The notes below the pieces were generated by a model, which searched no databases, was not told the origin of the DNA, and saw nothing but the letters and a program-made list of their open reading frames with translations. This document shows positions 1 to 64,000 of a stretch of DNA of 64,000 bases, one piece after another (within the stretch, counting starts at the first letter, position 1; the number at the start of each line of letters is the position of its first letter). This DNA comes from Longibaculum muris (GTDB lineage Bacteria > Bacillota_I > Bacilli_A > Erysipelotrichales > Coprobacillaceae), in contig NZ_SMCQ01000001.1 of the NCBI RefSeq assembly GCF_004343035.1, positions 1 through 64,000 of the forward strand, in the 5' to 3' direction. Made by a program: the position numbers and the translations under genes.

Positions 1-393
1 AATGGAATCGATGATGATATAATGAAGTTAAAGAAGAAGGTGGTGGATATCATGGAGAAGAAGGCAGATGATTTTAATGAAGATATGATTCTACAAGACA
101 TGGCATTCAACCGTGATTTAAACAAGCGAGCAAGACAGGCAAGAATGAAAAGAGAACGTGACGAAGGAAAAGAAGAAGGGCTGCAAGAAGGATTGGCTGA
201 AGGAAAGAAACTTGGATTGAATGATGGATTAAGATATTCTGTATTAAAATTGTTTATCAAGACATATCCACAAGCCGAAACAGGCTTTCTGAAAAATCTA
301 TCCGTAGAGCAGTACGAAAAGATATTTGATTTACTTATTGAAAAAGCAAGTCTAGAAAAGATATATGAAGCTGCAGATTGTATAAAAGAGTAA
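1..393 (+). CDS. C-terminal part of Rpn/PD-(D/E)XK transposase-family protein (5' truncated by window)
   Basis: The reading frame is open from the first base, so the gene begins before the window; an internal ATG at 22 is not convincing as the true start. About 130 residues are visible. They are strongly charged (runs of Lys, Arg, Glu), followed by the Gly/Glu-rich stretch EEGLQEGLAEGKKLG and a short helical C-terminus. This arrangement is typical of the C-terminal tail of Rpn (recombination-promoting nuclease)/putative transposase proteins, whose catalytic PD-(D/E)XK domain would lie to the left of the window. No catalytic residues can be seen here, so activity cannot be judged. A strong terminator follows at once. 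Confidence 0.6.
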   Translation, partial: NGIDDDIMKLKKKVVDIMEKKADDFNEDMILQDMAFNRDLNKRARQARMKRERDEGKEEGLQEGLAEGKKLGLNDGLRYSVLKLFIKTYPQAETGFLKNLSVEQYEKIFDLLIEKASLEKIYEAADCIKE

Positions 394-403
394 ACTTGGA
401 ATA

Positions 404-437
404 AAAGGGAAGTTTCTAGTGATAGAGACTTTCTTTT
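404..437 (+). terminator. Rho-independent terminator after the Rpn-like gene
   Basis: A 15-bp stem (arms 404-418 and 423-437, with a few G-T pairs) around a GTGA loop ends in a T-rich 3' arm. It closes the upstream transcript. Confidence 0.75.
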
Positions 438-562
438 GCATATTTTGATAGATTAAAAATAAAATGAAATCTTTAAATACATTTGTCAATAATTAGATAA
501 GTATAATAAATTGAATAAAATAATAGAATATCGTGATTGTTATAAGCTTTTTGTATTGACCT

Positions 563-591
563 TTTACTTTTATAGTGAAGTTGTGTATAAT
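563..591 (+). promoter_or_regulatory. Predicted sigma-A promoter for the membrane protein-proBA operon
   Basis: A -35 box TTTACT (563-568), 17-bp spacer and consensus -10 TATAAT (586-591) lie 26 bases before the start codon at 618. The rest of 438-617 is AT-rich with nothing else recognisable. Confidence 0.55.
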
Positions 592-617
592 AGTAAAAAC
601 AAAGAGAGGAAATAAAC

Positions 618-1475
618 ATGAGTATTAGGGGAATAAAAAATCAATCAAATGATATCTATTTAAAGTATCGTCAACAAATTATACCTGAATTCTTTTATGT
701 TGGTTATGTGGGGTTATTAGCGCAATATTTAAGAAGTGGTTTGTTTTCATTTTTTGTATCTTTGTTTTTATGCCCAATTGCTCATGGATATGTAAAATGT
801 GCAATGACTTTGGTTGATGAGAAAAAGCCAAGAATTGATTACCATCAGTCAATGATAGGAATTATAGAATTTGCTAGAGTTGCACCAGCTTATCTTATGC
901 GTAAGGCAATTATTCTTTTTGTTGTTTTGCTAGTTGCATTACCAACTTTATTTTCTATTCATTCATTGATACCTGAATTATCATTAGAATGGATATCATC
1001 GATTGGAAATGCTTTAATACAGACAGAATATTTTATTCCTAATTTTAAAGGAATACAACTTATTATGCATAATAGTTTACTCATATTAAATATTATTGTT
1101 TGTATTTTGGTTTATTTATTTTTGACTGCATTATTTATGCCGGTTCCATATGTCATGGAGTTAGAAGAATTTTCTTGGAGTGAATGTATTTCTTATTCTA
1201 TTCGGTTGATGAGAAAAAATATTTTTAACTTTTTTGAATTGTACTTAGTTTATATGCTCAGACATATGATATACTGGGTTTTAACAGGAATTGTTATCCT
1301 GATTGTGGGATCAATTAATGAAATATTAATGTTGTTTTGCATGGTTACTTCTTTATTTTTATATATTGAAGTTTTTAAGGGTAGATTTGAAATAGCAAAG
1401 TATTTATTTTACAAAGAAATAACAGGGGGATATGATGAAAAGAGAAATAGCGAGAATCAAGAAGATTATCATTAA
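618..1475 (+). CDS. DUF975-like integral membrane protein
   Basis: A 285-residue polytopic membrane protein with about five or six hydrophobic segments and a conserved-looking loop (HGYVKCAMTLVDEKKP) between the first pair. It resembles the DUF975 family, whose function is unknown. A clear paralogue is encoded at 49115-49993: both share the short N-terminal SIK/GIKN-type amphipathic start, the HGY motif and the same spacing of membrane segments. The 3' end overlaps proB by about 40 bases, so the two are probably cotranscribed, but no functional link to proline synthesis is evident. The ribosome binding site is GAGAGGAAA upstream of ATG 618. Confidence 0.6.
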   Translation: MSIRGIKNQSNDIYLKYRQQIIPEFFYVGYVGLLAQYLRSGLFSFFVSLFLCPIAHGYVKCAMTLVDEKKPRIDYHQSMIGIIEFARVAPAYLMRKAIILFVVLLVALPTLFSIHSLIPELSLEWISSIGNALIQTEYFIPNFKGIQLIMHNSLLILNIIVCILVYLFLTALFMPVPYVMELEEFSWSECISYSIRLMRKNIFNFFELYLVYMLRHMIYWVLTGIVILIVGSINEILMLFCMVTSLFLYIEVFKGRFEIAKYLFYKEITGGYDEKRNSENQEDYH

Positions 1476-2571
1476 AGTAGGTTCATCTTCTTTATGCAAT
1501 CAAAATGGGGAAATTGATAAAGAAAAAATATTAAACATAGCATTACAGATTTCTAAATTAAAAAAACAAGGTTATATAGTTGTATTGGTCTCATCAGGAG
1601 CAATTGCGGCAGGAATGGGAGCATTACATTTAAAAAGTAAACCTAGTACGATTCCAGAAAAACAAGCATTGGCAGCTATTGGACAAGCTCAACTTATGCA
1701 GATTTATGAAGAAATTTTTCATATCTTTCATTTAGATTGTGCACAGGTTTTATTAAATCATGGCGATTTTGATGATCGTAAGAGATTGTTGAATTTATCA
1801 AATACAATGCATGCTTTAATGGATTATGGTGTCATTCCAATTGTCAATGAAAATGATGCCTTAGCAGTTGATGAAATTAAAGTAGGAGATAATGATACAT
1901 TATCTGCTTTATTAGTGCCTGTTGTTGATGCTGATTTATTAATTTTAGTGAGTGATATTGATGGGTTATATACAAGCCACCCTGGAAAGAATCCAGATGC
2001 TAAGTTATTAAAATATGTTGAATGTGTAACAGATGAAATTAAACAAATGGCTGGAGAACCATCTTCTTCTTTAGGAACTGGTGGAATGATGACAAAAATT
2101 AAAGCTGCTCAAATTGTTAATGATTATGGACGTGATATGGTCATTATTAATGGTGGAAAAGAAAATAGTATATTACATGTTTTTGATAATGAAGAAGGAA
2201 CTTGGTTCAATGGACATAGTGGTAAAAATTTAAATGCGAGGTTACATTGGATTGCCTATCGTAGTAATGCTAAAGGAACGGTTGTTTTAGATGATGGTGC
2301 TGTTTTGGCAATTGAAGAACAAAGAAAGAGTTTATTGGCTAAAGGAGTCATTGATGTAAGTGGTCATTTTTTGATGGGACAGGTCATTGATCTTGTAGAT
2401 CAACAGGGAAAGAAGATTGCTAAAGGAATTAGTAATTATTCAAGTGATGAAATTAAGCTCATTATGGGTCATGATAGTCAAGATATTGAATCTATTTTAC
2501 ATTATAAGGATTATGATGAAGTCATTCATGCGAATAATATGGTGGTGTTAGGAGGAGAAAGTCATGGATAA
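1435..2571 (+). CDS. proB: Glutamate 5-kinase (ProB)
   Basis: Phosphorylates the gamma-carboxyl of glutamate, the first step of proline synthesis. The N-terminal amino-acid-kinase domain shows KVGSSSLC near the start, SSGAIAAGMG, NENDAL and GTGGMMTKI. The last ~95 residues form a PUA domain (GxVVLDDGA...), as in full-length bacterial ProB. Two adjacent ATG codons (1432 and 1435) are possible. I chose 1435 because the AGGGGGA ribosome site at 1424-1430 is only one base from 1432. The gene starts inside the end of the upstream membrane-protein gene and overlaps proA by 8 bases, so a proBA operon with translational coupling is likely. Confidence 0.95.
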   Translation: MKREIARIKKIIIKVGSSSLCNQNGEIDKEKILNIALQISKLKKQGYIVVLVSSGAIAAGMGALHLKSKPSTIPEKQALAAIGQAQLMQIYEEIFHIFHLDCAQVLLNHGDFDDRKRLLNLSNTMHALMDYGVIPIVNENDALAVDEIKVGDNDTLSALLVPVVDADLLILVSDIDGLYTSHPGKNPDAKLLKYVECVTDEIKQMAGEPSSSLGTGGMMTKIKAAQIVNDYGRDMVIINGGKENSILHVFDNEEGTWFNGHSGKNLNARLHWIAYRSNAKGTVVLDDGAVLAIEEQRKSLLAKGVIDVSGHFLMGQVIDLVDQQGKKIAKGISNYSSDEIKLIMGHDSQDIESILHYKDYDEVIHANNMVVLGGESHG

Positions 2572-3805
2572 ATGTTTATTAAAACAGTTAACTGAGGCAA
2601 AAGATGCGAGTCGTTTAATGAAAAATATAAGTCAAGAAGATAAAAACAAAGCATTGCTTAATATATCTTCAGCTTTACTTGAACATATTGATGAAATTAT
2701 TATAGAGAATCAAAAAGATATAGCGTGTGCTAAAGAAAATAATATGTCACCGGCTATGATTGATCGTCTGCTTTTAGATAGTCAACGGATTCAATCAATG
2801 GTTCAGGACGTTAGAAAACTAACACAATTAGAAGATCCAATAGGACAAGTTATTCGTGAAATAGAGCGTCCTAATGGATTGCATATTCAACAAGTGAGAG
2901 TTCCTATTGGTGTTTTTGCGATTATATATGAATCTCGTCCTAATGTAACCGTGGATATTGCATGTTTATGTTTAAAATCAAGTAATGTTTGTGTTTTAAA
3001 AGGTGGGAAAGAAGCCATTCATTCTAATCGTATTTTAACAAGATTAATGCAAGAAGCAACCAAAGATATTTTACCTTATGGTTGTATCCATTTGATTGAT
3101 AATACTGATCGTTTAATTGTTAATGAATTAATTCAAGCAAATGATTATGTTGATGTTGTTGTTCCTAGAGGTGGAAAGGGATTAATTGATTTTGTGGTTA
3201 AAAATGCAACAGTTCCAGTGATTGAAACCGGGGCAGGCAATTGTCATCTTTACATTGATAAAGAAGCAGATATGCAAAAAGCTATTGATATTAGTGTGAA
3301 TGCTAAAATACAAAGACCATCAGTGTGTAATGCGATTGAAACAATCCTTGTTCATCAAGATATAGCTCATGTTTATTTGCCATTAATGGTAAAAGCGTTT
3401 GATGGAAAAGTTGAAATTCGTGGCGATGAAAAAGTTCAGCAAATCATAGATTGTTATCCTGCGACCAAAGAAGATTATGCCAAGGAATATGATGATTATA
3501 TTGTTGCTATTAAAATAGTTGATTCAATTGAAGAAGCTATTTCTCATATTTATCAATATTCTACTAAACATTCAGAATCTATAATCACTGAAGATGAACA
3601 AGCAGCTGCAAAGTTTATGGATTCATTAGATTCTGCATGTGTTTATCATAATGCTTCTACGCGTTTTAGTGATGGTGGAGAATTTGGTTTTGGAGCGGAA
3701 CTTGGAATTAGTACCCAAAAATTACATGCCAGAGGTCCTTTAGGACTTATTGAGATGACTTCATATCAATATAAGATTTATGGAAATGGTCAAGTTAGAA
3801 AATAA
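2564..3805 (+). CDS. proA: Gamma-glutamyl phosphate reductase (ProA)
   Basis: An NADPH-dependent reductase that converts gamma-glutamyl phosphate to glutamate semialdehyde, the second step of proline synthesis. At 413 residues it has normal family length. It contains the aldehyde-dehydrogenase fold signatures: the YESRPNVTVD motif, GGKEA, PRGGKGL, and the catalytic cysteine in RPSVCNAIET (about residue 255). The C-terminus carries FGFGAELGISTQKLHARGP, typical of ProA. It overlaps proB by 8 bases and is followed by a strong terminator, so it ends the operon. No proC is in the window. Confidence 0.96.
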   Translation: MDKCLLKQLTEAKDASRLMKNISQEDKNKALLNISSALLEHIDEIIIENQKDIACAKENNMSPAMIDRLLLDSQRIQSMVQDVRKLTQLEDPIGQVIREIERPNGLHIQQVRVPIGVFAIIYESRPNVTVDIACLCLKSSNVCVLKGGKEAIHSNRILTRLMQEATKDILPYGCIHLIDNTDRLIVNELIQANDYVDVVVPRGGKGLIDFVVKNATVPVIETGAGNCHLYIDKEADMQKAIDISVNAKIQRPSVCNAIETILVHQDIAHVYLPLMVKAFDGKVEIRGDEKVQQIIDCYPATKEDYAKEYDDYIVAIKIVDSIEEAISHIYQYSTKHSESIITEDEQAAAKFMDSLDSACVYHNASTRFSDGGEFGFGAELGISTQKLHARGPLGLIEMTSYQYKIYGNGQVRK

Positions 3806-3812
3806 TGTTTAT

Positions 3813-3856
3813 AAAAGAATCGATGAATGATGAGATATTTATTGATTCTTTTTTGT
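3813..3856 (+). terminator. Terminator after proA
   Basis: Arms AAAGAATC and GATTCTTT are extended by a further seven pairs including two G-T pairs; the loop is about 8 nt. A T6 tract follows at about 3850-3854. Confidence 0.8.
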
Positions 3857-3880
3857 TATAAAAATAAAAGATACTTTTTG

Positions 3881-3923
3881 TTGACAATACTTAGTCGACT
3901 AACTATAATTGTTAGTGCACTAA
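3881..3923 (+). promoter_or_regulatory. Promoter of marR-ABC operon with two palindromic MarR-type operators
   Basis: A perfect -35 TTGACA (3881-3886), 17-bp spacer and perfect -10 TATAAT (3904-3909). Two 12-bp perfect palindromes, TTAGTCGACTAA (3891-3902) and TTAGTGCACTAA (3912-3923), flank the -10 box with centres 21 bp apart. They are most simply read as binding sites of the MarR protein encoded just downstream. Confidence 0.8.
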
Positions 3924-3943
3924 GTAATAAGGAGTGAACAAAG

Positions 3944-4372
3944 ATGAAACATGAGAACTTTAGTAGAATTATGGAAGAATTACGGACAGTACACAAGCTT
4001 TCAACAAAACTTGTTGCTTCACGTTTTCATAATTTAACACCAGAACAGGCAAAACTGATGTTTTTAATTCATGATAATAAAATGAATCAAAAAGAAATAG
4101 CTCAAAAACTTCATATTACTGAGGCAACTCTTTCAGTAAGAATTAAACGTTTGGTTGATTCGGGGTTAGTCGAAAGAGAAATTGATAGTCAAGATAAGCG
4201 CAATAATAAAATTGTCTTATCGCCGCAGGGGGAAGAAACATTAAATGGTATGCAAAAAGAGTTTGATTATGTCTATGAAGTTATTTGTCGAGAAATGACT
4301 CAGGAAGATTTTGAAACTGTTTTGAATATCATTAAAAGAATGCAAAAAAATATAAAGGAGGAAATGGAATGA
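3944..4372 (+). CDS. MarR family transcriptional repressor
   Basis: A 142-residue winged-helix regulator. The recognition region reads MNQKEIAQKLHITEATLSVRIKRLVDSGLVEREIDSQDKRNNKI, with the DxRxxx wing (DSQDKRNN) characteristic of MarR. Family members bind as dimers to short palindromes and release on ligand binding. The two palindromes in its own promoter imply autorepression and control of the two ABC genes that follow. Its stop overlaps the next start (ATGA). The ligand, possibly an exported drug or antimicrobial compound, is unknown. Confidence 0.92.
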   Translation: MKHENFSRIMEELRTVHKLSTKLVASRFHNLTPEQAKLMFLIHDNKMNQKEIAQKLHITEATLSVRIKRLVDSGLVEREIDSQDKRNNKIVLSPQGEETLNGMQKEFDYVYEVICREMTQEDFETVLNIIKRMQKNIKEEME

Positions 4373-6591
4373 TTAAGTTGCGTAAGTTTGCTTATAAATT
4401 CTGGTTACCAATTCTTTTATGTATTGGATGCGTTTTTATCCAATCTCAATCAGAATTGGCTTTACCAGATTATATGAGTAAAATTGTAACCAATGGAATT
4501 CAAGCAGGTGGTTTTGATAGTCCAGTTGCTGATGTATTTAGTGATGAAACTTTTAAACATCTTTTGGTTTTTGCTGATGATGAACAAAAGAAAACCATTG
4601 AATCAAGTTATACTTATACAAGTTATGAAAACTTAAAAGATAACTTTAAAGAAGAATTCCCTAAACTTAAAAATGCTTATGTTTTAAATGATCTATCTAA
4701 AGATGAAAAGAGTCAATTAGAGAGTGCATTAATTAAACCAATGTTGATGGTATCTTCAATTGATTCAATGGATAAAAATTCCAAAGAATATCAAGAAAGA
4801 TTTGGGAATTTACCAGCTGGTATGGATATTTATCAAGTATTTTCAATGATGGATGCGAATACCAAAAAGGAAATGACAAAGAAAATTGATACACAAATAG
4901 ATGCAATGGGTGAATCAACAATGTTGATTGCTGGTGGAAATGGTGTAAAGACTGAATATCTTGCATTAGGTGCTGATGTTGATAGTATTCAAACACGTTA
5001 TATTCTTTCATCTGGTTTAATTATGTTGGCAATTGCTTTGTTAGGTTCAGTTGCAGCAATGATTTCTGCCTTTTTATCTTCACGTGTTGGAGCAGGTGTG
5101 GCTAGAGATTTAAGAAAAGCTGTTTTTGAAAAAGTTGAAAGTTTTTCTAATACTGAATTTAATAAATTCTCAACAGCTTCATTAATTACGCGTACAACAA
5201 ATGATATTACACAAGTACAAATGTTAATGATTATGTTGCTTCGTATTGTTTTATTTGCTCCAATGATGGGTGTTGGTGCATTATATAAAGCAATTACTCA
5301 TTCAACATCAATGACTTGGATTATTTTGCTTATTTTATTAGTTATTAGTGGCGTATTGTTTGTCTTAATTAAGGTTGTTATGCCTAAGTTTAAAATTATT
5401 CAATCATTAATTGATAGATTGAACTTAACAATGCGTGAAAATCTAAGTGGTGTCTTGGTTATTCGTGCTTTTGGTAATGAAAAGCATAGTGAAGATCGCT
5501 TTGATAGAGCCAATGATGATTTGACAAAAGTTAACTTATTTGTTAACCGTGCAATGGCGACATTAATGCCAATTATGATGTTTATTATGAACATTGCGAC
5601 TGTGTTAGTTGTTTGGGTTGGTGCTCAACAATTAGACTTAGGAAATATTGCGATTGGGGATATGATGGCCTTTATCCAATATGCAATGCATATTATTATG
5701 TCATTCTTATTTATTGCGATGATCTTTATTATGATTCCTCGTGCAAGTGTTGCTGCTGGCAGAGTTTATGAAGTTTTATCTACTGATTTATCAATTAAAG
5801 ATCCAGATGATGCAAAAGAATTTAATGCATCTCAAAAAGGATTAGTAGAATTTAAAGATGTCACTTTCCAATATCCAGGGGCTCATGAAGCTGTTTTAAG
5901 TCATATTAGTTTTACTGCTGAGCCTGGTAAGACAACTGCATTTATTGGTTCTACTGGTTCAGGTAAATCGACTTTAATTAATTTAATACCACGTTTTTAT
6001 GATGTTACTGAAGGTAGTGTAACAATTGATGGGGTAGATGTTAGAGATGTTAAACAACACGATTTAAGAGAATTAATTGGGGTTGTTCCACAAAAAGGTG
6101 TCTTATTCTCAGGAACAATTCGTTCAAATCTTCAATATGGTGCACATGATGCAAGTGATGAAGAATTAAGCGAAGTGATTCGTATTGCCCAAGCAAAAGA
6201 ATTTGTCGATGATAAACCAAAAGGGTTAAGTGAAGAAATTTCACAAGGTGGAACAAATGTTTCTGGTGGTCAAAAACAACGTTTAGCGATTGCTAGAGCA
6301 TTAGCTAAAAATCCAGAAATCCTTATTTTTGATGATAGCTTCTCAGCTTTAGACTTTAAAACCGATGCTATTTTAAGAAAAGAATTAAGTAAGCTCACAG
6401 AAAAAACTAAAAATACAGTTTTGATTGTTGGTCAAAGAATTGCATCAATTATGGATGCTGATCAAATTATTGTATTAGATAAAGGAAAAATTGTTGGAAA
6501 AGGAACTCATAAGGAACTGATGGAAACTTGTCAGGTATACCAAGAGATTGCTTATTCACAACTTTCAAAGGAGGAATTAGCAGATGCCTAG
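4369..6591 (+). CDS. ABC exporter half-transporter, degenerate catalytic site subunit
   Basis: A 740-residue membrane-ATPase fusion of the type IV (B-family) exporter fold. After TM1 (about residues 10-30) comes an unusually long, mostly polar extracytoplasmic insert to about residue 205, then five more membrane helices. The ATPase has Walker A GSTGSGKST (527-535) and signature VSGGQ (631-635). The Walker B ends IFDDS with Asp656 in place of the catalytic Glu, and the switch His is Gln689 (GQR). This pattern matches the degenerate-site subunit of heterodimeric exporters such as BmrC or LmrC. It is translationally coupled to MarR (4-base overlap) and overlaps the second half-transporter by 8 bases. 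Confidence 0.93.
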   Translation: MIKLRKFAYKFWLPILLCIGCVFIQSQSELALPDYMSKIVTNGIQAGGFDSPVADVFSDETFKHLLVFADDEQKKTIESSYTYTSYENLKDNFKEEFPKLKNAYVLNDLSKDEKSQLESALIKPMLMVSSIDSMDKNSKEYQERFGNLPAGMDIYQVFSMMDANTKKEMTKKIDTQIDAMGESTMLIAGGNGVKTEYLALGADVDSIQTRYILSSGLIMLAIALLGSVAAMISAFLSSRVGAGVARDLRKAVFEKVESFSNTEFNKFSTASLITRTTNDITQVQMLMIMLLRIVLFAPMMGVGALYKAITHSTSMTWIILLILLVISGVLFVLIKVVMPKFKIIQSLIDRLNLTMRENLSGVLVIRAFGNEKHSEDRFDRANDDLTKVNLFVNRAMATLMPIMMFIMNIATVLVVWVGAQQLDLGNIAIGDMMAFIQYAMHIIMSFLFIAMIFIMIPRASVAAGRVYEVLSTDLSIKDPDDAKEFNASQKGLVEFKDVTFQYPGAHEAVLSHISFTAEPGKTTAFIGSTGSGKSTLINLIPRFYDVTEGSVTIDGVDVRDVKQHDLRELIGVVPQKGVLFSGTIRSNLQYGAHDASDEELSEVIRIAQAKEFVDDKPKGLSEEISQGGTNVSGGQKQRLAIARALAKNPEILIFDDSFSALDFKTDAILRKELSKLTEKTKNTVLIVGQRIASIMDADQIIVLDKGKIVGKGTHKELMETCQVYQEIAYSQLSKEELADA

Positions 6592-8416
6592 AGGACCAAT
6601 GGGACGTGGTCATGGACCCGCAACAGAAAAAGCTAAGGACTTTAAAGGAACAATCAAAAAATTATTTGCTTACTTAAAACCTTATTATGTTAAATTTATC
6701 TTTATTATTATATTTGCCGCTGGTTCAACTGTATTTTCAATCTTTGGACCAAAGATTTTAGCCAAAGCAACTGATAAATTAAGTGAAGGTATTATGGCTA
6801 AAGTCAGCAATACTGGCGGAATTGATTTTACAGCAATTTCACAGATTTTAATTTTTCTAGCATGTATTTATTTATTAAGTGCATTGTTAAATTATATTCA
6901 AGGATTTATTACTTCAGGTATTTCTCAAAGAGTGGCTTATGATTTTAGAAAAGCAATTTCGCAAAAGATGGATCGTTTACCATTAAGTTATTTTGATAAA
7001 CATTCAAGTGGTGATACTTTATCACGTGTCACAAATGACGTTGATTTAATAGCTCAATCATTAAATCAAAGTATGACACAAATTGTCACTTCATCAGTCA
7101 CAGTTATTGGTATTTTCATTATGATGTTAACAATTAGTGTTCCAATGACATTAATGGCATTATGTGTTTTACCAGTTTCAATGTTCCTGATGACAAGAAT
7201 CATGAAAAGAACTCAAAAATATTTCTTTAGACAACAACAAAGTTTAGGAAATGTGAATGGTCATATTGAAGAAATGTATGGGGCTCATCAAGTTGTTAAA
7301 GCTTTTAATGGAGAAGAAGATTCAGTTGAAAAATTTGAAGTTTTCAATAATGATTTATATGAATCAGCATGGAAATCTCAATTCTTCTCTGGTTTAATGC
7401 AACCATTAACTAACTTTGTAGGAAACATTGGATATGTTGGAGTCTGTTTATTAGGTGGATTCTTAGCATCAGGAAATGCGATTTCAATTGGTGATATTCA
7501 AGCCTTTATTCAATATGTCCGTCAATTCAATCAGCCAATTACCCAATTAGCTCAAATCATGAATCAATTACAATCAACTGCAGCAGCAGCTGAACGTGTT
7601 TTTGAATTTTTAGATGAATCTGAATTGGAAGAAGAAACACCAAGAATTACGCATGAACAATTAGCTAAGATTGATGGTAGTGTGACTTTCAATCATGTTA
7701 ATTTCGGATATAATCCAGATAAAACAATTATTAATGATTTTTCTATGCATGTGCATGCTGGACAAACTGTTGCGATTGTTGGTCCAACCGGGGCTGGAAA
7801 AACAACAATTGTTAAATTATTAATGAGATTCTATGAATTAAATAGTGGTAATATTTTAATTGATGGTCATGATATTAAGGATTATGCAAGAAGTGATTTA
7901 AGAAGTTTATTTGGTATGGTTCTTCAAGATACATGGTTATTTGGTGGAACGATTAGAGAAAACTTAAAATATGGTAAGTTAGATGCGACTGATGAAGAAA
8001 TGGAAAAAGCATGTCAATTGGCTTATGCTGATCACTTTATCAACACATTAGAAGATGGTTATGATACTGTGATTAATGAGGAATCAAATAATATTTCTCA
8101 AGGTCAAAAACAATTATTAACAATTGCAAGAGCATTCTTAGCTGATCCAAAAATCTTGATTTTAGATGAAGCAACTTCTTCAGTTGATACCAGAACAGAA
8201 GTCTTAATTCAAAAAGGTATGGATAAGTTAATGGAAGGTCGTACAAGCTTCATTATTGCCCATCGTCTTTCTACAATTCGTGATGCGAATACAATTATTG
8301 TTATGAGAGATGGAGACATTGTTGAACTTGGTAACCATGAATCATTACTTGCAAAAGGTGGCTTCTATGCTGACTTATATCATTCACAATTTGAATCAAG
8401 TAAAGAAGATGAATAA
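6584..8416 (+). CDS. ABC exporter half-transporter, catalytic subunit
   Basis: A 610-residue partner of the preceding gene: a Gly/Pro-rich N-terminus, six membrane helices and an ATPase with Walker A GPTGAGKTT (about 400-408), a canonical Walker B LILDEATSSVD with catalytic Glu529, and the switch His560 (AHR). Its signature is ISQGQ (504-508) instead of LSGGQ. The composite site formed by this protein's Walker motifs and the partner's VSGGQ is therefore complete, while the opposite site is degenerate on both sides. This is diagnostic of asymmetric heterodimeric exporters (multidrug or peptide). Control by the upstream MarR is inferred from the operon. Confidence 0.94.
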   Translation: MPRGPMGRGHGPATEKAKDFKGTIKKLFAYLKPYYVKFIFIIIFAAGSTVFSIFGPKILAKATDKLSEGIMAKVSNTGGIDFTAISQILIFLACIYLLSALLNYIQGFITSGISQRVAYDFRKAISQKMDRLPLSYFDKHSSGDTLSRVTNDVDLIAQSLNQSMTQIVTSSVTVIGIFIMMLTISVPMTLMALCVLPVSMFLMTRIMKRTQKYFFRQQQSLGNVNGHIEEMYGAHQVVKAFNGEEDSVEKFEVFNNDLYESAWKSQFFSGLMQPLTNFVGNIGYVGVCLLGGFLASGNAISIGDIQAFIQYVRQFNQPITQLAQIMNQLQSTAAAAERVFEFLDESELEEETPRITHEQLAKIDGSVTFNHVNFGYNPDKTIINDFSMHVHAGQTVAIVGPTGAGKTTIVKLLMRFYELNSGNILIDGHDIKDYARSDLRSLFGMVLQDTWLFGGTIRENLKYGKLDATDEEMEKACQLAYADHFINTLEDGYDTVINEESNNISQGQKQLLTIARAFLADPKILILDEATSSVDTRTEVLIQKGMDKLMEGRTSFIIAHRLSTIRDANTIIVMRDGDIVELGNHESLLAKGGFYADLYHSQFESSKEDE

Positions 8417-8418
8417 AA

Positions 8419-8453
8419 AAAAGAGTTTGTAGAGAAATTTTACAAACTCTTTT
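8419..8453. terminator. Bidirectional terminator between convergent genes
   Basis: A 13-bp perfect stem (AAAAGAGTTTGTA at 8419-8431, TACAAACTCTTTT at 8441-8453) has A-runs on the left and T-rich sequence on the right, so it can serve both strands. The right arm lies in the last codons of the minus-strand protease gene. Confidence 0.8.
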
Positions 8454-9543
8454 CTTTATATAAATTTTGAATCATTTCTATTTGTCTTGTTTCACTTTCT
8501 ATTTCACCTAGATAAGGATGAGTGAGACATGCTTTATGAAATTGTTCCAAGATTTTTTTAGCTTTTACTGGATTATGGCATGATAATAATTGGTAAGCAT
8601 ATTCAATTTTTAAAGTTGTGAGATCACGTTTAAGAAGTTTAGCCATTTTTAAATATTTTTTATCTCTTATATTATTAATTTTAGGATTTTGTGGATCTGT
8701 GAGGATAAGAATATAAAGAACGATGTTTTTGAGAAGATAAATCGTATTATCTTCCATTTGAATATTTTGATTCAAAATATGATTGGCTATATCATAGGCT
8801 TTTTGATAGTGAGATAAATCAATTTCTCTTAGACAATAGAAAGCAGTGATACTCATACAAAGATTATGTGTTAAGTCTTCATTGGAATAGATTGTAAAGT
8901 TGTCTTCATTGATATCTTTTAAGGAATATCCTTTACTCATATATTCAATAATTTTGAGTTGTTGAAAACAAGCATATTTTGTGATTGGGTATTTCATCAT
9001 ATTGAAAACATTTTTAGCATCATTATCTATTCCTATATTGAGTGGAAGTCCATTGGTTAGAGCACTTATCAATCCAAATATACCAAGACTAAAACAGAAC
9101 GATTGTAAATAGGGATTATGGATAATTAAGCATATAATAAAGGAAATGAGTGCAGAAATAAGATTGTTAAAAACACCACCAAGATGATAAAGAACAAAAG
9201 GAAAAGGCTCTTGATAATGGTCAATACTCATCAGACATTGACCAAGTGTTCCAGGAACTTTATTCATCTTAAATACAATTTTATCATTCCTTTTTACCCA
9301 CATGAAATTATAGAAACGAATAGATAAAAATTGATAGCCTGATAATAATCCAAAAATCAAATGACCACATTCATGAATAATGACTTGAAGAAAGATACAT
9401 ATATAAAAAGCTCCAAGAACGTAAAAAGCAGTGATAATTGATAAATCATAATCTTTAAAAAAAGCAATACCAAAATATCCACACATTCCTCCAGCAATTA
9501 AATATAAAACAAAAATAAAAAATTGACTAAAAAACTTTTTCAT
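8440..9543 (-). CDS. M50-like (site-2 protease family) membrane protein
   Basis: A 367-residue membrane protein. Two N-terminal hydrophobic segments lead into VIIHECGHLIFGLLSGY, an HExxH zinc motif (HECGH) inside a membrane helix, as in M50/site-2 proteases. A later segment, LTNGLPLNIGIDND, could supply the third zinc ligand (Asp) in the way the NPxPxLDG motif does in the family. The last ~170 residues are soluble and helical, resembling a repeat-rich domain. It stands alone on the minus strand between a bidirectional terminator and bioY. The substrate is unknown; family members process regulators, peptides or transporter substrates in or near the membrane. Confidence 0.7.
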   Translation of the reverse strand: MKKFFSQFFIFVLYLIAGGMCGYFGIAFFKDYDLSIITAFYVLGAFYICIFLQVIIHECGHLIFGLLSGYQFLSIRFYNFMWVKRNDKIVFKMNKVPGTLGQCLMSIDHYQEPFPFVLYHLGGVFNNLISALISFIICLIIHNPYLQSFCFSLGIFGLISALTNGLPLNIGIDNDAKNVFNMMKYPITKYACFQQLKIIEYMSKGYSLKDINEDNFTIYSNEDLTHNLCMSITAFYCLREIDLSHYQKAYDIANHILNQNIQMEDNTIYLLKNIVLYILILTDPQNPKINNIRDKKYLKMAKLLKRDLTTLKIEYAYQLLSCHNPVKAKKILEQFHKACLTHPYLGEIESETRQIEMIQNLYKEKSL

Positions 9544-9586
9544 AAATTAACCTCACACATTATTTTTTCTTATTATAACATAGTTC

Positions 9587-9640
9587 TTGAAAATGATATA
9601 TCTCTTTATTGTAAAGATAATTACAAAAAATACTTTACAA
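9587..9640 (+). promoter_or_regulatory. Promoter with BirA-type biotin operator upstream of bioY
   Basis: A perfect 8-bp inverted repeat, TTGTAAAG (9609-9616) and CTTTACAA (9633-9640), is separated by 16 bp. Arm sequence and spacing fit the known Firmicutes BirA operator. The left arm overlaps a plausible -10 (TGTAAA) placed 17 bp after TTGAAA (9587-9592). A BirA with a DNA-binding domain is encoded at 20543-21508. Confidence 0.75.
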
Positions 9641-9684
9641 ATAAAAAGATTTGTTGTATTCTTAGGAACCAAGGAGGTTATCAA

Positions 9685-10221
9685 ATGGAAACAAAAGATA
9701 TGTGTTTATATGCTTTATTTGCTGTACTGATTGGAGTAGGAGCGTTTATCAAGTTACCAATTTCTATTGTACCAGTAACATTACAAACATTGTTTGTGAT
9801 ATTGGCCGCTTTGATATTAAAAGAAAAAGCAGTTTATAGTGTGTTATTATATATTGGCATTGGATTATTAGGAATTCCAGTGTTTGCTAGTGGTGGGGGA
9901 ATCTCTTATGTGCTTGTTCCTTCATTTGGGTATTTGATTGGGTTTGTTGTTTGTGCCTATTTTGTAGGACACTTTCAATACCAAAATTATATCAAAACGT
10001 TTGTTGTCTGTTTAATAGGAATGTTATTGATTTATTTGATTGGGATGTTGTATTTTGCTTTGCTTCAATATTTCTATTATGGACAAAGTTATCCTGTTAT
10101 GTTTTTAATAACAAGTTTATTTCTTGTTTATATTCCAGGGGATCTTTTATCAGTCATTGCAGCAATTGTTATTTATGAAAGATTACAAGCATATGTGCCT
10201 AAAAAGATGCTTTATGAATAG
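9685..10221 (+). CDS. bioY: Biotin transporter substrate-binding membrane subunit BioY
   Basis: The S component of an ECF-type biotin transporter: about 178 residues with six hydrophobic segments. BioY landmarks include the N-terminal GAFIKLPISIVPVTLQTLFVIL, GIGLLGIPVFASGGG, and FGYLIGF. I start it at ATG 9685, preceded by AAGGAGG (9671-9677). An upstream in-frame extension would run through the operator. No energising EcfA/EcfT genes lie nearby, so it probably shares a module encoded elsewhere. The BirA-type operator upstream implies repression when biotin is plentiful. With birA and accB nearby, it belongs to a biotin supply unit for fatty-acid synthesis. Confidence 0.93.
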   Translation: METKDMCLYALFAVLIGVGAFIKLPISIVPVTLQTLFVILAALILKEKAVYSVLLYIGIGLLGIPVFASGGGISYVLVPSFGYLIGFVVCAYFVGHFQYQNYIKTFVVCLIGMLLIYLIGMLYFALLQYFYYGQSYPVMFLITSLFLVYIPGDLLSVIAAIVIYERLQAYVPKKMLYE

Positions 10222-10255
10222 TTAGTATGAAAATAAAAAAGGACTTATTTGAATG

Positions 10256-10278
10256 AGATGGAGAAATCCATCTTTTTC
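10256..10278 (+). terminator. Terminator after bioY
   Basis: Stem AGATGGA/TCCATCT with GAAA loop and a T-rich tail (TTTTTCTTT). It separates bioY from the fatty-acid operon. Confidence 0.75.
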
Positions 10279-10338
10279 TTTATCTAAAAACTTAAAAAAT
10301 AATATATAAAATTTTTTAAATAAATTTCATAAAAAGTA

Positions 10339-10367
10339 TTTACAAATCAAAAAAAGAGGTATATACT
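10339..10367 (+). promoter_or_regulatory. Predicted promoter of the acpP-acc-fab operon
   Basis: -35 TTTACA (10339-10344), 17-bp spacer, -10 TATACT (10362-10367), giving a start near 10374. It lies 73 bases upstream of acpP, immediately before the palindrome described next. Confidence 0.7.
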
Positions 10368-10371
10368 AGCA

Positions 10372-10415
10372 TTACTTCAAAAATTTGAAGTAAGAAATTA
10401 AAAAGTTTTAAGTAA
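10372..10415 (+). promoter_or_regulatory. Palindromic operator candidate over the fab operon start site
   Basis: Perfect 10-bp inverted repeat: TTACTTCAAA (10372-10381) and TTTGAAGTAA (10384-10393), two bases apart, covering the predicted transcription start. A one-mismatch copy of the right arm, TTTTAAGTAA, recurs exactly 22 bp later (10406-10415). The sequence is not the FapR consensus, and its half-sites are arranged opposite to the FabT motif. No candidate regulator gene lies inside the operon. Confidence 0.65.
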
Positions 10416-10439
10416 ATAAACATATAGGAGGAAATATAA

Positions 10440-10664
10440 ATGTTTGAACAAGTGAAAGATGCATTAGTAGAATCATTAAATATTGAAGGAGAAGATATCA
10501 AATTAGAATCTAACTTAAAAGATGATTTAGGAATTGATTCATTAGCTGCAGTTGAATTATCTTTAGATTTAGAAACTGAATTTGATGTTGAAATCAGTGA
10601 TGAAGAATTAGCTGCTTTAGTTACAGTTGAAGATATCGTGAAATTAATTGAATCTAAACAATAA
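10440..10664 (+). CDS. acpP: Acyl carrier protein
   Basis: A 74-residue acidic four-helix carrier. The phosphopantetheine attachment Ser34 lies in DDLGIDSLAAVEL, and helix II/III acidic residues (ETEFDVEISDEE) match those that contact fatty-acid synthase enzymes. It is the first gene of the acc-fab operon, with a strong AGGAGG ribosome site (10426-10431). A hairpin begins in its stop codon, which probably allows more acpP message than downstream message. A second, divergent ACP is encoded at 27546. Confidence 0.96.
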   Translation: MFEQVKDALVESLNIEGEDIKLESNLKDDLGIDSLAAVELSLDLETEFDVEISDEELAALVTVEDIVKLIESKQ

Positions 10665-10688
10665 GCTAAGTTATCTTAGCTTATTTTT
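10662..10688 (+). terminator. Internal hairpin/terminator at the acpP stop codon
   Basis: Stem TAAGCTAAG (10662-10670) and CTTAGCTTA (10675-10683) with TTAT loop and T5. The first three bases are the acpP stop. It sits 17 bases before accB, so it likely acts as a partial terminator or 3' end protector inside the operon. Confidence 0.7.
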
Positions 10689-10704
10689 CTAAGGAGGAAA
10701 ATTT

Positions 10705-11118
10705 ATGGATACAGAAAAAATCAAATCAATCATGAAAATGTTTGAAGAAAGTCAAATTTCAAAAATGGACTTAACTGATGGTGATTTGCATATCACTTTA
10801 GAAAAAGAAATGGAACCAGTGGAAGTTGTAAAAACAATAAAGAGTGCACCTATTCAAGAAGTTGAAGAAGTAAAACAAGAACAAGGAACAGCAATTACGA
10901 GTCCACTTGTAGGAACATATTATCAAGCCAGTGGAACAAATCAAGAACCATTTGTGAAAGTTGGGCAACACATTCAAGAGGGAGATACCGTTTGTATTAT
11001 TGAAGCGATGAAAGTGATGAATGAAATTAAAGCGACAGTGAGTGGAACAGTTTTATCTATCAATGTAAGTGATGGAGAAACAGTTGAATATGATCAAGTT
11101 TTAATGATGATAGGGTAA
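10705..11118 (+). CDS. accB: Biotin carboxyl carrier protein of acetyl-CoA carboxylase
   Basis: A 137-residue biotin carrier. A flexible acidic linker (about 40-68) joins an N-terminal helical part to the biotinyl domain. The biotinylated Lys103 lies in IEAMKVMNEI, the usual AMKxM motif. AccB carries CO2 from AccC to the AccA/AccD transferase, making malonyl-CoA for fatty acids. Its modification depends on BirA, encoded at the other end of the fab cluster. The ribosome site is AAGGAGG. It is followed after 9 bases by accC. Confidence 0.95.
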   Translation: MDTEKIKSIMKMFEESQISKMDLTDGDLHITLEKEMEPVEVVKTIKSAPIQEVEEVKQEQGTAITSPLVGTYYQASGTNQEPFVKVGQHIQEGDTVCIIEAMKVMNEIKATVSGTVLSINVSDGETVEYDQVLMMIG

Positions 11119-11127
11119 GGTGAAATC

Positions 11128-12495
11128 ATGATTGAAAAATTATTAATTGCGAATCGTGGTGAAATTGCTGTTAGAATTATAAGAACATGTAAAGAAATGG
11201 GAATTCAAAGTGTTGCTGTTTATTCAACAGCTGATAAGTCATCATTACATGTTCAGCTTGCTGATGAAGCTGTTTGTATTGGTGGACCTTTAGCCAATGA
11301 ATCTTATTTGAACATGAATGCGATTATTCAAGCAGCTTGCAATACTGGTTGTGATGCAATTCATCCAGGATTTGGGTTCTTAAGTGAAAATAGTCAATTT
11401 GCTAGACTCGTTATTCAATGTGGATTGATTTGGGTTGGACCATCTCCTGAAATTATTGATATGTTAGGAAATAAAGCACAAGCTAGAAAATTGATGAAAG
11501 AAGCTGGTGTTCCTGTGATTCCTGGTTCTAAAGAAATTATAGATTCTCTACAACATGGAAAGAAAATTGCTGATGAATTAGGATATCCTGTGATGATTAA
11601 AGCAAGCAATGGCGGTGGTGGTAGAGGTATGCGTATTATTCGTCATGAAGATGAATTTGAAACGCAATACCAAAATGCGAAATCAGAAGCGAAAGCATGT
11701 TTTGGTGATGATGATGTTTATTTAGAAAAATATATAGAAAATCCTAAACATATTGAAGTTCAAGTTGTTGGAGATCAATATGGACATGTGATTCACTTGT
11801 TTGAACGTGATTGTTCTTTCCAAAGACGTCATCAAAAGATGATTGAAGAAGCACCTTGTCATATTCTAAAAAAAGAAATCAGAGAAAAATTATTTGAAGA
11901 TGCTCTGAAGGCTTGTCGTCATGTCGGTTATAACAGTGTTGGAACAATTGAGTTTCTTTTAGATAAACATGGAAATTATTATTTTATGGAAATGAATACC
12001 AGAATTCAAGTGGAACATCCCATTACAGAAATGATTTGTGGTATTGATTTAATCAAATTACAGTTAAAGATGGCAGAAGGTTTAAAGATGCCTTATCAAC
12101 AAGCAGATATTAAACAAAATGGCTATGCGATAGAATGTCGTATCAATGCTGAAGATATGAATAGAGATTTTGCACCAACACCTGGAAAAATCACTTTTAT
12201 GCATATTCCAGGAGGTCGTGGAATCCGTGTTGATAGTGCTATGTATAATGGTTGTGTTATTTCACCATATTATGATTCAATGATTTTAAAATTGATTACA
12301 TTTGCGCCAACACGTCTTGAATGTATTAAAAAAATGCGTGCAGCATTAAGTGAAGTCATTATTGATGGAATTTCTACCAATACAAAATTCCATTACTATG
12401 TCTTACATGCGAAAGACTTTATTGATGGAAGTTATGATACAGGATTTTGTGAAAACTTTATAAAGGAGTTGAAAGAGAATGGATCAATTGTTTAA
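11128..12495 (+). CDS. accC: Biotin carboxylase subunit of acetyl-CoA carboxylase
   Basis: A 455-residue ATP-grasp enzyme that carboxylates biotin on AccB. Diagnostic stretches are LIANRGEIAVRIIRTCKEMG at the start, GNKAQARKLM, the glycine-rich ATP lid KASNGGGGRGMRI, FERDCSFQRRHQK, and the active-site FMEMNTRIQVEHPITEMI. Length and order match full-length AccC. It overlaps accD by 17 bases, which suggests coupled translation of the two. The N-terminal extension seen in pyruvate carboxylase is absent. Confidence 0.97.
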   Translation: MIEKLLIANRGEIAVRIIRTCKEMGIQSVAVYSTADKSSLHVQLADEAVCIGGPLANESYLNMNAIIQAACNTGCDAIHPGFGFLSENSQFARLVIQCGLIWVGPSPEIIDMLGNKAQARKLMKEAGVPVIPGSKEIIDSLQHGKKIADELGYPVMIKASNGGGGRGMRIIRHEDEFETQYQNAKSEAKACFGDDDVYLEKYIENPKHIEVQVVGDQYGHVIHLFERDCSFQRRHQKMIEEAPCHILKKEIREKLFEDALKACRHVGYNSVGTIEFLLDKHGNYYFMEMNTRIQVEHPITEMICGIDLIKLQLKMAEGLKMPYQQADIKQNGYAIECRINAEDMNRDFAPTPGKITFMHIPGGRGIRVDSAMYNGCVISPYYDSMILKLITFAPTRLECIKKMRAALSEVIIDGISTNTKFHYYVLHAKDFIDGSYDTGFCENFIKELKENGSIV

Positions 12496-13348
12496 AAAAA
12501 GAAACCAAGAATTAAAAGAATTTTCAACTTGGTTAAAAAGACATAAACCCAAAGCAAAAAAAGAAGTACCAGATAATATTTTTAAACAATGTGATGCTTG
12601 TCATCAATCAATTCCTTATTTTACCTTAGTAGAAAATGATTATGTTTGTCCACATTGTGGAAATCATATGAAAATCAGTGCTAGACAAAGGATTCGTGAT
12701 CTTGTTGATGAAGGTAGCTGGCGTGAATATTTTCAAAGAGATATTTCTAAAAATATTGAAGATTTTCCTGGTTATGATCAAAAACTTCAAAAAGCCAAAA
12801 TGTCAACTGGTATGAATGAAGCGGTGATTTGTGGAATTGGACAAATTGATCATCAAAAGGTAGTTCTATGTATTATGGATTCTCGTTTTATGATGGGAAG
12901 TATGGGAAAAGTCGTTGGTGAAAAAATCTGTAAAGGTGTCGAGTTAGCAATACGTAAAAAGTTACCTTTGATTATTAGTTGTACCAGTGGTGGTGCCCGT
13001 ATGCAAGAGGGAATTGATTCTTTAATGCAAATGGCAAAAGTTTCAAGTGCATTAAAAAGATTTTCAAATCTTGGAGGCTTTTATATCACTCTACTAACTC
13101 ATCCAACAACGGGTGGTGTAAGTGCAAGTTTTGCTATGCTAGGGGATATTATTATTGCTGAACCTCATGCATTAGTTGGATTTGCTGGAAAGCGTGTTAT
13201 TGAAAAAACAATGAAGCAGGAATTACCTGAAGGTTTTCAAACAGCTGAGTTTTTATTAGATAAGGGATTTATAGATATGATTGTTGAAAGAAAAGATTTA
13301 AAGAAAGTTTTCTCGGATTTACTGAGAATGCATGGAGGTCGCTCATGA
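12479..13348 (+). CDS. accD: Acetyl-CoA carboxylase carboxyltransferase subunit beta
   Basis: A 289-residue half of the carboxyltransferase. The N-terminal zinc ribbon is intact (CDAC near residues 38-41 and CPHCG near 59-63), followed by the crotonase-like fold with CTSGGARMQEG and TTGGVSASFAMLGD, which form an oxyanion hole. It transfers CO2 from carboxybiotin to acetyl-CoA with AccA. It starts inside accC and overlaps accA by 4 bases (ATGA), consistent with stoichiometric production of the two transferase subunits. Confidence 0.96.
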   Translation: MDQLFKKRNQELKEFSTWLKRHKPKAKKEVPDNIFKQCDACHQSIPYFTLVENDYVCPHCGNHMKISARQRIRDLVDEGSWREYFQRDISKNIEDFPGYDQKLQKAKMSTGMNEAVICGIGQIDHQKVVLCIMDSRFMMGSMGKVVGEKICKGVELAIRKKLPLIISCTSGGARMQEGIDSLMQMAKVSSALKRFSNLGGFYITLLTHPTTGGVSASFAMLGDIIIAEPHALVGFAGKRVIEKTMKQELPEGFQTAEFLLDKGFIDMIVERKDLKKVFSDLLRMHGGRS

Positions 13349-14265
13349 ATATAGTGGAAAATGAAAGAAAAATCAAAGAACTCCAAGCACATGTTTTGAC
13401 ACTGGAACCTGGTCAAGAATATGACACATTAACAAAAAAAATCGATGAATTAATCAAAGAAACTTATGAAAATCTTTCTGCATGGGATCGTGTCACTCTC
13501 GCAAGAGATCCATCACGTCCTAAGGCAAGTGATTTTATTGAAGGATTGTTTCATGATTTTTATGAATTCCATGGGGATCGTTGTTTTGGAGATGATCATG
13601 CGATGATTGGGGGAATTGCATATTTTCATGACAAACCAGTGACAGTGATTGCTCAAGCTAAAGGAAAATCTTTGCAAGAAAATTTAGAGAGAAATTTTGG
13701 AATGTGTAATCCTGAAGGTTATCGTAAAGCCCTTCGTCTTGCAAAACAAGCTGAAAAATTTCATCGTCCAATTATTACTTTTGTTGATACGGCTGGGGCA
13801 TATCCAGGAATTGAAGCAGAGGAAAGAGGTCAAGCACAAGCCATTGCTGAATGTTTATATACATTTTCTGATTTAAAAACACCAGTGATTTGTGTTGTAC
13901 TTTCAGAAGGTGGAAGTGGGGGAGCCTTAGCATTAAGTGTTGCTGATCGTATTTGTATGATGGAAAATGCAATTTATTCTGTGTTATCACCAGAAGGATT
14001 TGCTAGTATTTTATGGAAAGATGAAACAAGAGCTCAAGAAGCTGCTGAAGTGATGAAATTAACATCATATGATTTGTATCAAAAAGGAATTATTGATTAT
14101 TTAGTGAAAGAACCAACAGGTGGTATGCAAAATGATTTAAAACTTGTTTTACATGATTTAGATCGTTATTTGACACAGGAACTTGAAAAGCTTGAAAATA
14201 TGAAAGAAAAAGATATGTTAGAAAAACGTTATCAAAAATTTCGTGAAATGGGAAGAATGTCATGA
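13345..14265 (+). CDS. accA: Acetyl-CoA carboxylase carboxyltransferase subunit alpha
   Basis: A 306-residue partner of AccD. Family signatures include the N-terminal helical segment, RPKASDFIEGLFHDFYEFHGDRCFGDD, GKSLQENLERNFGMCNPEGYRKALR, FVDTAGAYPGIEAEERGQAQAIA and SEGGSGGALALSVAD. Length is usual for Firmicutes AccA. It overlaps accD and fabH by 4 bases each, so it lies in an unbroken coupled series. Confidence 0.97.
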   Translation: MNIVENERKIKELQAHVLTLEPGQEYDTLTKKIDELIKETYENLSAWDRVTLARDPSRPKASDFIEGLFHDFYEFHGDRCFGDDHAMIGGIAYFHDKPVTVIAQAKGKSLQENLERNFGMCNPEGYRKALRLAKQAEKFHRPIITFVDTAGAYPGIEAEERGQAQAIAECLYTFSDLKTPVICVVLSEGGSGGALALSVADRICMMENAIYSVLSPEGFASILWKDETRAQEAAEVMKLTSYDLYQKGIIDYLVKEPTGGMQNDLKLVLHDLDRYLTQELEKLENMKEKDMLEKRYQKFREMGRMS

Positions 14266-15248
14266 ATCAAATAAAAATATTAGGTAGTGGTATAGCCAAA
14301 GCCAATCAAAAAATTACAAACTTTGATTTAGAAAAAAGAGTTGATACAAGTGATGAATGGATTGTTCAAAGAACAGGAATATCATCACGCTATGTAAGTG
14401 TTGGTGAAAATACGAGTGATTTGGCAGTTCGTGCTGCATTACAGGCAATTGATAATGCGCAAATTCAAAAAGAGGATATTGATGTGATTATTGTTGCGAC
14501 AATGACACCTGATTGTATGACTCCATCTACTGCTTGTTTGGTGCAAGCAAAATTAGGATTAAATGATTATCCCATTTTGGCATTTGATTTAAATGCTGCA
14601 TGTAGTGGTTTCTTATATGCTTTTCAAGTTGCAAGTGATTTGTTAAATCGTTATCAAAATATTTTGGTGATTGGTAGTGAAACATTAAGTAAAATGATTG
14701 ATTGGAATGATCGCAGTACATGTGTCTTATTTGGGGATGGGGCAGGTGCTGTGATTATGAGTCGAGGACAATCAAAATTGTATCACTATGCCAATAGTGA
14801 AGGAGATTTAAATGGTGTTTTAAAGGCTGAAGGATTACCACTTATTGAACATTTAGAAAATCATCAGCCAATTCAAAGTTTTTTAACAATGCAGGGAAAT
14901 GATGTGTTTAGATTTGCAGTGAGGGTTTTAAAAGAATCAATTGAACAAGTCTTAGAACTTGCTCAATTATCAATAGATGATATCGACTTGATTATTCCTC
15001 ATCAAGCCAATTTACGTATTATTAATCATGTTGCTAAAAAAATGAAAGTGGATATTTCAAAGTTCTATGTCAATTTACAAGACTATGGAAATACATCAGC
15101 AGCGAGTATTCCTATTGCCTATGCTTTGGCAAGACAAGAAGGACTGATTGATGAGCATAAGCGTATTATTCTTGTAGGATTTGGCTCAGGATTGACATAT
15201 GGAGCAACATTGATTGATAAAGCAGGAGGAGAAAATGATGTTAAATAA
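14262..15248 (+). CDS. fabH: 3-oxoacyl-ACP synthase III (KASIII)
   Basis: Starts fatty-acid synthesis by condensing acetyl-CoA or branched acyl-CoA with malonyl-ACP. The Cys-His-Asn triad is present: Cys114 in NAACSGFLYA, His247 in IPHQANLRI, and Asn277 in YGNTSAAS. The C-terminal GFGSGLTYGA is also typical. Length is 328 residues. The stop lies within the start region of the following fabK (about 11 bases overlap). Confidence 0.97.
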   Translation: MNQIKILGSGIAKANQKITNFDLEKRVDTSDEWIVQRTGISSRYVSVGENTSDLAVRAALQAIDNAQIQKEDIDVIIVATMTPDCMTPSTACLVQAKLGLNDYPILAFDLNAACSGFLYAFQVASDLLNRYQNILVIGSETLSKMIDWNDRSTCVLFGDGAGAVIMSRGQSKLYHYANSEGDLNGVLKAEGLPLIEHLENHQPIQSFLTMQGNDVFRFAVRVLKESIEQVLELAQLSIDDIDLIIPHQANLRIINHVAKKMKVDISKFYVNLQDYGNTSAASIPIAYALARQEGLIDEHKRIILVGFGSGLTYGATLIDKAGGENDVK

Positions 15249-16176
15249 ATTATTAAATATAAAATATCCCATTATTCAAGGGGCCATGGCCAATATTGCA
15301 ACTGCTCAGTTTGCATCTTGTGTGTCTAACTGTGGAGGACTTGGGATTATTGCAACAGGTTCATTAAATGGAGAACAAACACGTGCACAGATTCAAGAAT
15401 GTAAACAACTTACAGACAAGCCATTTGGTGTCAATATTATGTTGATGAATCCTTATGCGTCAGAAATCGTTGATGTCATTGTTGAAGAAGGTGTTGCAGT
15501 GGTGACAACGGGAGCAGGTAATCCTGGACCTTATATGGAAAAGTTAAAAAGTGCTGGAATTAAAGTTTTTCCAGTTGTTCCAAGTGTTGGTTTAGCTAAA
15601 AGAATGGAACGTGCTGGGGCTGATGCATTGATTGTAGAAGGTGGCGAATCTGGTGGACATGTTGGTGAAATGACAACCATGGCATTATTACCACAAGTTG
15701 TAGATGCTGTTAATATTCCAGTAATTGCAGCTGGAGGAATTGGTGATGGTCGAGGAATGGTGGCCGCACTAGCATTAGGTGCCTGTGGGGTTCAAGTTGG
15801 AACATGTTTATTGGTAGCTGATGAATGTCCAATTCATGACAATTATAAAGAAGCAGTTATCAAGGCAAAAGATACAGATACTGTAGTGACAGGGAAAAGT
15901 GTTAATACACCTGTTCGTATTTTAAAGAATCAGATGGCAAGACAATATTTAAAATTAGAAGGTCATTTTGAAAGTTGTGAAGAATTAGAAAAATTGACAT
16001 TAGGTGGTTTACGTAAAGCTGTTCAAGATGGTGATATGAAAACAGGTTCAGTGATGATGGGTCAAATTGCAGGAATGATTAAAGAAAAAAAGCCAATGCA
16101 ACAAATCTTAGATGACATGATGTCATCAGCACAAGTTGCCTATCAAAAGTTAAGTGATGTTATGGAGGAAATCTAA
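15238..16176 (+). CDS. fabK: Enoyl-ACP reductase II (FabK)
   Basis: A FMN-dependent TIM-barrel enzyme that reduces trans-2-enoyl-ACP in the final step of each elongation cycle. It begins LLNIKYPIIQGAMANIA, as FabK does, and has the FMN phosphate-binding motifs IVEGGESGGHVG and AAGGIGDGRGM, plus GVQVGT. ATG 15238 is 8 bases after AGGAGG (15224-15229); 15235 is also possible, whereas the longer frame from 15214 runs through the ribosome site. No fabI or fabL is in the cluster, so this is the likely sole enoyl reductase here. Confidence 0.92.
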   Translation: MLNKLLNIKYPIIQGAMANIATAQFASCVSNCGGLGIIATGSLNGEQTRAQIQECKQLTDKPFGVNIMLMNPYASEIVDVIVEEGVAVVTTGAGNPGPYMEKLKSAGIKVFPVVPSVGLAKRMERAGADALIVEGGESGGHVGEMTTMALLPQVVDAVNIPVIAAGGIGDGRGMVAALALGACGVQVGTCLLVADECPIHDNYKEAVIKAKDTDTVVTGKSVNTPVRILKNQMARQYLKLEGHFESCEELEKLTLGGLRKAVQDGDMKTGSVMMGQIAGMIKEKKPMQQILDDMMSSAQVAYQKLSDVMEEI

Positions 16177-17241
16177 ATGATTCAAATTCAAGATAAATAC
16201 TTAGACATTCCTCTTATTCAAGGTGGAATGGGAGTTGGTGTTTCTTTATCATCACTGGCAGGACATGTCGCAATGTGTGGTGGAATGGGTGTCATTAGTG
16301 CTGCTCATCCAGGCTATCTTTATGAAGGTTTTCGCCAAAATCCTATCGCAACAAATTGCCAAGCAATTAAAGATCATATCAAACGTGCTAAAGAGATTGC
16401 TCAAGGTCATGGGTTGATTGGTGTGAATATTATGGTCGCAGGACAGGGTTATGAAGATCTTGTTAAAGCTTCTGTTGATGGAGGATGTGATGCGATTATT
16501 TCGGGGGCTGGACTTCCGTTAGATTTACCGAAATATGCCAAAGGAAAAACCTTGTTAGCACCAATTGTCTCAAGTGGAAAAGCGGCAAGATTAATTGCGA
16601 GAGTCTGGGAAAAACGTTATCAATATACACCTGATTTTGTGGTTATTGAAGGTAGTGAAGCGGGTGGACATTTAGGTTTTAAAAAAGAAGATCTGTTAAA
16701 TGGAACTTGTCAGACATTGAGTGAAATCTTAGCTGATGTGAAAAAAGAATTAAAACCTTTTGAGGAAAAATTTAAAAAGATGATTCCTATTTTTGTCGCA
16801 GGAGGTATTGATTCAGGAAAGAAAATTGCTCAGTTTATTCATTTAGGAGCAACTGGTGTCCAAATCGCAACACCTTTTATCGCAACTTATGAATGTGATG
16901 CCTCTCAAGCTTTTAAAGATGCTGTCATTCAAGCATGTGATGAAGATATTGAAATAGTGAAAAGTCCAACAGGTTTTCCAGGTCGTGCCATTGTGAATGA
17001 GTTTGTGAAAAAGACCCGAATGACAGGCAATATCACAATGAAAAATTGTCTTCACTGTATGATTCCATGTACACCAGAAGATACACCTTATTGTATAAGT
17101 GAAGCCTTAATTCAAAGTGTTAAAGGCAATGTTGAAAATGGATTGGTTTTTGTTGGAACACAAGCAGCTAAAATCACAAAAATGAAACATGTCAATGAAT
17201 TGATTCAAGAGTATATGAATGAAATGGAGGAATATCTATGA
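16177..17241 (+). CDS. FabK/NMO-family flavoprotein with a four-cysteine motif; FabX-like candidate
   Basis: A 354-residue TIM-barrel protein of the nitronate monooxygenase family, clearly different from the adjacent FabK. FMN-binding elements are visible (IPLIQGGMGVGVS, VIEGSEAGGHLG, FVAGGIDSGKK, TGVQIATPF). Near the C-terminus it has C291-x2-C294-x3-C298-x7-C306, suitable for an iron-sulfur cluster. Helicobacter pylori FabX is a NMO-family flavoprotein with a [4Fe-4S] cluster that dehydrogenates and isomerises acyl-ACP to make unsaturated fatty acids. The fab operon has no FabM, FabA or second FabZ-like isomerase, so a FabX-like role is plausible. Function is inferred; a generic NMO activity is the alternative. 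Confidence 0.65.
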   Translation: MIQIQDKYLDIPLIQGGMGVGVSLSSLAGHVAMCGGMGVISAAHPGYLYEGFRQNPIATNCQAIKDHIKRAKEIAQGHGLIGVNIMVAGQGYEDLVKASVDGGCDAIISGAGLPLDLPKYAKGKTLLAPIVSSGKAARLIARVWEKRYQYTPDFVVIEGSEAGGHLGFKKEDLLNGTCQTLSEILADVKKELKPFEEKFKKMIPIFVAGGIDSGKKIAQFIHLGATGVQIATPFIATYECDASQAFKDAVIQACDEDIEIVKSPTGFPGRAIVNEFVKKTRMTGNITMKNCLHCMIPCTPEDTPYCISEALIQSVKGNVENGLVFVGTQAAKITKMKHVNELIQEYMNEMEEYL

Positions 17242-18152
17242 AATTAGGATTTATCTTTGCTGGGCAAGGTGCTCAATATGTGGGAATGGGAAAAGAACTT
17301 TATGAACAATATGAAGTGGCTAGAGACGTTTTCAATCAAGCACATATTGATATTGATGTCAAAAAAGTTTGTTTTGAAGGACCAGAAGATATTTTAAATG
17401 AAACATCTTATGCGCAACCTTGTTTATTAACAACTTCACTAGCAATTGCACGTGTTATTGAATCCTATGGTATTTATCCTGATTATGTGGCTGGACTTTC
17501 TTTAGGGGAATATTCGGCTTTAACATATGCTGGAGCATTTGATCTTCAAGATGCCATTGCGATTGTAAGACGTAGAGGTCAATTGATGAGTGAAGCTTTA
17601 CCAGCAGGAACGACTTCAATGGCAGCTGTTTTAGCAATGGATGCCAGTCGCATTGAAGATGTCATTAAAGATATAGATGATGTAACAATTGCAAATTATA
17701 ACTGTCCTGGACAAATTGTTATTACTGGGAAAAAAGAAGCCGTTGAAAAAGCATCAGAAAAATTAAAAGAAGCTGGAGCGAAGCGTGTAATTCCTTTAAA
17801 GGTTTCAGGAGCTTTCCATTCACCATTACTTGAAGATGCTTCAATGAAATTAAAAGCAGAATTAGAAAAATATGATATTCATCAACCACAAATTCCAGTT
17901 GTTTATAATATTTCTGGAAAAGAAGAAGATGGAAATCTTATTGATATTTTAACCAAACAAATCAAATCAAGTGTCTACTTTTATCAATCACTTCAATACA
18001 TGATTGCGCATGGGGTTGAAGCCTTTGTGGAAATAGGGCCAGGCAAAGCCTTAAGTGCATTTGTGAAAAAAACAGATAAATCAATTCCTGTTTATAGTGT
18101 TGATAGTATAGAAAGTTTAAATCAATTGTTAGGAGCGTTGAAAGATGAATAA
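17238..18152 (+). CDS. fabD: Malonyl-CoA:ACP transacylase
   Basis: Transfers malonyl from CoA to ACP. The nucleophile Ser88 sits in GLSLGEYSAL, the catalytic His in SGAFHSPLL, and the N-terminal FIFAGQGAQYVGMGKELY is typical. Length is 304 residues. It overlaps its upstream neighbour by 4 bases and fabG by 8. Confidence 0.97.
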   Translation: MKLGFIFAGQGAQYVGMGKELYEQYEVARDVFNQAHIDIDVKKVCFEGPEDILNETSYAQPCLLTTSLAIARVIESYGIYPDYVAGLSLGEYSALTYAGAFDLQDAIAIVRRRGQLMSEALPAGTTSMAAVLAMDASRIEDVIKDIDDVTIANYNCPGQIVITGKKEAVEKASEKLKEAGAKRVIPLKVSGAFHSPLLEDASMKLKAELEKYDIHQPQIPVVYNISGKEEDGNLIDILTKQIKSSVYFYQSLQYMIAHGVEAFVEIGPGKALSAFVKKTDKSIPVYSVDSIESLNQLLGALKDE

Positions 18153-18879
18153 AGTTGCAGTGATTACCGGAGCAGCGCGTGGTATTGGAAAAGCGATTGC
18201 GCTTAAGTTTGCAAGTCAAGGATATCATGTTGTGATCAATTATCGTGGAAGTGAAGAAAAAGCCAATGCTGTTAAAGAACAGTGCATAGCATTAGGTGTA
18301 GAGGCATTGACTTATCAAGGTGATGTCAGTCATTATCAAGAGATGGAAGATATGATGAAAGCTGTCATGGAAAAATTTGGACGTATTGATGTGTTAGTCA
18401 ATAATTCAGGGATTACCAAGGATCAGTTATTATTAAAAATGGATAGTGAATCATTTATGGATGTAATTGATGTGAATTTAAAAGGCACTTTCAATACAAT
18501 CAAAGCTGTCAGTCGAATTATGATGAAACAAAAATCAGGAGTGATTATCAATATGTCTAGTGTGATTGGTGAAATTGGTAATGCTGGTCAAGCCAATTAT
18601 GCAGCGAGTAAAGCTGGTGTTTTAGGCTTAACAAAATCAATTGCCAAGGAATTTGCCCCACGTCATATTCGTGTCAATGCGATTGCTCCAGGATTTATTG
18701 CAACTGATATGACAGATGTTTTAAATGAACAAACAAAAGAAAATATCTTACAAGCCATTCCTTTAAAATCATTAGGTGAGGCTGAAGATGTCGCTAACGT
18801 TGCTTATTTTTTAGCAAGTGATGATGCGAAATATATAACAGGCCAAGTCATTAATGTAGATGGTGGCATGGTGATGTAA
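18145..18879 (+). CDS. fabG: 3-oxoacyl-ACP reductase
   Basis: A short-chain dehydrogenase of 244 residues that reduces beta-ketoacyl-ACP with NADPH. The Rossmann motif TGAARGIGKAIA, the NNSGIT segment, and the Ser-Tyr-Lys triad (MSSVIG, then NYAASKAG) are present. The C-terminal ITGQVINVDGGMVM is typical of FabG. It lies between fabD and fabF, as in many Firmicutes. Confidence 0.96.
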   Translation: MNKVAVITGAARGIGKAIALKFASQGYHVVINYRGSEEKANAVKEQCIALGVEALTYQGDVSHYQEMEDMMKAVMEKFGRIDVLVNNSGITKDQLLLKMDSESFMDVIDVNLKGTFNTIKAVSRIMMKQKSGVIINMSSVIGEIGNAGQANYAASKAGVLGLTKSIAKEFAPRHIRVNAIAPGFIATDMTDVLNEQTKENILQAIPLKSLGEAEDVANVAYFLASDDAKYITGQVINVDGGMVM

Positions 18880-18892
18880 GGAGGAAACAAGA

Positions 18893-20134
18893 ATGAAAAA
18901 AAGAGTAGTAATTACAGGAATGGGAGTTGTTTCACCCATTGGAAATACAGTTGATGAAATGTGGAATAGTATTACTCATCAAATCTGTGGAATTGATGAA
19001 ATTACGCATTTTGATACAACTGATTATAAAGTCAAATTAGCAGGTGAAGTTAAAAATCTTGATAGTGAATACTATTTTAGTAAACGTGAATTAAAGTTTA
19101 ATGATCGTTTTACACAATTTGCAAGGATTGTATCTAAACAAGCAATTGAAAATGCAAATCTTGATTTAGAAACAATCAATAAAGATCGTTTTGGAGTGAT
19201 TATTGGTTCTGGAATTGGTGGTGTAGAATCCATTGAAAAAGCAGAACAAACTTTATTCAATCGTGGTCCATCAAAAGTTTCTCCTTATTTTATACCAATG
19301 ACTTTAATCAATTTAGCAGCTGGAAGTGTAGCTATTGATTTAGGAGCCAAAGGGCATGTTTCATCTGTGGTTACAGCATGTGCGGCTGGGACAAATGCAA
19401 TTGGTGAAGCATTTCATAAAATTAGAGATGGTTATGAAGATGTAATGATTGCTGGAGGAAGTGAAGCTTCTATTACACCATTAGCAGTTGCGGGATTTGC
19501 GTCAATGAAAGCTTTGCATACTGGTGTAGATAAGAATCGTGCTTCGATTCCTTTTGACCAAGAACGTAGTGGCTTTGTCATGGGTGAAGGAGCAGCAGTT
19601 CTTGTATTAGAAGATTTACAACATGCTTTGAATCGTGGTGCAAAAATCTATGGTGAAATTGTTGGCTATGGAGCGACTTGTGATGCTTATCATATGACTG
19701 CCCCATTATCTGATGGAAGTGGTGGTGGAAAAGCAATGAAGAATGCTTTAGCTGATGCTTCATTAAAACCAAGTGAAATTGATTATATCAATGCGCATGG
19801 AACAAGTACACCTTTAAACGATAAAACAGAAACTGCTGCAGTTAAATATGCTTTTGGTGATCATGCCTATGCTTTAGCCATGTCATCAACAAAATCATAT
19901 ACAGGACATCTTTTAGGTGCCAGTGGTGCTTTAGAATCTGTTATTTGTTTAAAAGCTTTAGAAGATGGTTATATTCCAGCGACTATTCATTATCAAAATA
20001 AAGATGAAGAATGTGATTTAGATATTGTTGCTAATGTTGGAAGAAATCAAGACATTCATTATGCCATGAACAATTCATTAGGTTTTGGTGGGCATAATGC
20101 TTCATTAATATTTAAAAAATGGGAGGAAGAATAA
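18893..20134 (+). CDS. fabF: 3-oxoacyl-ACP synthase II (KASII)
   Basis: The elongating condensing enzyme, 413 residues. Catalytic Cys163 lies in VTACAAGTNAIG, and the two active-site histidines in INAHGTSTPLND and SYTGHLLGASG. GFGGHNASLIF is at the C-terminus. It has its own AAGGAGGAA ribosome site and shares one base with fabZ (TAATG). Confidence 0.97.
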   Translation: MKKRVVITGMGVVSPIGNTVDEMWNSITHQICGIDEITHFDTTDYKVKLAGEVKNLDSEYYFSKRELKFNDRFTQFARIVSKQAIENANLDLETINKDRFGVIIGSGIGGVESIEKAEQTLFNRGPSKVSPYFIPMTLINLAAGSVAIDLGAKGHVSSVVTACAAGTNAIGEAFHKIRDGYEDVMIAGGSEASITPLAVAGFASMKALHTGVDKNRASIPFDQERSGFVMGEGAAVLVLEDLQHALNRGAKIYGEIVGYGATCDAYHMTAPLSDGSGGGKAMKNALADASLKPSEIDYINAHGTSTPLNDKTETAAVKYAFGDHAYALAMSSTKSYTGHLLGASGALESVICLKALEDGYIPATIHYQNKDEECDLDIVANVGRNQDIHYAMNNSLGFGGHNASLIFKKWEEE

Positions 20135-20565
20135 TGTTATATAATTCTAATGAAATTCAAAAAATTATTCCTCACCGCTATCCTTTTTTGTTGGTAGATT
20201 GTATTGAAAGTATTAGTGAAGATGGAAAAACAATTGTTGGGAGAAAATGTGTGACTGCTAATGAAATGCAGTTTTTAGGACACTTTCCTGATAAACATGT
20301 GATGCCAGGTGTTTTAATTATTGAAGCCCTTGCTCAAACAGGTTGTGTTTTGTTATTGTCAAAAGAAGAAAACAAAGGAAAAATTGCTTTCTTTGCCGGT
20401 ATTAATAAAGCTAGATTTAAAAGACAAGTCATTCCTGGAGATGTTTTAACTATGACTGTCACTTTGACAAAAGAAAAAGGTGGCATTTATTTTGCCACCA
20501 TCCAAGCGAAAGTTGAAGATGAAATTGCAGTAACTGGGGAAATTATGTGTGCTGTGGGGGAATAA
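20134..20565 (+). CDS. fabZ: 3-hydroxyacyl-ACP dehydratase
   Basis: A 143-residue hot-dog-fold dehydratase. The start ATG 20134 is 7 bases after GGAGG; an in-frame ATG 15 bases earlier would run through that site. Hallmarks are IPHRYPFLLVD and the active-site helix GHFPDKHVMPGVLIIEALAQTG with catalytic His and Glu. It is the last gene of the operon, and its 3' end overlaps convergent birA by 23 bases. The overlap means full-length fab transcripts are antisense to the end of birA. Confidence 0.96.
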   Translation: MLYNSNEIQKIIPHRYPFLLVDCIESISEDGKTIVGRKCVTANEMQFLGHFPDKHVMPGVLIIEALAQTGCVLLLSKEENKGKIAFFAGINKARFKRQVIPGDVLTMTVTLTKEKGGIYFATIQAKVEDEIAVTGEIMCAVGE

Positions 20566-21508
20566 CCTTACGAATAGACACTTCACCAGATTGTAAGATT
20601 TTCTCTTGACCATCAACGATTAATGTTAAACTTGCATCATCGTTAATTGCAGACACATAAGCAGGATATTGCTGATTGTTTTCATAAACCATGATGTCTT
20701 GGTGTAAAACATAGGAATGTTGTCGATAGGTTTTAAGAAAAGATAGACTTGATAATTTTGAATAATCATCATAGAAGAAATTTAAAAAATCTATGATGAT
20801 TTTTTGTCTTGGAACAAACAAATCGCATTGATCTTCAAGACAACCCGCAATCCCTTGTAAATCCTCTGGCATATCATAGTGATGGACATTGATTCCAACC
20901 CCTACAATCATACTCTCAAGACGAGCCGTATTCATTTCTAAACTTGCTTCACATAAAATACCACAGACTTTTAAATCATTTAAAATAATATCATTCACCC
21001 ATTTGATTTGGGGAAATAAAGGATAATTCTTTTGAATAGCCTTGACAACTGCTACTCCACAACAAGCTGTAATCTTTAACGAATCATAAATCGTTAAATT
21101 AGGTTTTAACATCAATGACAAATAAATACCCTTTTGACAAGGCGAATGAAAACTTCTGCCATTACGACCTTTACCACTTGTTTGTTGATTAGCAATAATG
21201 ATATCTCCTTGCTTAAAATCATGTGTTTTCATATATTGATTGGTTGAGTCAATCTCATCAAAATAATGAATATCTTGATAAAAACTTGGTATTTTCTCCT
21301 TGATTTGCTCAATAAAAATCACATCATTCTCAAGTGTTAAACAATATCCTTTCTTTGTAGATGTTTGAATATGATAGCCTTTCTCTTTTAATTTTTTGAT
21401 TTGTGTAGATATTGTCATTCTTGAGACATGTAATTCTTCACTGATTTGTTGGCCAGAAATAAAATGACCTTGATGTTTTTGTAATATTTCGAGTAATTTC
21501 TTTTCCAT
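20543..21508 (-). CDS. birA: Bifunctional biotin ligase / biotin operon repressor BirA
   Basis: Attaches biotin to AccB and represses biotin genes. An N-terminal winged helix (ISGQQISEELHVSRMTISTQIKKLKEKGY) shows that this is a DNA-binding, group II BirA. The catalytic domain carries QTSGKGRNGRSF (GRGRxG-type biotinoyl-AMP loop) and KWVNDI, and the C-terminal small domain ends the protein. I start it at ATG 21508 (MEKKLLEIL). The longer GTG start would fall inside the -10 box. There is no Shine-Dalgarno sequence before this ATG, and the promoter places the transcript start on or next to its A. Its target operator precedes bioY. Confidence 0.93.
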   Translation of the reverse strand: MEKKLLEILQKHQGHFISGQQISEELHVSRMTISTQIKKLKEKGYHIQTSTKKGYCLTLENDVIFIEQIKEKIPSFYQDIHYFDEIDSTNQYMKTHDFKQGDIIIANQQTSGKGRNGRSFHSPCQKGIYLSLMLKPNLTIYDSLKITACCGVAVVKAIQKNYPLFPQIKWVNDIILNDLKVCGILCEASLEMNTARLESMIVGVGINVHHYDMPEDLQGIAGCLEDQCDLFVPRQKIIIDFLNFFYDDYSKLSSLSFLKTYRQHSYVLHQDIMVYENNQQYPAYVSAINDDASLTLIVDGQEKILQSGEVSIRKVIPPQHT

Positions 21509-21510
21509 GA

Positions 21511-21681
21511 GCACATTATACTGCACAGTTTCAAAATTATCAAGAATATCAAAGTCATGGGTTAAGATTTGGAGTTGTCAAGGAGCATCAAATTGTTTCT
21601 GGTGAGTATTCTGATATTTATTATCATCATCTTGCTTTAGCAACTATATGTAGTGTTCCATTGATTTTAGAATATTTATAA
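21511..21681 (+). pseudogene. Possible decayed gene 3' end (unidentified)
   Basis: A reading frame with protein-like composition (SHGLRFGVVKEHQIVSGEYS, then DIYYHHLALATICSVPLILEYL) ends at TAA 21679-21681. It has no start codon or ribosome site, and its 5' end runs into birA's promoter. It looks like the C-terminus of a lost gene. I do not recognise the family. The remainder of 21682-21798 shows nothing else clear. Confidence 0.35.
21515..21543 (-). promoter_or_regulatory. birA promoter, predicted to give a leaderless mRNA
   Basis: On the minus strand, -35 TTGATA (21543-21538), 17-bp spacer, and consensus -10 TATAAT (21520-21515). The start codon A is at 21508, seven bases after the -10, which is where transcription should begin. 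Confidence 0.7.
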
Positions 21682-21830
21682 AATCATTTATATCCGTCTT
21701 GTGATGCTTAAAATAAGTATGACATCGTAGAAATGATTATATGATTGTAATGTGATATTGTCCTTATTAGGTAAATTTTAACAATAAAGATAATATTGTA
21801 TAATAGCTTAAGTATAAGTGAGGGAAAAAT

Positions 21831-22544
21831 ATGAAATTAAGCTATCAAGTTGGACAAAAACCATTATGGAGTCAACTCTACGATATATTAGAAATGCGTA
21901 TATTAAGTGGTGAATATAAAGAAGGGGATACTTTACCTAGCGAAGTTGCTATTATGCAAGAATTTGATGTTTCAAGAATAACAGTGAGACAAGCTATGGA
22001 TAAATTAATTCAAGCTCAATTGATTTCTCGTCAAAGAGGCAAGGGGACTGTTGTTTTAAAGTATAAAAATAAAGTGACAACAGCTTTTCAATCTTCTTTT
22101 CAAGAAGTAAAAGAAAAGAATCAATTAAAAGATCGACAAGTTATAGCAGTTGAATCTGTAAAAGCTCCTAGTGAAGTTGCATATTTTTTTGATATTCCTA
22201 CATCTGATTCAGTTATAAAACTAACCCGACAAACTTTTATTAATGAAGAAGTTGTTGCTTGTTATGAAACCTATCTGCATCCACTTGTTCCATTGACAGT
22301 TCAGGATGATTTTAAAGGTTCTTTGTATACAAAATTAGAAATAGCATCCTATCCTATAACAAATGTTATGGAAAAAATATCAGCCGCACTAATAAGTACA
22401 CAAGAAAAAAAGATATTTTCAATTGAGCAAGATGAAGCAGTGATGCATCGTATACGAATGGGGTATTCTCATGATTTGGCAATTGAATATACATATGCGA
22501 CTTATCTTGCTAGAGGATATGAATTAATAATAGATTTAAAATAA
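21831..22544 (+). CDS. GntR family regulator with UTRA ligand domain (HutC type)
   Basis: A 237-residue regulator. The N-terminal winged helix reads LWSQLYDILEMRILSGEYKEGDTLPSE... then SRITVRQAMDKLIQ and RQRGKGTVV. From about residue 95 it has a UTRA domain that binds small effectors such as sugar phosphates, amino acids or phosphonates. It is placed before a three-gene ABC importer on the same strand, which it probably controls. Repeats in the intergenic region (22601-22673) are candidate operators. A consensus -10 TATAAT (about 21799-21804) precedes it. Confidence 0.9.
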   Translation: MKLSYQVGQKPLWSQLYDILEMRILSGEYKEGDTLPSEVAIMQEFDVSRITVRQAMDKLIQAQLISRQRGKGTVVLKYKNKVTTAFQSSFQEVKEKNQLKDRQVIAVESVKAPSEVAYFFDIPTSDSVIKLTRQTFINEEVVACYETYLHPLVPLTVQDDFKGSLYTKLEIASYPITNVMEKISAALISTQEKKIFSIEQDEAVMHRIRMGYSHDLAIEYTYATYLARGYELIIDLK

Positions 22545-22593
22545 TAAAGTTTATCAACATATGATGATGTGTTGATAGACTTTATTTTCTTTT
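22544..22593 (+). terminator. Terminator after the GntR gene
   Basis: 16-bp stem (22544-22559 and 22570-22585, one G-T pair) with 10-nt loop, then TTTTCTTTT. Confidence 0.8.
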
Positions 22594-22600
22594 CAATAAA

Positions 22601-22673
22601 ATGTTATGACATTGTGATGTTATTATTGCAAATCAGCAAGATAAGTACTATAATAATATTGTAATGTTATGAC
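22601..22673. repeat. Direct repeats upstream of the ABC importer; candidate operator region
   Basis: ATGTTATGAC occurs exactly at 22601-22610 and 22664-22673 (63 bp apart, about six helical turns), with a third ATGTTAT at 22617-22623. Related ATTGTAATGTGAT occurs upstream of the GntR gene near 21744. They could bind the GntR regulator; this is untested. Confidence 0.4.
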
Positions 22674-22830
22674 TATATAAATATATAATTTATTGCTATA
22701 ACAAATCTTGAAAATATAAAATAAAAGAAAATTTCAATGAATAATATAAATTTTTGTATCATCATATTTTGATAGACAATGCATACACATTTTTATTTAT
22801 CATAAATTATAGATGTAGGGTTTTAAGAGT

Positions 22831-22902
22831 TGAGTTTAATGAAAAAATATATCTTCTAAAATGATATCTTATTCAACATTCATTATCTTTTCATTAAACT
22901 CA
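22831..22902. repeat. Perfect 15-bp inverted repeat in the importer leader
   Basis: TGAGTTTAATGAAAA (22831-22845) and its exact complement (22888-22902) flank 42 bases of AT-rich sequence. There is no T-tract after the second arm, so it is not an ordinary terminator. It lies 145 bases before the lipoprotein gene. The remaining sequence to 23046 holds no other recognisable element. Confidence 0.6.
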
Positions 22903-23046
22903 CTCCCTAATTTTGAGGTTAGTTAGTTTGTAAAGACAATTGTTTTAAACGATATGCCTATTACATAAAGAAATAGAGGTGATAAACAAAGAAAGACGGC
23001 AAGACAAAATTGAATAATATTATTTAAAAAGAGGAGGAAGTATATC

Positions 23047-24075
23047 ATGAAAAAATTTTTAAAGGTCTTGTTAGCAGGTGTTTTAGTGTCAGGAGCACTC
23101 GTTGGATGCTCACAATCAGATTCTAAAGATGCAGGGAAGGTTGTTATTTATTCACCAAATACTGAAAATGAAGTGAATAGTATTATTCCAGCATTTGAAG
23201 AATCAACAGGTATTAAGGTAGAATTGGTACAAGGAAAAACTGGAGAAATGGTAACTCGTATTGATTCAGAAAAGGGAAATCCTCAAGCAGATATTCTTTG
23301 GGGTGGAATGAATTTAGGGGTTTATACAACAAATCCTGATCTATGGGAAAAATATGTTTCACCTAATGAAAATTTGATTGATGAAAATTATCGTAATACA
23401 ACTGGATATTTTACTAATTATTTATTATCTGGTTCAGGATGTTTTATCTTAAATAATAAGTTAATAAAAGAATTAGGTGTAGAAGTAAAAGGTTACAAAG
23501 ATTTATTAAATCCAAAATTAAAAGGAAAAATTGCTTCAGGTGATCCAACTTCATCATCAAGTGCTTGGGCTGAATTAACAAATATGTTACTTGTTATGGG
23601 TGAAAAGAAGTATGATGATAAAGCTTGGGATTATGTAAAAGATTTTGTTAAACAATTAGATGGTGTTGAATTATCAAGTTCTTCAGCTGTTTATAAAGGT
23701 GTTGCTGAAGGTGAATATGCAGTCGGTGTTTCTTATGAAGATCCTTGCGTTTCATTACTTCAAGATGGTGCTGATGTCACAGTTGTTTATCCAGAAGAAG
23801 GTGCGGTTTGGTTACCAGCTGCCGCTGCTGTGATTAAAGGGGCACCAAATATGGAACAAGCTAAAAAATTTATTGACTTCCTTATCTCTGATGAATGTCA
23901 AAAAATTATTAGTGGATTAACAGTACGTGGAACAAATACAAAGATGAAATCTACTAATAAATATATGAAACCAATGTCTGAAATTAACGTAGCTTATGAA
24001 GATATTAAATATTGTGCTGATCACAAAACTGAATGGCAAGCTAAATATGCAGAAATAAAACGATCAGTCAAATAA
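23047..24075 (+). CDS. ABC importer substrate-binding lipoprotein (AfuA/2-aminoethylphosphonate type)
   Basis: A 342-residue exported lipoprotein: signal KKFLKVLLAGVLVSGALVGC with lipobox cysteine 21. The mature part is an extracellular-solute-binding family 1 fold similar to iron(III), sugar-phosphate (AfuA) and putative 2-aminoethylphosphonate binders (NTENEVNSIIPAFEESTGIKVE, then QADILWGG). Together with a fused permease and a UTRA regulator, this is the layout of putative 2-aminoethylphosphonate importers, but substrate cannot be fixed from sequence. It is the first gene of the importer operon with a GAGGAGG ribosome site. Confidence 0.85.
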   Translation: MKKFLKVLLAGVLVSGALVGCSQSDSKDAGKVVIYSPNTENEVNSIIPAFEESTGIKVELVQGKTGEMVTRIDSEKGNPQADILWGGMNLGVYTTNPDLWEKYVSPNENLIDENYRNTTGYFTNYLLSGSGCFILNNKLIKELGVEVKGYKDLLNPKLKGKIASGDPTSSSSAWAELTNMLLVMGEKKYDDKAWDYVKDFVKQLDGVELSSSSAVYKGVAEGEYAVGVSYEDPCVSLLQDGADVTVVYPEEGAVWLPAAAAVIKGAPNMEQAKKFIDFLISDECQKIISGLTVRGTNTKMKSTNKYMKPMSEINVAYEDIKYCADHKTEWQAKYAEIKRSVK

Positions 24076-24097
24076 AAATGAAGATTGGAGAAAATAT

Positions 24098-25228
24098 ATG
24101 AGCGTCGAAATTAAAATTAATAATGCCATTAAAAGATATGGTGATAATACAATTATTGGCGATCTTTCTCTAGATGTCAGGGAGGGTGAATTTTTCACTC
24201 TCCTTGGACCATCTGGATGTGGGAAAACAACATTATTACGTATGATTGCTGGCTTTAATTCTATTGAAGGTGGAGATTTTTATTTTAATGATAAGAGAAT
24301 CAATGATATTGATCCAGCTAAAAGAAATATTGGAATGGTTTTTCAAAACTATGCGATTTTTCCTCATTTAACAGTCAAAGATAATGTCGCTTTTGGTTTG
24401 AAAAATAAAAAAGTTCCTAAAGAACAAATTGAAGTTGAAACAACTAAGTTTATGAAGTTAATGCATATTGATCAATATGCTGATCGTTTACCAGAAAGAT
24501 TGTCAGGTGGTCAACAACAACGTGTTGCTTTAGCAAGAGCACTTGTCATTCAACCTGATGTTTTGTTGATGGATGAACCATTAAGTAACCTAGATGCAAA
24601 GCTACGTGTTGAAATGCGTACAGTCATTAAACAGATTCAAAATAATGTTGGAATTACAACTGTTTATGTGACTCATGATCAAGAAGAAGCAATGGCTGTT
24701 AGTGATCGTATTGCTGTTATGAAAGATGGAGATATTCAACATATTGGAACACCTAAAAATATTTATCAAAGACCAGCTAATTTATTTGTTTCTACATTTA
24801 TTGGTAGAACAAATGTTTTAAAGGGTCAATTGGTTATAAAAGATGAAAAATGTTATTTAAAATTAACTGATGATTATATGGTTTTAATGGATAATATTAA
24901 AACCGAAGAACAAAAAGACATGAATGTTGTAGCATCAATTAGACCAGAAGAATTTGTTATTCATACCAATCATCATGAAGGATTAAAGGCGATTGTCGAT
25001 GAGAGTATTTTCTTGGGGTTAAATACTCATTATCTTGTACGTAGTGAAGATGGTGAGGAATATGAAATTATTCAAGAATCGAAGATTGATAGTATTATTG
25101 AAAAAGGAACTGAAATTTATTTAACAGTTAAATCTGAAAAAATTAATATTTTTAATGAGGATGGTAGTCGTAATATATTAAATGGAGTTCAAAATGATGG
25201 TGAACAGTATTTTAAGAAAAAGGAATAG
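24098..25228 (+). CDS. ABC importer ATPase (PotA/FbpC/PhnT type)
   Basis: A 376-residue ATPase with Walker A GPSGCGKTT, Q-loop FQNYAIFPHLT, complete signature LSGGQQQR, Walker B LLMDEPLSNLDAKLR and switch VTHDQEEAM. After residue ~240 a TOBE-type regulatory domain follows (FVSTFIGRTNVLKG...). This CUT1/MOI-like layout is shared by iron, polyamine, sugar-phosphate and phosphonate importers. It energises the permease encoded immediately downstream. Confidence 0.94.
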   Translation: MSVEIKINNAIKRYGDNTIIGDLSLDVREGEFFTLLGPSGCGKTTLLRMIAGFNSIEGGDFYFNDKRINDIDPAKRNIGMVFQNYAIFPHLTVKDNVAFGLKNKKVPKEQIEVETTKFMKLMHIDQYADRLPERLSGGQQQRVALARALVIQPDVLLMDEPLSNLDAKLRVEMRTVIKQIQNNVGITTVYVTHDQEEAMAVSDRIAVMKDGDIQHIGTPKNIYQRPANLFVSTFIGRTNVLKGQLVIKDEKCYLKLTDDYMVLMDNIKTEEQKDMNVVASIRPEEFVIHTNHHEGLKAIVDESIFLGLNTHYLVRSEDGEEYEIIQESKIDSIIEKGTEIYLTVKSEKINIFNEDGSRNILNGVQNDGEQYFKKKE

Positions 25229-25237
25229 GTGATAAAT

Positions 25238-26887
25238 ATGGATAAAAATAAAAAGAAATTTGATGTCTGGCATGTTATTACAATTTCACTTATTGCTTTA
25301 TATGCTTTATTTTTGCTCTATCCATTATTTTGCATACTTAAAGAATCTATTATTGCAAATGGAAAGTTCACTGTTGAATATTTTATTGAATTTTTCAGTA
25401 AATCATATTATTTTGAAACTCTTATCAATTCTTTTGTTGTATCAGTATGTGCCACTGTTGTCACTTTAATTATTGGTGTTCCCCTTGCATATTTTTATAA
25501 TATGTATGAAATTAAAGGAAAATCAATTATTCAAATTATTATTATTTTATGTTGTATGTCAGCACCGTTTATTGGGGCATATTCTTGGATACTTTTATTA
25601 GGACGTTCTGGCTTGCTGACAAATTTAATAAAATCTCTTACTGGTTTTACAATGCCTAGTATTTATGGATTTAAAGGTATTTTACTTGTTTTATCTTTAC
25701 AACTCTATCCATTAGTTTTCTTATATGTTTCAGGAGCCTTAAAGAATATTGATAATTCTTTGTTGGAAGCATCAGAAAATATGGGATGTTCAGGGGTTCG
25801 TCGCTTTTTTAAGATTATTGTGCCTTTATGTATGCCTACAATATTAGCTTCTACGCTTTTGGTATTTATGCGTGCTTTTGCTGACTTTGGGACACCATTA
25901 TTGATTGGTGAAGGGTATAAGACTTTCCCCGTTGAAATTTATAATCAGTATTTTGGTGAAGTCGGAACAAATCATAATTTTGCGGCAGCAATTTCAGTTA
26001 TTGCAATTATTATTACAGCGATTATCTTCTTGGCTCAAAAATGGGCAAGTAATCATTATTCATTTAAAATGAATTCTTTACATTCTGTAGAACGTAAAAA
26101 AGCTCATGGTATTTCTAATATTTTAATGCATATTTATGTTTATTTTATTGTTGGGATTGCTTTTTTACCACAAATTTATGTTATGTATACATCGTTTTTA
26201 AAGACAAGAGGATATATTTTTGTTGGTGGATATTCATTAGATAGTTATAAGCGGATTGCTGGTGATTTATGGAATGCAATTGGAAATACATTCCTGATTG
26301 GTGGGATTGCGTTAATATTTATTATTGTTGTTGCGATATTGATTGCATATCTTGTAGTGCGTAGGAGAAATTTAATGAATAATATTATTGATACTTTATC
26401 AATGGTTCCTTATATTATTCCTGGTTCGGTTGTTGGGATTGCCTTGGTCATTGCTTTTAACCGTCCACCTCTGGTTTTAACAGGTTCAGCAATTATTATG
26501 ATCATAGCCTTAATTATTAGACGACTTCCTTATACAATTCGTTCATCAGTAGCCATATTACAACAAATCCCAATGACGGTTGAAGAAGCTGCTATATCAT
26601 TAGGATGCTCAAAATTACAAGCCTTTTTTAAAGTAACTGTTCCAATGATGGCAAATGGAATTCTTTCAGGAGCTATTTTGAGTTGGGTTACGATTATTAC
26701 TGAATTATCAACAGCAATTATTCTTTATAATCGTAGTACCATTACTTTAACATTATCAATCTATGTTCAAGTCTCTCGTGGTTCATATGGAACAGCTGCA
26801 GCTTATGCAACAGTATTGAATTTAATTACTATTCTTTCATTACTGATATTTATGAAATTATCAAAAACAAAAGAAATTGCCTTTTAG
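25238..26887 (+). CDS. ABC importer permease, two fused membrane domains
   Basis: About 549 residues forming two tandem permease domains, each with the EAA loop that contacts the ATPase (SLLEASENMGCSGVRRFFKI near 175-195 and TVEEAAISLGCSKLQAFFKV in the second half). The fused form is known for FbpB, AfuB, ThiP and putative 2-aminoethylphosphonate permeases. ATG 25238 is preferred because GGTGA (25228-25232) lies 5 bases upstream; a GTG 9 bases earlier overlaps that site. A terminator follows at 26894. Confidence 0.93.
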   Translation: MDKNKKKFDVWHVITISLIALYALFLLYPLFCILKESIIANGKFTVEYFIEFFSKSYYFETLINSFVVSVCATVVTLIIGVPLAYFYNMYEIKGKSIIQIIIILCCMSAPFIGAYSWILLLGRSGLLTNLIKSLTGFTMPSIYGFKGILLVLSLQLYPLVFLYVSGALKNIDNSLLEASENMGCSGVRRFFKIIVPLCMPTILASTLLVFMRAFADFGTPLLIGEGYKTFPVEIYNQYFGEVGTNHNFAAAISVIAIIITAIIFLAQKWASNHYSFKMNSLHSVERKKAHGISNILMHIYVYFIVGIAFLPQIYVMYTSFLKTRGYIFVGGYSLDSYKRIAGDLWNAIGNTFLIGGIALIFIIVVAILIAYLVVRRRNLMNNIIDTLSMVPYIIPGSVVGIALVIAFNRPPLVLTGSAIIMIIALIIRRLPYTIRSSVAILQQIPMTVEEAAISLGCSKLQAFFKVTVPMMANGILSGAILSWVTIITELSTAIILYNRSTITLTLSIYVQVSRGSYGTAAAYATVLNLITILSLLIFMKLSKTKEIAF

Positions 26888-26893
26888 TTATGG

Positions 26894-26926
26894 AGTACTC
26901 ATTTTGAAAATGGGTACTTTTATTTT
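26894..26926 (+). terminator. Terminator after the ABC importer
   Basis: AGTACTCAT pairs with ATGGGTACT (one G-T) around a short TTTGAAA-type loop; TTTTATTTT follows. Confidence 0.7.
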
Positions 26927-26987
26927 GGATAAACTATACATTTTGACTAAATAAGAGTAAAATAGAATGTGTAAGGGGGAATGAACA

Positions 26988-27488
26988 ATGGCTACATATG
27001 AAGATGCTTTGGATATTGTGACTTTGCATGCAAGTGAAATAATAGCACGTTCTGATACGGATCAGATTGTATCTGATTTATATATTGTTATGAGTGAAAA
27101 GTGTGAAAGTGGCTCATTATTGAATAATCTTAATGGGATTGAAAGAATTTTTTATTTGTGCTGTAATTTTGATGAAGCAATGAAAAATGGTGGAATTGGT
27201 GAATTTTATCGTCAGGATTCTGGAAATTTTGCGAATGAGACAGTTGAAGCATTATTAGAAATAGGGGCTAAAAATTCTGCCTTGATTTTAGATAAGGGAA
27301 ATGGTGTTTTTAAAGAAGGTGTTGTTCCTGAGGATAAACTGGCACGCATTGAGGAATTGGATAGTCTTGATATTAATGATATTTCATGGTTATTTGATGA
27401 ATTAGACAGAGAATTTTCGTTGCATCAAGATAATCTCAATGAATTAAACTTACGATATGTTTTGGCTAATAAAGAAGCTTTTATGTAA
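26988..27488 (+). CDS. DUF4375 (DMP19-like) protein
   Basis: A 166-residue acidic soluble protein. The segment IERIFYLCCNFDEAMKNGGIGEFYRQDSG, taken in pieces, matches the hallmark of DUF4375/DMP19 proteins, followed by an all-helical C-terminus. DMP19 from Neisseria is described as a DNA mimic, but many DUF4375 proteins have no known function and I would not transfer that role. It has a GGGGGA ribosome site and stands between the importer and a stand-alone ACP. Confidence 0.7.
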   Translation: MATYEDALDIVTLHASEIIARSDTDQIVSDLYIVMSEKCESGSLLNNLNGIERIFYLCCNFDEAMKNGGIGEFYRQDSGNFANETVEALLEIGAKNSALILDKGNGVFKEGVVPEDKLARIEELDSLDINDISWLFDELDREFSLHQDNLNELNLRYVLANKEAFM

Positions 27489-27545
27489 TGGTAATGATTG
27501 TTTTTTTATAAAAATGTCTATATAATGAAAATGAGGTGAATAAAA

Positions 27546-27767
27546 ATGGATTATTTTGACAAGATTAAAGAGAGATTAGCATCTAAATTAAAAGGAAAAG
27601 AATTAACTAAGGATTCCTCATTTAAAGATTTAGGGATTGATTCTTTAGATTTAGTAGATTTAGTTTTTGAATTAGAAGAAGAAATTGGTGTTGAATTTGA
27701 AGATAATGAATTGATGCAAATTAAAACCGTTCAAAATTTATTAGATTTAATTGATTCTAAAAAATAG
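27546..27767 (+). CDS. Second acyl carrier protein
   Basis: A 73-residue ACP with phosphopantetheine Ser33 in KDLGIDSLDLVDL and an acidic helix (ELEEEIGVEFED). It is more Lys-rich at its N-terminus than AcpP (10440). It is not next to synthase genes, so it may serve a specialised acyl transfer such as lipoteichoic or envelope modification, or simply be a spare. Like acpP it ends in a hairpin that starts at the stop codon. Confidence 0.9.
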   Translation: MDYFDKIKERLASKLKGKELTKDSSFKDLGIDSLDLVDLVFELEEEIGVEFEDNELMQIKTVQNLLDLIDSKK

Positions 27768-27788
27768 GGGATAGTATCCTCTATTTTT
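27765..27788 (+). terminator. Hairpin/terminator at the second ACP stop codon
   Basis: TAGGGGA (27765-27771, starting with the stop codon) pairs with TCCTCTA (27777-27783, one G-T); T5 follows. The corA ribosome site lies directly after it. Confidence 0.7.
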
Positions 27789-27806
27789 GTTTAGGAGGCG
27801 AAAAAA

Positions 27807-28739
27807 ATGATATATCAAGTTGATAATCAGAAATTAAAAGTTAAGATTCAAGATATTCAAGATGATCATATGTATATAGCGATGATGTCGTTAGATGAAT
27901 TAAAGACATGTTATAGAGAGTATCATATTACTGAAAGATCGTTATTGCGTTGTGAGGAGACCTCAATGTTGAATCAAAATATTATTATTCCTCATCGACA
28001 ATATTACTATGGTCTTATTAATTTGATTAATGCGAGAGATGTTTTTGTAAAAAAAGATTCATTAGCCTTTTTCATTTTTAAGAATTTATTTTTAGTCGTT
28101 GTGATTGATGATGAAGATCATCATATTAGTGAAGTCTTTCAATCATCAAGTGACTATGTATTAGAAAAAGGTGTTTCCATTACGCGCTTGGTTTATTATT
28201 TTTTAAGTGAATTGATTTCAAGAGATTATCAATATATTGAGGATCTTCAAGAAGAAATTGAGGATTTAGAGAGTCATGATAGTGAAGAAGAATCTATTCA
28301 TTTTACGAATCAATTAAGACAATTAAGTAAAGAATTATTATTGTTAAGGAATTATTATGATAATCTTGTTATTATTGGGGAAGATTTACAAATGAATCAT
28401 CATCATATTTTCGAAGATGATGATATGCGATATTTTGAAATCTTTACCCGAAGAATTGAGCGTCTTTCTAATAATGTTCAAATGCTTAGAGAATTATTGA
28501 GTCAAGCTTATGAAGCTCATCAGTCTAAATTGGATTATAAATTAAATAAGACAATGCAGTTTTTTACTGTAGTAACAACTGTTTTTATGCCATTAACATT
28601 AATTGCTGGCTGGTATGGAATGAATTTTAAGAATATGCCTGAGTTATCAAGTCCATATGGATATTTGAGTGTTATTTTAGTGAGTGTGAGTGTTGTTGTT
28701 TTATTGATGCTGTGGTTTAAAAAGAAAAAATTTCTATAG
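27807..28739 (+). CDS. corA: CorA-type magnesium/cobalt transporter
   Basis: A 310-residue CorA-family channel: a large cytoplasmic N-terminal domain rich in acidic helices (EDLQEEIEDLESHDSEEE), a long stalk helix, and two C-terminal membrane segments. The selectivity motif GMN is in GWYGMNFKNMPEL between the two segments, followed by a lysine-rich tail. It lies between the second ACP and a convergent flippase gene, and shares a bidirectional terminator with the latter. Confidence 0.92.
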   Translation: MIYQVDNQKLKVKIQDIQDDHMYIAMMSLDELKTCYREYHITERSLLRCEETSMLNQNIIIPHRQYYYGLINLINARDVFVKKDSLAFFIFKNLFLVVVIDDEDHHISEVFQSSSDYVLEKGVSITRLVYYFLSELISRDYQYIEDLQEEIEDLESHDSEEESIHFTNQLRQLSKELLLLRNYYDNLVIIGEDLQMNHHHIFEDDDMRYFEIFTRRIERLSNNVQMLRELLSQAYEAHQSKLDYKLNKTMQFFTVVTTVFMPLTLIAGWYGMNFKNMPELSSPYGYLSVILVSVSVVVLLMLWFKKKKFL

Positions 28740-28741
28740 AA

Positions 28742-28768
28742 AAAGAAGCGTGTTATGAACGCTTCTTT
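28742..28768. terminator. Bidirectional terminator between corA and the flippase gene
   Basis: Perfect 10-bp stem AAAGAAGCGT/ACGCTTCTTT with 7-nt loop, A-rich on the left and T-rich on the right. Confidence 0.8.
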
Positions 28769-30345
28769 ATTTTATAAATGATTCTATTGGCATATGGAAT
28801 AGCTGCGAGTTCTTCAGGGTGATCAGCATATAAGTAAAAGATAATTACAAAATAAACAATGATGCCAATGACAACTGATAAGATTAGTGGAATAAAGACT
28901 TTCTTTGTTAGCGTAAAGAGTCCATAGTAAATAAGACCAACAATGACTCCCATTGCTAAGGAGGCTAATAAAGGTAGTAAATATGTACGTCTTATTTCTT
29001 GTTTATAATGAACTTTATGACGCAAGGCTTTTTGATTTAAATAACAAACTTGTAAACCATAGAAACAATTACCAATAACTAAAGAATATAAACCTAAAGG
29101 TGTAAAAATTAATAAAACAAATGTAATAATGCAATGCCATATTAAAGCTATAGCAGCATTTTTTAGTGGAATATTTACTTCACCAATTGCCTGTAAGATT
29201 CCATTGGTAAGTGTCGATAAGCCAAAGAAAACAACTCCAGGACTACCAACTGCTAATAAAATCGTTGCCAGTTGTAAGGTGTCTTTTTGTGGAAAGAGGA
29301 TACCCATGATTGGAAATGCAAGAACACTCATTCCAACAGCTGAAGGAATTAAGACCATCATTGTTACTCGAATGCCTGAACGAATGTGTTCTTTAGTTTC
29401 TTTATAATTTTTAATAGCCCATGAAGATGAAATAGCTGGTATTGCAGCTGTTGACATAGCTGAAGCTAATGCAACCGGAACATTTTGTAAAACAATATAT
29501 TCGCCAGAATAAACGCCAAACATAGTTACAGCTTCAACCCCTGTACCCATAGCATAATAGTAAATGTACATATCAATTGTTGTAACAAGATTATAGATAC
29601 ATGTTGCAAAGATAATTGGAGTAACAATATTTAAAATCATTCTAAAGATACTTTTATAGGAATCTTCATAATCATCAGGATCATTTTTAACAATTAAATT
29701 ATTCTTACGTTTTAAATACATAAGAGTCATATAAATTAGACCAATTAAAACACCAACCCCAGTTCCTAGGGCACTTCCAGCTGCTCCTATTGAAGCTAAT
29801 TGGCTCCCTCCAACACTTAAATAAGGTTGAATGAATAAATAAGCTGCACCAACAGAAACAATTGCATTAAAGACTTGTTCAATAATTTGTGAAATAGAAG
29901 TATAGACCGTCGTTTGATGAGCTTGGAAATAACCTCTAAAGACCCCTAGTAATCCTGATAAGAAAATTGTAGGACATAGAACCCTTAAAGCCATAACAGC
30001 ATTTTTAGGAACGATAAAAGGCGCAATAAAAAATGCAACAATAGCGGCTCCCCCACCAATGGCACAAATATAAATAAAAGAACATCTTAAGATCTTTTGA
30101 ACATTATTATATTGATTTAAAACTAATTTTTCAGAAATAAGCTTGGAAATAGCAGTTGGTATACTATAGGATGAGATTAATAAAATCAAAGCATAAATAT
30201 TATATGCTGTAGAATAATACCCAATTCCTTCAGTTGAAATTAAAGATGTCAATGGGCTTCTGTATAAAACACCTATAATACGTACAAGTATACCAGCAAC
30301 AGCTAAAATAGATGCTTGTTTAACTACGGAACGTGTTCGATTCAT
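28753..30345 (-). CDS. MurJ/SpoVB-family lipid-linked glycan flippase
   Basis: A 530-residue MOP-superfamily membrane protein with about 14 hydrophobic segments. The N-terminus VVKQASILAVAGILVRIIGVLYRSPLTSLIS and the first-domain GVFRGYFQAHQTT motif match the YtgP/MurJ/SpoVB group, which flips lipid II or related glycan lipids. SpoVB and MurJ cannot be separated by reading alone. The proximity of wall-polymer genes fits an envelope role. It reads on the minus strand with its own promoter (see 30372-30399). Confidence 0.88.
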   Translation of the reverse strand: MNRTRSVVKQASILAVAGILVRIIGVLYRSPLTSLISTEGIGYYSTAYNIYALILLISSYSIPTAISKLISEKLVLNQYNNVQKILRCSFIYICAIGGGAAIVAFFIAPFIVPKNAVMALRVLCPTIFLSGLLGVFRGYFQAHQTTVYTSISQIIEQVFNAIVSVGAAYLFIQPYLSVGGSQLASIGAAGSALGTGVGVLIGLIYMTLMYLKRKNNLIVKNDPDDYEDSYKSIFRMILNIVTPIIFATCIYNLVTTIDMYIYYYAMGTGVEAVTMFGVYSGEYIVLQNVPVALASAMSTAAIPAISSSWAIKNYKETKEHIRSGIRVTMMVLIPSAVGMSVLAFPIMGILFPQKDTLQLATILLAVGSPGVVFFGLSTLTNGILQAIGEVNIPLKNAAIALIWHCIITFVLLIFTPLGLYSLVIGNCFYGLQVCYLNQKALRHKVHYKQEIRRTYLLPLLASLAMGVIVGLIYYGLFTLTKKVFIPLILSVVIGIIVYFVIIFYLYADHPEELAAIPYANRIIYKIKKRS

Positions 30346-30371
30346 ACTGGACCTCGCTTTCTACAGTGTCT

Positions 30372-30399
30372 ATTATAACATTAATTTCTATAAAATCAA
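30372..30399 (-). promoter_or_regulatory. Promoter of the flippase gene
   Basis: Minus strand: -35 TTGATT (30399-30394), 16-bp spacer, -10 TATAAT (30377-30372), 27 bases before the start codon. Confidence 0.6.
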
Positions 30400-30491
30400 A
30401 AATCATTTCATATTATATCATTTTCGCTATTTTTCATATCTTTTCCACACGACTTTGTTACAATACATACGATAAATAAGGAGGGATAAAT

Positions 30492-31445
30492 GTGAAACAT
30501 AAATCTTTTCGTATAGTTTGTGTTGTTTTAAGCTTAATTATTTTTATAAGTGGAATTTATTTTGGTTATCATTATTTTTTTGATAATGATGTCATTGATT
30601 ATGGAGTTTCTATTGGAACATGTTATATCCCAACTTATCATAGTACAACGCAAAAATCATTAAAAACGCAAGAAGATCAGCACATGAATATCATTGCTAT
30701 TGGAAATAGTGATTTATATAGTGCTTTTCAACCCCTTCAATTATGGCATGAACAAAAATTAACATCAGCTATTTTGGCCGAAGCCAATACAAATATGCGT
30801 ACAGCTTATTACATATTAAAAGAAAGTTTGAAATATCAAAAACCAGAATTAATTATTTTAGAAGTTGATCAGTTTTTCGAAGAAAAAGAATTAAACAATG
30901 AACAACGTGATTTCAAAATTGCTCATCAATATATTGATGAGGTATTAATTCATAATAAGGCAGTAAAAGTTAAAAATAAATATTTAAAATTACATGGTTA
31001 TTATTATAAGGATCATGTTGTTCAATATAAAAAACAATTTTCATATATGCAACAAACAAAGTACAAAGCACAAGTCAACAAACATGTCAAAACATATTTG
31101 CCACAATTTGTTGATCTGGCTAAAGAAAATCAATGTCAAATTCTTTTTGTATCTTTTCCTTCAGCATCTTCTTGGAGTTATCGTAAACATAATGCTGTTC
31201 AGGAATATGCTCAGCAATATGGAATCCCTTTTATTGATTTTAATACAGATACACAATTAACTGATTTTAATTGGTTAACGGATAGTCGTGATGGAGGGAA
31301 TCATTTGAATTATTCTGGTGCAAAGAAAATGACAAAATATTTAGGTGAATATTTAAAAGAGCATTATCAATTTTTAGAACATCAAAATGAAAAAGATAAT
31401 CAGAAATGGGATAAGGAATATGAAGATTTTCTAAAAATATTATAG
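30492..31445 (+). CDS. Membrane-anchored SGNH-like protein
   Basis: A 317-residue protein with one N-terminal membrane segment (IVCVVLSLIIFISGIYFGYHYF) and an extracellular SGNH-like domain. Block I is degenerate-looking but recognisable as AIGNSDLYSAF (Ser in GNSD), and the catalytic Asp/His block is DGGNHLNYSGAKKM. This layout resembles DltD-like or acetyl-transfer-related SGNH proteins acting on envelope polymers. The start is GTG 30492 after GGAGGG; the overlapping ATG is followed at once by TGA. Its substrate is unknown. Confidence 0.7.
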   Translation: MKHKSFRIVCVVLSLIIFISGIYFGYHYFFDNDVIDYGVSIGTCYIPTYHSTTQKSLKTQEDQHMNIIAIGNSDLYSAFQPLQLWHEQKLTSAILAEANTNMRTAYYILKESLKYQKPELIILEVDQFFEEKELNNEQRDFKIAHQYIDEVLIHNKAVKVKNKYLKLHGYYYKDHVVQYKKQFSYMQQTKYKAQVNKHVKTYLPQFVDLAKENQCQILFVSFPSASSWSYRKHNAVQEYAQQYGIPFIDFNTDTQLTDFNWLTDSRDGGNHLNYSGAKKMTKYLGEYLKEHYQFLEHQNEKDNQKWDKEYEDFLKIL

Positions 31446-31559
31446 GAATGTAAGACGGTTTTTTTGAAAAAGTCAAAAATAAGATGAATATGTAATTTTG
31501 GTATACTCTTACGATAAATATGTGTTATAATATTTAAAAATATATCTTGGAGGAGAAAT

Positions 31560-32270
31560 ATGAACGAAAGTCGAATTTGTATTGCTTTAGATTTTCAAAC
31601 AAAGGAAGAAGTTAAAGAATTTTTAGATCAGTTTGGAAATGAAAAACTTTATGTAAAAGTTGGAATGGAGCTTTTCTATGGTGAAGGAATTGAAATGATT
31701 AAGTTAATCAAAGAAAGAGGACATAAGATTTTCTTGGATTTAAAATTACATGATATTCCTAACACAGTAAAAAGTGCCATGAAACAATTAGCAAAGTTAG
31801 ATGTAGATATGGTTAATGTTCATGCTTCTGGAAGTGTTGCTATGATGAAGGCAGCAATTCAGGGATTAGAAGAAGGGGCAATCAATGGAAAACGTCCACT
31901 ATGTATTGCGGTAACTTGTTTAACATCTTTAGATCAAGAAGTTTTAGATAATGAGTTATTAATTCATGAACCATTAGCAGATGTGGTTTTAAAATGGGCA
32001 CAAAATGCTAAAGAAGCAGGACTAGATGGGGTTGTATGTTCGCCACTTGAATCACAAATTATTCATGAACAATTAGGTGAAGAATTTTTAACTGTAACAC
32101 CTGGTATCAGACTTGCAAGTGATAGTGTCAATGATCAAAAACGTGTGACAACTCCAGCAATGGCAAGAGAATTAACTTCAAGCTATATTGTTGTTGGAAG
32201 AACAATTACAAGAGCTGAAAATCCAGTTGAAACATATCAAGAAGTATATAGACAATTTCAAGGAGAGTAA
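31560..32270 (+). CDS. pyrF: Orotidine 5'-phosphate decarboxylase
   Basis: The last enzyme of UMP synthesis, 236 residues. The catalytic DxKxxD motif is [13 protein letters not shown], with RICIALDF at the start and TPGIRL plus [13 protein letters not shown] at the phosphate site. AGGAGA ribosome site. It is five bases upstream of pyrE, so the two late pyrimidine genes form an operon. No PyrR binding loop is apparent in the short leader. Confidence 0.97.
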
Positions 32271-32275
32271 AAAAC

Positions 32276-32908
32276 ATGGAAAGAAAAATTGCAAAAGATT
32301 TATTAGATATTCAAGCTGTCTTTTTAAGACCGAATGAACCTTTTACTTGGGCTTCAGGAATTAAATCACCAATTTATTGTGATAACCGATTAACATTATC
32401 TTATCCTCATGTGAGAAAAGATGTTGAAGAAGGGTTGGCATCATTAATTAAAGAACATTATCCTGAATGCGAATGTTTAATGGGTACAGCAACTGCGGGG
32501 ATTGCTCATGCTGCTTTAGCTGCTGATATTTTAGAATTACCAATGGGTTATGTACGTGGTGGAGCAAAATCTCATGGACGTAATAATCGTATTGAAGGAT
32601 TAGTAAAACCAGGAATGAAAGTTGTTGTTGTAGAAGATTTAATTTCTACAGGAGGTTCTTCTTTAGAGTGTGTAGATGCTTTAAGAGAAGCAGGATGTGA
32701 AGTGATTGGAATGGTGGCTATCTTTACATATGGTTTACCAAAAGCTACTGAAAACTTTGCTAAAAAAGATTGCACTTTCTTTACATTAACAAACTATGAA
32801 ACATTAATTGAAGTTGCAGTTGAAAACAAATACATTCAAGAAGTTGATTTAGAAAAATTAAAAGCTTGGAAAAAAGATCCTAGTGATGAATCTTGGATGA
32901 ATAAATAA
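32276..32908 (+). CDS. pyrE: Orotate phosphoribosyltransferase
   Basis: Joins orotate to PRPP to give OMP. It is 210 residues with the PRPP-binding motif [16 protein letters not shown] and the flexible-loop region [28 protein letters not shown] near the N-terminus is typical. It ends the pyrFE operon and is followed by overlapping hairpins. Confidence 0.97.
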
Positions 32909-32970
32909 GATTGCATAAGATATGAAAGGGAAGGGAAAATGACAAATTTAGTTGCAATCTTCCCTTTTTT
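32907..32970 (+). terminator. Terminator region after pyrE with two mutually exclusive hairpins
   Basis: AAGATTGCA (32907-32915) can pair with TGCAATCTT (32953-32961). AAAGGGAAG (32925-32933) can pair with CTTCCCTTT (32959-32967). The right arms share three bases, so only one can form fully. T6 follows the second. The simplest reading is a pyrE terminator, but switch-like behaviour is possible. Confidence 0.65.
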
Positions 32971-33017
32971 CGTGTATAACAGTAGAAGTTATGCATCTAT
33001 CTTTAAGGAGGATAAAT

Positions 33018-33842
33018 ATGTTCAAGAGTATAAAATATGTATTACATGAGAATGTTACCAACTTGTTTAGGATTTATTCTATTGCAAAATATGAATTATT
33101 AGCAGATATGCGTGATTCTAAATTAGGGTTGTTTTGGAACTTTGCTCATCCTTTAATTCAAGTTCTCACATATTGGTTTGCTTTTGGTATTGTTTTCAAT
33201 CGAAAAGCGGTAACTTCTTATGGTGTGACAATTCCATATATCTTTTGGATGATGGGTGGTATGGTTGTTTGGTTCTTCATATCTCCATGTATTACAAATG
33301 GATGTAATGCTGTTTTTTCTAAAGTTAATGTCATTACAAAGATGAAATTTCCAGTCAGTATTTTACCTGCAACAGTTGTATTAAAGGAATTATTTAATCA
33401 TTTTTGTTTGTTGGTTATTTTATTTTGTATCTTTTTAATTGGTGGAATTTATCCAAATATTCATTGGTTTGGAATATTCTATTATATGCTTTGTGCGATT
33501 ATTTTTGCTATTTCTCTTTCAATGACAACATCAGTTTTAAATATGCTTGCTAGAGATACAAGAAAATTAGTTTTAGCTTGTATGAGATTACTTTTGTATT
33601 TAACACCGATTTTATGGGATATTAAACAATTAAAACATATGCCTGCAGTTGTTGGTTATATTATGAAGGCAAATCCTATTTATTATGTTGTTCAAGGATA
33701 TAGAGATTGTTTCTTTTATCATAAAGGGATTTTGTTCTATCATAATTCTATGATTGCATTTTGGATCATTACAATTATATTATTTGTATTTGGTAGTTGC
33801 ATGATGTACAAATTTAAACATAAGTTTATTGACTTGATTTAA
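33018..33842 (+). CDS. tagG: Wall-polymer ABC exporter permease (TagG/Wzm family)
   Basis: A 274-residue ABC-2 permease with six membrane helices, starting at ATG 33018 after AAGGAGG; an upstream in-frame ATG would overlap the pyrE terminator. The N-terminal ELLADMRDSKLGLFWNFAHPLIQ is typical of TagG-like teichoic acid and polysaccharide exporters. With TagH it moves lipid-linked wall polymer across the membrane. It opens the wall-polymer island. Confidence 0.9.
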   Translation: MFKSIKYVLHENVTNLFRIYSIAKYELLADMRDSKLGLFWNFAHPLIQVLTYWFAFGIVFNRKAVTSYGVTIPYIFWMMGGMVVWFFISPCITNGCNAVFSKVNVITKMKFPVSILPATVVLKELFNHFCLLVILFCIFLIGGIYPNIHWFGIFYYMLCAIIFAISLSMTTSVLNMLARDTRKLVLACMRLLLYLTPILWDIKQLKHMPAVVGYIMKANPIYYVVQGYRDCFFYHKGILFYHNSMIAFWIITIILFVFGSCMMYKFKHKFIDLI

Positions 33843-33853
33843 GAGGTGGAAAA

Positions 33854-34666
33854 ATGGAAAAAGAATATGCGATTGAATTTAGACATGTCTCTAAGATTTA
33901 TTCTCTTAAGTCTAAAAATAAGGAACATGCTATTAATAAGAGATTTTATGCTTTAAAAGATATTAATTTTAAAATTCCTAAAGGTGAGGTTGTTGGTATA
34001 TTAGGGACAAATGGTTCTGGGAAGTCAACAATGTCAATTATTTTAGCTGGAATTAGTGAAGTTGATGAGGGTGAAATGATTGTTAATGGTGAACAAGCAT
34101 TAATAGCAATTAATACTGGGTTGAATCCACAATTAACAGGATTAGAAAATATTGAGTTAAAAGGTGCATTATTAGGTTTATCTAAGAAAAGAATTAAAGA
34201 AATTACAGAAGGTGTTATTGAATTTGCTGAAATTGGGGATTTCTTATATCAACCAGTTAAAAAATATTCAAGTGGGATGAAATCAAGATTAGGTTTCTCT
34301 ATAAATCTTTGCTTAGATCCAGATATTTTAATTGTTGATGAAGCTTTATCAGTTGGAGATAAAGGTTTTGCACAAAAATGTATCAATAAGATGAAAGAGT
34401 TAAAAGCAACAGGAAAAACAATTGTTTTTATTTCTCACTCATTACCACAAGTTAGAGGTTTTTGTGATACAGCAATGTGGATTGAAGGTGGCATGTTAAA
34501 AGAATATGGAAATATTGAAGAAGTATGCGATCATTATGCAGAGTATGTTGATTACTATAATGCATTAGATAACAAGGCTAAGAAAAAGGAAAGAGATGAA
34601 AAATTCAACAAGAGAATTATTCCTAATGTAAAGAAAAAAGGTTTTTTTGATAGAATATTTGGTTGA
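33854..34666 (+). CDS. tagH: Wall-polymer ABC exporter ATPase (TagH/Wzt family)
   Basis: A 270-residue ATPase with Walker A GTNGSGKST, signature YSSGMKSRL, Walker B LIVDEALSVGD and the AQKCINKM segment diagnostic of TagH/Wzt ATPases. It lacks the long C-terminal extracellular/SH3 part of Bacillus TagH and any Wzt carbohydrate-binding domain. It ends in a short Lys-rich tail. Partner of the preceding permease. Confidence 0.93.
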   Translation: MEKEYAIEFRHVSKIYSLKSKNKEHAINKRFYALKDINFKIPKGEVVGILGTNGSGKSTMSIILAGISEVDEGEMIVNGEQALIAINTGLNPQLTGLENIELKGALLGLSKKRIKEITEGVIEFAEIGDFLYQPVKKYSSGMKSRLGFSINLCLDPDILIVDEALSVGDKGFAQKCINKMKELKATGKTIVFISHSLPQVRGFCDTAMWIEGGMLKEYGNIEEVCDHYAEYVDYYNALDNKAKKKERDEKFNKRIIPNVKKKGFFDRIFG

Positions 34667-34684
34667 TGAGAGAGGAAGAACTCA

Positions 34685-35068
34685 ATGAAAAAAGTGATTA
34701 CCTATGGAACATTTGATTTATTTCATGTGGGACATTTGAATATTTTAAAGAGAGCTAAGGAACTTGGCGATTATCTGGTTGTAGCAGTGTCTAGTGATGC
34801 TTTTAATGCCATAAAGGGGAAAAAATGCATTATACCAGATTACGAAAGAATGGAAATTGTAAGAGCTATTAAATATGTAGATGAAGTGATTGTAGAAGAT
34901 TCTTGGGATCAAAAGATTGATGATGTTAAGAAACATAACATTGATATATTCGTTATGGGAGATGATTGGGAAGGTAAATTTGACTTCTTAAAAGATTATT
35001 GTGAAGTTGTTTATTTACCAAGAACTCCAAATATTTCTTCAACTATGATTAAGACTCAGTTAAAATAA
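34685..35068 (+). CDS. tagD: Glycerol-3-phosphate cytidylyltransferase (TagD)
   Basis: A 127-residue nucleotidyltransferase that makes CDP-glycerol from CTP and glycerol-3-phosphate. The HxGH motif is FHVGH (about 14-18) and the RTxxISST motif is RTPNISST near the C-terminus; GDDWEGKFD is also typical. Length matches TagD. The product feeds the TagB/TagF-like polymerases at 43741 and 45025. Confidence 0.92.
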   Translation: MKKVITYGTFDLFHVGHLNILKRAKELGDYLVVAVSSDAFNAIKGKKCIIPDYERMEIVRAIKYVDEVIVEDSWDQKIDDVKKHNIDIFVMGDDWEGKFDFLKDYCEVVYLPRTPNISSTMIKTQLK

Positions 35069-35109
35069 ATATCTGTTTGTCAATACAGAGCTAAATAGAG
35101 GTGACTAAA

Positions 35110-36414
35110 ATGAAGAAAGTTATTACTTATGGAACATTTGATTTGTTTCATTTAGGACATTATAATATTTTAAAAAGAGCAAAAGAGTATGGTGATTACT
35201 TAATTGTTGGTGTAACAAGTGAAAGTTATGATATTGAAAGAGGAAAATTATCAGTTAAAGATAGTTTGACAACGCGAATTCAAAATGTTATGAACACTGG
35301 TTTTGCTGATGAAGTTATTATTGAAGAATATTTAGGTCAAAAGATTAGAGATATTATTAAATATGATATTGATGTTATTGTTATTGGAGCAGATTGGAAA
35401 GGAAAATTTGATCATCTTAGACAATATTGTGAAGTTGTTTATTTAGAGCGAACGAAAAATATTTCAAGCACTCAAATTAGGGAAGAAAAAAGTAATATTT
35501 ATAATTTTGGTGTGATTACTGATACTCTTGATGATAGAGACTTGCTTGATGAAATTAAATATGTCAGTGGATTGCATGTTGAAAGTGTTTTTGCTAATGA
35601 TGCATCAATTTCTGAAGAATTCTGTGAAAAATATCAAATTAATAAACATTTTACACAATGTGATGAATTTTTAGATAGTGTAGACATTGTATTAATCAAT
35701 TTAGATGTAGAAGATCGATATTCATATATTAAGAAAAGTCTTGAAAAAGGGAAACATGTCATCTCTGCTTCACCTATTGCACTTTCTGTAGATGAACATA
35801 AAGAGTTGTTTGAGATTGCTGAAAAAAATAAAGTCATCTTAATGGAAAATATTGTAACTGTATATTTAAGAGCTTTTATGCAAATCCTATGGATGGCTAA
35901 TGGTGATACTTTAGGAAAGATTTTAAATGTAAAATGTGCTATTTCATTAGAAAACTTTGAACCACAAAAATCTTTTTATGAAGCCTTGGTATTAGGAGTT
36001 GTCATGATTATTAAGTTATTGGGTCAAGATTCTGAATGTGTACATGTAACACATTATCAAAATGATGCTCATTATCTTCATGTATTATTTAAAAATCAAG
36101 ATTCAATTGGAACAATTGAAATTACGAATAATATTGAATTGAAAAATGAATTGGTTATTGTTGGAGAAAAAGGAACAATTGTTGTTGAAGATGATTGGTG
36201 GAATACGGGATATTTTGAGTTTAAGAAAATATCTAAGAAATTTGATAAAAGATATAGTTATAATTTTGATGGAAATGGGTTTAGATATGTGTTACAAGAA
36301 TTATTGATTATGTTAAGTGATAATCGTATTGAAAGTACACGTTTCTTTAAAGATGAATCTGAAATTTTAATTCAATTATTAGAGAAAATGAATATTAAAG
36401 GTTTAGATGATTAA
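35110..36414 (+). CDS. Fusion: cytidylyltransferase + Gfo/Idh/MocA-like domain
   Basis: About 434 residues. Residues 1-130 form a second TagD-like cytidylyltransferase with HLGH (14-17), GADWKGKFD and RTKNISST (114-121). From about 133 to the end there is a Gfo/Idh/MocA-like fold, but the dinucleotide glycine motif is unrecognisable (FGVITDTLDD) and the family's EKP site is SASP (219-222), so the redox lysine is missing. The second half may bind a ligand rather than catalyse, or may reduce the precursor of the CDP-polyol. ATG 35110 follows AGAGGTG; an in-frame GTG nine bases earlier is less likely. See the findings. Confidence 0.75.
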   Translation: MKKVITYGTFDLFHLGHYNILKRAKEYGDYLIVGVTSESYDIERGKLSVKDSLTTRIQNVMNTGFADEVIIEEYLGQKIRDIIKYDIDVIVIGADWKGKFDHLRQYCEVVYLERTKNISSTQIREEKSNIYNFGVITDTLDDRDLLDEIKYVSGLHVESVFANDASISEEFCEKYQINKHFTQCDEFLDSVDIVLINLDVEDRYSYIKKSLEKGKHVISASPIALSVDEHKELFEIAEKNKVILMENIVTVYLRAFMQILWMANGDTLGKILNVKCAISLENFEPQKSFYEALVLGVVMIIKLLGQDSECVHVTHYQNDAHYLHVLFKNQDSIGTIEITNNIELKNELVIVGEKGTIVVEDDWWNTGYFEFKKISKKFDKRYSYNFDGNGFRYVLQELLIMLSDNRIESTRFFKDESEILIQLLEKMNIKGLDD

Positions 36415-36424
36415 ACAATTATAG

Positions 36425-36470
36425 ATAAACTAGGAAGTCAATGGTGATTATCTTCCTAGTTTATTTTCTT
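36425..36470 (+). terminator. Terminator after the fusion gene
   Basis: Perfect 13-bp stem ATAAACTAGGAAG/CTTCCTAGTTTAT with 14-nt loop and T-rich tail. Confidence 0.85.
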
Positions 36471-36579
36471 AGAGCCGTTATTTTTTAAGGATATCATCGC
36501 TTATATCTTGAGTAATATTAGTAGAATATAGTATAATATTGGTGATATTTGGCTATAAAAATAATGCTTTTATGAGAAA

Positions 36580-36608
36580 TTGACAAATATCAATGATAGG
36601 TATATAAT
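36580..36608 (+). promoter_or_regulatory. Consensus sigma-A promoter
   Basis: Perfect -35 TTGACA (36580-36585), 17-bp spacer and perfect -10 TATAAT (36603-36608). It drives the GNAT-aminotransferase-LicD group. The region 36471-36579 shows nothing else recognisable. Confidence 0.85.
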
Positions 36609-36642
36609 CAAGTGAAAATTGTGTAAGAAAAGAGTGAGCAAA

Positions 36643-37431
36643 ATGTTAATTGAATGCAAAGAAAATGAGAAAAGTAAGATTTTAGATTATATTGGAAAGG
36701 ATTATGGAAAATGTTTGTATATCTTTATTGATTTATGCAAATATGGTTTGGATAATGAAAACTTTAATGCATGGATTCAATATAATGATAAATCTGAAAT
36801 AATCGCTGTTGTTACTGAATACTATAAAGGAATTCAGATTTATAGCAAAGATGTTAATCTTGATGCAAAGGAAATTGCTGAGTTTGTTTTACGTAAAAAT
36901 CCTCCTGTAACATTAGGAATGAAAGAAACAATTGATAAAGTTAGAGAATATATGCCAGGATATGAAGAAGAACTTGGAACAGTTGGACAATTAAAACAAT
37001 TACAAGTGTCACCAAATCCTAAGGCTTATTCTGCAAGTGTTGAAGAATTAAAAGAAATTGTTGAAATTTTAGCAGAGGATGAAGGAATTGGTAAACCATA
37101 TGGTTTTGATTCTTTATATCAACAATATAAAGAAAGAAAAGAAGAAAACTTTGGTCGAAACTTTATATTGCGTGATGAAGAAACAAATGAAATTGTTTGT
37201 CATGCAGGAACTTATGCAGAGCTTCCAGAATTAGCTGTTATTGGCGGTGTTATTACATCTCCAAAGTATCGTGGAAAAGGATACTCAAAAGAGACATTAG
37301 CAGCAATTTGTGAGGAATTATTACATGAAGGAAAAGATGTTTTTTCTTTCTACTATATTCCTTCTGCAACAAAAATGCATCAAGGTGTAGGTTTTGAAAA
37401 AATTGGCGATTGGGCTAAATTAATTAAATAA
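36643..37431 (+). CDS. GNAT family N-acetyltransferase
   Basis: About 262 residues. The C-terminal half has the GNAT acetyl-CoA motif [24 protein letters not shown] and a terminal strand pair ([19 protein letters not shown]). The N-terminal half is a less conserved domain. I start at ATG 36643, about 28 bases after the predicted transcription start; a TTG 24 bases earlier is less likely. It may acetylate a sugar or amino group in the polymer made by this island, but the acceptor is unknown. Confidence 0.78.
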
Positions 37432-37474
37432 ATGGAAGGTGAAGATGATGAGAAGAATGAGAGAAGGAGAACCA

Positions 37475-38548
37475 ATGATTAATTTTACTGTTGGTCCTGT
37501 ACAGTCAAGTCAAACTGTATTAAATATTGGAGCAGAGCAAGTTCCATACTTTAGAACAAATGAGTTTTCTGAAATTATGTTAGAAAATGAAGCATTAATG
37601 AAAAAATTTACAAATGCTAAAGAAGATGCAAGAGTTGTTTTTATGACTGGGTCTGGAACTGCATCTATGGAAGCTTCAATTGTTAATTTCTTTGATGAAA
37701 GAGATAAGATACTTGTTATTAATGGTGGTAGTTTTGGCCAAAGATTTGTAGATTTATGTGAACTTTATCAATTAAATTATACACAAATCAAATTAGAAGT
37801 TGGTCAAGCTTTGACATCAGAACAATTAGCTCAATATGATAATCAAGGATTTACAGGATTTTTAGTTAATATTCATGAAACATCAACAGGTGTTCATTAT
37901 GATATTGATATAATCAGTGAGTTCTGTCAAAAAAATAACATTTTCTTAGTTGTAGATGCAATTAGTTCATTTTTAGCAGATAAAATTGATATTAGTGGAT
38001 CAAAAATTGATGTGATGATTACAGGGTCTCAAAAGGCATTAGCATGTCCTCCAGGGGTATCTGTGATTGTTCTTTCAAAAAAAGCTGTTGATAGATTAGA
38101 AGATTATCCATCAAAATGTATGTATTTAAATCTAAAATCTGCACTAAAAAACGGTGAAAGAGGACAAACACCTTTCACTCCAGCAGTAGGAATATTACGT
38201 CAAATTCATGCTCGTTTAAAAGAAATTGAGGCTAATGGTGGAGTAGATGTAGAAATTGCTCGGGTAAAAGAGTTGGCAGAAGATTTTAGAAATAAAATTA
38301 AAGATTTACCTTTTGAAATTACTTCTGAATCTATGTCAAATGCTGTAACACCTTTACATCCAACAACATGTTCAGCATATGAAATCTTTTTGACATTAAA
38401 AGATGAATATGGTATTTGGGTATGTCCAAATGGTGGAGAACTTGCTGATAAAATTATGCGTGTTGGACACATTGGTGCCTTAAGTTGTAAAGATAATGAT
38501 ATCTTAATTGCAGCTTTAAAGGATTTACAAAGTAGAGGAATTATTTAA
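37475..38548 (+). CDS. Class V PLP aminotransferase, AEP-transaminase/AGXT-like
   Basis: About 357 residues of fold-type I aminotransferase. It begins [12 protein letters not shown], typical of the class V alanine-glyoxylate/2-aminoethylphosphonate transaminase group. It has [29 protein letters not shown] and the PLP lysine in [15 protein letters not shown] 37475 follows AAGGAG by 6 bases; earlier ATGs at 37445 and 37457 are possible. Substrate is unknown: an amino group donor for a polymer precursor, serine/alanine chemistry, or a phosphonate. No PEP mutase is in the window. Confidence 0.75.
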
Positions 38549-38597
38549 AAGTAAGGATATTTTAGGAAGATATTAAGCTTCAAGAGGAGGAAAAAAA

Positions 38598-40268
38598 GTG
38601 GATCAGTTGCAAGCAAATTTATATAAACTTTTGGCTGAACTTGATGAAATATGTAAAAGAAATGATGTTACATATTATTTAGCTGGTGGAACAGCATTAG
38701 GTGCTATAAGAGGTGGAGGATTTTTACCTTGGGATGATGATATAGATTTATATATCACAAGAGAAAACTGGAATAAATTAGTGAAGGTTATGGAGACACA
38801 AACACCAGAGAATAGAGTTTTTGTTTGTGTTGAAAATGATGATATTTATTGTAATCCAGTAGGAAGATATGTTGATAAAGAAACAACTGTCATGATGAAA
38901 TCTCAATTATTGTGTGGGAAAGCTTGTGGACAATTAATAGAGTTTTTTGTTATGGATCCTATGCCTTTAGGGGAAGATGCTAAATGGAATCATAGAAAAT
39001 TAGTGAAAGTTTATACTGAACTTCTTTCTCCTTATTTTGTTGTTAATAGAAATATCTTGCATGAGAATACAGAGTTTGATTTTGATTTATACAACAAATA
39101 TTATAAAAAGAGTTTAATTTTTGGTAAGAAAAAAGTCCTTAATGAATTATTAGAAAAAATTACATCAACTACAACTGAGAATAGTGATTGCTATTGTATG
39201 CGATGGGGAACAAGAACACTAATGTATGGCATTGATTTATTGGGTGAACCTCGTATGGAAAAATTTGAGGATGCTATGTTTCCAGTTCCAGCCAAGCAAG
39301 AAGAAGTTGCACGAATTGCATATGGTGATAGTTGGATGTATGTGCCAGAGGGATCTGGTAAAGTAGTCCATAACTTAGATAAAGATTTAATGACACCATT
39401 TCAACAATATGTTGATTTGTATAAGCCTTTGTTGAATGAAACAAAATTAATGAGAAATTATAAAAAGAATAAAAGAATTCGTGCAAAAGCACTCTATAAG
39501 AAAAATGAGTTTAAATATAATTTTGCTTGTTCGCGAGCTAAGATTGCTGCCAAACATATTGTGGAAAGTGATTATGATATTAATGTTTTAAGAGAGTTAT
39601 TAAAAAATAAAGCTTTTGCTCAACTACAAAAACATTTAAGCTATTTCTATTCAGTTCAATTTAATCCAGATATTAAGGTTGATAACATTTTAGTTCCAGT
39701 ATCTGATGAATATATTTATATTGCAGTCATGAATCACGTATTACAAGGTGCTTATTATAAAGTGAACAGTATTATGAGTGCAAGAAAAAATATAAATAAA
39801 CCTTTAACAGATGAATTACAAGAAGCAGATCGTATTATGCAATTTTGTAAACAACTTTCAATTGCAATTTATGATAAAAAAGATATTCAATTAGTTGAAA
39901 ATATTTTACAAGAAAATACTCAATATTCACACATGATTCCTGATTATGCTCGTGGTGAACTATGGGTAATGTGTCAAAAAGCAAATACAAATGCTGACTA
40001 TGAAAAGCTTCTTAAAGAAGCTAAAGATAGAGTGGCTTTATTTGTGGATGATGGTGAAATCATGAGATATGAAGCTTATGCGCTTTATATGTTAGACAAA
40101 AAAGATGAGTCAAAAGAAAAATATATAGATGCTATTCAAAGAACAAGAAATGGATTTGTTTGGAAAGAAGTCAATGATTTATTTGGAATTGATGCTTATG
40201 ATGTCATTGATAATCAAGAAGATGATGATGAAAATGAAGATGTAGAGGATACGAAGAATGATGATTAA
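38598..40268 (+). CDS. LicD family phosphotransferase with C-terminal extension
   Basis: A 556-residue protein. The first ~270 residues are a LicD nucleotidyltransferase-fold domain with YYLAGGTALGAIRGGGFLPW followed by DDDIDL (metal-binding Asp46, 48, 50). LicD proteins transfer phosphocholine or related phospho-groups from CDP-linked donors to wall or lipid polymers. The remaining ~280 residues are helical, repeat-like and end in an acidic tail. It starts with GTG after AGGAGG. It overlaps the degenerate LicD by 11 bases. Confidence 0.85.
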   Translation: MDQLQANLYKLLAELDEICKRNDVTYYLAGGTALGAIRGGGFLPWDDDIDLYITRENWNKLVKVMETQTPENRVFVCVENDDIYCNPVGRYVDKETTVMMKSQLLCGKACGQLIEFFVMDPMPLGEDAKWNHRKLVKVYTELLSPYFVVNRNILHENTEFDFDLYNKYYKKSLIFGKKKVLNELLEKITSTTTENSDCYCMRWGTRTLMYGIDLLGEPRMEKFEDAMFPVPAKQEEVARIAYGDSWMYVPEGSGKVVHNLDKDLMTPFQQYVDLYKPLLNETKLMRNYKKNKRIRAKALYKKNEFKYNFACSRAKIAAKHIVESDYDINVLRELLKNKAFAQLQKHLSYFYSVQFNPDIKVDNILVPVSDEYIYIAVMNHVLQGAYYKVNSIMSARKNINKPLTDELQEADRIMQFCKQLSIAIYDKKDIQLVENILQENTQYSHMIPDYARGELWVMCQKANTNADYEKLLKEAKDRVALFVDDGEIMRYEAYALYMLDKKDESKEKYIDAIQRTRNGFVWKEVNDLFGIDAYDVIDNQEDDDENEDVEDTKNDD

Positions 40269-41403
40269 TACAGGATATAACAGTAGAAAAGAAGTCGTCA
40301 CTGATTTACTTTTTGAGTTAGATGATATATGTAGAAAGAATAATTTGAAATATACTCTTACGGGTACATTTGCAAATACAGTGGCAGAAGAAGGAAAATT
40401 TCCAGATGAATATGACTATATAACAATCGCAATGACTCAAGGTGATATTGAAAGATTAATTGAAATTGTCAATACCTCAGAAAACAAACATAGGGAAATT
40501 GAATATTTCTTAAATAATCCGTATGCGAGAGGTTTTCAAATTAGATATTGTAATAATGATACAACTCTTATTAATGTGAAAGAAATTGGAAATCATGTGA
40601 ACTATGGTATGTTTATTAGAATCCAAACAGTTTGGAAAGTGCCAGATAGTCGCTGGAGAGCTAAATTTGTATCAACTTTAAAACAAGGTTGGAAAGGTAG
40701 CCAGAAAAGATTAGCTTCTTGTAATTATAAACGCTATATTCCTGCGGTTATTTTAAAGTGTATTGTTAAATTATTAGGTAAAAATAATGTGCGTCGATGG
40801 CTTTATAATTACAATAAAAAGTTAAAATTTATAAATAGATGGGAAGATATACCACAAAATGAAAAATTAAGTATTGGTAAAGGTATTTTTTCAGGTGAAG
40901 ATGATTGGAATTTAAAAGATTTAACAATTGATGGACATCACTTATATGTTGCTGATGCTTTATTACATAGAATTGTTGATCCTCATCCAACACATGCTAC
41001 AGTAAAAATAAATGATATTGAAGATTTATGTATGCCTTTTAAAGATATCCTAAATAGTGATATTATGAAAGATTTATATACAACACAAAAATCACGTGAT
41101 CAGTATTTATTTATTGTAACACGTGCTAATAAAGCAGTAAAAGTTGTTAATAATGCATGGCAAACATATTTGATGACAAGAGATGTTATTCGTTTTAAAG
41201 ATCTTTATAATGATGAGAAATTATTAGAAATTGAAAATTTAATTAATGAAGATAATGCAATTTCTTGTGAAGAAGAATTATTAGAATATAGATCAGCAAA
41301 AAGTAAATGGAGAAAACTTAATATTTCGTTTATTGAAAATGCTAAGGTTGAAAGATTAATAGCTAAAGCTGATAAGAAGTTTAATAATGAAATAAATTCA
41401 TAA
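40258..41403 (+). CDS. Degenerate LicD-like protein
   Basis: A 381-residue paralogue of its neighbour. The N-terminal helix (LLFELDDICRKNNLKYTLTGTFANT) aligns with the intact LicD (LLAELDEICKRNDVTYYLAGGTAL), but the catalytic PWDDDIDL stretch is PDEYDYITI: Asp46, Asp48 and Asp50 of the neighbour become Tyr52, Tyr54 and Thr56. GG is also lost. It is therefore probably not catalytic. Coupled translation (overlap) suggests a partner subunit of the intact LicD. The C-terminal half is basic and helical. Confidence 0.7.
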   Translation: MMINTGYNSRKEVVTDLLFELDDICRKNNLKYTLTGTFANTVAEEGKFPDEYDYITIAMTQGDIERLIEIVNTSENKHREIEYFLNNPYARGFQIRYCNNDTTLINVKEIGNHVNYGMFIRIQTVWKVPDSRWRAKFVSTLKQGWKGSQKRLASCNYKRYIPAVILKCIVKLLGKNNVRRWLYNYNKKLKFINRWEDIPQNEKLSIGKGIFSGEDDWNLKDLTIDGHHLYVADALLHRIVDPHPTHATVKINDIEDLCMPFKDILNSDIMKDLYTTQKSRDQYLFIVTRANKAVKVVNNAWQTYLMTRDVIRFKDLYNDEKLLEIENLINEDNAISCEEELLEYRSAKSKWRKLNISFIENAKVERLIAKADKKFNNEINS

Positions 41404-41430
41404 GTATGCATATTTGAGATAGTGATTTAC

Positions 41431-41462
41431 AAAGGTGGTTATTTTTGTAGCCATCTTTTTTT
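41431..41462 (+). terminator. Terminator after the LicD pair
   Basis: 11-bp stem AAAGGTGGTTA/TAGCCATCTTT with two G-T pairs, followed by a T-run. Confidence 0.75.
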
Positions 41463-41569
41463 AAGGAAAGAAATAAATATGTTTTAAAATGCATTTTGAT
41501 ACACAGAAGTTACACAAGATTATTATATAATAATTAAGGTTCGAAAAAGTGAGTATTAGGAGGTAGTAT

Positions 41570-43642
41570 ATGAAGATGAGGAAGAAAAGAATTTTATTAA
41601 CAGGTATATTAGCTGTTGCTATTGTTTTAGTGGCATATTTTGCAATTTTTTATTCACCAAGTGGTTCTACAAAAGGAAGTCCGGAGATTTCTTTGATTGA
41701 ATCTACTGATCAATATGTGAAAATTCAATGGAAAAATTCAAAGAATGCGAAAGAATACAATATTTATCGCAAAGAAGATGATGGTGATTTTAAGAAAATT
41801 GTGACTTTAGATGGTAAAAATACTGAGTATATAGATAAAGATGTTTTAGTAGATAATACATACACATATCAAATAGAAGAAGTATTGGCACACAAGACAT
41901 CAAAAAGTGATGAAAGAAAAATTTCTCTTAAAAAGATAGATGCACCTGAATTATTATCTGTAAAACGTTATTCTACTAAAGACAATAAAGAGGCTGTTGA
42001 ATTGAATTGGAGTTCGCATGATGGATATGATTATTCGGTTTTTAGAAAAGAAGCTGATGGAAAGTATCAAGTTATTGCAAATGTAACTGCAAATTCTAAT
42101 AAATCAAGTTATATTGATTCAAAAATTGAGAATACAAAAGATTATACGTATACAATAAGAAGAAAACAAAAGGATAGTAATAATGTTTATCAATATGGTA
42201 AATTTGATGAAAAAGGTATTACAACATTGTCTGGAAAGCCAGAAGTTAAAGGTGATTTTACAAATTTAAAAGCAACAATTTCATGGTCAAAAGTTAATGG
42301 AGCTAATAATTATATTATTTATAGAAAACAAGGATTAACTGGAAGCTATAAACAAATTGCTAAAGTGAGTGGAAATAAAACTCAATATGTTGATGTTTAT
42401 AATAAGAGTTTAAAAACTGAAAATGAAAAGAAAATTTTAGGTGCTGGATACTTTGTTGATCCATCAATTAATGATTTGGTTTATACAGTAAGAGCTTATA
42501 AAAATACAAATGATAAAGAAAGTTTCAGTAATTATTCAAAAGATGGTGTATTTAATATTTGTGCACCAAGTATTGTTAATGTTGAAAATACAAAAGACAA
42601 TTCAACAAAAGTTGAATGGGGAACTGTAAAAAATGCAAATCAATACTATGTTTATAGTGGTTATGATGATGCTCAAGGTAAACGTCATTGGGAAAAATTA
42701 AAAACTGTAGATGCTAAAAATAGTGTTGTGCAATCAATTACCGTGAAACCAAAGAAAGAACATCAATATTTTACAGTGAAAGCATCTTTTAATAGAGATG
42801 GAAATAATTTATATAGTGATTATGATAAGAATTATCGTATTAATGATCGAAAATACGAAAATAAGAATGTCTTATTCTTTGGAGATAGTATTACATTTGG
42901 TTCACCTTATAAAGGAAAAGCAACAAGAACAGTATTCTCATATCCATGGAGAGTACATCAACTTACAAATGTCAAATTCTATAACCCATCTATTCCAGGA
43001 TCAACATACACATATAAAGAAAAAAATAATCGTTCTCGTATGGTACAAATTGCTGATTGTTTAGATAAAGGAAAGAATGTTGAAAAAAATGATTTAACAA
43101 AACCAGAAGATATGTATGTTTATAAAACTGATTTTGTGGACAATCAAATTAAAGGTAAGAAATTTAAAGATTTTGATGTTGTAATTATGGCTGCAGGAAC
43201 AAATGATTATTTAGATAATAATCCATTTGGAAGTATCCATAGTACAAATATTCGTGAATTTAATGGTGCTATTAATAAAGTGATGAGTTATGTAAAAAAA
43301 GCAAATGTTGAAAGAAATAAAGAAGGTAAAAAGGCCATTAAAATTGTTTTCGTTGATTTATTCTATAGTGATAGAACAAATAATTATGCACAAAAAACAA
43401 ATCGTTTTGTAACGAAGAATAAAATTGGTTTAACTTTAACTGATTATCAAAATGATATTAATGCATTAGTGAAAAAATACAAACAAGAAGGTTTAGATGT
43501 TTATCAATTTGCTACTGATGATTTAATTAATCAAAAAAATTGTCCATATGTAGCTTCTGATAACTTACATATGACAAGATATGCTTATGGACAAATTGGT
43601 AATAAACTTTCAGATTATCTAATTAAAAATAAAATTATTTAA
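41570..43642 (+). CDS. Surface SGNH hydrolase with fibronectin type III-like repeats
   Basis: A 690-residue protein with an N-terminal membrane anchor (ILLTGILAVAIVLVAYFAIFY). About four Fn3-like beta domains follow (repeated motif VKIQW...NAKEYNIYRKEDDG, ISWSKVNGANNYIIYRK, VEWGTVKNANQYYVY). A C-terminal SGNH hydrolase domain has all four blocks: GDSITFG (Ser440), the block II Gly (PGSTY), AGTNDY, and SDNLHMT (Asp, His). It probably removes or transfers acyl groups on surface glycans. It has its own AGGAGG ribosome site and is flanked by terminators. Confidence 0.85.
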   Translation: MKMRKKRILLTGILAVAIVLVAYFAIFYSPSGSTKGSPEISLIESTDQYVKIQWKNSKNAKEYNIYRKEDDGDFKKIVTLDGKNTEYIDKDVLVDNTYTYQIEEVLAHKTSKSDERKISLKKIDAPELLSVKRYSTKDNKEAVELNWSSHDGYDYSVFRKEADGKYQVIANVTANSNKSSYIDSKIENTKDYTYTIRRKQKDSNNVYQYGKFDEKGITTLSGKPEVKGDFTNLKATISWSKVNGANNYIIYRKQGLTGSYKQIAKVSGNKTQYVDVYNKSLKTENEKKILGAGYFVDPSINDLVYTVRAYKNTNDKESFSNYSKDGVFNICAPSIVNVENTKDNSTKVEWGTVKNANQYYVYSGYDDAQGKRHWEKLKTVDAKNSVVQSITVKPKKEHQYFTVKASFNRDGNNLYSDYDKNYRINDRKYENKNVLFFGDSITFGSPYKGKATRTVFSYPWRVHQLTNVKFYNPSIPGSTYTYKEKNNRSRMVQIADCLDKGKNVEKNDLTKPEDMYVYKTDFVDNQIKGKKFKDFDVVIMAAGTNDYLDNNPFGSIHSTNIREFNGAINKVMSYVKKANVERNKEGKKAIKIVFVDLFYSDRTNNYAQKTNRFVTKNKIGLTLTDYQNDINALVKKYKQEGLDVYQFATDDLINQKNCPYVASDNLHMTRYAYGQIGNKLSDYLIKNKII

Positions 43643-43649
43643 TGAATGA

Positions 43650-43681
43650 GAAGATTGATCACTTTAGTGACCAATCTTTTT
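43650..43681 (+). terminator. Terminator after the Fn3-SGNH gene
   Basis: AAGATTGxTCAC pairs with GTGAxCAATCTT around TTTA, followed by TTTTT. Confidence 0.8.
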
Positions 43682-43691
43682 CATAAAAGAC

Positions 43692-43720
43692 TTGAATATT
43701 TTAGGTAAAGGTGGCATAAT
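43692..43720 (+). promoter_or_regulatory. Promoter of the first glycerophosphotransferase gene
   Basis: -35 TTGAAT (43692-43697), 17-bp spacer, -10 CATAAT (43715-43720), 21 bases before ATG 43741. Confidence 0.65.
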
Positions 43721-43740
43721 CGAAAACTGAGGTGGAAGTA

Positions 43741-44937
43741 ATGAAAATATTGAGAAAATTTAAAAAGTTAGCAGGTCAAATTATTAAAATCCTTTATAGA
43801 TTAGTTTATAGACTTATTAGAGTTGATGATAAATTAGTGATTTTTATTTCATTTCATGGTAGAGGATATTCAGATAATCCAAGAGCTATTTATGAACAAA
43901 TGAAAAAAGATGAAAGATTTAAAGATTATCGTTTTATTTGGTTTATTAAAAACCATGAGAAAAAGAATATTAAAATAGCTGGTGCTGAAATAAAAGAGTA
44001 TTTTAGTATTCCTTATTTTTATTATTTATCAAAAGCAAAATATTGGGTTATCAATTGTAAGATGCCTGATTATATTTGTAAGAAGCCAAGCCAAATTTAT
44101 TTACAAACATGGCATGGGACACCTTTAAAACGTTTAGGACATGATATTATTGCGCCTAAAGATGCAACATTCTACCGTTCAGGTATGACTTACAAACAAA
44201 TGTGTGCAACATATGATATTGATGTTGCTAGATATAATTATATGATTTCTCCTAATAAATTTTGTACAGAGGTTTTCCAAACAGCATTTGGAATTGATCG
44301 CCAACGTCTCATAGAAACAGGTTATCCGAGAAATGATTTTATTACTAATGCAAATGAAGAAGATATAAAAAAACTTAAACAAAAATTTGATTTACCATTG
44401 GATAAAAAAATTGTTTTATATGCACCTACATGGCGTGATAATTCTTATGTTGCAGCGGGTTATACATTTGAATTAAAAGCAGATTTTCATCAATGGAAAG
44501 AGATATTAGGTGATGACTACATTGTTATTTTTAAACCACATTATTTGATTATTAATAATTATGCTAATGATCATTCTTTAGATGGCTTTTTATATTCTAT
44601 AAGTGCTGATGCTGAAATTAATGAATTGTATGTATTAAGTGATATTTTAATTACTGATTATTCAAGTGTTTTCTTTGATTATGCAGTGTTAAATAGACCA
44701 GTGTATTTCTATATGTATGATTTAGAGGAATACAAAGATGAATTAAGAGGTTTTTACTTAGATATTCATACTGAATTACCTGGGAAAGTTTATGAAGATG
44801 AAGAAACTATGTTAAAAGATGTTAAAAATGAGATTTATGATTATTCATATTTGAAAATTTTTAATGAGCGATTTAATTCAGAACAAACTGGAAATTGTGC
44901 TCAAAAAGTTATTGATATTGTTTTTCAAGGAAAATAA
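43741..44937 (+). CDS. CDP-glycerol glycerophosphotransferase (TagB/TagF family)
   Basis: A 398-residue GT-B-type polymerase or primase that adds glycerol phosphate from CDP-glycerol to a lipid-linked acceptor. Signatures: FHGRGYSDNPRAIYEQM, LQTWHGTPLKRLG (catalytic His), ETGYPRND, VLYAPTWRDN, FKPHY and LITDYSSVFFDYAV. A positively charged amphipathic N-terminus suggests membrane association. ATG 43741 follows GAGGTGG. Its CDP-glycerol donor would come from TagD at 34685. Confidence 0.92.
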   Translation: MKILRKFKKLAGQIIKILYRLVYRLIRVDDKLVIFISFHGRGYSDNPRAIYEQMKKDERFKDYRFIWFIKNHEKKNIKIAGAEIKEYFSIPYFYYLSKAKYWVINCKMPDYICKKPSQIYLQTWHGTPLKRLGHDIIAPKDATFYRSGMTYKQMCATYDIDVARYNYMISPNKFCTEVFQTAFGIDRQRLIETGYPRNDFITNANEEDIKKLKQKFDLPLDKKIVLYAPTWRDNSYVAAGYTFELKADFHQWKEILGDDYIVIFKPHYLIINNYANDHSLDGFLYSISADAEINELYVLSDILITDYSSVFFDYAVLNRPVYFYMYDLEEYKDELRGFYLDIHTELPGKVYEDEETMLKDVKNEIYDYSYLKIFNERFNSEQTGNCAQKVIDIVFQGK

Positions 44938-44941
44938 AATC

Positions 44942-44968
44942 AGTCCTATTGGTGAAATAGGACTTTTT
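44942..44968 (+). terminator. Terminator between the two glycerophosphotransferase genes
   Basis: Perfect AGTCCTATT/AATAGGACT stem, 5-nt loop, T5 tail. Confidence 0.85.
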
Positions 44969-45024
44969 AGGTTTCATAATTTTTCAAAAAGTGATAGAAT
45001 AGAATTTATATTAAGGAGTTAGTT

Positions 45025-46125
45025 ATGGGAATTCAAAAGACAATTTTAAATTTTATTTTAACTATAGAATCTTTTTTTCTTTCTTTTTTTAAAATTAAAA
45101 AAGAAAGAATCACCTTTATATCTTTAGAATCAGAAAAATTAGAATTAGATTTTAAAAAGATATATGATGAATTGAATCAAGAAGAATTTGATGTTCGATT
45201 ATGTTTAATTAAATATCATAAAGATTTATGGGGACAATTTTTATATTTTATAAATTGTATGAAACAATTATATTATATATATACATCACGTATTATTATA
45301 TTACATGATAATAATTATGTTGTTTCACATTTTAAAAGAGAAGGTGTTGTTGTTCTTCAAGTTTGGCATGCTTGTGGAGCTATTAAAAAGTTTGGAAATG
45401 TTATTGATAGACAATATCCAATAGCAAACTATGATTATGTACTAGCAACTTCATCTTATTGGAAAGAACCATATAGTCAAGCTTTTAGTGTAAAAAGCGA
45501 AAATGTTTTACCAATTGGTATGCCTAGAACTGATGAACTTTTTAATAACAATTGGTTAGAAGAAAAACATAAAGATTTATATTTTAGATATCCACAATTA
45601 AAAGATAAGAAGATTATTTTATATGCTCCAACATTTAGAGGTAATATCTATAAAGGCTTTTCAGCAATTGAATTTGATGCACTTAAAATATTAGAACAAT
45701 TAGATTCACAATATGTTATTCTATATAAATATCACCCATTAATGGGGAATTATCAATTACCTGATCATCCACGCATTATCAATATGAATCATGAAGATAC
45801 CCATGCTTTATTTAGTATCACTGATTATTTAATATCGGATTATTCATCAATTGTGTTTGATTATATGATTTTAAAGAAACCATTGATTTTCTTTACACCA
45901 GATTTAGAAGAATATAGTCAAAGTTTAGGGGTTTTTGTTAATTTGGAAAATTTGGGGTATCCTATATGTTATAGTGAAGAAGAAATTGTATCATCTATTT
46001 GTCAATATCAAGTATCTCAAAAACAAATGGAAGATATGAAAGATTTGTTTTTTACATATCAAGATGGTGAAAGTACTACACGTGTTATTCGTTTTATGAG
46101 GGGGATTATTCATGAAGAAAATTAG
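45025..46125 (+). CDS. Second CDP-glycerol/ribitol glycerophosphotransferase-family protein
   Basis: A 366-residue TagB/TagF-family enzyme, divergent from the preceding one: LQVWHACGAIKKFG replaces TWHGTPLKRLG but keeps His, and GMPRTDEL, ILYAPTFRGN, YKYHP and LISDYSSIVFDYMIL are retained. The N-terminus has a hydrophobic Phe-rich stretch that may associate with membrane. The primase versus polymerase roles of the two cannot be assigned by sequence alone. Its stop overlaps the ATG (46112) preceding the dockerin/MBL gene. Confidence 0.85.
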   Translation: MGIQKTILNFILTIESFFLSFFKIKKERITFISLESEKLELDFKKIYDELNQEEFDVRLCLIKYHKDLWGQFLYFINCMKQLYYIYTSRIIILHDNNYVVSHFKREGVVVLQVWHACGAIKKFGNVIDRQYPIANYDYVLATSSYWKEPYSQAFSVKSENVLPIGMPRTDELFNNNWLEEKHKDLYFRYPQLKDKKIILYAPTFRGNIYKGFSAIEFDALKILEQLDSQYVILYKYHPLMGNYQLPDHPRIINMNHEDTHALFSITDYLISDYSSIVFDYMILKKPLIFFTPDLEEYSQSLGVFVNLENLGYPICYSEEEIVSSICQYQVSQKQMEDMKDLFFTYQDGESTTRVIRFMRGIIHEEN

Positions 46126-47355
46126 TATTAAATTTTGAGTTTTTTAATATGCATTTCTACTACTGTTTTATTTAATGTACAGAATGTCCATGCAGTTAGT
46201 GGATTGAAAGTTCATTATATTGATGTAGGTAGCGGAGATGCTATTTATTTGGAATGTGATGGTGTCAATATGTTGATTGATGGCGGATATATTAGTCAAT
46301 CTGATCGTAAAGAAGATGAAGCATCAAGAGGTGTATTAGAGCATCTTGTACACAATGATTTACAAAATACAGTGAATGAAAATGATGCAGATTTTATATC
46401 ACAGCTACGAGTGATTTTAAAAGAAAATGATAATAGTGATGTAACAAAGTATTTAGATTCATTAGGTGTTAAACATATAAATTATATTGTTTCAACACAT
46501 CCACACTATGATCATATAGGTGGTTTGTTACATGTTATTAATAAATATACATATGATCATATCTATTATAATGGACATGACTATACAACAAGATATTATA
46601 GATATTTTAAAATGTTAGCAGAAGATAATGTAAGTTCTGGAAAAGTAAGAGCGGCCTTACAAATTCCTCAACAAAATGATACATTTCAATTAGGAAGTGC
46701 AAAAGTAACTGTGTTAAGTGATCAAACAATTGATTATACAATGGCTAATGGTACAGCGATAAATAATGGTTCAATTGTTTTAAGAGTAGATTATAATAAA
46801 CGTTCATTTCTTTTTACTGGTGATGTTCAATATGCGGCACAAAAGAAAATAATTGAAACAAAAGGAAGTTCTATTTCTAATATTGATGTCTTAAAAGTTC
46901 CTCATCATGGTCATACCAATAGTGTGTATGGGAATACTGGTCACTCAGAAAATTATGAATTATTTGCTAAAGTAAATCCAGTTATTAGTATTGTACAATG
47001 TGGGATTCGTAATACTTCTGTTAGTTTGCCAACTAATAGAGTTTTAAAAGATTTATCAATGAGTGATGTTTATACAACTAAGAATCAAGGAAATATAGTT
47101 ATAGAATGTGATGGAAATTATATTAATGTTAAAATAAAGAATGAAATTGTTCATGGATTTGTAAAAGGTGATATTAATGGTGATGGTAAAATTACACCAT
47201 CAGATTATGTTATGGCTAGAAGACAAATTCTAGGAACGTTATCGTTAAAAGGAAATGGACGTGTAACTGCAGATATTAATGGTGATGGTAAAATATCTCC
47301 ATCTGATTATGTATTAATTCGTCGTCATATTTTAGGAACATATCATATTCAATAG
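46112..47355 (+). CDS. Secreted metallo-beta-lactamase (ComEC-like) protein with dockerin; frameshifted or recoded start
   Basis: The expected start ATG 46112, with GAGGGGG eight bases upstream, encodes MKKISIKF and meets TGA at 46136. The main frame continues from TTG 46135 as a signal sequence (SFLICISTTVLFNVQNVHAVSG) that lacks a basic N-terminus. One extra T in the T4 run would join them. The mature protein is a MBL hydrolase like the ComEC C-terminal domain: DVGSGDAIYL, H122-P-H124-Y-D126-H127, FTGDV, VPHHGHTNS. The last ~62 residues are a type I dockerin with two calcium loops (DINGDGKITPSDY and DINGDGKISPSDY). Residue numbers count from TTG. Either a frameshift, or a TTGA-coupled start. 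Confidence 0.75.
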
Positions 47356-47368
47356 GGGGAAATTATAA

Positions 47369-48643
47369 ATGAAAATGTTAAAGAAGTTTGAAATGATTGT
47401 TATGACAATATGCTTATGTCTAACATTACAATTAAAAATGGTAGGTGCTGCTGGAGTAAGTGTTTCTGCAAGTTCATCTAGTATTACCATAGGTTCATCA
47501 TTTAAAGTTAGAATTACTGCAAGTGATTGTTATACAACAATTTCAACATCAACTAATAATGGTTCAATTAGTGGTGCACCCAAAGATATAGATAGTGGGT
47601 CAGCAAGTTTTACAGTAAAACCATCAAAGGTAGGTACCTGTACAGTCACAATAAGCGGAACATATGCTGCTTACTCAGGGAATACAAAAGATATTAGTTT
47701 TTCAAAAACTGTTACTGTTACGGTTAAAGATAAGGCATCAAAACCACAACCAACTACACAAACAACTACAACAGAAAAGCCAAAAGAAGATACACGTTCA
47801 AAAGAAAATGCTTTATCTTCATTAAGTGTCAATGAAGGGACTATATCTCCAAAGTTTAGTGCAAATACAACAAAATATACAGTAAATTTAGAAGGTAATA
47901 AAACAAAGATAAAAATTGATGCCAAGGCAAAAGATTCAAAAGCAAAAGTTTCTGGAACTGGAGAAAAAAATTTAAAAGTTGGAAAAAATACTTTTGTAGT
48001 AAAATGTACAGCTGAAAATGGAAGTACAAGAAATTATACAATCATTGTTAATGTTGATGAAAAACCACTCGTTTATACAGAATATGGAAAACAAAAATTA
48101 GGTGTGGTTAGAAATTTAGAAGGAGTAAATATTCCTGCTGGTTTTGAAAAATCTACGACTCAATTAGATGGTCAAAAGATTGATGCTTGGACAAATAAAA
48201 ACTTAAATCTAACAATTAGCTATTTAGTAGATGAACAAAATAAAAAGGCTTATTATGTTGTTGAAAATGGGAAAATTGCTTATGAATATCAAATTGTAGA
48301 TATTGATGATCGTCATTTTGTAATTGTACCAATTGATAATAAGTTAAAAGAACGTGAAGGTTTTCAATTCCAAAAAGTACAAGTTAGAGAAATTGAACTT
48401 GATGGATGGACATATCAAGATAAAGCTATGAAAAATTATGTACAAGTTTATTTAATGAATGAAAAAGGCGAAAAACATATTTATGATTATGAATCTACAG
48501 AAGCTCAATTACAAATTTATACAGAAGCAACAAAAGAAGAAAAAGGAATAGATGTTTTTATGGTAACAACTATTGTATTTGGTTTAACAAGTGTTGCTTT
48601 ATTAGGATTATCAATTTATTTGAAGAAAAAAACTAATTCTTAA
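47369..48643 (+). CDS. Membrane-anchored surface protein with Ig-like and cadherin-like domains
   Basis: A 424-residue exported protein: signal peptide to about residue 28, a Ser/Thr-rich Ig-like beta domain (about 30-120), a Thr/Pro/Lys linker (PQPTTQTTTTEKPKED), a cadherin-like beta-sandwich domain (about 148-232, LSSLSVNEGTISPKFSANTT ... NYTIIVNV), a further ~160-residue globular region, and a C-terminal membrane helix with basic tail. It is 13 bases downstream of the dockerin/MBL gene, so the two products probably act together at the surface. No true cohesin is recognisable, although the first Ig-like domain could be tested as a receptor. Confidence 0.75.
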   Translation: MKMLKKFEMIVMTICLCLTLQLKMVGAAGVSVSASSSSITIGSSFKVRITASDCYTTISTSTNNGSISGAPKDIDSGSASFTVKPSKVGTCTVTISGTYAAYSGNTKDISFSKTVTVTVKDKASKPQPTTQTTTTEKPKEDTRSKENALSSLSVNEGTISPKFSANTTKYTVNLEGNKTKIKIDAKAKDSKAKVSGTGEKNLKVGKNTFVVKCTAENGSTRNYTIIVNVDEKPLVYTEYGKQKLGVVRNLEGVNIPAGFEKSTTQLDGQKIDAWTNKNLNLTISYLVDEQNKKAYYVVENGKIAYEYQIVDIDDRHFVIVPIDNKLKEREGFQFQKVQVREIELDGWTYQDKAMKNYVQVYLMNEKGEKHIYDYESTEAQLQIYTEATKEEKGIDVFMVTTIVFGLTSVALLGLSIYLKKKTNS

Positions 48644-48656
48644 CAGAAATATAATG

Positions 48657-48691
48657 ATTTATAAAAGTCAGTAGAAATGCTGACTTTTATC
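48657..48691 (+). terminator. Hairpin after the surface protein gene
   Basis: ATAAAAGTCAG/CTGACTTTTAT perfect 11-bp stem with 8-nt loop; the T-rich part is inside the 3' arm. Confidence 0.65.
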
Positions 48692-48742
48692 ATATTTATA
48701 ATTTTATTTCATATGTTTTATTAAAAGCATAGGAGGGAAATT

Positions 48743-49075
48743 ATGAATAGGGGAGAAATTTATTATGCAGATCTATCTCCAGTTGTAGGAAGTGAACAAG
48801 GGGGATATAGACCAGTTCTTATCTTACAAAATAACAAAGGGAATAAATATTCAACAACAGTGATTGTGGCACCTATATCATCACGTATGACAAAAAATGA
48901 TTTACCAACACATGTTATTATTGAAACAGAATTTTTAGAAAAGAAATCAGTTATTTTATTAGAACAAATTAGAACAATTGATAAAAAAAGAATAGATGAA
49001 AAGTTAGGAAGTTTATCACAAAATTTAATGGAGAAAGTTAATTTAGCAATAAAAACAAGTTTAGACATAAGATAG
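48743..49075 (+). CDS. MazF/PemK-family endoribonuclease (NdoA-like)
   Basis: A 110-residue toxin-family protein: [40 protein letters not shown] and [11 protein letters not shown] are the hallmarks of MazF/EndoA ribonucleases that cleave mRNA at short sites. It has a good AGGAGGG ribosome site. No MazE/EndoAI-like antitoxin gene lies directly upstream, as the neighbour is a surface protein ended by a hairpin, and none lies downstream. It is therefore an apparently orphan toxin. Confidence 0.88.
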
Positions 49076-49114
49076 TAGATATGTTATAATAATTGAAATT
49101 AAGGAGTGAAATGA

Positions 49115-49993
49115 ATGAAATTATCAAGTATTAAAAATCGAGCAAATGAAATTTTATTAACAAATAAATCTGAATATATTCGTATTTTGACGATTATATT
49201 ATTAGTTGGTTTAATTCCAAGTCTATTTTCTGGGAATAGTAATTTTCTAGCGATATTAGTTTATTACGCAATGATTATTATATTTTTACCATTTCATCAT
49301 GGTTATATTGTTAGCTCATTGAAAATGGTAAGAAATCAATCACAGGCATTAAGTGACGATGATGCTTTTGTTGGATTTAAAAGATTTAAAGAACTATTTG
49401 CTACATATTTCTTATCAAATGTTATTGTATGGGCAATCTCGGCTGCTGCAGGAATGATTTTGGTTCTTTTATTAAGTTTTACAATTATAAATGCTGCAAG
49501 GTATATTGTGGATGCTGCAGTTAATCAAAGCAATGCAGCTGCATTAGCTCTTGCTGCTATTCAGCATACACCTTCATTAATTATTTTTATAGGGTTATTT
49601 TTAGTGTTGGTTGCTATTGCTATAGTGATTGTATCATCTTATTTATTTGCGATGCCATACTTATTAGAACAGTATCATATGAGTGCGACACAATCATTAA
49701 AAGAGTCTATTCAATTTATGAAAGGTCATGTTTGGGAACTGATTAAATTACAATTATCTTTCTTAGGATGGATGATTTTAATTATTGTCATTCAATCAAT
49801 TCTTATTAATTTGCTTGCATTTATTCCAGTAATTGGATCCTTAATCGCATCTATTTTAGGTGGATTAGCGGCTATTTATACGTATTTACCACGTTATCAT
49901 TTATCACAGGCAATCTTCTTTGAAGAAATTGCTTACTATCGTTATGAAAATAACACATATCAATCAAATACTGGAGAGAATACAAATGTTTAA
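49115..49993 (+). CDS. DUF975-like integral membrane protein (paralogue of 618-1475)
   Basis: A 292-residue protein with six hydrophobic segments and the loop HHGYIVSSLKMVRNQSQALSDDDAFVGFKRFKELFATYFL, given in pieces, which fits DUF975. An AAGGAG ribosome site precedes ATG 49115, and a TATAAT-like box lies at about 49084-49089. It overlaps the downstream CPBP protease gene by 8 bases, suggesting a joint membrane function. Function is unknown. Confidence 0.65.
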   Translation: MKLSSIKNRANEILLTNKSEYIRILTIILLVGLIPSLFSGNSNFLAILVYYAMIIIFLPFHHGYIVSSLKMVRNQSQALSDDDAFVGFKRFKELFATYFLSNVIVWAISAAAGMILVLLLSFTIINAARYIVDAAVNQSNAAALALAAIQHTPSLIIFIGLFLVLVAIAIVIVSSYLFAMPYLLEQYHMSATQSLKESIQFMKGHVWELIKLQLSFLGWMILIIVIQSILINLLAFIPVIGSLIASILGGLAAIYTYLPRYHLSQAIFFEEIAYYRYENNTYQSNTGENTNV

Positions 49994-50711
49994 TCAATAT
50001 TTTTCAAGAAAAATCTCACTACAAATCAAGTGGATGTTTCTACTCATTATCGTACCATTATATTTTTATTGTAGTTCAGTTATTGGAACAGCTATACTTA
50101 AGTTTTTAGTTATACAATTTTCTTTTCAATGGGATTATATAACGCTTAATACTTATTTAAATTTCCTAGTTGATAGTGTTATGTTAATTCTTGTTGGTTG
50201 GATTATGAAAGATACAATGATTGAGCAATGGAAGGATTTTAAAAAGAATCTCAAGGATAATGTTATTTATGGAGCATTAATTGGAACAGCACTTATTTAT
50301 GTAGTAGGCATTCTAGGTGGTATGATTACTCTTATGCTAGGTGGTTCATCAAATAGTGAAAATCAACAAATGATTGAAACTATTATGAATGTTCATCCCT
50401 TACTCATGGCGATTACAACAATATTTTTTGCACCAATCTTAGAGGAAATGATATTTAGAGGAATTGTTTTTGGCTGGTTATATGAATTAAGTCCTAAATT
50501 TGCACATTTTATATCTGCTTTCATCTTTGGTTTTATACATGTTATGATGGCTATTTTATCGGGAAATATTTCAGAATGGGTACAAATCTTTTCTTATTTC
50601 TTTATGGGATTTGTATTAAGTTATTTATATGAAAAAAAGAACAATATCTATGTTCCGATTCTAGCACATATGAGTAATAATTTTATTTCAGTTATATTAA
50701 TGATGATTTAA
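49986..50711 (+). CDS. CPBP family intramembrane metalloprotease
   Basis: A 241-residue protein with about eight hydrophobic segments. The catalytic motifs of the CPBP/Abi family are present: LEEMIFRG (EExxxR), FGFIHVMM (FxxxH) and HMSNN (HxxxN/B). Eukaryotic relatives process prenylated proteins; bacterial ones often serve in bacteriocin self-immunity or unknown roles. ATG 49986 inside the upstream gene's 3' end is preferred (GGAGAGAA upstream); a longer in-frame start at 49920 lies deep in the preceding gene. Confidence 0.85.
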   Translation: MFNQYFSRKISLQIKWMFLLIIVPLYFYCSSVIGTAILKFLVIQFSFQWDYITLNTYLNFLVDSVMLILVGWIMKDTMIEQWKDFKKNLKDNVIYGALIGTALIYVVGILGGMITLMLGGSSNSENQQMIETIMNVHPLLMAITTIFFAPILEEMIFRGIVFGWLYELSPKFAHFISAFIFGFIHVMMAILSGNISEWVQIFSYFFMGFVLSYLYEKKNNIYVPILAHMSNNFISVILMMI

Positions 50712-50746
50712 AAAGATTAGCAAAGTGATGAGCTAATCTTTTTTAT
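50711..50746 (+). terminator. Terminator after the CPBP gene
   Basis: AAAAGATTAGC/GCTAATCTTTT perfect stem, 10-nt loop, T6 tail. Confidence 0.85.
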
Positions 50747-50801
50747 TGATGGTCTAATGTTCTTATATAAACATGATATTTATATGAATTAATTAAAAAA
50801 T

Positions 50802-50840
50802 AAAAAAACCGAAAATATTGATTAAATCAATCCTTTTCGG
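50802..50840 (-). terminator. Terminator of tRNA-Lys (minus strand)
   Basis: On the minus strand CCGAAAA pairs with TTTTCGG, with a further ATTGATT/AATCAAT helix inside, and a T7 tract follows. Confidence 0.8.
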
Positions 50841-50851
50841 TATCTTTTCAT

Positions 50852-50927
50852 TGGTCTCCCCTCACGGGCTCGAACCGTGGACCCTCTGATTAAGAGTCAG
50901 ATGCTCTGCCAACTGAGCTAAGGAGAG
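50852..50927 (-). tRNA. tRNA-Lys (anticodon CTT), CCA encoded
   Basis: A 76-nt cloverleaf: acceptor CTCTCCT/AGGGGAG with discriminator A and encoded CCA, D-stem GCTC/GAGC, anticodon stem TCTGA/TCAGA with loop CTCTTAA (anticodon CTT), and T-loop GGTTCGAGCC. Promoter on the minus strand at 50943-50971. Confidence 0.95.
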
Positions 50928-50942
50928 TTCGTCAACGAATAT

Positions 50943-50971
50943 ATAATACACTAAACTTACAAAAAAATCAA
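50943..50971 (-). promoter_or_regulatory. Promoter of tRNA-Lys
   Basis: Minus strand: -35 TTGATT (50971-50966), 17-bp spacer, -10 TATTAT (50948-50943). Confidence 0.7.
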
Positions 50972-51033
50972 GTGATTTTAAATGGAATATTGCAATAAAG
51001 TTTGTTATAATATGAGACAGGGGTGGTGGAAAT

Positions 51034-52584
51034 ATGTATAGACAGTCAATTAATCATATTAAGCTCGCTATAATTCCATTAGATGGGACTGTATTTGATT
51101 TAAATAGATTTCGTTATAATTATTATCATCATTTATGTGATCATAAAAAGATACCATTTGGTGTTCAAGATTTTTATCCACATTTATCAAGCATGTATGA
51201 TATGTATAAAGATCTTCCATTAACGAATAAATTAGATGCTGGTCCTTTAAATTCAAAAATAGAAAGAGAACTTTCTCAATACTTAAATTATAAAGGAATA
51301 GAGCCTAAAGAAGGCTTCCTTGAGCTTTTAGAATATCTCCACCAAAAAGAAATACCAATTGCGATAATATCCACTCATCGTACTAAAGATGCAGCTCAAT
51401 ATTTAAAACTAGCAAAAATATATCATAAAGTTCATTTTATTATTGGAAGTGATGCTGTAAGTAGTCCACTTCCTTCAACTGATATTTTAGAGACAACGCT
51501 TAATCATTTTCATGTAAAAAATAATGAAGTTTTATTAATTTCATCTTTTGCTGCTTTAAATGAAGCAGCCTCTAAAATGCGATTTAATATTATTTATTGT
51601 GAAGATTTAGTTGAAGCAGATACATATGAAAAAGAAACATCTTATAAGATAGTTCATAATCTTTTTGAAGTATTAAATACATTGTTATTTGATCAATATG
51701 ATGAGGCTGAAATCTATTCACCAATCTTGGGAATGAGTTCTGATATGACGTCTGAGGAACTAACACAGGTCAAGGATGAATTAAAGGAAAAGTATCATGA
51801 TGATCAACAAATAGTAGATCTTGTCAATCAAACTTATGCTTATCATATTTCCCAACTTAATGAACAAAGTATTAAAGACGGAAGTGTTCTTTTAAATCAA
51901 ACACCTATGAGAAAAAGATTTCATTTTGATGATGAAACACAAGAAATATCAAAATCTGAATTGTTTTCTTTAACTGATGAAGAAGAAATACAAGAAGAAA
52001 TGAGTAATGAGGTTGTTGAAAAAAAGGCCGAAGAAATTCATATATCTCCATTAGATAAAGAGGAAGAAATAGAATTGACTGAACTTTTACAACAGATTAA
52101 TTTTTCTTCATCTCAAAAAGATGAATCTCAACCAATTCTTGAAGTTGCTAAACAAAGTGAACAAATTGAAGAAATTATAGAAAATAATGAAGAAGAAAAA
52201 TCTTCACCAGTGTTTGAAGTCTTTTTAAATATTATTTATATATTTGCTATTTCATTTTTAGTTTTATTTGCAGGAATTATTGTCTATATTACATTTATCC
52301 ATCAATTTGAAATGGATCAAGGTATTTTTCACACTATCCATGTTGTTTTTCAAGCTTATCATTCATTTGTTAATATGATTTTTGAAGGTATATTGGATTT
52401 TCTACATACATTTATAAGTTTTATTCCAAGTTATCAACAATATAGTCAATCAAATACAATGTTATCAATTGATGGTGTTTTGTTATTAAATTTATTTATC
52501 TTTCAAACAATTATTATTGCTATTATAAAAGGTATTGTTCATATGATCAAAAGGAGTTTAGATGATGAAAGCCTTCCTGAATAA
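51034..52584 (+). CDS. Pseudo-HAD domain fused to an acidic linker and membrane segments
   Basis: A 516-residue protein. Residues ~9-225 resemble a HAD phosphatase/phosphonatase-type domain (CAP insert, then IAIISTHRTKDA and IIGSDAVSSPLPS). In motif I the sequence is AIIPLDGTVFD, with Pro15 where the nucleophile Asp should be, and the conserved Lys before PxP is not evident, so it is likely catalytically dead. Residues ~310-390 are an acidic, Glu-rich linker, followed by a membrane helix near 395-420 and another near 480-505. It overlaps the PAP2 gene by 23 bases. Possible role: a regulatory or sensing partner of that phosphatase. Confidence 0.6.
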   Translation: MYRQSINHIKLAIIPLDGTVFDLNRFRYNYYHHLCDHKKIPFGVQDFYPHLSSMYDMYKDLPLTNKLDAGPLNSKIERELSQYLNYKGIEPKEGFLELLEYLHQKEIPIAIISTHRTKDAAQYLKLAKIYHKVHFIIGSDAVSSPLPSTDILETTLNHFHVKNNEVLLISSFAALNEAASKMRFNIIYCEDLVEADTYEKETSYKIVHNLFEVLNTLLFDQYDEAEIYSPILGMSSDMTSEELTQVKDELKEKYHDDQQIVDLVNQTYAYHISQLNEQSIKDGSVLLNQTPMRKRFHFDDETQEISKSELFSLTDEEEIQEEMSNEVVEKKAEEIHISPLDKEEEIELTELLQQINFSSSQKDESQPILEVAKQSEQIEEIIENNEEEKSSPVFEVFLNIIYIFAISFLVLFAGIIVYITFIHQFEMDQGIFHTIHVVFQAYHSFVNMIFEGILDFLHTFISFIPSYQQYSQSNTMLSIDGVLLLNLFIFQTIIIAIIKGIVHMIKRSLDDESLPE

Positions 52585-53086
52585 AATAAAAGAATATGAT
52601 GTCCGTTTTGCTTTTTCTATGACTCAATATTACCATCATCGCTTTTTTAATGATTTGATGATGTTTATCAGCTCATGTGGTGATTTTGGCATGAGTTGGT
52701 TAATTGTTATCTTAATTACAAATATGATTGATGAGACGCGTTCTATGTCGATTCATATGCTTATAGCACTTATTGCAGCAACAATTATTGGTCAGGTAAC
52801 AATTAAGTCTATTGTACGAAGAAAACGTCCTTGTCATCAATATCCTGATGTAAAAATATTAATTCCTATACCTAGTGATTTATCATTTCCTTCAGGACAT
52901 ACAACATCTTCTTTTGCATGTTGTACAGTGATGATGTTTTTTAATCCTATGTTAGGGATTATTGGCTTTATCTATGCGATACTGACAGCTTTTTCAAGAT
53001 TATATCTTTTTGTTCATTATTTAAGTGATGTTATTTTTGGAATGATATTGGGGACGGTTATTGGAATTGTTGTATGCTGTTTATAA
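52562..53086 (+). CDS. PAP2 family membrane phosphatase
   Basis: A 174-residue membrane enzyme with the three PAP2 motifs: KSIVRRKRP, FPSGHTTS and SRLYLFVHYLSDV (catalytic histidines in the last two). Family members dephosphorylate undecaprenyl pyrophosphate or phosphatidic/phosphatidylglycerol phosphate, so a role in recycling the lipid carrier used by the wall-polymer genes is plausible. ATG 52562 or 52565 follows AAAAGGAG. It begins within the preceding gene. Confidence 0.88.
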   Translation: MMKAFLNKIKEYDVRFAFSMTQYYHHRFFNDLMMFISSCGDFGMSWLIVILITNMIDETRSMSIHMLIALIAATIIGQVTIKSIVRRKRPCHQYPDVKILIPIPSDLSFPSGHTTSSFACCTVMMFFNPMLGIIGFIYAILTAFSRLYLFVHYLSDVIFGMILGTVIGIVVCCL

Positions 53087-53112
53087 TAATTTAAAAAAAT
53101 TTTAAAAATGTA

Positions 53113-53141
53113 TTGAAATTAAAAAAAATATATGCTATTAT
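53113..53141 (+). promoter_or_regulatory. Promoter of the tRNA-Ser/tRNA-Asp unit
   Basis: -35 TTGAAA (53113-53118), 17-bp spacer, -10 TATTAT (53136-53141), 15 bases upstream of tRNA-Ser. Confidence 0.7.
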
Positions 53142-53156
53142 ATTTAGGCAACTGAT

Positions 53157-53247
53157 GGAGACATACTCAAGAGGCTGAAGAGGCGCCCCTGCTAAGGGTG
53201 TAGGTCGGGAAACTGGCGCGAGGGTTCAAATCCCTCTGTCTCCGCCA
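53157..53247 (+). tRNA. tRNA-Ser (anticodon GCT), CCA encoded
   Basis: A 91-nt class II tRNA with acceptor GGAGACA/TGTCTCC, anticodon in CCCTGCTAAGGG, a long variable arm (TAGGTCGGGAAACTGGCGCG), T-loop GGTTCAAATCC, discriminator G and encoded CCA. Confidence 0.95.
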
Positions 53248-53277
53248 TAGTGTTGCCCTTGGCAGTTTATATATATT

Positions 53278-53354
53278 GGTCTGGTAGTTCAGTTGGTTAG
53301 AATGCCGCCCTGTCACGGCGGAGGTCGCGGGTTCGAGTCCCGTCCAGACCGCCA
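53278..53354 (+). tRNA. tRNA-Asp (anticodon GTC), CCA encoded
   Basis: A 77-nt cloverleaf: acceptor GGTCTGG/CCAGACC, anticodon GTC in CGCCCTGTCACGGCG, T-loop GGTTCGAGTCC, discriminator G and CCA. Cotranscribed with tRNA-Ser. Confidence 0.95.
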
Positions 53355-53367
53355 ATATATAAAATAG

Positions 53368-53393
53368 AGTTATCCTAGTGGATAACTTTTTTT
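53368..53393 (+). terminator. Terminator of the tRNA unit
   Basis: AGTTATCC/GGATAACT perfect stem with TAGT loop and T7. Confidence 0.85.
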
Positions 53394-53402
53394 GTTTCTA
53401 TC

Positions 53403-53433
53403 AAAAAAGTCCTTTGTGAAAAACAAAGGGCTT
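53403..53433 (-). terminator. Terminator of the NUDIX gene (minus strand)
   Basis: On the minus strand AAAGCCCTTTGT pairs with ACAAAGGACTTT (one G-T), followed by T6. Confidence 0.75.
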
Positions 53434-53960
53434 TATTTGTTTTGTTGAACTGCATACATAATCGCAATCACTGTTTTGGCATCAACAATTTCACCAGATA
53501 GAACTTTCTGATAAGCTTCATGAAGATCCATCTTCACAACATCAATAAATTCATCATCATCACAATCAAGTGAATCATCAACTTCTTTAAAATCAACCGC
53601 TTCATACAAATATAACCATTCACTTGTATATCCTGGTGAAGGAAGAACTTTCATAATAAATTTCATGTCTTGAGCACGGCAATTTGTTTCTTCTTCTAAT
53701 TCACGAAATGCACATTCTTTGGTATCTTCATCTTTTTCTAGTTTTCCAGCAGGAATTTCTAATGTGTTAACACGATTAGGATATCTAAATTGTTTAACTA
53801 GTAAAATTTGATGATTTTCCACTGCAAGAACACAAACACCACCATGATGATAGACAACTTCTCTAAAAGCATGATTTCCATCTTCTAATTCAACTTCTTC
53901 ACGAGTGACCTGCATAATTTTTCCATCATAAATCACTTCTCTATTTAATTCTTTTTCCAT
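53433..53960 (-). CDS. NUDIX hydrolase, ADP-ribose pyrophosphatase type
   Basis: A 175-residue enzyme with a complete Nudix box, GKLEKDEDTKECAFRELEEE followed by TNC (G-x5-E-x7-REUxEExGU pattern, the final Gly replaced by Asn). Flanking elements (FREVVYHHGGVCVLAV, LVKQFRYPNRVNTLEIPAG) match ADP-ribose pyrophosphatases such as B. subtilis NudF. It probably clears ADP-ribose. An extended -10 (TGCTATAAT) lies just upstream on the minus strand. Confidence 0.88.
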   Translation of the reverse strand: MEKELNREVIYDGKIMQVTREEVELEDGNHAFREVVYHHGGVCVLAVENHQILLVKQFRYPNRVNTLEIPAGKLEKDEDTKECAFRELEEETNCRAQDMKFIMKVLPSPGYTSEWLYLYEAVDFKEVDDSLDCDDDEFIDVVKMDLHEAYQKVLSGEIVDAKTVIAIMYAVQQNK

Positions 53961-53990
53961 TTTTTCAACTCCTTGTCTTTATTATAGCAC

Positions 53991-54097
53991 AAAAAAAGAA
54001 AAGAAAGTACGCGGGGGAGCATACTTTCTTATTCTCTCTATTATTTACACGTTAGGGTGATAATAGGGGGGGTACGATTAAGTGAATACCACTTAAC
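53991..54097 (-). ncRNA. Candidate C-rich small RNA
   Basis: No protein frame lies between the NUDIX and RluA genes, but the minus strand has a promoter (see next entry), then about 107 bases ending in a strong terminator. Starting near 54097 it has a hairpin TTAAGTG/CACTTAA, an unpaired stretch with seven consecutive C (54072-54066), an AT-rich linker, and a 12-bp terminator stem AAGAAAGTATGC/GCGTACTTTCTT with hexaloop TCCCCC, then TTCTTTTTTT. C-runs in single strands or loops are the seed type of several Firmicutes sRNAs that bind ribosome sites. Known name not assigned. Confidence 0.65.
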
Positions 54098-54103
54098 AAC
54101 TTT

Positions 54104-54131
54104 ATTATATCAAAATTTCACACATTGTAAA
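54104..54131 (-). promoter_or_regulatory. Promoter of the candidate sRNA
   Basis: Minus strand: -35 TTTACA (54131-54126), 16-bp spacer, consensus -10 TATAAT (54109-54104). Confidence 0.65.
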
Positions 54132-54196
54132 GGCTTTCAGATAAAAATGGTATATTTTTTAATGAAATTTCGTTATAATAAGAGGCGGTGATGAAA

Positions 54197-55171
54197 ATGA
54201 AAAAAATAGTCATAGATGAAAATCATGCTAATCAAAGAATAGATAAATATTTAAAAAAGTTATTATGTCAGGCTCCTTCACAATTGATTTATAAAATGCT
54301 TAGAAAAAAAGATGTTAAAGTCAATGGTGTGAAGGTCAAAGAAAATTATATTTTACAAAATCAAGATGTTGTGGAACTTTTTTTGTATGAAGATAAATTT
54401 CAAGAGTATACAAAACCTCAAACAATTTTTGATTTAAAAATAGAATTTGAAGTCTTATTTGAAGATGAAAATATTTTAGTAGTTGGTAAACCAGCTGGAC
54501 TTTTGGTTCATGAAGATATAAATGAAGGAATGAATACATTAGCAAATCAAGTTTTAACATATCTTTATCAAAAAGGGGAATATGATTCTCAAGCTTCTTT
54601 AGGTTTTACTCCTGGACCTGTTCATCGATTAGATCGAAATACGAGTGGCATTGTGATATTTGGTAAAACTATGCGAGCTTTACAAGATTTAAATGAAATG
54701 ATGAAAAAAAGACATTGTATAGAAAAAACATATTTAACAATTTGCAAAGGATATATGCCTTCAGATGAATTGATTGGTTATATGAAAAAAGATAGTGATC
54801 AGTCACTTGCTAGAATTGTTAGTCAAAATACTCCTGGGGCTCTTAAGATGCATACTATTGTTGAAAATGTTAAATCAAATCAAGAATACTCATTATTAAA
54901 AGTTAAACTGATTACTGGAAGAACGCATCAAATACGTATTCATTTATCCAGTGTGCATCATCCTATTATTGGAGATAGTAAATATGGAGATTTTGAATTG
55001 AATAAAAAAATAAAAAAACAATATCATCTGAATTATCAATTTCTTCATGCTTATCAAATTCAATTTGTTAAACCAATTGGTTGTTTAAAATATCTACAAG
55101 ATTATAAAATCACTTGTCCTTTACCACAAAATTTATTAAAAATAAAAAAACAAATCTTTAATGAAAAATGA
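54197..55171 (+). CDS. RluA-family 23S rRNA pseudouridine synthase
   Basis: About 324 residues. An N-terminal S4 RNA-binding domain (QRIDKYLKKLL...KDVKVNGVKV) precedes the RluA catalytic domain with HRLDRNTSGIVIFGK (catalytic Asp) and TGRTHQIRIHL, and YLTICKGY. It modifies uridines in rRNA or tRNA; RluC/RluD/YlyB cannot be separated from sequence alone. Starts at 54191 and 54197 are both possible; 54197 gives a reasonable spacing to GGTGAT. Confidence 0.9.
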   Translation: MKKIVIDENHANQRIDKYLKKLLCQAPSQLIYKMLRKKDVKVNGVKVKENYILQNQDVVELFLYEDKFQEYTKPQTIFDLKIEFEVLFEDENILVVGKPAGLLVHEDINEGMNTLANQVLTYLYQKGEYDSQASLGFTPGPVHRLDRNTSGIVIFGKTMRALQDLNEMMKKRHCIEKTYLTICKGYMPSDELIGYMKKDSDQSLARIVSQNTPGALKMHTIVENVKSNQEYSLLKVKLITGRTHQIRIHLSSVHHPIIGDSKYGDFELNKKIKKQYHLNYQFLHAYQIQFVKPIGCLKYLQDYKITCPLPQNLLKIKKQIFNEK

Positions 55172-55230
55172 CCTATGAAAATGGCTGTTTTTATTGTATA
55201 ATAATCTTAACATAAGGGAGGAAAACATAA

Positions 55231-56151
55231 ATGAAATACTATATAGGAATTGATTTAGGCGGAACAAATGTTCGTACTTTATTAGTTGATGAAACTGGTA
55301 AATCTTATAGTGAAGTGAAGGATGCAACAGAAAGAGATAATGGTCCTGATTATGTTTGTTCAAAAATTATCCGTCAAATTGAAAGCTTAGATTGCTCAGT
55401 TTGTGGTGGATTAGAAAATGTACAAGGAATTGGAATTGGTGTACCAGGACCAGTTGATACTGAACATGGAGTTATGATCATGGCTACAAATTTACCTGGT
55501 TTTGAAAACTATCCAATTTGTGAAAAATTATCTAGCCGTTTCAATTTACCAGTTTTTATTGATAATGATGCGAATGTTGCTGGACTCGCTGAAGCCTTAC
55601 TTGGGGCTGGTAAAGGGAAACCAACTTGTTATTATGTGACAATTTCAACAGGAATTGGTGGAGCATTTATTGTCAATGGTCAACTTGTTTCTGGTGGTAG
55701 AGGTCATGCTGGTGAAATTGGAAATATCATTGTGAAAAACAATGGTTATAAATTTGGTGGTTTAAACCCTGGTGCTGTTGAAGGTGAAGCTAGTGGGACA
55801 GCAATTACTCGTAAAGGAAAAGAAATCTTAGGTGAAGATAAAGTTGCACATGCTGGTGATGTCTTTAGATTAGCTGATGAAGGAGACATTAAAGCTCAAG
55901 GTATTGTTGATGAATGTATTAGTGAACTTGCAACAATGTTTGCGAATATTGCTCATACTGTTGATCCACATTGCTTTATCATCGGTGGTGGAGTTATGAA
56001 ATCTAAGAGATATTTCTATGACAAATTAGTTGAACAATTTAATTCTAAGATTCATGTTGGTATGAGAGGATATATCCCATTGCTTGAAACTGAATTAGAA
56101 GATTGTGGGGCAATTGGTGCAGCTATGCTTCCAATGTCTAAATTAAAATAA
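55231..56151 (+). CDS. ROK family glucokinase-like protein without the zinc motif
   Basis: A 306-residue sugar kinase. Phosphate loop DLGGTNVRTLLVD, VGIGVPGPVD-type GVPGPVD, DNDANVAGLAEALLGAG and the catalytic Asp, STGIGGAF, and GHAGEIGN are present. Between GHAGEIG and EGEASGTAI the usual CxCGxxGCxE zinc cluster is absent (KNNGYKFGGLNPG), as in some Firmicutes glucokinases. It likely phosphorylates glucose or another hexose. It has its own promoter region and terminator. Confidence 0.85.
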   Translation: MKYYIGIDLGGTNVRTLLVDETGKSYSEVKDATERDNGPDYVCSKIIRQIESLDCSVCGGLENVQGIGIGVPGPVDTEHGVMIMATNLPGFENYPICEKLSSRFNLPVFIDNDANVAGLAEALLGAGKGKPTCYYVTISTGIGGAFIVNGQLVSGGRGHAGEIGNIIVKNNGYKFGGLNPGAVEGEASGTAITRKGKEILGEDKVAHAGDVFRLADEGDIKAQGIVDECISELATMFANIAHTVDPHCFIIGGGVMKSKRYFYDKLVEQFNSKIHVGMRGYIPLLETELEDCGAIGAAMLPMSKLK

Positions 56152-56158
56152 TGCTGAT

Positions 56159-56199
56159 AAAAAGATTTATGACTATAATATAGAAATAAATCTTTTTCT
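56159..56199 (+). terminator. Terminator after the ROK kinase gene
   Basis: Perfect 12-bp stem AAAAAGATTTAT/ATAAATCTTTTT, 15-nt loop, T5CTTT tail. Confidence 0.85.
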
Positions 56200-56253
56200 T
56201 TATAATAGATAAAGAAAGTGATAGAATAAAAGGGCAAAATAAGGAGGGTCTTT

Positions 56254-57387
56254 ATGAAAAAAAGAGTTGTATTAGGATTAAGTGGTGGTGTGGATAGTGC
56301 AGTTGCTGCTTATGTATTAAAAGAACAGGGATATGAGGTCATTGGCGTATTTATGCGTAATTGGGACTCCACTCTTAATAATGATATTTTAGGGAATCCT
56401 ACGAATGATAATGACATTTGCCCTCAAGAAGAAGATTACAATGATGCTAAAAAAGTTGCTCAACATTTAGGTATTGAACTTCGCCGTGTTGATTTTATCA
56501 AAGAATATTGGGATCATGTTTTTACATATTTCTTAGAAGAATATGCTAAAGGAAGAACACCTAATCCAGATATTTTATGTAATAAACATATTAAATTTAA
56601 AGCTTTTTTAGATTATGCAAAATCAATTGATGCTGATTTTATAGCGACTGGACATTATGCCAGAGTAGAACATCATCCAGATGAAGATTCAGTGATGTTA
56701 AGAGGTGTTGATAATAATAAAGATCAAACATATTTCTTATGTCAATTAAACCAAAGCCAGTTACAAGCTTCATTATTTCCAATTGGTGAATTAACAAAAC
56801 CAGAAGTAAGAAAAATTGCCGAAGATCTTAATTTACCAGTTGCGCATAAAAAAGATAGCACAGGTATTTGTTTTATTGGTGAAAGAGATTTTAGAGAATT
56901 TTTGAAAAACTATATTCCAGCAAAGTCAGGAAAAATGGTGGATATTGAATCAGGAAAAGTTGTTGGAGAACATCAGGGAATTATGTATTATACGATTGGT
57001 CAAAGAAAAGGACTTAATATTGGTGGACCTGGTGATGCTTGGTTTGTTGTAGGAAAAGAATACGATCAAAATATTTTATATGTGTGTCAAGGTGACCAAA
57101 ATGATTGGTTGATGAGTGATGGGGCATTAATTACTGATGTGAACTGGATTTCAAATGATAAGCCTACAGAAGAATATGATTGCACCGCAAAATTTAGATA
57201 TCGTCAACCGGATAATGATGTTTCGATTCATTTTGTCGATGAGACAACAATTTATGTGACATTTAAAAAACCAATTAAAGCAGTGACTCCAGGACAAGCT
57301 GCAGTCTTTTATCAAGGTGATGTTTGTTTAGGTGGCGGAACAATTGAAAAAGTGTATAAGGATAATAAGGAGATTACATATCTATAA
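56254..57387 (+). CDS. mnmA: tRNA-specific 2-thiouridylase
   Basis: A 377-residue enzyme that thiolates U34 of tRNA for Lys, Glu and Gln. Visible are the pyrophosphatase loop GLSGGVDSAVAAY, the catalytic Cys in NPDILCNKHIKF, the second Cys in STGICFIGERDF, and FLCQLNQSQL. The C-terminal domains are complete. AAGGAGG ribosome site. It shares one base with recD2 (TAATG). Confidence 0.96.
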   Translation: MKKRVVLGLSGGVDSAVAAYVLKEQGYEVIGVFMRNWDSTLNNDILGNPTNDNDICPQEEDYNDAKKVAQHLGIELRRVDFIKEYWDHVFTYFLEEYAKGRTPNPDILCNKHIKFKAFLDYAKSIDADFIATGHYARVEHHPDEDSVMLRGVDNNKDQTYFLCQLNQSQLQASLFPIGELTKPEVRKIAEDLNLPVAHKKDSTGICFIGERDFREFLKNYIPAKSGKMVDIESGKVVGEHQGIMYYTIGQRKGLNIGGPGDAWFVVGKEYDQNILYVCQGDQNDWLMSDGALITDVNWISNDKPTEEYDCTAKFRYRQPDNDVSIHFVDETTIYVTFKKPIKAVTPGQAAVFYQGDVCLGGGTIEKVYKDNKEITYL

Positions 57388-59579
57388 TGTTAGAATATAC
57401 GGGGATTATTAAACAAGTTCGTTTTTATAGTGAGGAGACAAAATTTATTGTTTGTGTCATTGATAGCGAACAAGAAGATAAACCGATTTTAGCAACTGGA
57501 TATATGAGTTATGTTAATCCCCAAGATAAATATCATTTTCAGGGGGATTATATTATCCATCCTAAATATGGGAAACAATTTCAAATTCAATCCTATGAGA
57601 TTATATTGGCGGATGATGAGAGTGAAATCATTCGCTATTTATCTAGTTCGCTTTTTAAAGGCATAGGTGAAAAACAAGCCACTGCAATTGTTGAAACATT
57701 AGGAAAAGATGCATTAAATAAGATTAAAGAAGATAAACATGTTTTAGATCAAGTCAGAGGTATGAATGAAAAAAAACGTGAGACGATTGCTGAAGTTTTA
57801 TCATCTCAGGATTTTGATCAAGAAGTTCTTTCCTTTTTTATGGGACATGGAATTAGTACAAAACACTTAGCATTAATTCAAGCTGTTTATCAAGAACATA
57901 CTTTAGATATTTTACAAAATAATCCTTATCAGCTTATCGATGATATTGATGGAATTGGTTTTAAGACGGCTGATGATTTAGCGTTAAAAATAGGGGTTGA
58001 CCCACTTGATGAAAATCGTATAAAAGCAGCTATCCTTTATGCCTTAAAAGAAGCCTGTTTTCAAGATGGAAGTACTTTCCATGAACATGATATTATTTTT
58101 AAAAGATTTCATCGTTATATACCTGCAATATCTTATGAACAATTTGATGATTATTTAGATCAATTATTAGAAGAAAAGAAAATTATTCAGGATGTTGAAA
58201 AATATTATCCTTATGATTTATATGAAAGTGAAGTTACAATATGTCAAACTTTTAAACGTTTTATTGATGCACCGTTATATCAATATGAAGATGAAGAAGT
58301 TGAACAATTATTAAATGATCTTCAACAACAATTATCTATTGAGTATGATGATTTACAAAAAGAAGCAATTCATTTATTTTTAAAACAATCTGCAATGATT
58401 TTAACAGGTGGACCAGGAACTGGAAAAACGACAATTGTTGAAGCAATTATGAAATTATATATCAAATTAAATCCTGACCAAAGTATAGCATTGGTGGCAC
58501 CAACCGGTAGAGCAGCTAAACGTTTAAGTGAAGTAACGGGATTAGAAGCTTGTACCATTCATCGTTTATTAAAATGGGATTTACATACCAATACTTTTGC
58601 AATCAATGCCCAAAATCCACTAGATGTTGATTTATTAGTGATTGATGAATTTTCTATGGTTGATACATTGTTATTTTCAAATTTATTATCGGCATCTCGT
58701 AAAGTTAGTAAAATATTATTAATTGGTGATGATCAACAATTACCATCAGTTGCACCTGGACATGTTTTAAAAGATTTATTAGATTGTGAAATGGTTCCAA
58801 CGGTTCGTTTAAATCGTATTTATCGTCAATCCCAAGAAAGTGGAATTGTACAATTAGCACATAGTATTCGTAATGATCAATATGATGAGAATTTGTTTTT
58901 TGAATATAAAGATATTCATTTTCAAACATGTGCTTCTTATGATGTTGTGAAATATGTTCAAGTTCTTGTTTCAAAAGCAATGAAAGAAGGCTATGATGCA
59001 AATGATATCCAAGTTCTTGCTCCAATGTATAATGGTGTTGCCGGAATTGATGCATTGAATGACTGTTTACAAGATTTATTAAATCCTCATGATGAATTTA
59101 AAAATGAATTACGTGTTGGAAAACGTATTTATCGTGAAGGTGATAAGATTTTACAATTAAAGAATAGAATTGAAGATAATGTTTTTAATGGCGATATTGG
59201 GACATTAGTAGAAATTTGTTATAAAGATAATTTTGAATATCTTACAGATACTCTGATTGTTGATTTTGATGGGACTTATGTAGAATATACAGCCAATGAT
59301 TTTTATACAATTACCCATGCTTATTGTATGAGTATTCATAAATCCCAAGGAAATGAATTTAAAATTGTCATTATGCCAGTTTTAAAAGATTATTATATTA
59401 TGTTAAGAAAAAATTTAATTTATACAGGTTTGACTCGTGCAAAGCAATCACTTTTTGTGATTGGAAATCATCAATCATTTCAATATGGCATAGCAAATAA
59501 CCATGATGAGAAAAGAAGAACAACTTTAAAAGAAAAAATGCTCGATACTCCTACACTTTCACCGTATGATTTTATGTAA
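57387..59579 (+). CDS. recD2: RecD2-type ATP-dependent DNA helicase
   Basis: A 730-residue SF1B helicase without RecBC partners. Order: N-terminal OB-like domain, helix-hairpin-helix repeats (about 95-215, FKGIGEKQATAI and IDGIGFKTADDLA), Walker A GGPGTGKTTIVEAI (about 340), VIDEFSMVD, DDQQLPSV, and C-terminal motifs YCMSIHKSQGNEF and YTGLTRAKQ. RecD2 helps replication fork repair and mutation avoidance. Coupled to mnmA by a one-base overlap. Confidence 0.94.
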   Translation: MLEYTGIIKQVRFYSEETKFIVCVIDSEQEDKPILATGYMSYVNPQDKYHFQGDYIIHPKYGKQFQIQSYEIILADDESEIIRYLSSSLFKGIGEKQATAIVETLGKDALNKIKEDKHVLDQVRGMNEKKRETIAEVLSSQDFDQEVLSFFMGHGISTKHLALIQAVYQEHTLDILQNNPYQLIDDIDGIGFKTADDLALKIGVDPLDENRIKAAILYALKEACFQDGSTFHEHDIIFKRFHRYIPAISYEQFDDYLDQLLEEKKIIQDVEKYYPYDLYESEVTICQTFKRFIDAPLYQYEDEEVEQLLNDLQQQLSIEYDDLQKEAIHLFLKQSAMILTGGPGTGKTTIVEAIMKLYIKLNPDQSIALVAPTGRAAKRLSEVTGLEACTIHRLLKWDLHTNTFAINAQNPLDVDLLVIDEFSMVDTLLFSNLLSASRKVSKILLIGDDQQLPSVAPGHVLKDLLDCEMVPTVRLNRIYRQSQESGIVQLAHSIRNDQYDENLFFEYKDIHFQTCASYDVVKYVQVLVSKAMKEGYDANDIQVLAPMYNGVAGIDALNDCLQDLLNPHDEFKNELRVGKRIYREGDKILQLKNRIEDNVFNGDIGTLVEICYKDNFEYLTDTLIVDFDGTYVEYTANDFYTITHAYCMSIHKSQGNEFKIVIMPVLKDYYIMLRKNLIYTGLTRAKQSLFVIGNHQSFQYGIANNHDEKRRTTLKEKMLDTPTLSPYDFM

Positions 59580-59621
59580 TATGGACATACTATAAATGTA
59601 CTTTTGAAGGAGTGAGACAAT

Positions 59622-59759
59622 ATGTCTAAATTAGCAGTTGCTTTTTTCTCAGCTGGAATTGTTGCTGCGGCAATGATTATGATGAGTGATATGCCTTGTG
59701 CTGACGATATTGAACATTCAGTTCATAAAGCTAAAAAGGCTATCAAAGATCAACTTTAA
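59622..59759 (+). CDS. Small 45-residue protein with one membrane segment
   Basis: ATG 59622 follows AAGGAG with good spacing and gives 45 residues: an N-terminal hydrophobic segment (LAVAFFSAGIVAAAMIMM), then an amphipathic, mixed-charge tail (CADDIEHSVHKAKKAIKDQL). A terminator begins eight bases after the stop. The good ribosome site, protein-like composition and own terminator argue for a real gene. Family not recognised. Confidence 0.65.
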   Translation: MSKLAVAFFSAGIVAAAMIMMSDMPCADDIEHSVHKAKKAIKDQL

Positions 59760-59766
59760 GAAGTAC

Positions 59767-59792
59767 AAAGGACTCATAGTAGTCCTTTTCTT
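59767..59792 (+). terminator. Terminator after the small protein gene
   Basis: AAAGGACT/AGTCCTTT perfect stem with CATAGT loop and TCTTT tail. Confidence 0.75.
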
Positions 59793-59811
59793 TACAAAAA
59801 GGGGTCATATT

Positions 59812-60843
59812 ATGAATAAAGTTATACTTGCAAAAAATATTATTATCTTTAGTATATGTGCAATTTTGTTATACTATGTTTTTACATTGTTTCAGATAGG
59901 AAATTTATTATGTTATATTTTCAATCTGTTTTTTCCTTTAATGATTGCACTCTTTTTTCATTTTTTATTGGACCCGATTATTAATTATTTTAGTAGTGAA
60001 AGATTACAACGTAAGATCGTTGTTGTTCATATTTATTTATCATTAACACTTCTATTTATTATTGGTTGTTATTTTGTAGCTCCTTATATTTTGAATCAAT
60101 GTTTACGATTTTATAACCAATTTTGTCAAGGAAACTTAAAATTAAATCCTATCTTTTCTACTATTATTCAATTTCTAGAACAATATCAAGTGATTGATTA
60201 TTTAATGAATATATTAAATGGCTGGACACAATCTGTTTTGTATTGGGTTACAAATATTTTACTTGCGATGGGGATATCTTTTTATTTGTCTTATGATAAC
60301 TTACACTTAATTGAAAAGCTTATCATTTATCTTCCTTTTGATAAACAAGGAATATGTATGCAAACCTTAAAGAAATTAAAACTGATTACTTATCAATTTA
60401 TGAAATCAATGGTTTTAGATTTTGGCTTTTTCTTTTTTATGTGTTTAATTCCTTTCTTTTTTATTGATGAAAGTTTAGCTGTCTGGATTGCTTTGTTTTT
60501 AGCTATTACCAATCTTATTCCCTATATTGGACCTTATATTGGTGGGATACCAGTTGTTATTTATGAATACTTTATTAATCCTGAGTTAGGTTATGCGGCT
60601 TTTATGAGTGTTATTGTTTTACAATATTTAGAATCCTCTTATTTACAACCTTATCTTTTTTCTAAATGTATTAAACTTCATCCCATTGCTTTATTTATTG
60701 CCTTGACGTTCTTTGGTGATCTATTTGGAGTTGTGGGAATGATCTTTTCACCTTTATTTTTATCATATACAGTTTTGTTGTTGGGATTATTAAAAGAATT
60801 ACGTGTTTTTTCTAAGGTTTATTCAATTGTAATGAAAGAATAA
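59812..60843 (+). CDS. AI-2E family (PerM/YdiK-like) transporter
   Basis: A 343-residue membrane protein with about seven to eight hydrophobic segments. The C-terminal ITNLIPYIGPYIGGIPVV motif and PLFLSYTVLLLGL are typical of the family, whose substrates differ (AI-2 export, ion antiport). The frame extends upstream but ATG 59812, after AAAAAGGGG, is the sensible start; a longer reading would pass through the small protein gene and its terminator. Terminator at 60842. Confidence 0.88.
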   Translation: MNKVILAKNIIIFSICAILLYYVFTLFQIGNLLCYIFNLFFPLMIALFFHFLLDPIINYFSSERLQRKIVVVHIYLSLTLLFIIGCYFVAPYILNQCLRFYNQFCQGNLKLNPIFSTIIQFLEQYQVIDYLMNILNGWTQSVLYWVTNILLAMGISFYLSYDNLHLIEKLIIYLPFDKQGICMQTLKKLKLITYQFMKSMVLDFGFFFFMCLIPFFFIDESLAVWIALFLAITNLIPYIGPYIGGIPVVIYEYFINPELGYAAFMSVIVLQYLESSYLQPYLFSKCIKLHPIALFIALTFFGDLFGVVGMIFSPLFLSYTVLLLGLLKELRVFSKVYSIVMKE

Positions 60844-60869
60844 CAATATCCAAAGTATTGTTATTTTTT
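60842..60869 (+). terminator. Terminator after the AI-2E family gene
   Basis: AACAATA/TATTGTT stem starting in the stop codon with 7-nt loop, then AT6. The following 60870-61045 is AT-rich; a TTTACA (60951-60956) is the only promoter-like element noted, with no clear -10. Confidence 0.75.
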
Positions 60870-61061
60870 ATTTTGATTGAAACATTCTTTCATAAAATGG
60901 ATAAGAATATAAGAAAAAATGAAAAGTCAAAACATTTTTATATGTAAGGGTTTACATTTTTGCTTCTTGTTCATAAACTATAGTTAGAATATTTTTATAA
61001 GAAGGAGGTTAAAACATTTTATAAACATGAATCAATGATAAAAATAGAGGAGAAGATGAAG

Positions 61062-64000
61062 ATGGGAGTAAAATTAAAGAGTGTTTTTTTATCACTTTTA
61101 GCTTTTTCTATGGTTGCCAATTCTGGTATCTACACAGTAAAAGCTATTGGAGATGATCGTGCTATTGATGCAACAATAAGTATCAATAGTGATCATGTAT
61201 TAACAAATGATTTTGAGGGCTTTGGGATACAATGGGATCCAAGTGATCTGTATACTTATACAGATGAACAATGGGCTTCATTCACTGAAAAAGCAAGATT
61301 TTTAAAACCTAATATGATGCGTGTGATGATTCATGATGCAGATAGTTATTGTATTGGTTTTGATGAGAATCAGAAGCCAATCTATAATTGGGATAGTATT
61401 TTCATGAAAAGATTATATAAAATTTTAGATTTTGCTCAAGAAAATAATATTCCAATCATGATAGGAGAATGGAATTCACCTAGTGATCGTGGTTATTTAT
61501 CATTTGATGAGTATGGTAAGACTTTAGATTGGGATAGTCAAACTTGGTCTGATATGATTGTTGATGTTTTAAATTATTTAACTATTGATAAAGGTTATAC
61601 TTGTATCCGTTATTATAATATGACAAATGAACCTCAATATCGTGATGGGGGAAGTGAAGCTTCAAAACAACGTTGGGTGCGAGCTATTAAGACGTTAAGA
61701 AAAACAATTGATGCGAGTCAAAATAAATTAATCAAAGATATTAAAATTGTTGGTCCTGATGTTTATTCAGGTTGGGAAGGTTGGTTAGATAAGACAACAA
61801 GTGAGGAGCTTAGAGACAGTATTGGACTCCATGAAATCCATTGGTATGCAAGTAATGATCAAGTGTATAATGGCGAAGTGGAAGATACTTTAACCAAGTT
61901 AAGAGAGAAAGTTGAAGCTGCTGATCCAAATGGAAAAGCTAAAGGTTTTGCATTAGGTGAAATGGGTATTAGTACTGGTAAAACAAATAATGATCAACAG
62001 ATAAGAAACCGTACATATCAATATGGTGTAGAAGTATTTGATATGTCAATTCAAGCGATGCGTGCTGGCTTGAAGTTTGGTAGTGGTTGGGGATTTGAAG
62101 ATAGTATGCATATTCAATCCAATGATGTTGTTAATGATTATAAAGATCAATATGGTCCAGCTGCCAAGACAGAAGAAGGTCGTCATTATCAAGTCCATAC
62201 ACCAACCGGTGATGTGAAAATTGATAATAATGTTAAAATCTGGGGATTTTGGAATGAGCTTGGAGAGGAAATGGCCGCCCAAAATAAAGCGGCTGGTTAT
62301 GAAGATGGAACATTGAATAATGTCAAGGCAAGTGATGAACAATTACGCCCTTGGTATTATACTTGGTCAATGTTGTGTCGTTATTTCCCAGAAGGTTCAA
62401 AAGTTATTGCGGCATCGGATAGTGATATTTCAAGATTACGTACAACGGCTGCAATTATCCCACATGGAGACAAGCAAAATGATTTAAGTATTGCTGCTGT
62501 TAACAGTTCTAATGAGGAAAGAACTGTGACTTTGAATGTACCTAATGTTATTGAAAAAGCTTCTTTAAATCAATATCTTTATTATGATGGAAAAATTGAT
62601 GGACAAACACGTCCACAAAATGCTAAAGGACAGCTTTTACCTTATCAAACTTTAAAAGATGCTGATTTGTCAAAAGGTGTTATAATCACTTTACCAGCTA
62701 ATTCTTGTACGATTTTAACAACTTTAGGATATGAGGGTGAAAGTCATCCAATTGATTTTACAACTGGAAGATTACCTGAAGTTGAAAAATTAAAAATTGA
62801 TACAAGTAATGGTAATAAGACGATCATGTTAAATAAAGAAGTTCAAATGATTGCGAAAGGATATCCATCTGAAAGTCAATATGAAGTTGAATGGAAAGTG
62901 ACTGATTATTTTGGGAATCCTACCACTAAAGCCAAAATCAGCGCTGATGGAAAAGTCAAAGCATTAGAATATGGTATCTTTAAAGTCGTAGCAAATATAA
63001 AAGGAAAACCAGAAATAACAAGTGAAGTCTTATTAGAAAGTACAAGTGGTGGAACAATTATTGATAATTTAGCTTCAATTGGTAGTGATGGGGTAGCTAA
63101 AGAATATAATAGTATGATTGTTGATGGTAATCCTGGTAATTTTGATGGAAATAAAACAATCAAACGTGCAACATATGATTACACAACACCATGTACTGTT
63201 GTTTATCAAGTTCCACAATTAAATAATTACGAATTTATGATGTATTCTTTACATGATGAAGTGAAAGAATCAGGCAACTTTGTCATTGAAGTATCTACTG
63301 ATGGTAAAAATTATGAAGCTGTTGAAAGTGATTTTGCATATATTAGAAAACTCAAATCTAATTGGCGAGAATTTAAAGTGACACCAACAGCACCATTAAA
63401 AGAAGATACATATCAGTATTTAAGAATTGTCATGAAAAGTATTGGTTTTGAAGATTATGATCCACAATATGCTGGTGGTAAAATCATGTATGGAACAAGC
63501 GAAGATAATGAAATATCTAGCGTAAAAGTCAATACAACCAAAGATATTATTGGGATTGATGAAACATTGGCATTCCAAGCCAAAGTATTACCAAGCACAA
63601 ATGCACAAGATGTTATTTGGCAAGTTAAAGATATAGATGGGAAATTAAGTGACAAGGCTCAAATAGATGAAAATGGTATTTTAACATCTAAAAAAGCTGG
63701 TCATGTTATTGTTGAAGCGACAGCAAAAAATACAAAAGTATCAGGATATGCTAAGCTTACGATAAAAGATGGATATTTTGTAGATGAAATTGAGAATTTT
63801 GATAAAATGTATCAACATGGAGATTTTACTTTCGATGATAAGGCTTCTTCTAACTTCACTGATACAAGTAGAATTAAAAGATTATCTGATAGTCAACAAA
63901 GTATTGTTTATGCTTTAAGTCATATTGAAAAGGCTGTATTTGATGTTTATAAAAATGGACAATTAAGTGATGACTCTGTCGATATTTATACATCTACAGA
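61062..64000 (+). CDS. Large secreted glycoside hydrolase with Ig-like domain (3' truncated by window)
   Basis: The frame is open to the right edge (about 980 residues seen). ATG 61062 is 9 bases after GAGGAG; ATG 61056 is also possible. A signal peptide (LKSVFLSLLAFSMVANSGIYTVKA) leads to a TIM-barrel catalytic domain of clan GH-A type: candidate acid/base Glu190 in YYNMTNEPQY and nucleophile Glu300 in FALGEMGIS, with WDSIFMKRLYKILDFAQENN between strands. I cannot fix the GH family (5, 30 or 39-like). A beta domain (about 480-560), a Big_2-like segment, a discoidin/F5-8-like region (about 665-800) and another Big_2-like domain (about 810-900) follow. It likely degrades host or dietary glycans. 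Confidence 0.8.
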   Translation, partial: MGVKLKSVFLSLLAFSMVANSGIYTVKAIGDDRAIDATISINSDHVLTNDFEGFGIQWDPSDLYTYTDEQWASFTEKARFLKPNMMRVMIHDADSYCIGFDENQKPIYNWDSIFMKRLYKILDFAQENNIPIMIGEWNSPSDRGYLSFDEYGKTLDWDSQTWSDMIVDVLNYLTIDKGYTCIRYYNMTNEPQYRDGGSEASKQRWVRAIKTLRKTIDASQNKLIKDIKIVGPDVYSGWEGWLDKTTSEELRDSIGLHEIHWYASNDQVYNGEVEDTLTKLREKVEAADPNGKAKGFALGEMGISTGKTNNDQQIRNRTYQYGVEVFDMSIQAMRAGLKFGSGWGFEDSMHIQSNDVVNDYKDQYGPAAKTEEGRHYQVHTPTGDVKIDNNVKIWGFWNELGEEMAAQNKAAGYEDGTLNNVKASDEQLRPWYYTWSMLCRYFPEGSKVIAASDSDISRLRTTAAIIPHGDKQNDLSIAAVNSSNEERTVTLNVPNVIEKASLNQYLYYDGKIDGQTRPQNAKGQLLPYQTLKDADLSKGVIITLPANSCTILTTLGYEGESHPIDFTTGRLPEVEKLKIDTSNGNKTIMLNKEVQMIAKGYPSESQYEVEWKVTDYFGNPTTKAKISADGKVKALEYGIFKVVANIKGKPEITSEVLLESTSGGTIIDNLASIGSDGVAKEYNSMIVDGNPGNFDGNKTIKRATYDYTTPCTVVYQVPQLNNYEFMMYSLHDEVKESGNFVIEVSTDGKNYEAVESDFAYIRKLKSNWREFKVTPTAPLKEDTYQYLRIVMKSIGFEDYDPQYAGGKIMYGTSEDNEISSVKVNTTKDIIGIDETLAFQAKVLPSTNAQDVIWQVKDIDGKLSDKAQIDENGILTSKKAGHVIVEATAKNTKVSGYAKLTIKDGYFVDEIENFDKMYQHGDFTFDDKASSNFTDTSRIKRLSDSQQSIVYALSHIEKAVFDVYKNGQLSDDSVDIYTST

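Follow-up and report, generated by a model that had tools for sequence, protein, structure and literature searches.

The described systems closest to the gene pair reported here combine cohesins and dockerins. In C. perfringens, X82 cohesins sit on enzymes and join these to one another. This system is non-cellulosomal and has one cohesin per protein, according to the accessible part of its description (PMC12997984). In R. champanellensis, wall hydrolases also bear dockerins, and in the accessible sections of the report on the 'lyticome' idea they join the scaffoldin of a cellulosome (PMC6403190). For dockerin recognition, the accessible text of PMC6780208 gives positions 10, 11, 17, 18, and 22.

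Two metallo-β-lactamase (MBL) proteins are related to the catalytic part. Pce/CbpE, the pneumococcal teichoic-acid phosphorylcholine esterase, is attached to the surface by a module of choline-binding repeats. Phosphodiesterase and nuclease activity are described for the ComEC domain, whose motif II has an aspartate where Pce has a histidine, as given in the accessible part of PMC8579336.

In the window, the whole 64,000-nucleotide stretch of Longibaculum muris DNA analysed here, an MBL gene with a dockerin end lies directly before the gene of a membrane-anchored protein with an Ig-like domain. We estimate a probability of roughly 0.78 that the two genes encode a private docking pair, in which the Ig-like domain would serve as the receptor that holds the enzyme of the adjacent gene at the membrane. 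The dockerin belongs to the same family as those of type I/II cellulosomes; in contrast to cellulosomes, there is a single cohesin-like domain per anchor, with a membrane helix, an adjacent partner gene, and enzymes of the cell envelope. The pair resembles the C. perfringens system in being apparently non-cellulosomal, whereas the cohesin would lie here on a non-catalytic membrane anchor and not on an enzyme. As compared with the R. champanellensis hydrolases, as far as these are described in the accessible sections, each enzyme here would have a small membrane receptor of its own. What may be new among cohesin-dockerin systems is a small receptor at the membrane that carries a diverged cohesin, is encoded beside the enzyme that it is predicted to hold, and belongs to no cellulosome. 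A literature search, thin on subscription journals, found no paper on this anchor-dockerin pair.

The window pair and the possible substrate of its enzyme

The MBL-dockerin open reading frame (ORF), as listed, spans positions 46135..47355 (+ strand) and encodes 406 amino acids from a TTG start. It matches Lactamase_B (Pfam, E 5.7e-11) and, at residues 344-400 (47164..47334, +), the full length of Dockerin_1 (PF00404, E 1.6e-13 to 9.4e-13). The dockerin is of type I, with DxNxDGxxxxxD in two calcium loops, a helix behind each, and the Pfam match. Both loops are complete (DINGDGKITPSD, 47170..47205, +; DINGDGKISPSD, 47272..47307, +). The helix-1 stretch YVMARR (47206..47223, +) contributes Y, V, R, and R to the columns that co-vary with the Ig-like domain of the partner, and the helix-3 stretch YVLIRR (47308..47325, +) contributes the symmetric four. 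The TTG start comes right behind an in-frame stop codon. An ATG at 46112, in another frame, reads MKKISIKF and would restore the missing start of the signal peptide; at 46112-46150 the signal peptide is split across two frames, with MKKISIKF in one and the hydrophobic part in the other. Because this ATG is off-frame and the start is intact in relatives, there is either a frame break in the signal peptide or an assembly error.

The anchor ORF (47369..48643, +; 424 aa) begins 13 bases after the MBL-dockerin ORF. It encodes the N-terminal Ig-like domain (residues 28-122; 47450..47734, +), which is a predicted divergent cohesin on the basis of hhalign and co-variation. There follow a cadherin-like β-sandwich (47813..48052, +; Cadherin-like, E 1.7e-8), probably a stalk, a conserved C-terminal β domain without a Pfam family (48062..48532, +), and a C-terminal transmembrane helix (residues 396-423; 48554..48637, +). 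The AlphaFold model of the anchor has a pLDDT of 84.8 and contains both the β-sandwich at about residues 28-122 and the C-terminal helix. For the MBL, a structure model built from two sequences gave a pLDDT of 39.8. The earlier note had described a dockerin with two complete loops on an MBL beside an exported, membrane-anchored protein with Ig-like and cadherin-like domains, and the Pfam matches, the loops, and the structure model confirmed this arrangement. A MazF/PemK-like gene lies right behind the anchor (48743-49075) and is kept in all four MBL-type loci.

In sequence, the MBL is closest to ComEC (9ic4, E 6e-19), whose C-terminal MBL domain is its closest solved relative, and next to Pce/CbpE (12qj, E 4.6e-7). 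The ComEC model TIGR00361 matched with E 1.6e-17; at 62.9 bits against the NCBIfam cut-off of 190.05, the ORF is no full ComEC/Rec2 protein. In contrast to ComEC, the window MBL is stand-alone and exported, and has HPHYDH (46498..46515, +; canonical HxHxDH, as in Pce) in place of HxDxDH. The invariant HH of PHHGH (46903..46908, +) is presumably a further metal ligand, as in the MBL family. Like Pce/CbpE, the enzyme would be attached to the surface by an extra module, here the dockerin. The Pce-type HPHxDH is found in all four MBL-dockerin proteins, and HSDFDH in the genome's own ComEC. This ComEC is encoded separately (C15:64133-65800), which rules out a split ComEC. The designation 'ComEC-like' in the earlier note thus holds for the sequence but not for the metal motif.

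The window MBL gene forms the end of a teichoic-acid gene cluster. Its conserved neighbours are two CDP-glycerol glycerophosphotransferase genes, one TarF-like by profile matches (43732..44937, +) and the other directly upstream (45025..46125, +). The cassette of these two genes, the MBL-dockerin gene, and the anchor gene is kept in 4/4 genomes having it. The window cluster also contains a TagH-like exporter ATPase, a LicD-family gene, and a glycerol-3-phosphate cytidylyltransferase over the cut-off. At 35101-40268 it encodes a cytidylyltransferase-oxidoreductase fusion, a PhnW-like aminotransferase, and a LicD-family protein, which might point to an unusual phospho-decoration. The LicD and PhnW-like genes were not matched in the covered parts of the three other cassettes, and a link of LicD to the pair was therefore dropped. 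An MBL profile scan of 395 class genomes found, besides the window gene, only four distant relatives, in which no dockerin was seen.

Because of the Pce-type motif and the conserved cassette with two glycerophosphotransferases, cleavage of teichoic-acid phosphodiester bonds is the favoured activity, as a tentative assignment. The main rival activity is that of a surface nuclease acting on extracellular DNA, either to clear it or to feed on it, in the manner of the ComEC domain, which is the best sequence match and has the nuclease activity mentioned above. We consider a nuclease somewhat less likely, in view of the histidine of the motif in all four proteins and the fixed place of the MBL behind two teichoic-acid polymerase genes in all four genomes. 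Both features also speak against a cyclic-nucleotide hydrolase, another activity proposed in the earlier note.

Recurrence of the pair and co-variation of its modules

Anchor homologues were surveyed in 43 genomes of the window's family and were found at 24 places. All 20 complete Ig-bearing anchors adjoin a dockerin ORF, none of the three Ig-less homologues does, and the remaining place is cut by a contig end. In G019 and G031, which have an Ig-less anchor and no other, there is no dockerin match anywhere in the genome. A search of 395 genomes of the class gave matches in at least 93, cadherin-like-only matches included. Among the class matches listed, 56 places, almost all outside the family, were fetched; a match to profile position 427 or beyond was required, and places matching the cadherin-like part alone were left out. 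A public genome collection gave 54 loci, of which the 25 with the C-terminal domain were used. Removal of 15 duplicates left 90 distinct anchors.

A dockerin ORF lies beside 81 of these 90 anchors, which rules out chance neighbours. Among the nine unpaired anchors, Ig-less ones account for three and those at an edge of the available DNA for five; the ninth (L115) is a true exception. In the latter (4328-8266), an anchor with a Pfam cohesin has an upstream SH3/glucosaminidase-like neighbour without a dockerin. The dockerin gene is upstream in 79 of the 81 pairs, with its dockerin end abutting the start of the anchor gene, and the intergenic gap is -20 to +30 nt in 78 pairs. In L099 and L103, the dockerin is at the far end of the downstream gene. 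Dockerin_1 was found by Pfam in 79/81 partners. Their other domains include glucosaminidase (25), bacterial SH3 (37), and MBL (4), and GH25, amidase, and M6 peptidase in one partner each; many partners have none of these catalytic matches. Judged by their domains, the partners may often be cell-wall-cutting enzymes.

Other arrangements were also observed. In two relatives (L157 1340-6226; L158 1133-6067), a dockerin protein of 1324-1328 aa is directly followed by a short protein (292/312 aa) with a Pfam cohesin, a linker, and a membrane helix; the adjacency rule is the same and the anchor type is different. Dockerin-bearing GH25 lysozyme-like enzymes lie away from anchors at three places in one genus (L155 1701-2999; L156 556-1785; L041 1-909). 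Such an enzyme is also present in G024, where no anchor was found.

Dockerin distances (DOC) were compared with Ig-like domain distances (Ig), and the cadherin-like (CAD), C-terminal (CT), and catalytic parts were controlled for; L115 was left out of every test. The partial correlation DOC~Ig was 0.354 over 81 pairs (0/500 shuffles) and 0.615 within the family (n=20, 0/500). On 40 independent pairs, defined as non-overlapping paths in the CAD+CT tree, it rose to 0.727 (0/5000). For DOC~CAD the values were 0.016 (n=81, 175/500) and -0.115 (family, n=20), and the first of these led to rejection of the cadherin-like domain as dockerin partner. DOC~CT was weak, with 0.136 over all pairs (n=81, 1/500) and 0.391 on the 40 independent pairs (27/5000). 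Within the family it was 0.093 (n=20, 110/500), and the C-terminal domain was rejected as partner on this value. One single case shows a swap: the C-terminal domains of L013 and L017 are at a distance of only 0.07, yet their dockerins are at 0.50 and their Ig-like domains at 0.76.

The signal is concentrated in eight dockerin columns, four per repeat and symmetric (alignment columns 14, 15, 18, 19 and 48, 49, 52, 53), which correspond to positions 13, 14, 17, and 18 when counting starts at the first aspartate of the loop. They were first spotted on all 81 pairs and rank highest in each of two disjoint sets, the family (n=20) and the 61 others; because the family's own top eight are identical, the 61 others provide an independent test. 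In these, the eight columns correlated with the Ig-like domain at 0.612 (0/500), and the remaining dockerin columns at -0.015. The 95% shuffled maximum was exceeded against the Ig-like domain by 8/52 columns in the family and 12/58 in the others, and against the C-terminal domain by 0/52 and 1/58, respectively. No single Ig column exceeded the shuffled maximum in the family set. The co-varying face is that of helix 1 and helix 3. Two of the four positions (17 and 18) agree with the recognition positions in the accessible text of PMC6780208. The emphasis here is further along the helix than in cellulosomes, with 13/14 among the strongest columns and a weak signal at the classical positions 10/11.

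Co-variation might also arise by linked exchange, if dockerin and Ig-like domain were swapped together by recombination as neighbouring DNA, without binding each other. The abutting of dockerin end and anchor start in nearly all pairs would fit this, as would the correlation of the non-recognition dockerin columns on the 40 independent pairs (0.458, 13/5000). The anchor signal peptide, which is encoded between the two modules, also gave a weak signal in the family set (0.191, 24/500). However, its correlation with the dockerin was -0.022 over all 81 pairs and -0.028 among the 61 others (340/500), and over the 81 pairs the eight columns reached 0.583 against 0.010 for the remaining columns. L099 and L103 keep the match of YVKN and Ig-like domain even though the dockerin is at the far end of the downstream gene, and a GH25 enzyme on a different contig in G022 has the type of its own genome. 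Since the signal lies in eight columns and largely skips the signal peptide, this pattern argues strongly, not perfectly, against a mere joint exchange of neighbouring DNA, which we consider improbable.

The plugs (dockerins) of extra enzymes were also compared with that of the partner of their genome's anchor, whose Ig-like domain is the predicted socket. The G022 enzyme matches the anchor partner of its genome at 8/8 positions, the GH25 of G023 at 7/8, and the M6 peptidase of G009 at 8/8; for two of these three extra enzymes, a partner in a different genome fits equally well or better. These matches are supportive, not proof, that unlinked plugs may follow the socket of their own genome. In L043 (7390-10302), the gene on the other side of the anchor encodes an M6-type peptidase whose dockerin is of the same type, and one receptor may be shared by two enzymes there. 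Overall, the co-variation is strong evidence for a docking pair, at the level of sequence.

The Ig-like domain and the other dockerins of the genome

The Pfam cohesin model PF00963 has no match in the window anchor, a further difference from cellulosomes. In 8/82 anchors, the slot of the Ig-like domain is occupied by a PF00963 cohesin (Pfam, E 0.01 or better), and in 8/10 hand-picked anchor N-termini a Pfam cohesin is over the cut-off. The family's 20 Ig-like domains were aligned by hhalign with 30 cohesin-motif N-termini at 96.5% probability (E 7e-10), and a set of five sequences (four MBL-paired anchors and L015) at 94.7%. Cadherin-like, C-terminal, and Big_2 controls gave 0.2-2.5%, and the single cohesin on contig C16 of the window's genome gave 0.2%. 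The cohesin motif was a purpose-made regular expression, and the version for the hhalign set differs from that for the Fisher counts. In one family, a cohesin-motif partner was found for 0/9 dockerins with Y/F at position 13 versus 26/31 with L/M, counts that ignore relatedness.

In the fold search, the best matches of the Ig-like domain were intimin/invasin Ig domains (Z about 10). The C. perfringens cohesin 2w1n, the one cohesin among the fold matches listed, was at rank 36 (Z 8.6, 94 residues, 3.0 A), a low rank that is evidence for neither side. Because the intimin/invasin domains outrank it, the fold alone does not prove cohesin identity. We read the Ig-like domain as a probable shortened, diverged cohesin, for which the sequence link is good and the fold is neutral.

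A scan of the window's genome (3.17 Mb, 56 contigs) found three dockerins and one Pfam cohesin. On contig C10, a dockerin-bearing glucosaminidase is directly followed by a paralogue of the window anchor (39% identity). On contig C16, the Pfam cohesin lies with Big_2 repeats in a membrane protein, and the very next gene encodes a dockerin surface protein of 2243 aa; this is the third pair of the genome (L008, 4600-15164). Each of the three dockerins has a membrane-anchored β-sandwich protein encoded adjacent to it. Their signatures at four positions are YVRR (window), LLEK (C10), and AQLR (C16 neighbour). Docking of the window dockerin on the C16 cohesin, which is over the Pfam cut-off, with the Ig-like anchor doing something else such as wall binding, is very improbable, since the signature of that cohesin's own neighbour differs from the other two and, among 16 family genomes with the pair, only the window's genome has a Pfam cohesin.

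The earlier note had named a conventional scaffoldin elsewhere in the genome that would bind the dockerin as a finding that would count against its proposal. No cellulosome scaffoldin with several cohesins was found in the genome, where the sole Pfam cohesin is in the Big_2 protein and already has its own adjacent dockerin gene. The pair therefore looks like the surface-bound module apart from cellulosomes that had been suggested, and its dockerin probably has the Ig-like domain as partner.

Proposed docking at the membrane and its meaning

In the proposed docking, the exported MBL enzyme would fold its dockerin around two calcium ions, and the helix-1/helix-3 face would bind the N-terminal Ig-like domain of its neighbour. 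The cadherin-like and C-terminal domains may form a stalk that lifts this cohesin above the transmembrane helix. The anchored enzyme would be kept in the cell-wall zone and would not diffuse away; there it would most likely cut phosphodiester bonds in the teichoic acid whose synthesis is encoded just upstream. Plug and socket might evolve together, so that each pair would retain its own specificity, and a second enzyme of matching plug type might, in some genomes, use the same socket.

A broader reading, to which we give a little less than an even chance, is that Erysipelotrichia and related Firmicutes hold enzymes of the cell envelope in private membrane sockets, which would be short, fast-evolving cohesins of an unrecognised class. 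There would be at least a dozen plug types, two or three signatures might occur per genome, and unlinked enzymes would re-tune their plugs to the socket of the genome. The window pair would then be the first dockerin-borne teichoic-acid phosphodiesterase.

Dockerins are almost reflexively taken as parts of cellulosomes. Here the plug seems to tether the cell's own wall enzymes at the membrane, and many gut bacteria that lack a recognisable cohesin seem to dock wall enzymes in this way. If this is true, the 'orphan' dockerins in such genomes would gain a predictable partner, and nature would offer a ready collection of distinct plug-socket pairs. The retention of wall hydrolases where they are needed would then become a directly testable question.

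Follow-up and report, generated by a model that had tools for sequence, protein, structure and literature searches.

A conserved C-rich candidate regulatory RNA beside nudF in Longibaculum muris and its gut relatives

The window analysed here, a 64,000-nt stretch of the Longibaculum muris genome, carries on its minus strand (positions 53991..54097) what is very likely a real, conserved and undescribed RNA gene of about 107 nt. With a probability of about 0.72, we read it as encoding, in single copy, a regulatory RNA that is independent and acts in trans, with C-rich seeds that would be directed against Shine-Dalgarno sites; it is conserved across the family to which Thomasclavelia, Faecalibacillus, Massilimicrobiota, Stoquefichus and Beduini belong. 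The earlier note had put forward an undescribed C-rich small RNA (sRNA) equipped with a promoter and a terminator of its own. Strong support for this candidate comes from its conservation throughout the family, from covariation and a conserved promoter, from persistence of the RNA where nudF is missing, and from the lack of any Rfam match. A search of the open literature turned up no description of an sRNA from this gut family, Thomasclavelia and Faecalibacillus included. A single-copy RNA kept by no fewer than 17 of 20 genera would be a first concrete handle on the family's post-transcriptional control, one whose seeds and promoter element are already defined and whose model could become an Rfam family.

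All the elements originally claimed for the locus are present on the minus strand. The -35 hexamer TTTACA (54131-54126) and the 8 bases upstream of it form an element conserved across the family, TGAAAGCCTTTACA (54126..54139), and a 16-nt spacer leads to a TG-extended -10 box TATAAT (54104..54109). From a predicted start near 54097 the transcript would begin with a 5' hairpin (54077..54097) of 7 pairs, in which 83.8% of cells are paired and 4 pairs show double changes. An exposed run of seven C (54066..54072), C4-C7 in most relatives, follows and is itself followed by UAU. Next comes an A/U hairpin (54038..54066) whose 5' side and loop carry UAUCACCCUAAC, a segment that, by eye, we take to resemble the anti-Shine-Dalgarno end of 16S rRNA, presumably AUCACCUCC. 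The intrinsic terminator has a 12-bp stem (54001..54030) closed by the hexaloop TCCCCC (54018-54013) and ends in the T-tract TTCTTTTTTT (53991..54000). Downstream, on the same strand and outside the RNA, lies a nudF-like NUDIX hydrolase gene (53433..53960; PF00293); upstream, an RluD-type pseudouridine synthase gene (54188..55171, plus strand; PF00849, S4) diverges, its start lying beyond the sRNA promoter.

The sRNA promoter matches 11 of 12 consensus bases and ranks first among 26 promoter-like sites in 4.5 kb, yet shuffled sequence is expected to hold 25.3 such sites, so the match by itself is no evidence and the case for the sRNA, which is sequence-based, rests on comparison. The predicted fold has a minimum free energy of -31.5 kcal/mol, while shuffled sequences give -11.1 +/- 2.7 (z = -7.5). 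The C7 run is unpaired in this fold, as the earlier note had it, except that the final C is able to close the middle A/U hairpin, which leaves six C fully free. That the C-runs are unlikely by chance was borne out: a terminator loop with C5 occurs just once among 92 terminator-like hairpins of L. muris and once among 95 of a relative, with 381 kb covered in each, both being this RNA, and the runs are conserved family-wide. In favour of an ordinary terminator and a promoter-like sequence with accidental C-runs, promoter-like sites are as common as in shuffles, but the same elements recur in the same order across the family, with covariation, and we give this account practically no credence; conservation rules it out.

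A DNA search matched the sRNA segment in relatives, with identities reaching 90%. Lack of conservation in close relatives, which the earlier note had named as evidence against the RNA, was not found: covariance model R1, which matches the window at 53999-54098 with 98.9 bits, matched 35 of 43 family genomes (E <= 0.01), usually in single copy. Divergent copies that R1 missed were recognised by eye in three more genomes (G008, G016 and G024), all of which share the promoter element and have C5 in the terminator loop. Counting these three by-eye copies and an interrupted copy in G003, the RNA is present in 38 of the 43 genomes, which represent 17 of the 20 genera. Outside the family, R1 gave just two weak matches among 245 sampled genomes of the order. 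An exact 21-base core pattern was found in 23 records among 84,980 species genomes, from Thomasclavelia, Faecalibacillus, Massilimicrobiota, Stoquefichus, Beduini and unnamed Erysipelotrichaceae, Clostridiales and Firmicutes bacteria, and none of the 23 had a title clearly outside the group. The usual location is between the divergent rluD-type gene and the nudF-like gene; in Thomasclavelia MAG.139 (L062) about 1.8 kb of extra sequence separates the rluD-like gene from the sRNA. One copy (L083, in G003) is broken off after its 5' part, apparently by an insertion, and another (L294, in G029) directly after the -10, near a contig end, so the RNA may be dispensable.

Some other C-rich loci were noted along the way. 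Weak matches of the sRNA model in other families score about 23-37 bits, some with a similar C-rich architecture; the wider model R2 also matched weakly in other members of the class, and these matches, other C-rich terminator-loop RNAs among them, fit no Rfam family at gathering score and may be convergent, with homology to the sRNA only putative. They include RNA-like segments in genus g84 of the same class (L318-L322) and in family f2 (L323-L326) with C-rich hairpin and terminator loops, the g84 segments having several C5-C7 loops consecutively. The L. muris genome itself has a second C-rich RNA-like locus (L312, G000:C7:52344-52448, plus strand; kin L314, L089 and L090) laid out as a 5' hairpin, ACCCCTCTCCC and a terminator loop UUCCCC, with similar sequence in Massilimicrobiota genomes and no match in Rfam. 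A terminator with loop CCCCTATT near G000:C1 position 261184 (minus strand), behind a LysR-like gene and with the loop ACCCCTAAT in its G005 counterpart, is probably an ordinary terminator.

The C-runs are nearly unchanged in sequence while the stems around them turn over. The covariation search of relatives suggested by the earlier note found double changes at 11 of 18 predicted pairs in alignment A1. In alignment A3 (19 sequences, aligned without structure, the structure being derived from the first of them) the terminator and the 5' hairpin both covary, with double changes at 14 of 19 pairs, a level reached in 0 of 500 shuffles; 31 cells changed on both sides, compared with 8.6 in shuffles and 3-9 in slid controls. 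Within the terminator stem, double changes occur at 10 of 12 pairs, and in two orthologues (L023 and L026) the stem is altogether different, the C-rich loop that it encloses being the same. The longest invariant parts across the 19 sequences are the loop CCCCCG and the core CCxCUA; loop exceptions in A1 are L005, with C4, and L011, with CCCTC. When orthologues were folded singly, the first C-run was unpaired with a probability of 0.70-1.0, except in L028 (G008; 0.39), where it is short and partly paired, and the terminator loop was open at 0.71-1.0. The A/U hairpin is missing or reduced in L082, L084 and L086 and is thus inessential to the architecture. The smallest version, L086 at about 76 nt, is reduced to the 5' hairpin, ACCCCCUAU and the C5 loop.

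The promoter is conserved as well. At every aligned orthologue the sRNA is preceded by the 14-mer TGWAANCCTTTACA or a variant differing at 1-2 bases, with a variable spacer to the -10. The exact 14-mer occurs once in the L. muris genome, at the sRNA, and about once in most genomes, which points to dedicated control with no visible regulon. Control by CcpA was considered and rejected: the element is cre-like at 13 of 14 positions, but its centre is CC, with no central CG, and the canonical cre form as searched is absent from the L. muris genome. Lone copies of the 14-mer elsewhere, with gene names assigned by eye and taken as leads only, lie before a gapA-like gene in G004, at a flavin-oxidoreductase-like gene in three Thomasclavelia genomes and at a gene for a PTS-like protein in G026.

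The position of the RNA raises the question of whether it belongs to nudF as a 5' leader, acting as a riboswitch or attenuator in which some condition opens the terminator and lets nudF be transcribed. In most genomes it does lie directly upstream of nudF on the same strand, and in many sequences the CATAC that precedes the C-run could base-pair with GUAUG of the terminator's 5' arm. A leader would always adjoin its gene, however, and among the genomes compared this one does not: Beduini (L023/L076) has an intact RNA and no nudF within the stretch read, in L010 other sequence separates it from nudF by about 640 nt, L011-L013 have either inserted sequence or a contig without nudF, and in genus g8 the RNA persists with inserted sequence. 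Retention of the RNA where nudF is missing or distant argues against a leader. Nor was a conserved antiterminator pairing found, as L023 and L026 retain CATAC itself while their terminator stems, by eye in the alignment, have no match for it. The nudF-like gene has an apparent -10 of its own, TGCTATAAT (53981..53986), just past the sRNA T-tract, with TATAAT or a close variant in many orthologues adjoining nudF, and none of the Rfam leader families matches at gathering score. We regard a leader function as very improbable.

The independent regulatory RNA that we favour would work as follows, judging from its conservation and anatomy and from known C-rich sRNAs of Firmicutes. The dedicated promoter would yield an RNA of about 75-108 nt with a protective 5' hairpin and an end set by the intrinsic terminator. 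Two C-rich seeds, ACCCCCUAU between the hairpins and UCCCCC or ACCCCC in the terminator loop, would be kept single-stranded; by pairing with G-rich Shine-Dalgarno regions they would prevent several mRNAs from initiating translation. The middle segment UAUCACCCU, like the ribosomal anti-Shine-Dalgarno end, might extend the pairing, which is speculative. On its anatomy, binding of Shine-Dalgarno sites is likely.

Target prediction at ribosome sites, which the earlier note had called for genome-wide, was run over 381 kb and over 180 pairs of orthologues shared with G005; it gave one suggestive gene, and no genome-wide signal was seen. In L. muris, GGGGGA occurs at 114 ribosome sites against 16 in the reversed control. 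The ratio of G5 sites to control is 4.0 in the family and 3.2 in relatives of the order without a detected copy, nearly the same enrichment; the genomes as a whole thus show no sign of targeting, and we rejected these sites as evidence of it. Thomasclavelia likewise favours GGGGGA over GGGGGT despite its ACCCCC terminator loop, and no co-evolution of loop and site is therefore seen. The strongest shared duplexes predicted over the 180 pairs include those with accC-like and epsC/capD-like genes.

The best target candidate is the epsC/capD-like polysaccharide biosynthesis gene (Pfam Polysacc_synt_2), which has G8-G10 just before its start, although this assignment is suggestive only. In L. muris an 8-G tract abuts the start (L162, G000:C1:197320-197335), and two relatives have 10 G (L163 and L164); the changing tract length suggests that phase variation is possible. 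Copies in L167, L175, L177 and L183 and one copy in G031 have an internal stop. A G5 ribosome site precedes the gene in 10 of the 20 genomes that have the RNA and a readable start (the broken G003 copy included). Outside the clade of selection it does so in 7 of 17 genomes, compared with 0 of 94 for the unselected neighbours nudF, rluD and glk (p ~6e-7) and 2 of 26 for proB (p 0.018); these p-values overstate the case, given the relatedness of the genomes and the selection of the gene from a ranked list. At the G036 and G022 sites, pairing through the UAUCACCCU segment is also predicted to be possible. If this gene is a true target, the RNA would be linked to the cell surface. The targets named earlier found no support as such; the AGGGGGA before proB did not hold up, with G5 in just 3 of 27 aligned orthologues, and a DUF1275-like gene (G000:C1:83193; name by eye) was set aside with G5 confined to the window's own clade.

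Constraint on single-stranded C-runs alone cannot separate mRNA pairing from binding of a protein or another sRNA. The conserved RNA could act mainly through a protein or as the sponge or the sponged partner of another RNA at its C-runs, and not at mRNA ribosome sites. In Staphylococcus, the G-rich sRNA RsaI likewise binds RsaE at its UCCCC motifs (PMC9217828). Two separated C-runs, one of them in a terminator loop, are on the other hand the published anatomy of Shine-Dalgarno-binding sRNAs, and we think an action mainly through a protein or another RNA unlikely. We are also doubtful of a bolder form of the Shine-Dalgarno reading, in which a family-wide core regulator would mimic the anti-Shine-Dalgarno end at three places (the C-run, UAUCACCCU and the terminator loop) and tune the translation of numerous genes, including ones for surface polysaccharides, whose ribosome sites are unusually rich in G, in response to a signal acting at the conserved -35 element.

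Compared with the class of C-rich trans-acting sRNAs, the RNA has conserved unpaired C-rich motifs and, as judged by sequence, an intergenic position with its own promoter and intrinsic terminator. It matches no Rfam family, and the models of RsaE/RoxS and LhrC gave no match even at E values up to 10; by Rfam it is a homologue of none of LhrC, RsaE and FsrA. FsrA of Bacillus serves the iron-sparing response and is controlled by Fur; by this description it may differ from the RNA here, which keeps TGWAANCCTTTACA over its -35. The likeness to FsrA lies in being C-rich and of the base-pairing type, base-pairing being predicted here, and FsrA has been cited as such alongside the UCCC motif group (PMC4132741). 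In RsaE/RoxS of Staphylococcus and Bacillus, conserved C-rich regions can pair with G-rich Shine-Dalgarno sites (PMC4409812), and the RNA here shares such regions and the potential for such pairing, which in its case is only predicted. LhrC of Listeria binds a Shine-Dalgarno region through a loop, a single strand and its terminator loop, and its CU- or C-rich motifs lie in a single-stranded stretch and the terminator loop as they do here (PMC4132741). LhrC is, however, multicopy, with a third motif in loop A and the motif CUCCC...UUUU, whereas the RNA described here is single copy, with C5-C7 runs and a 5' hairpin loop that is not C-rich.
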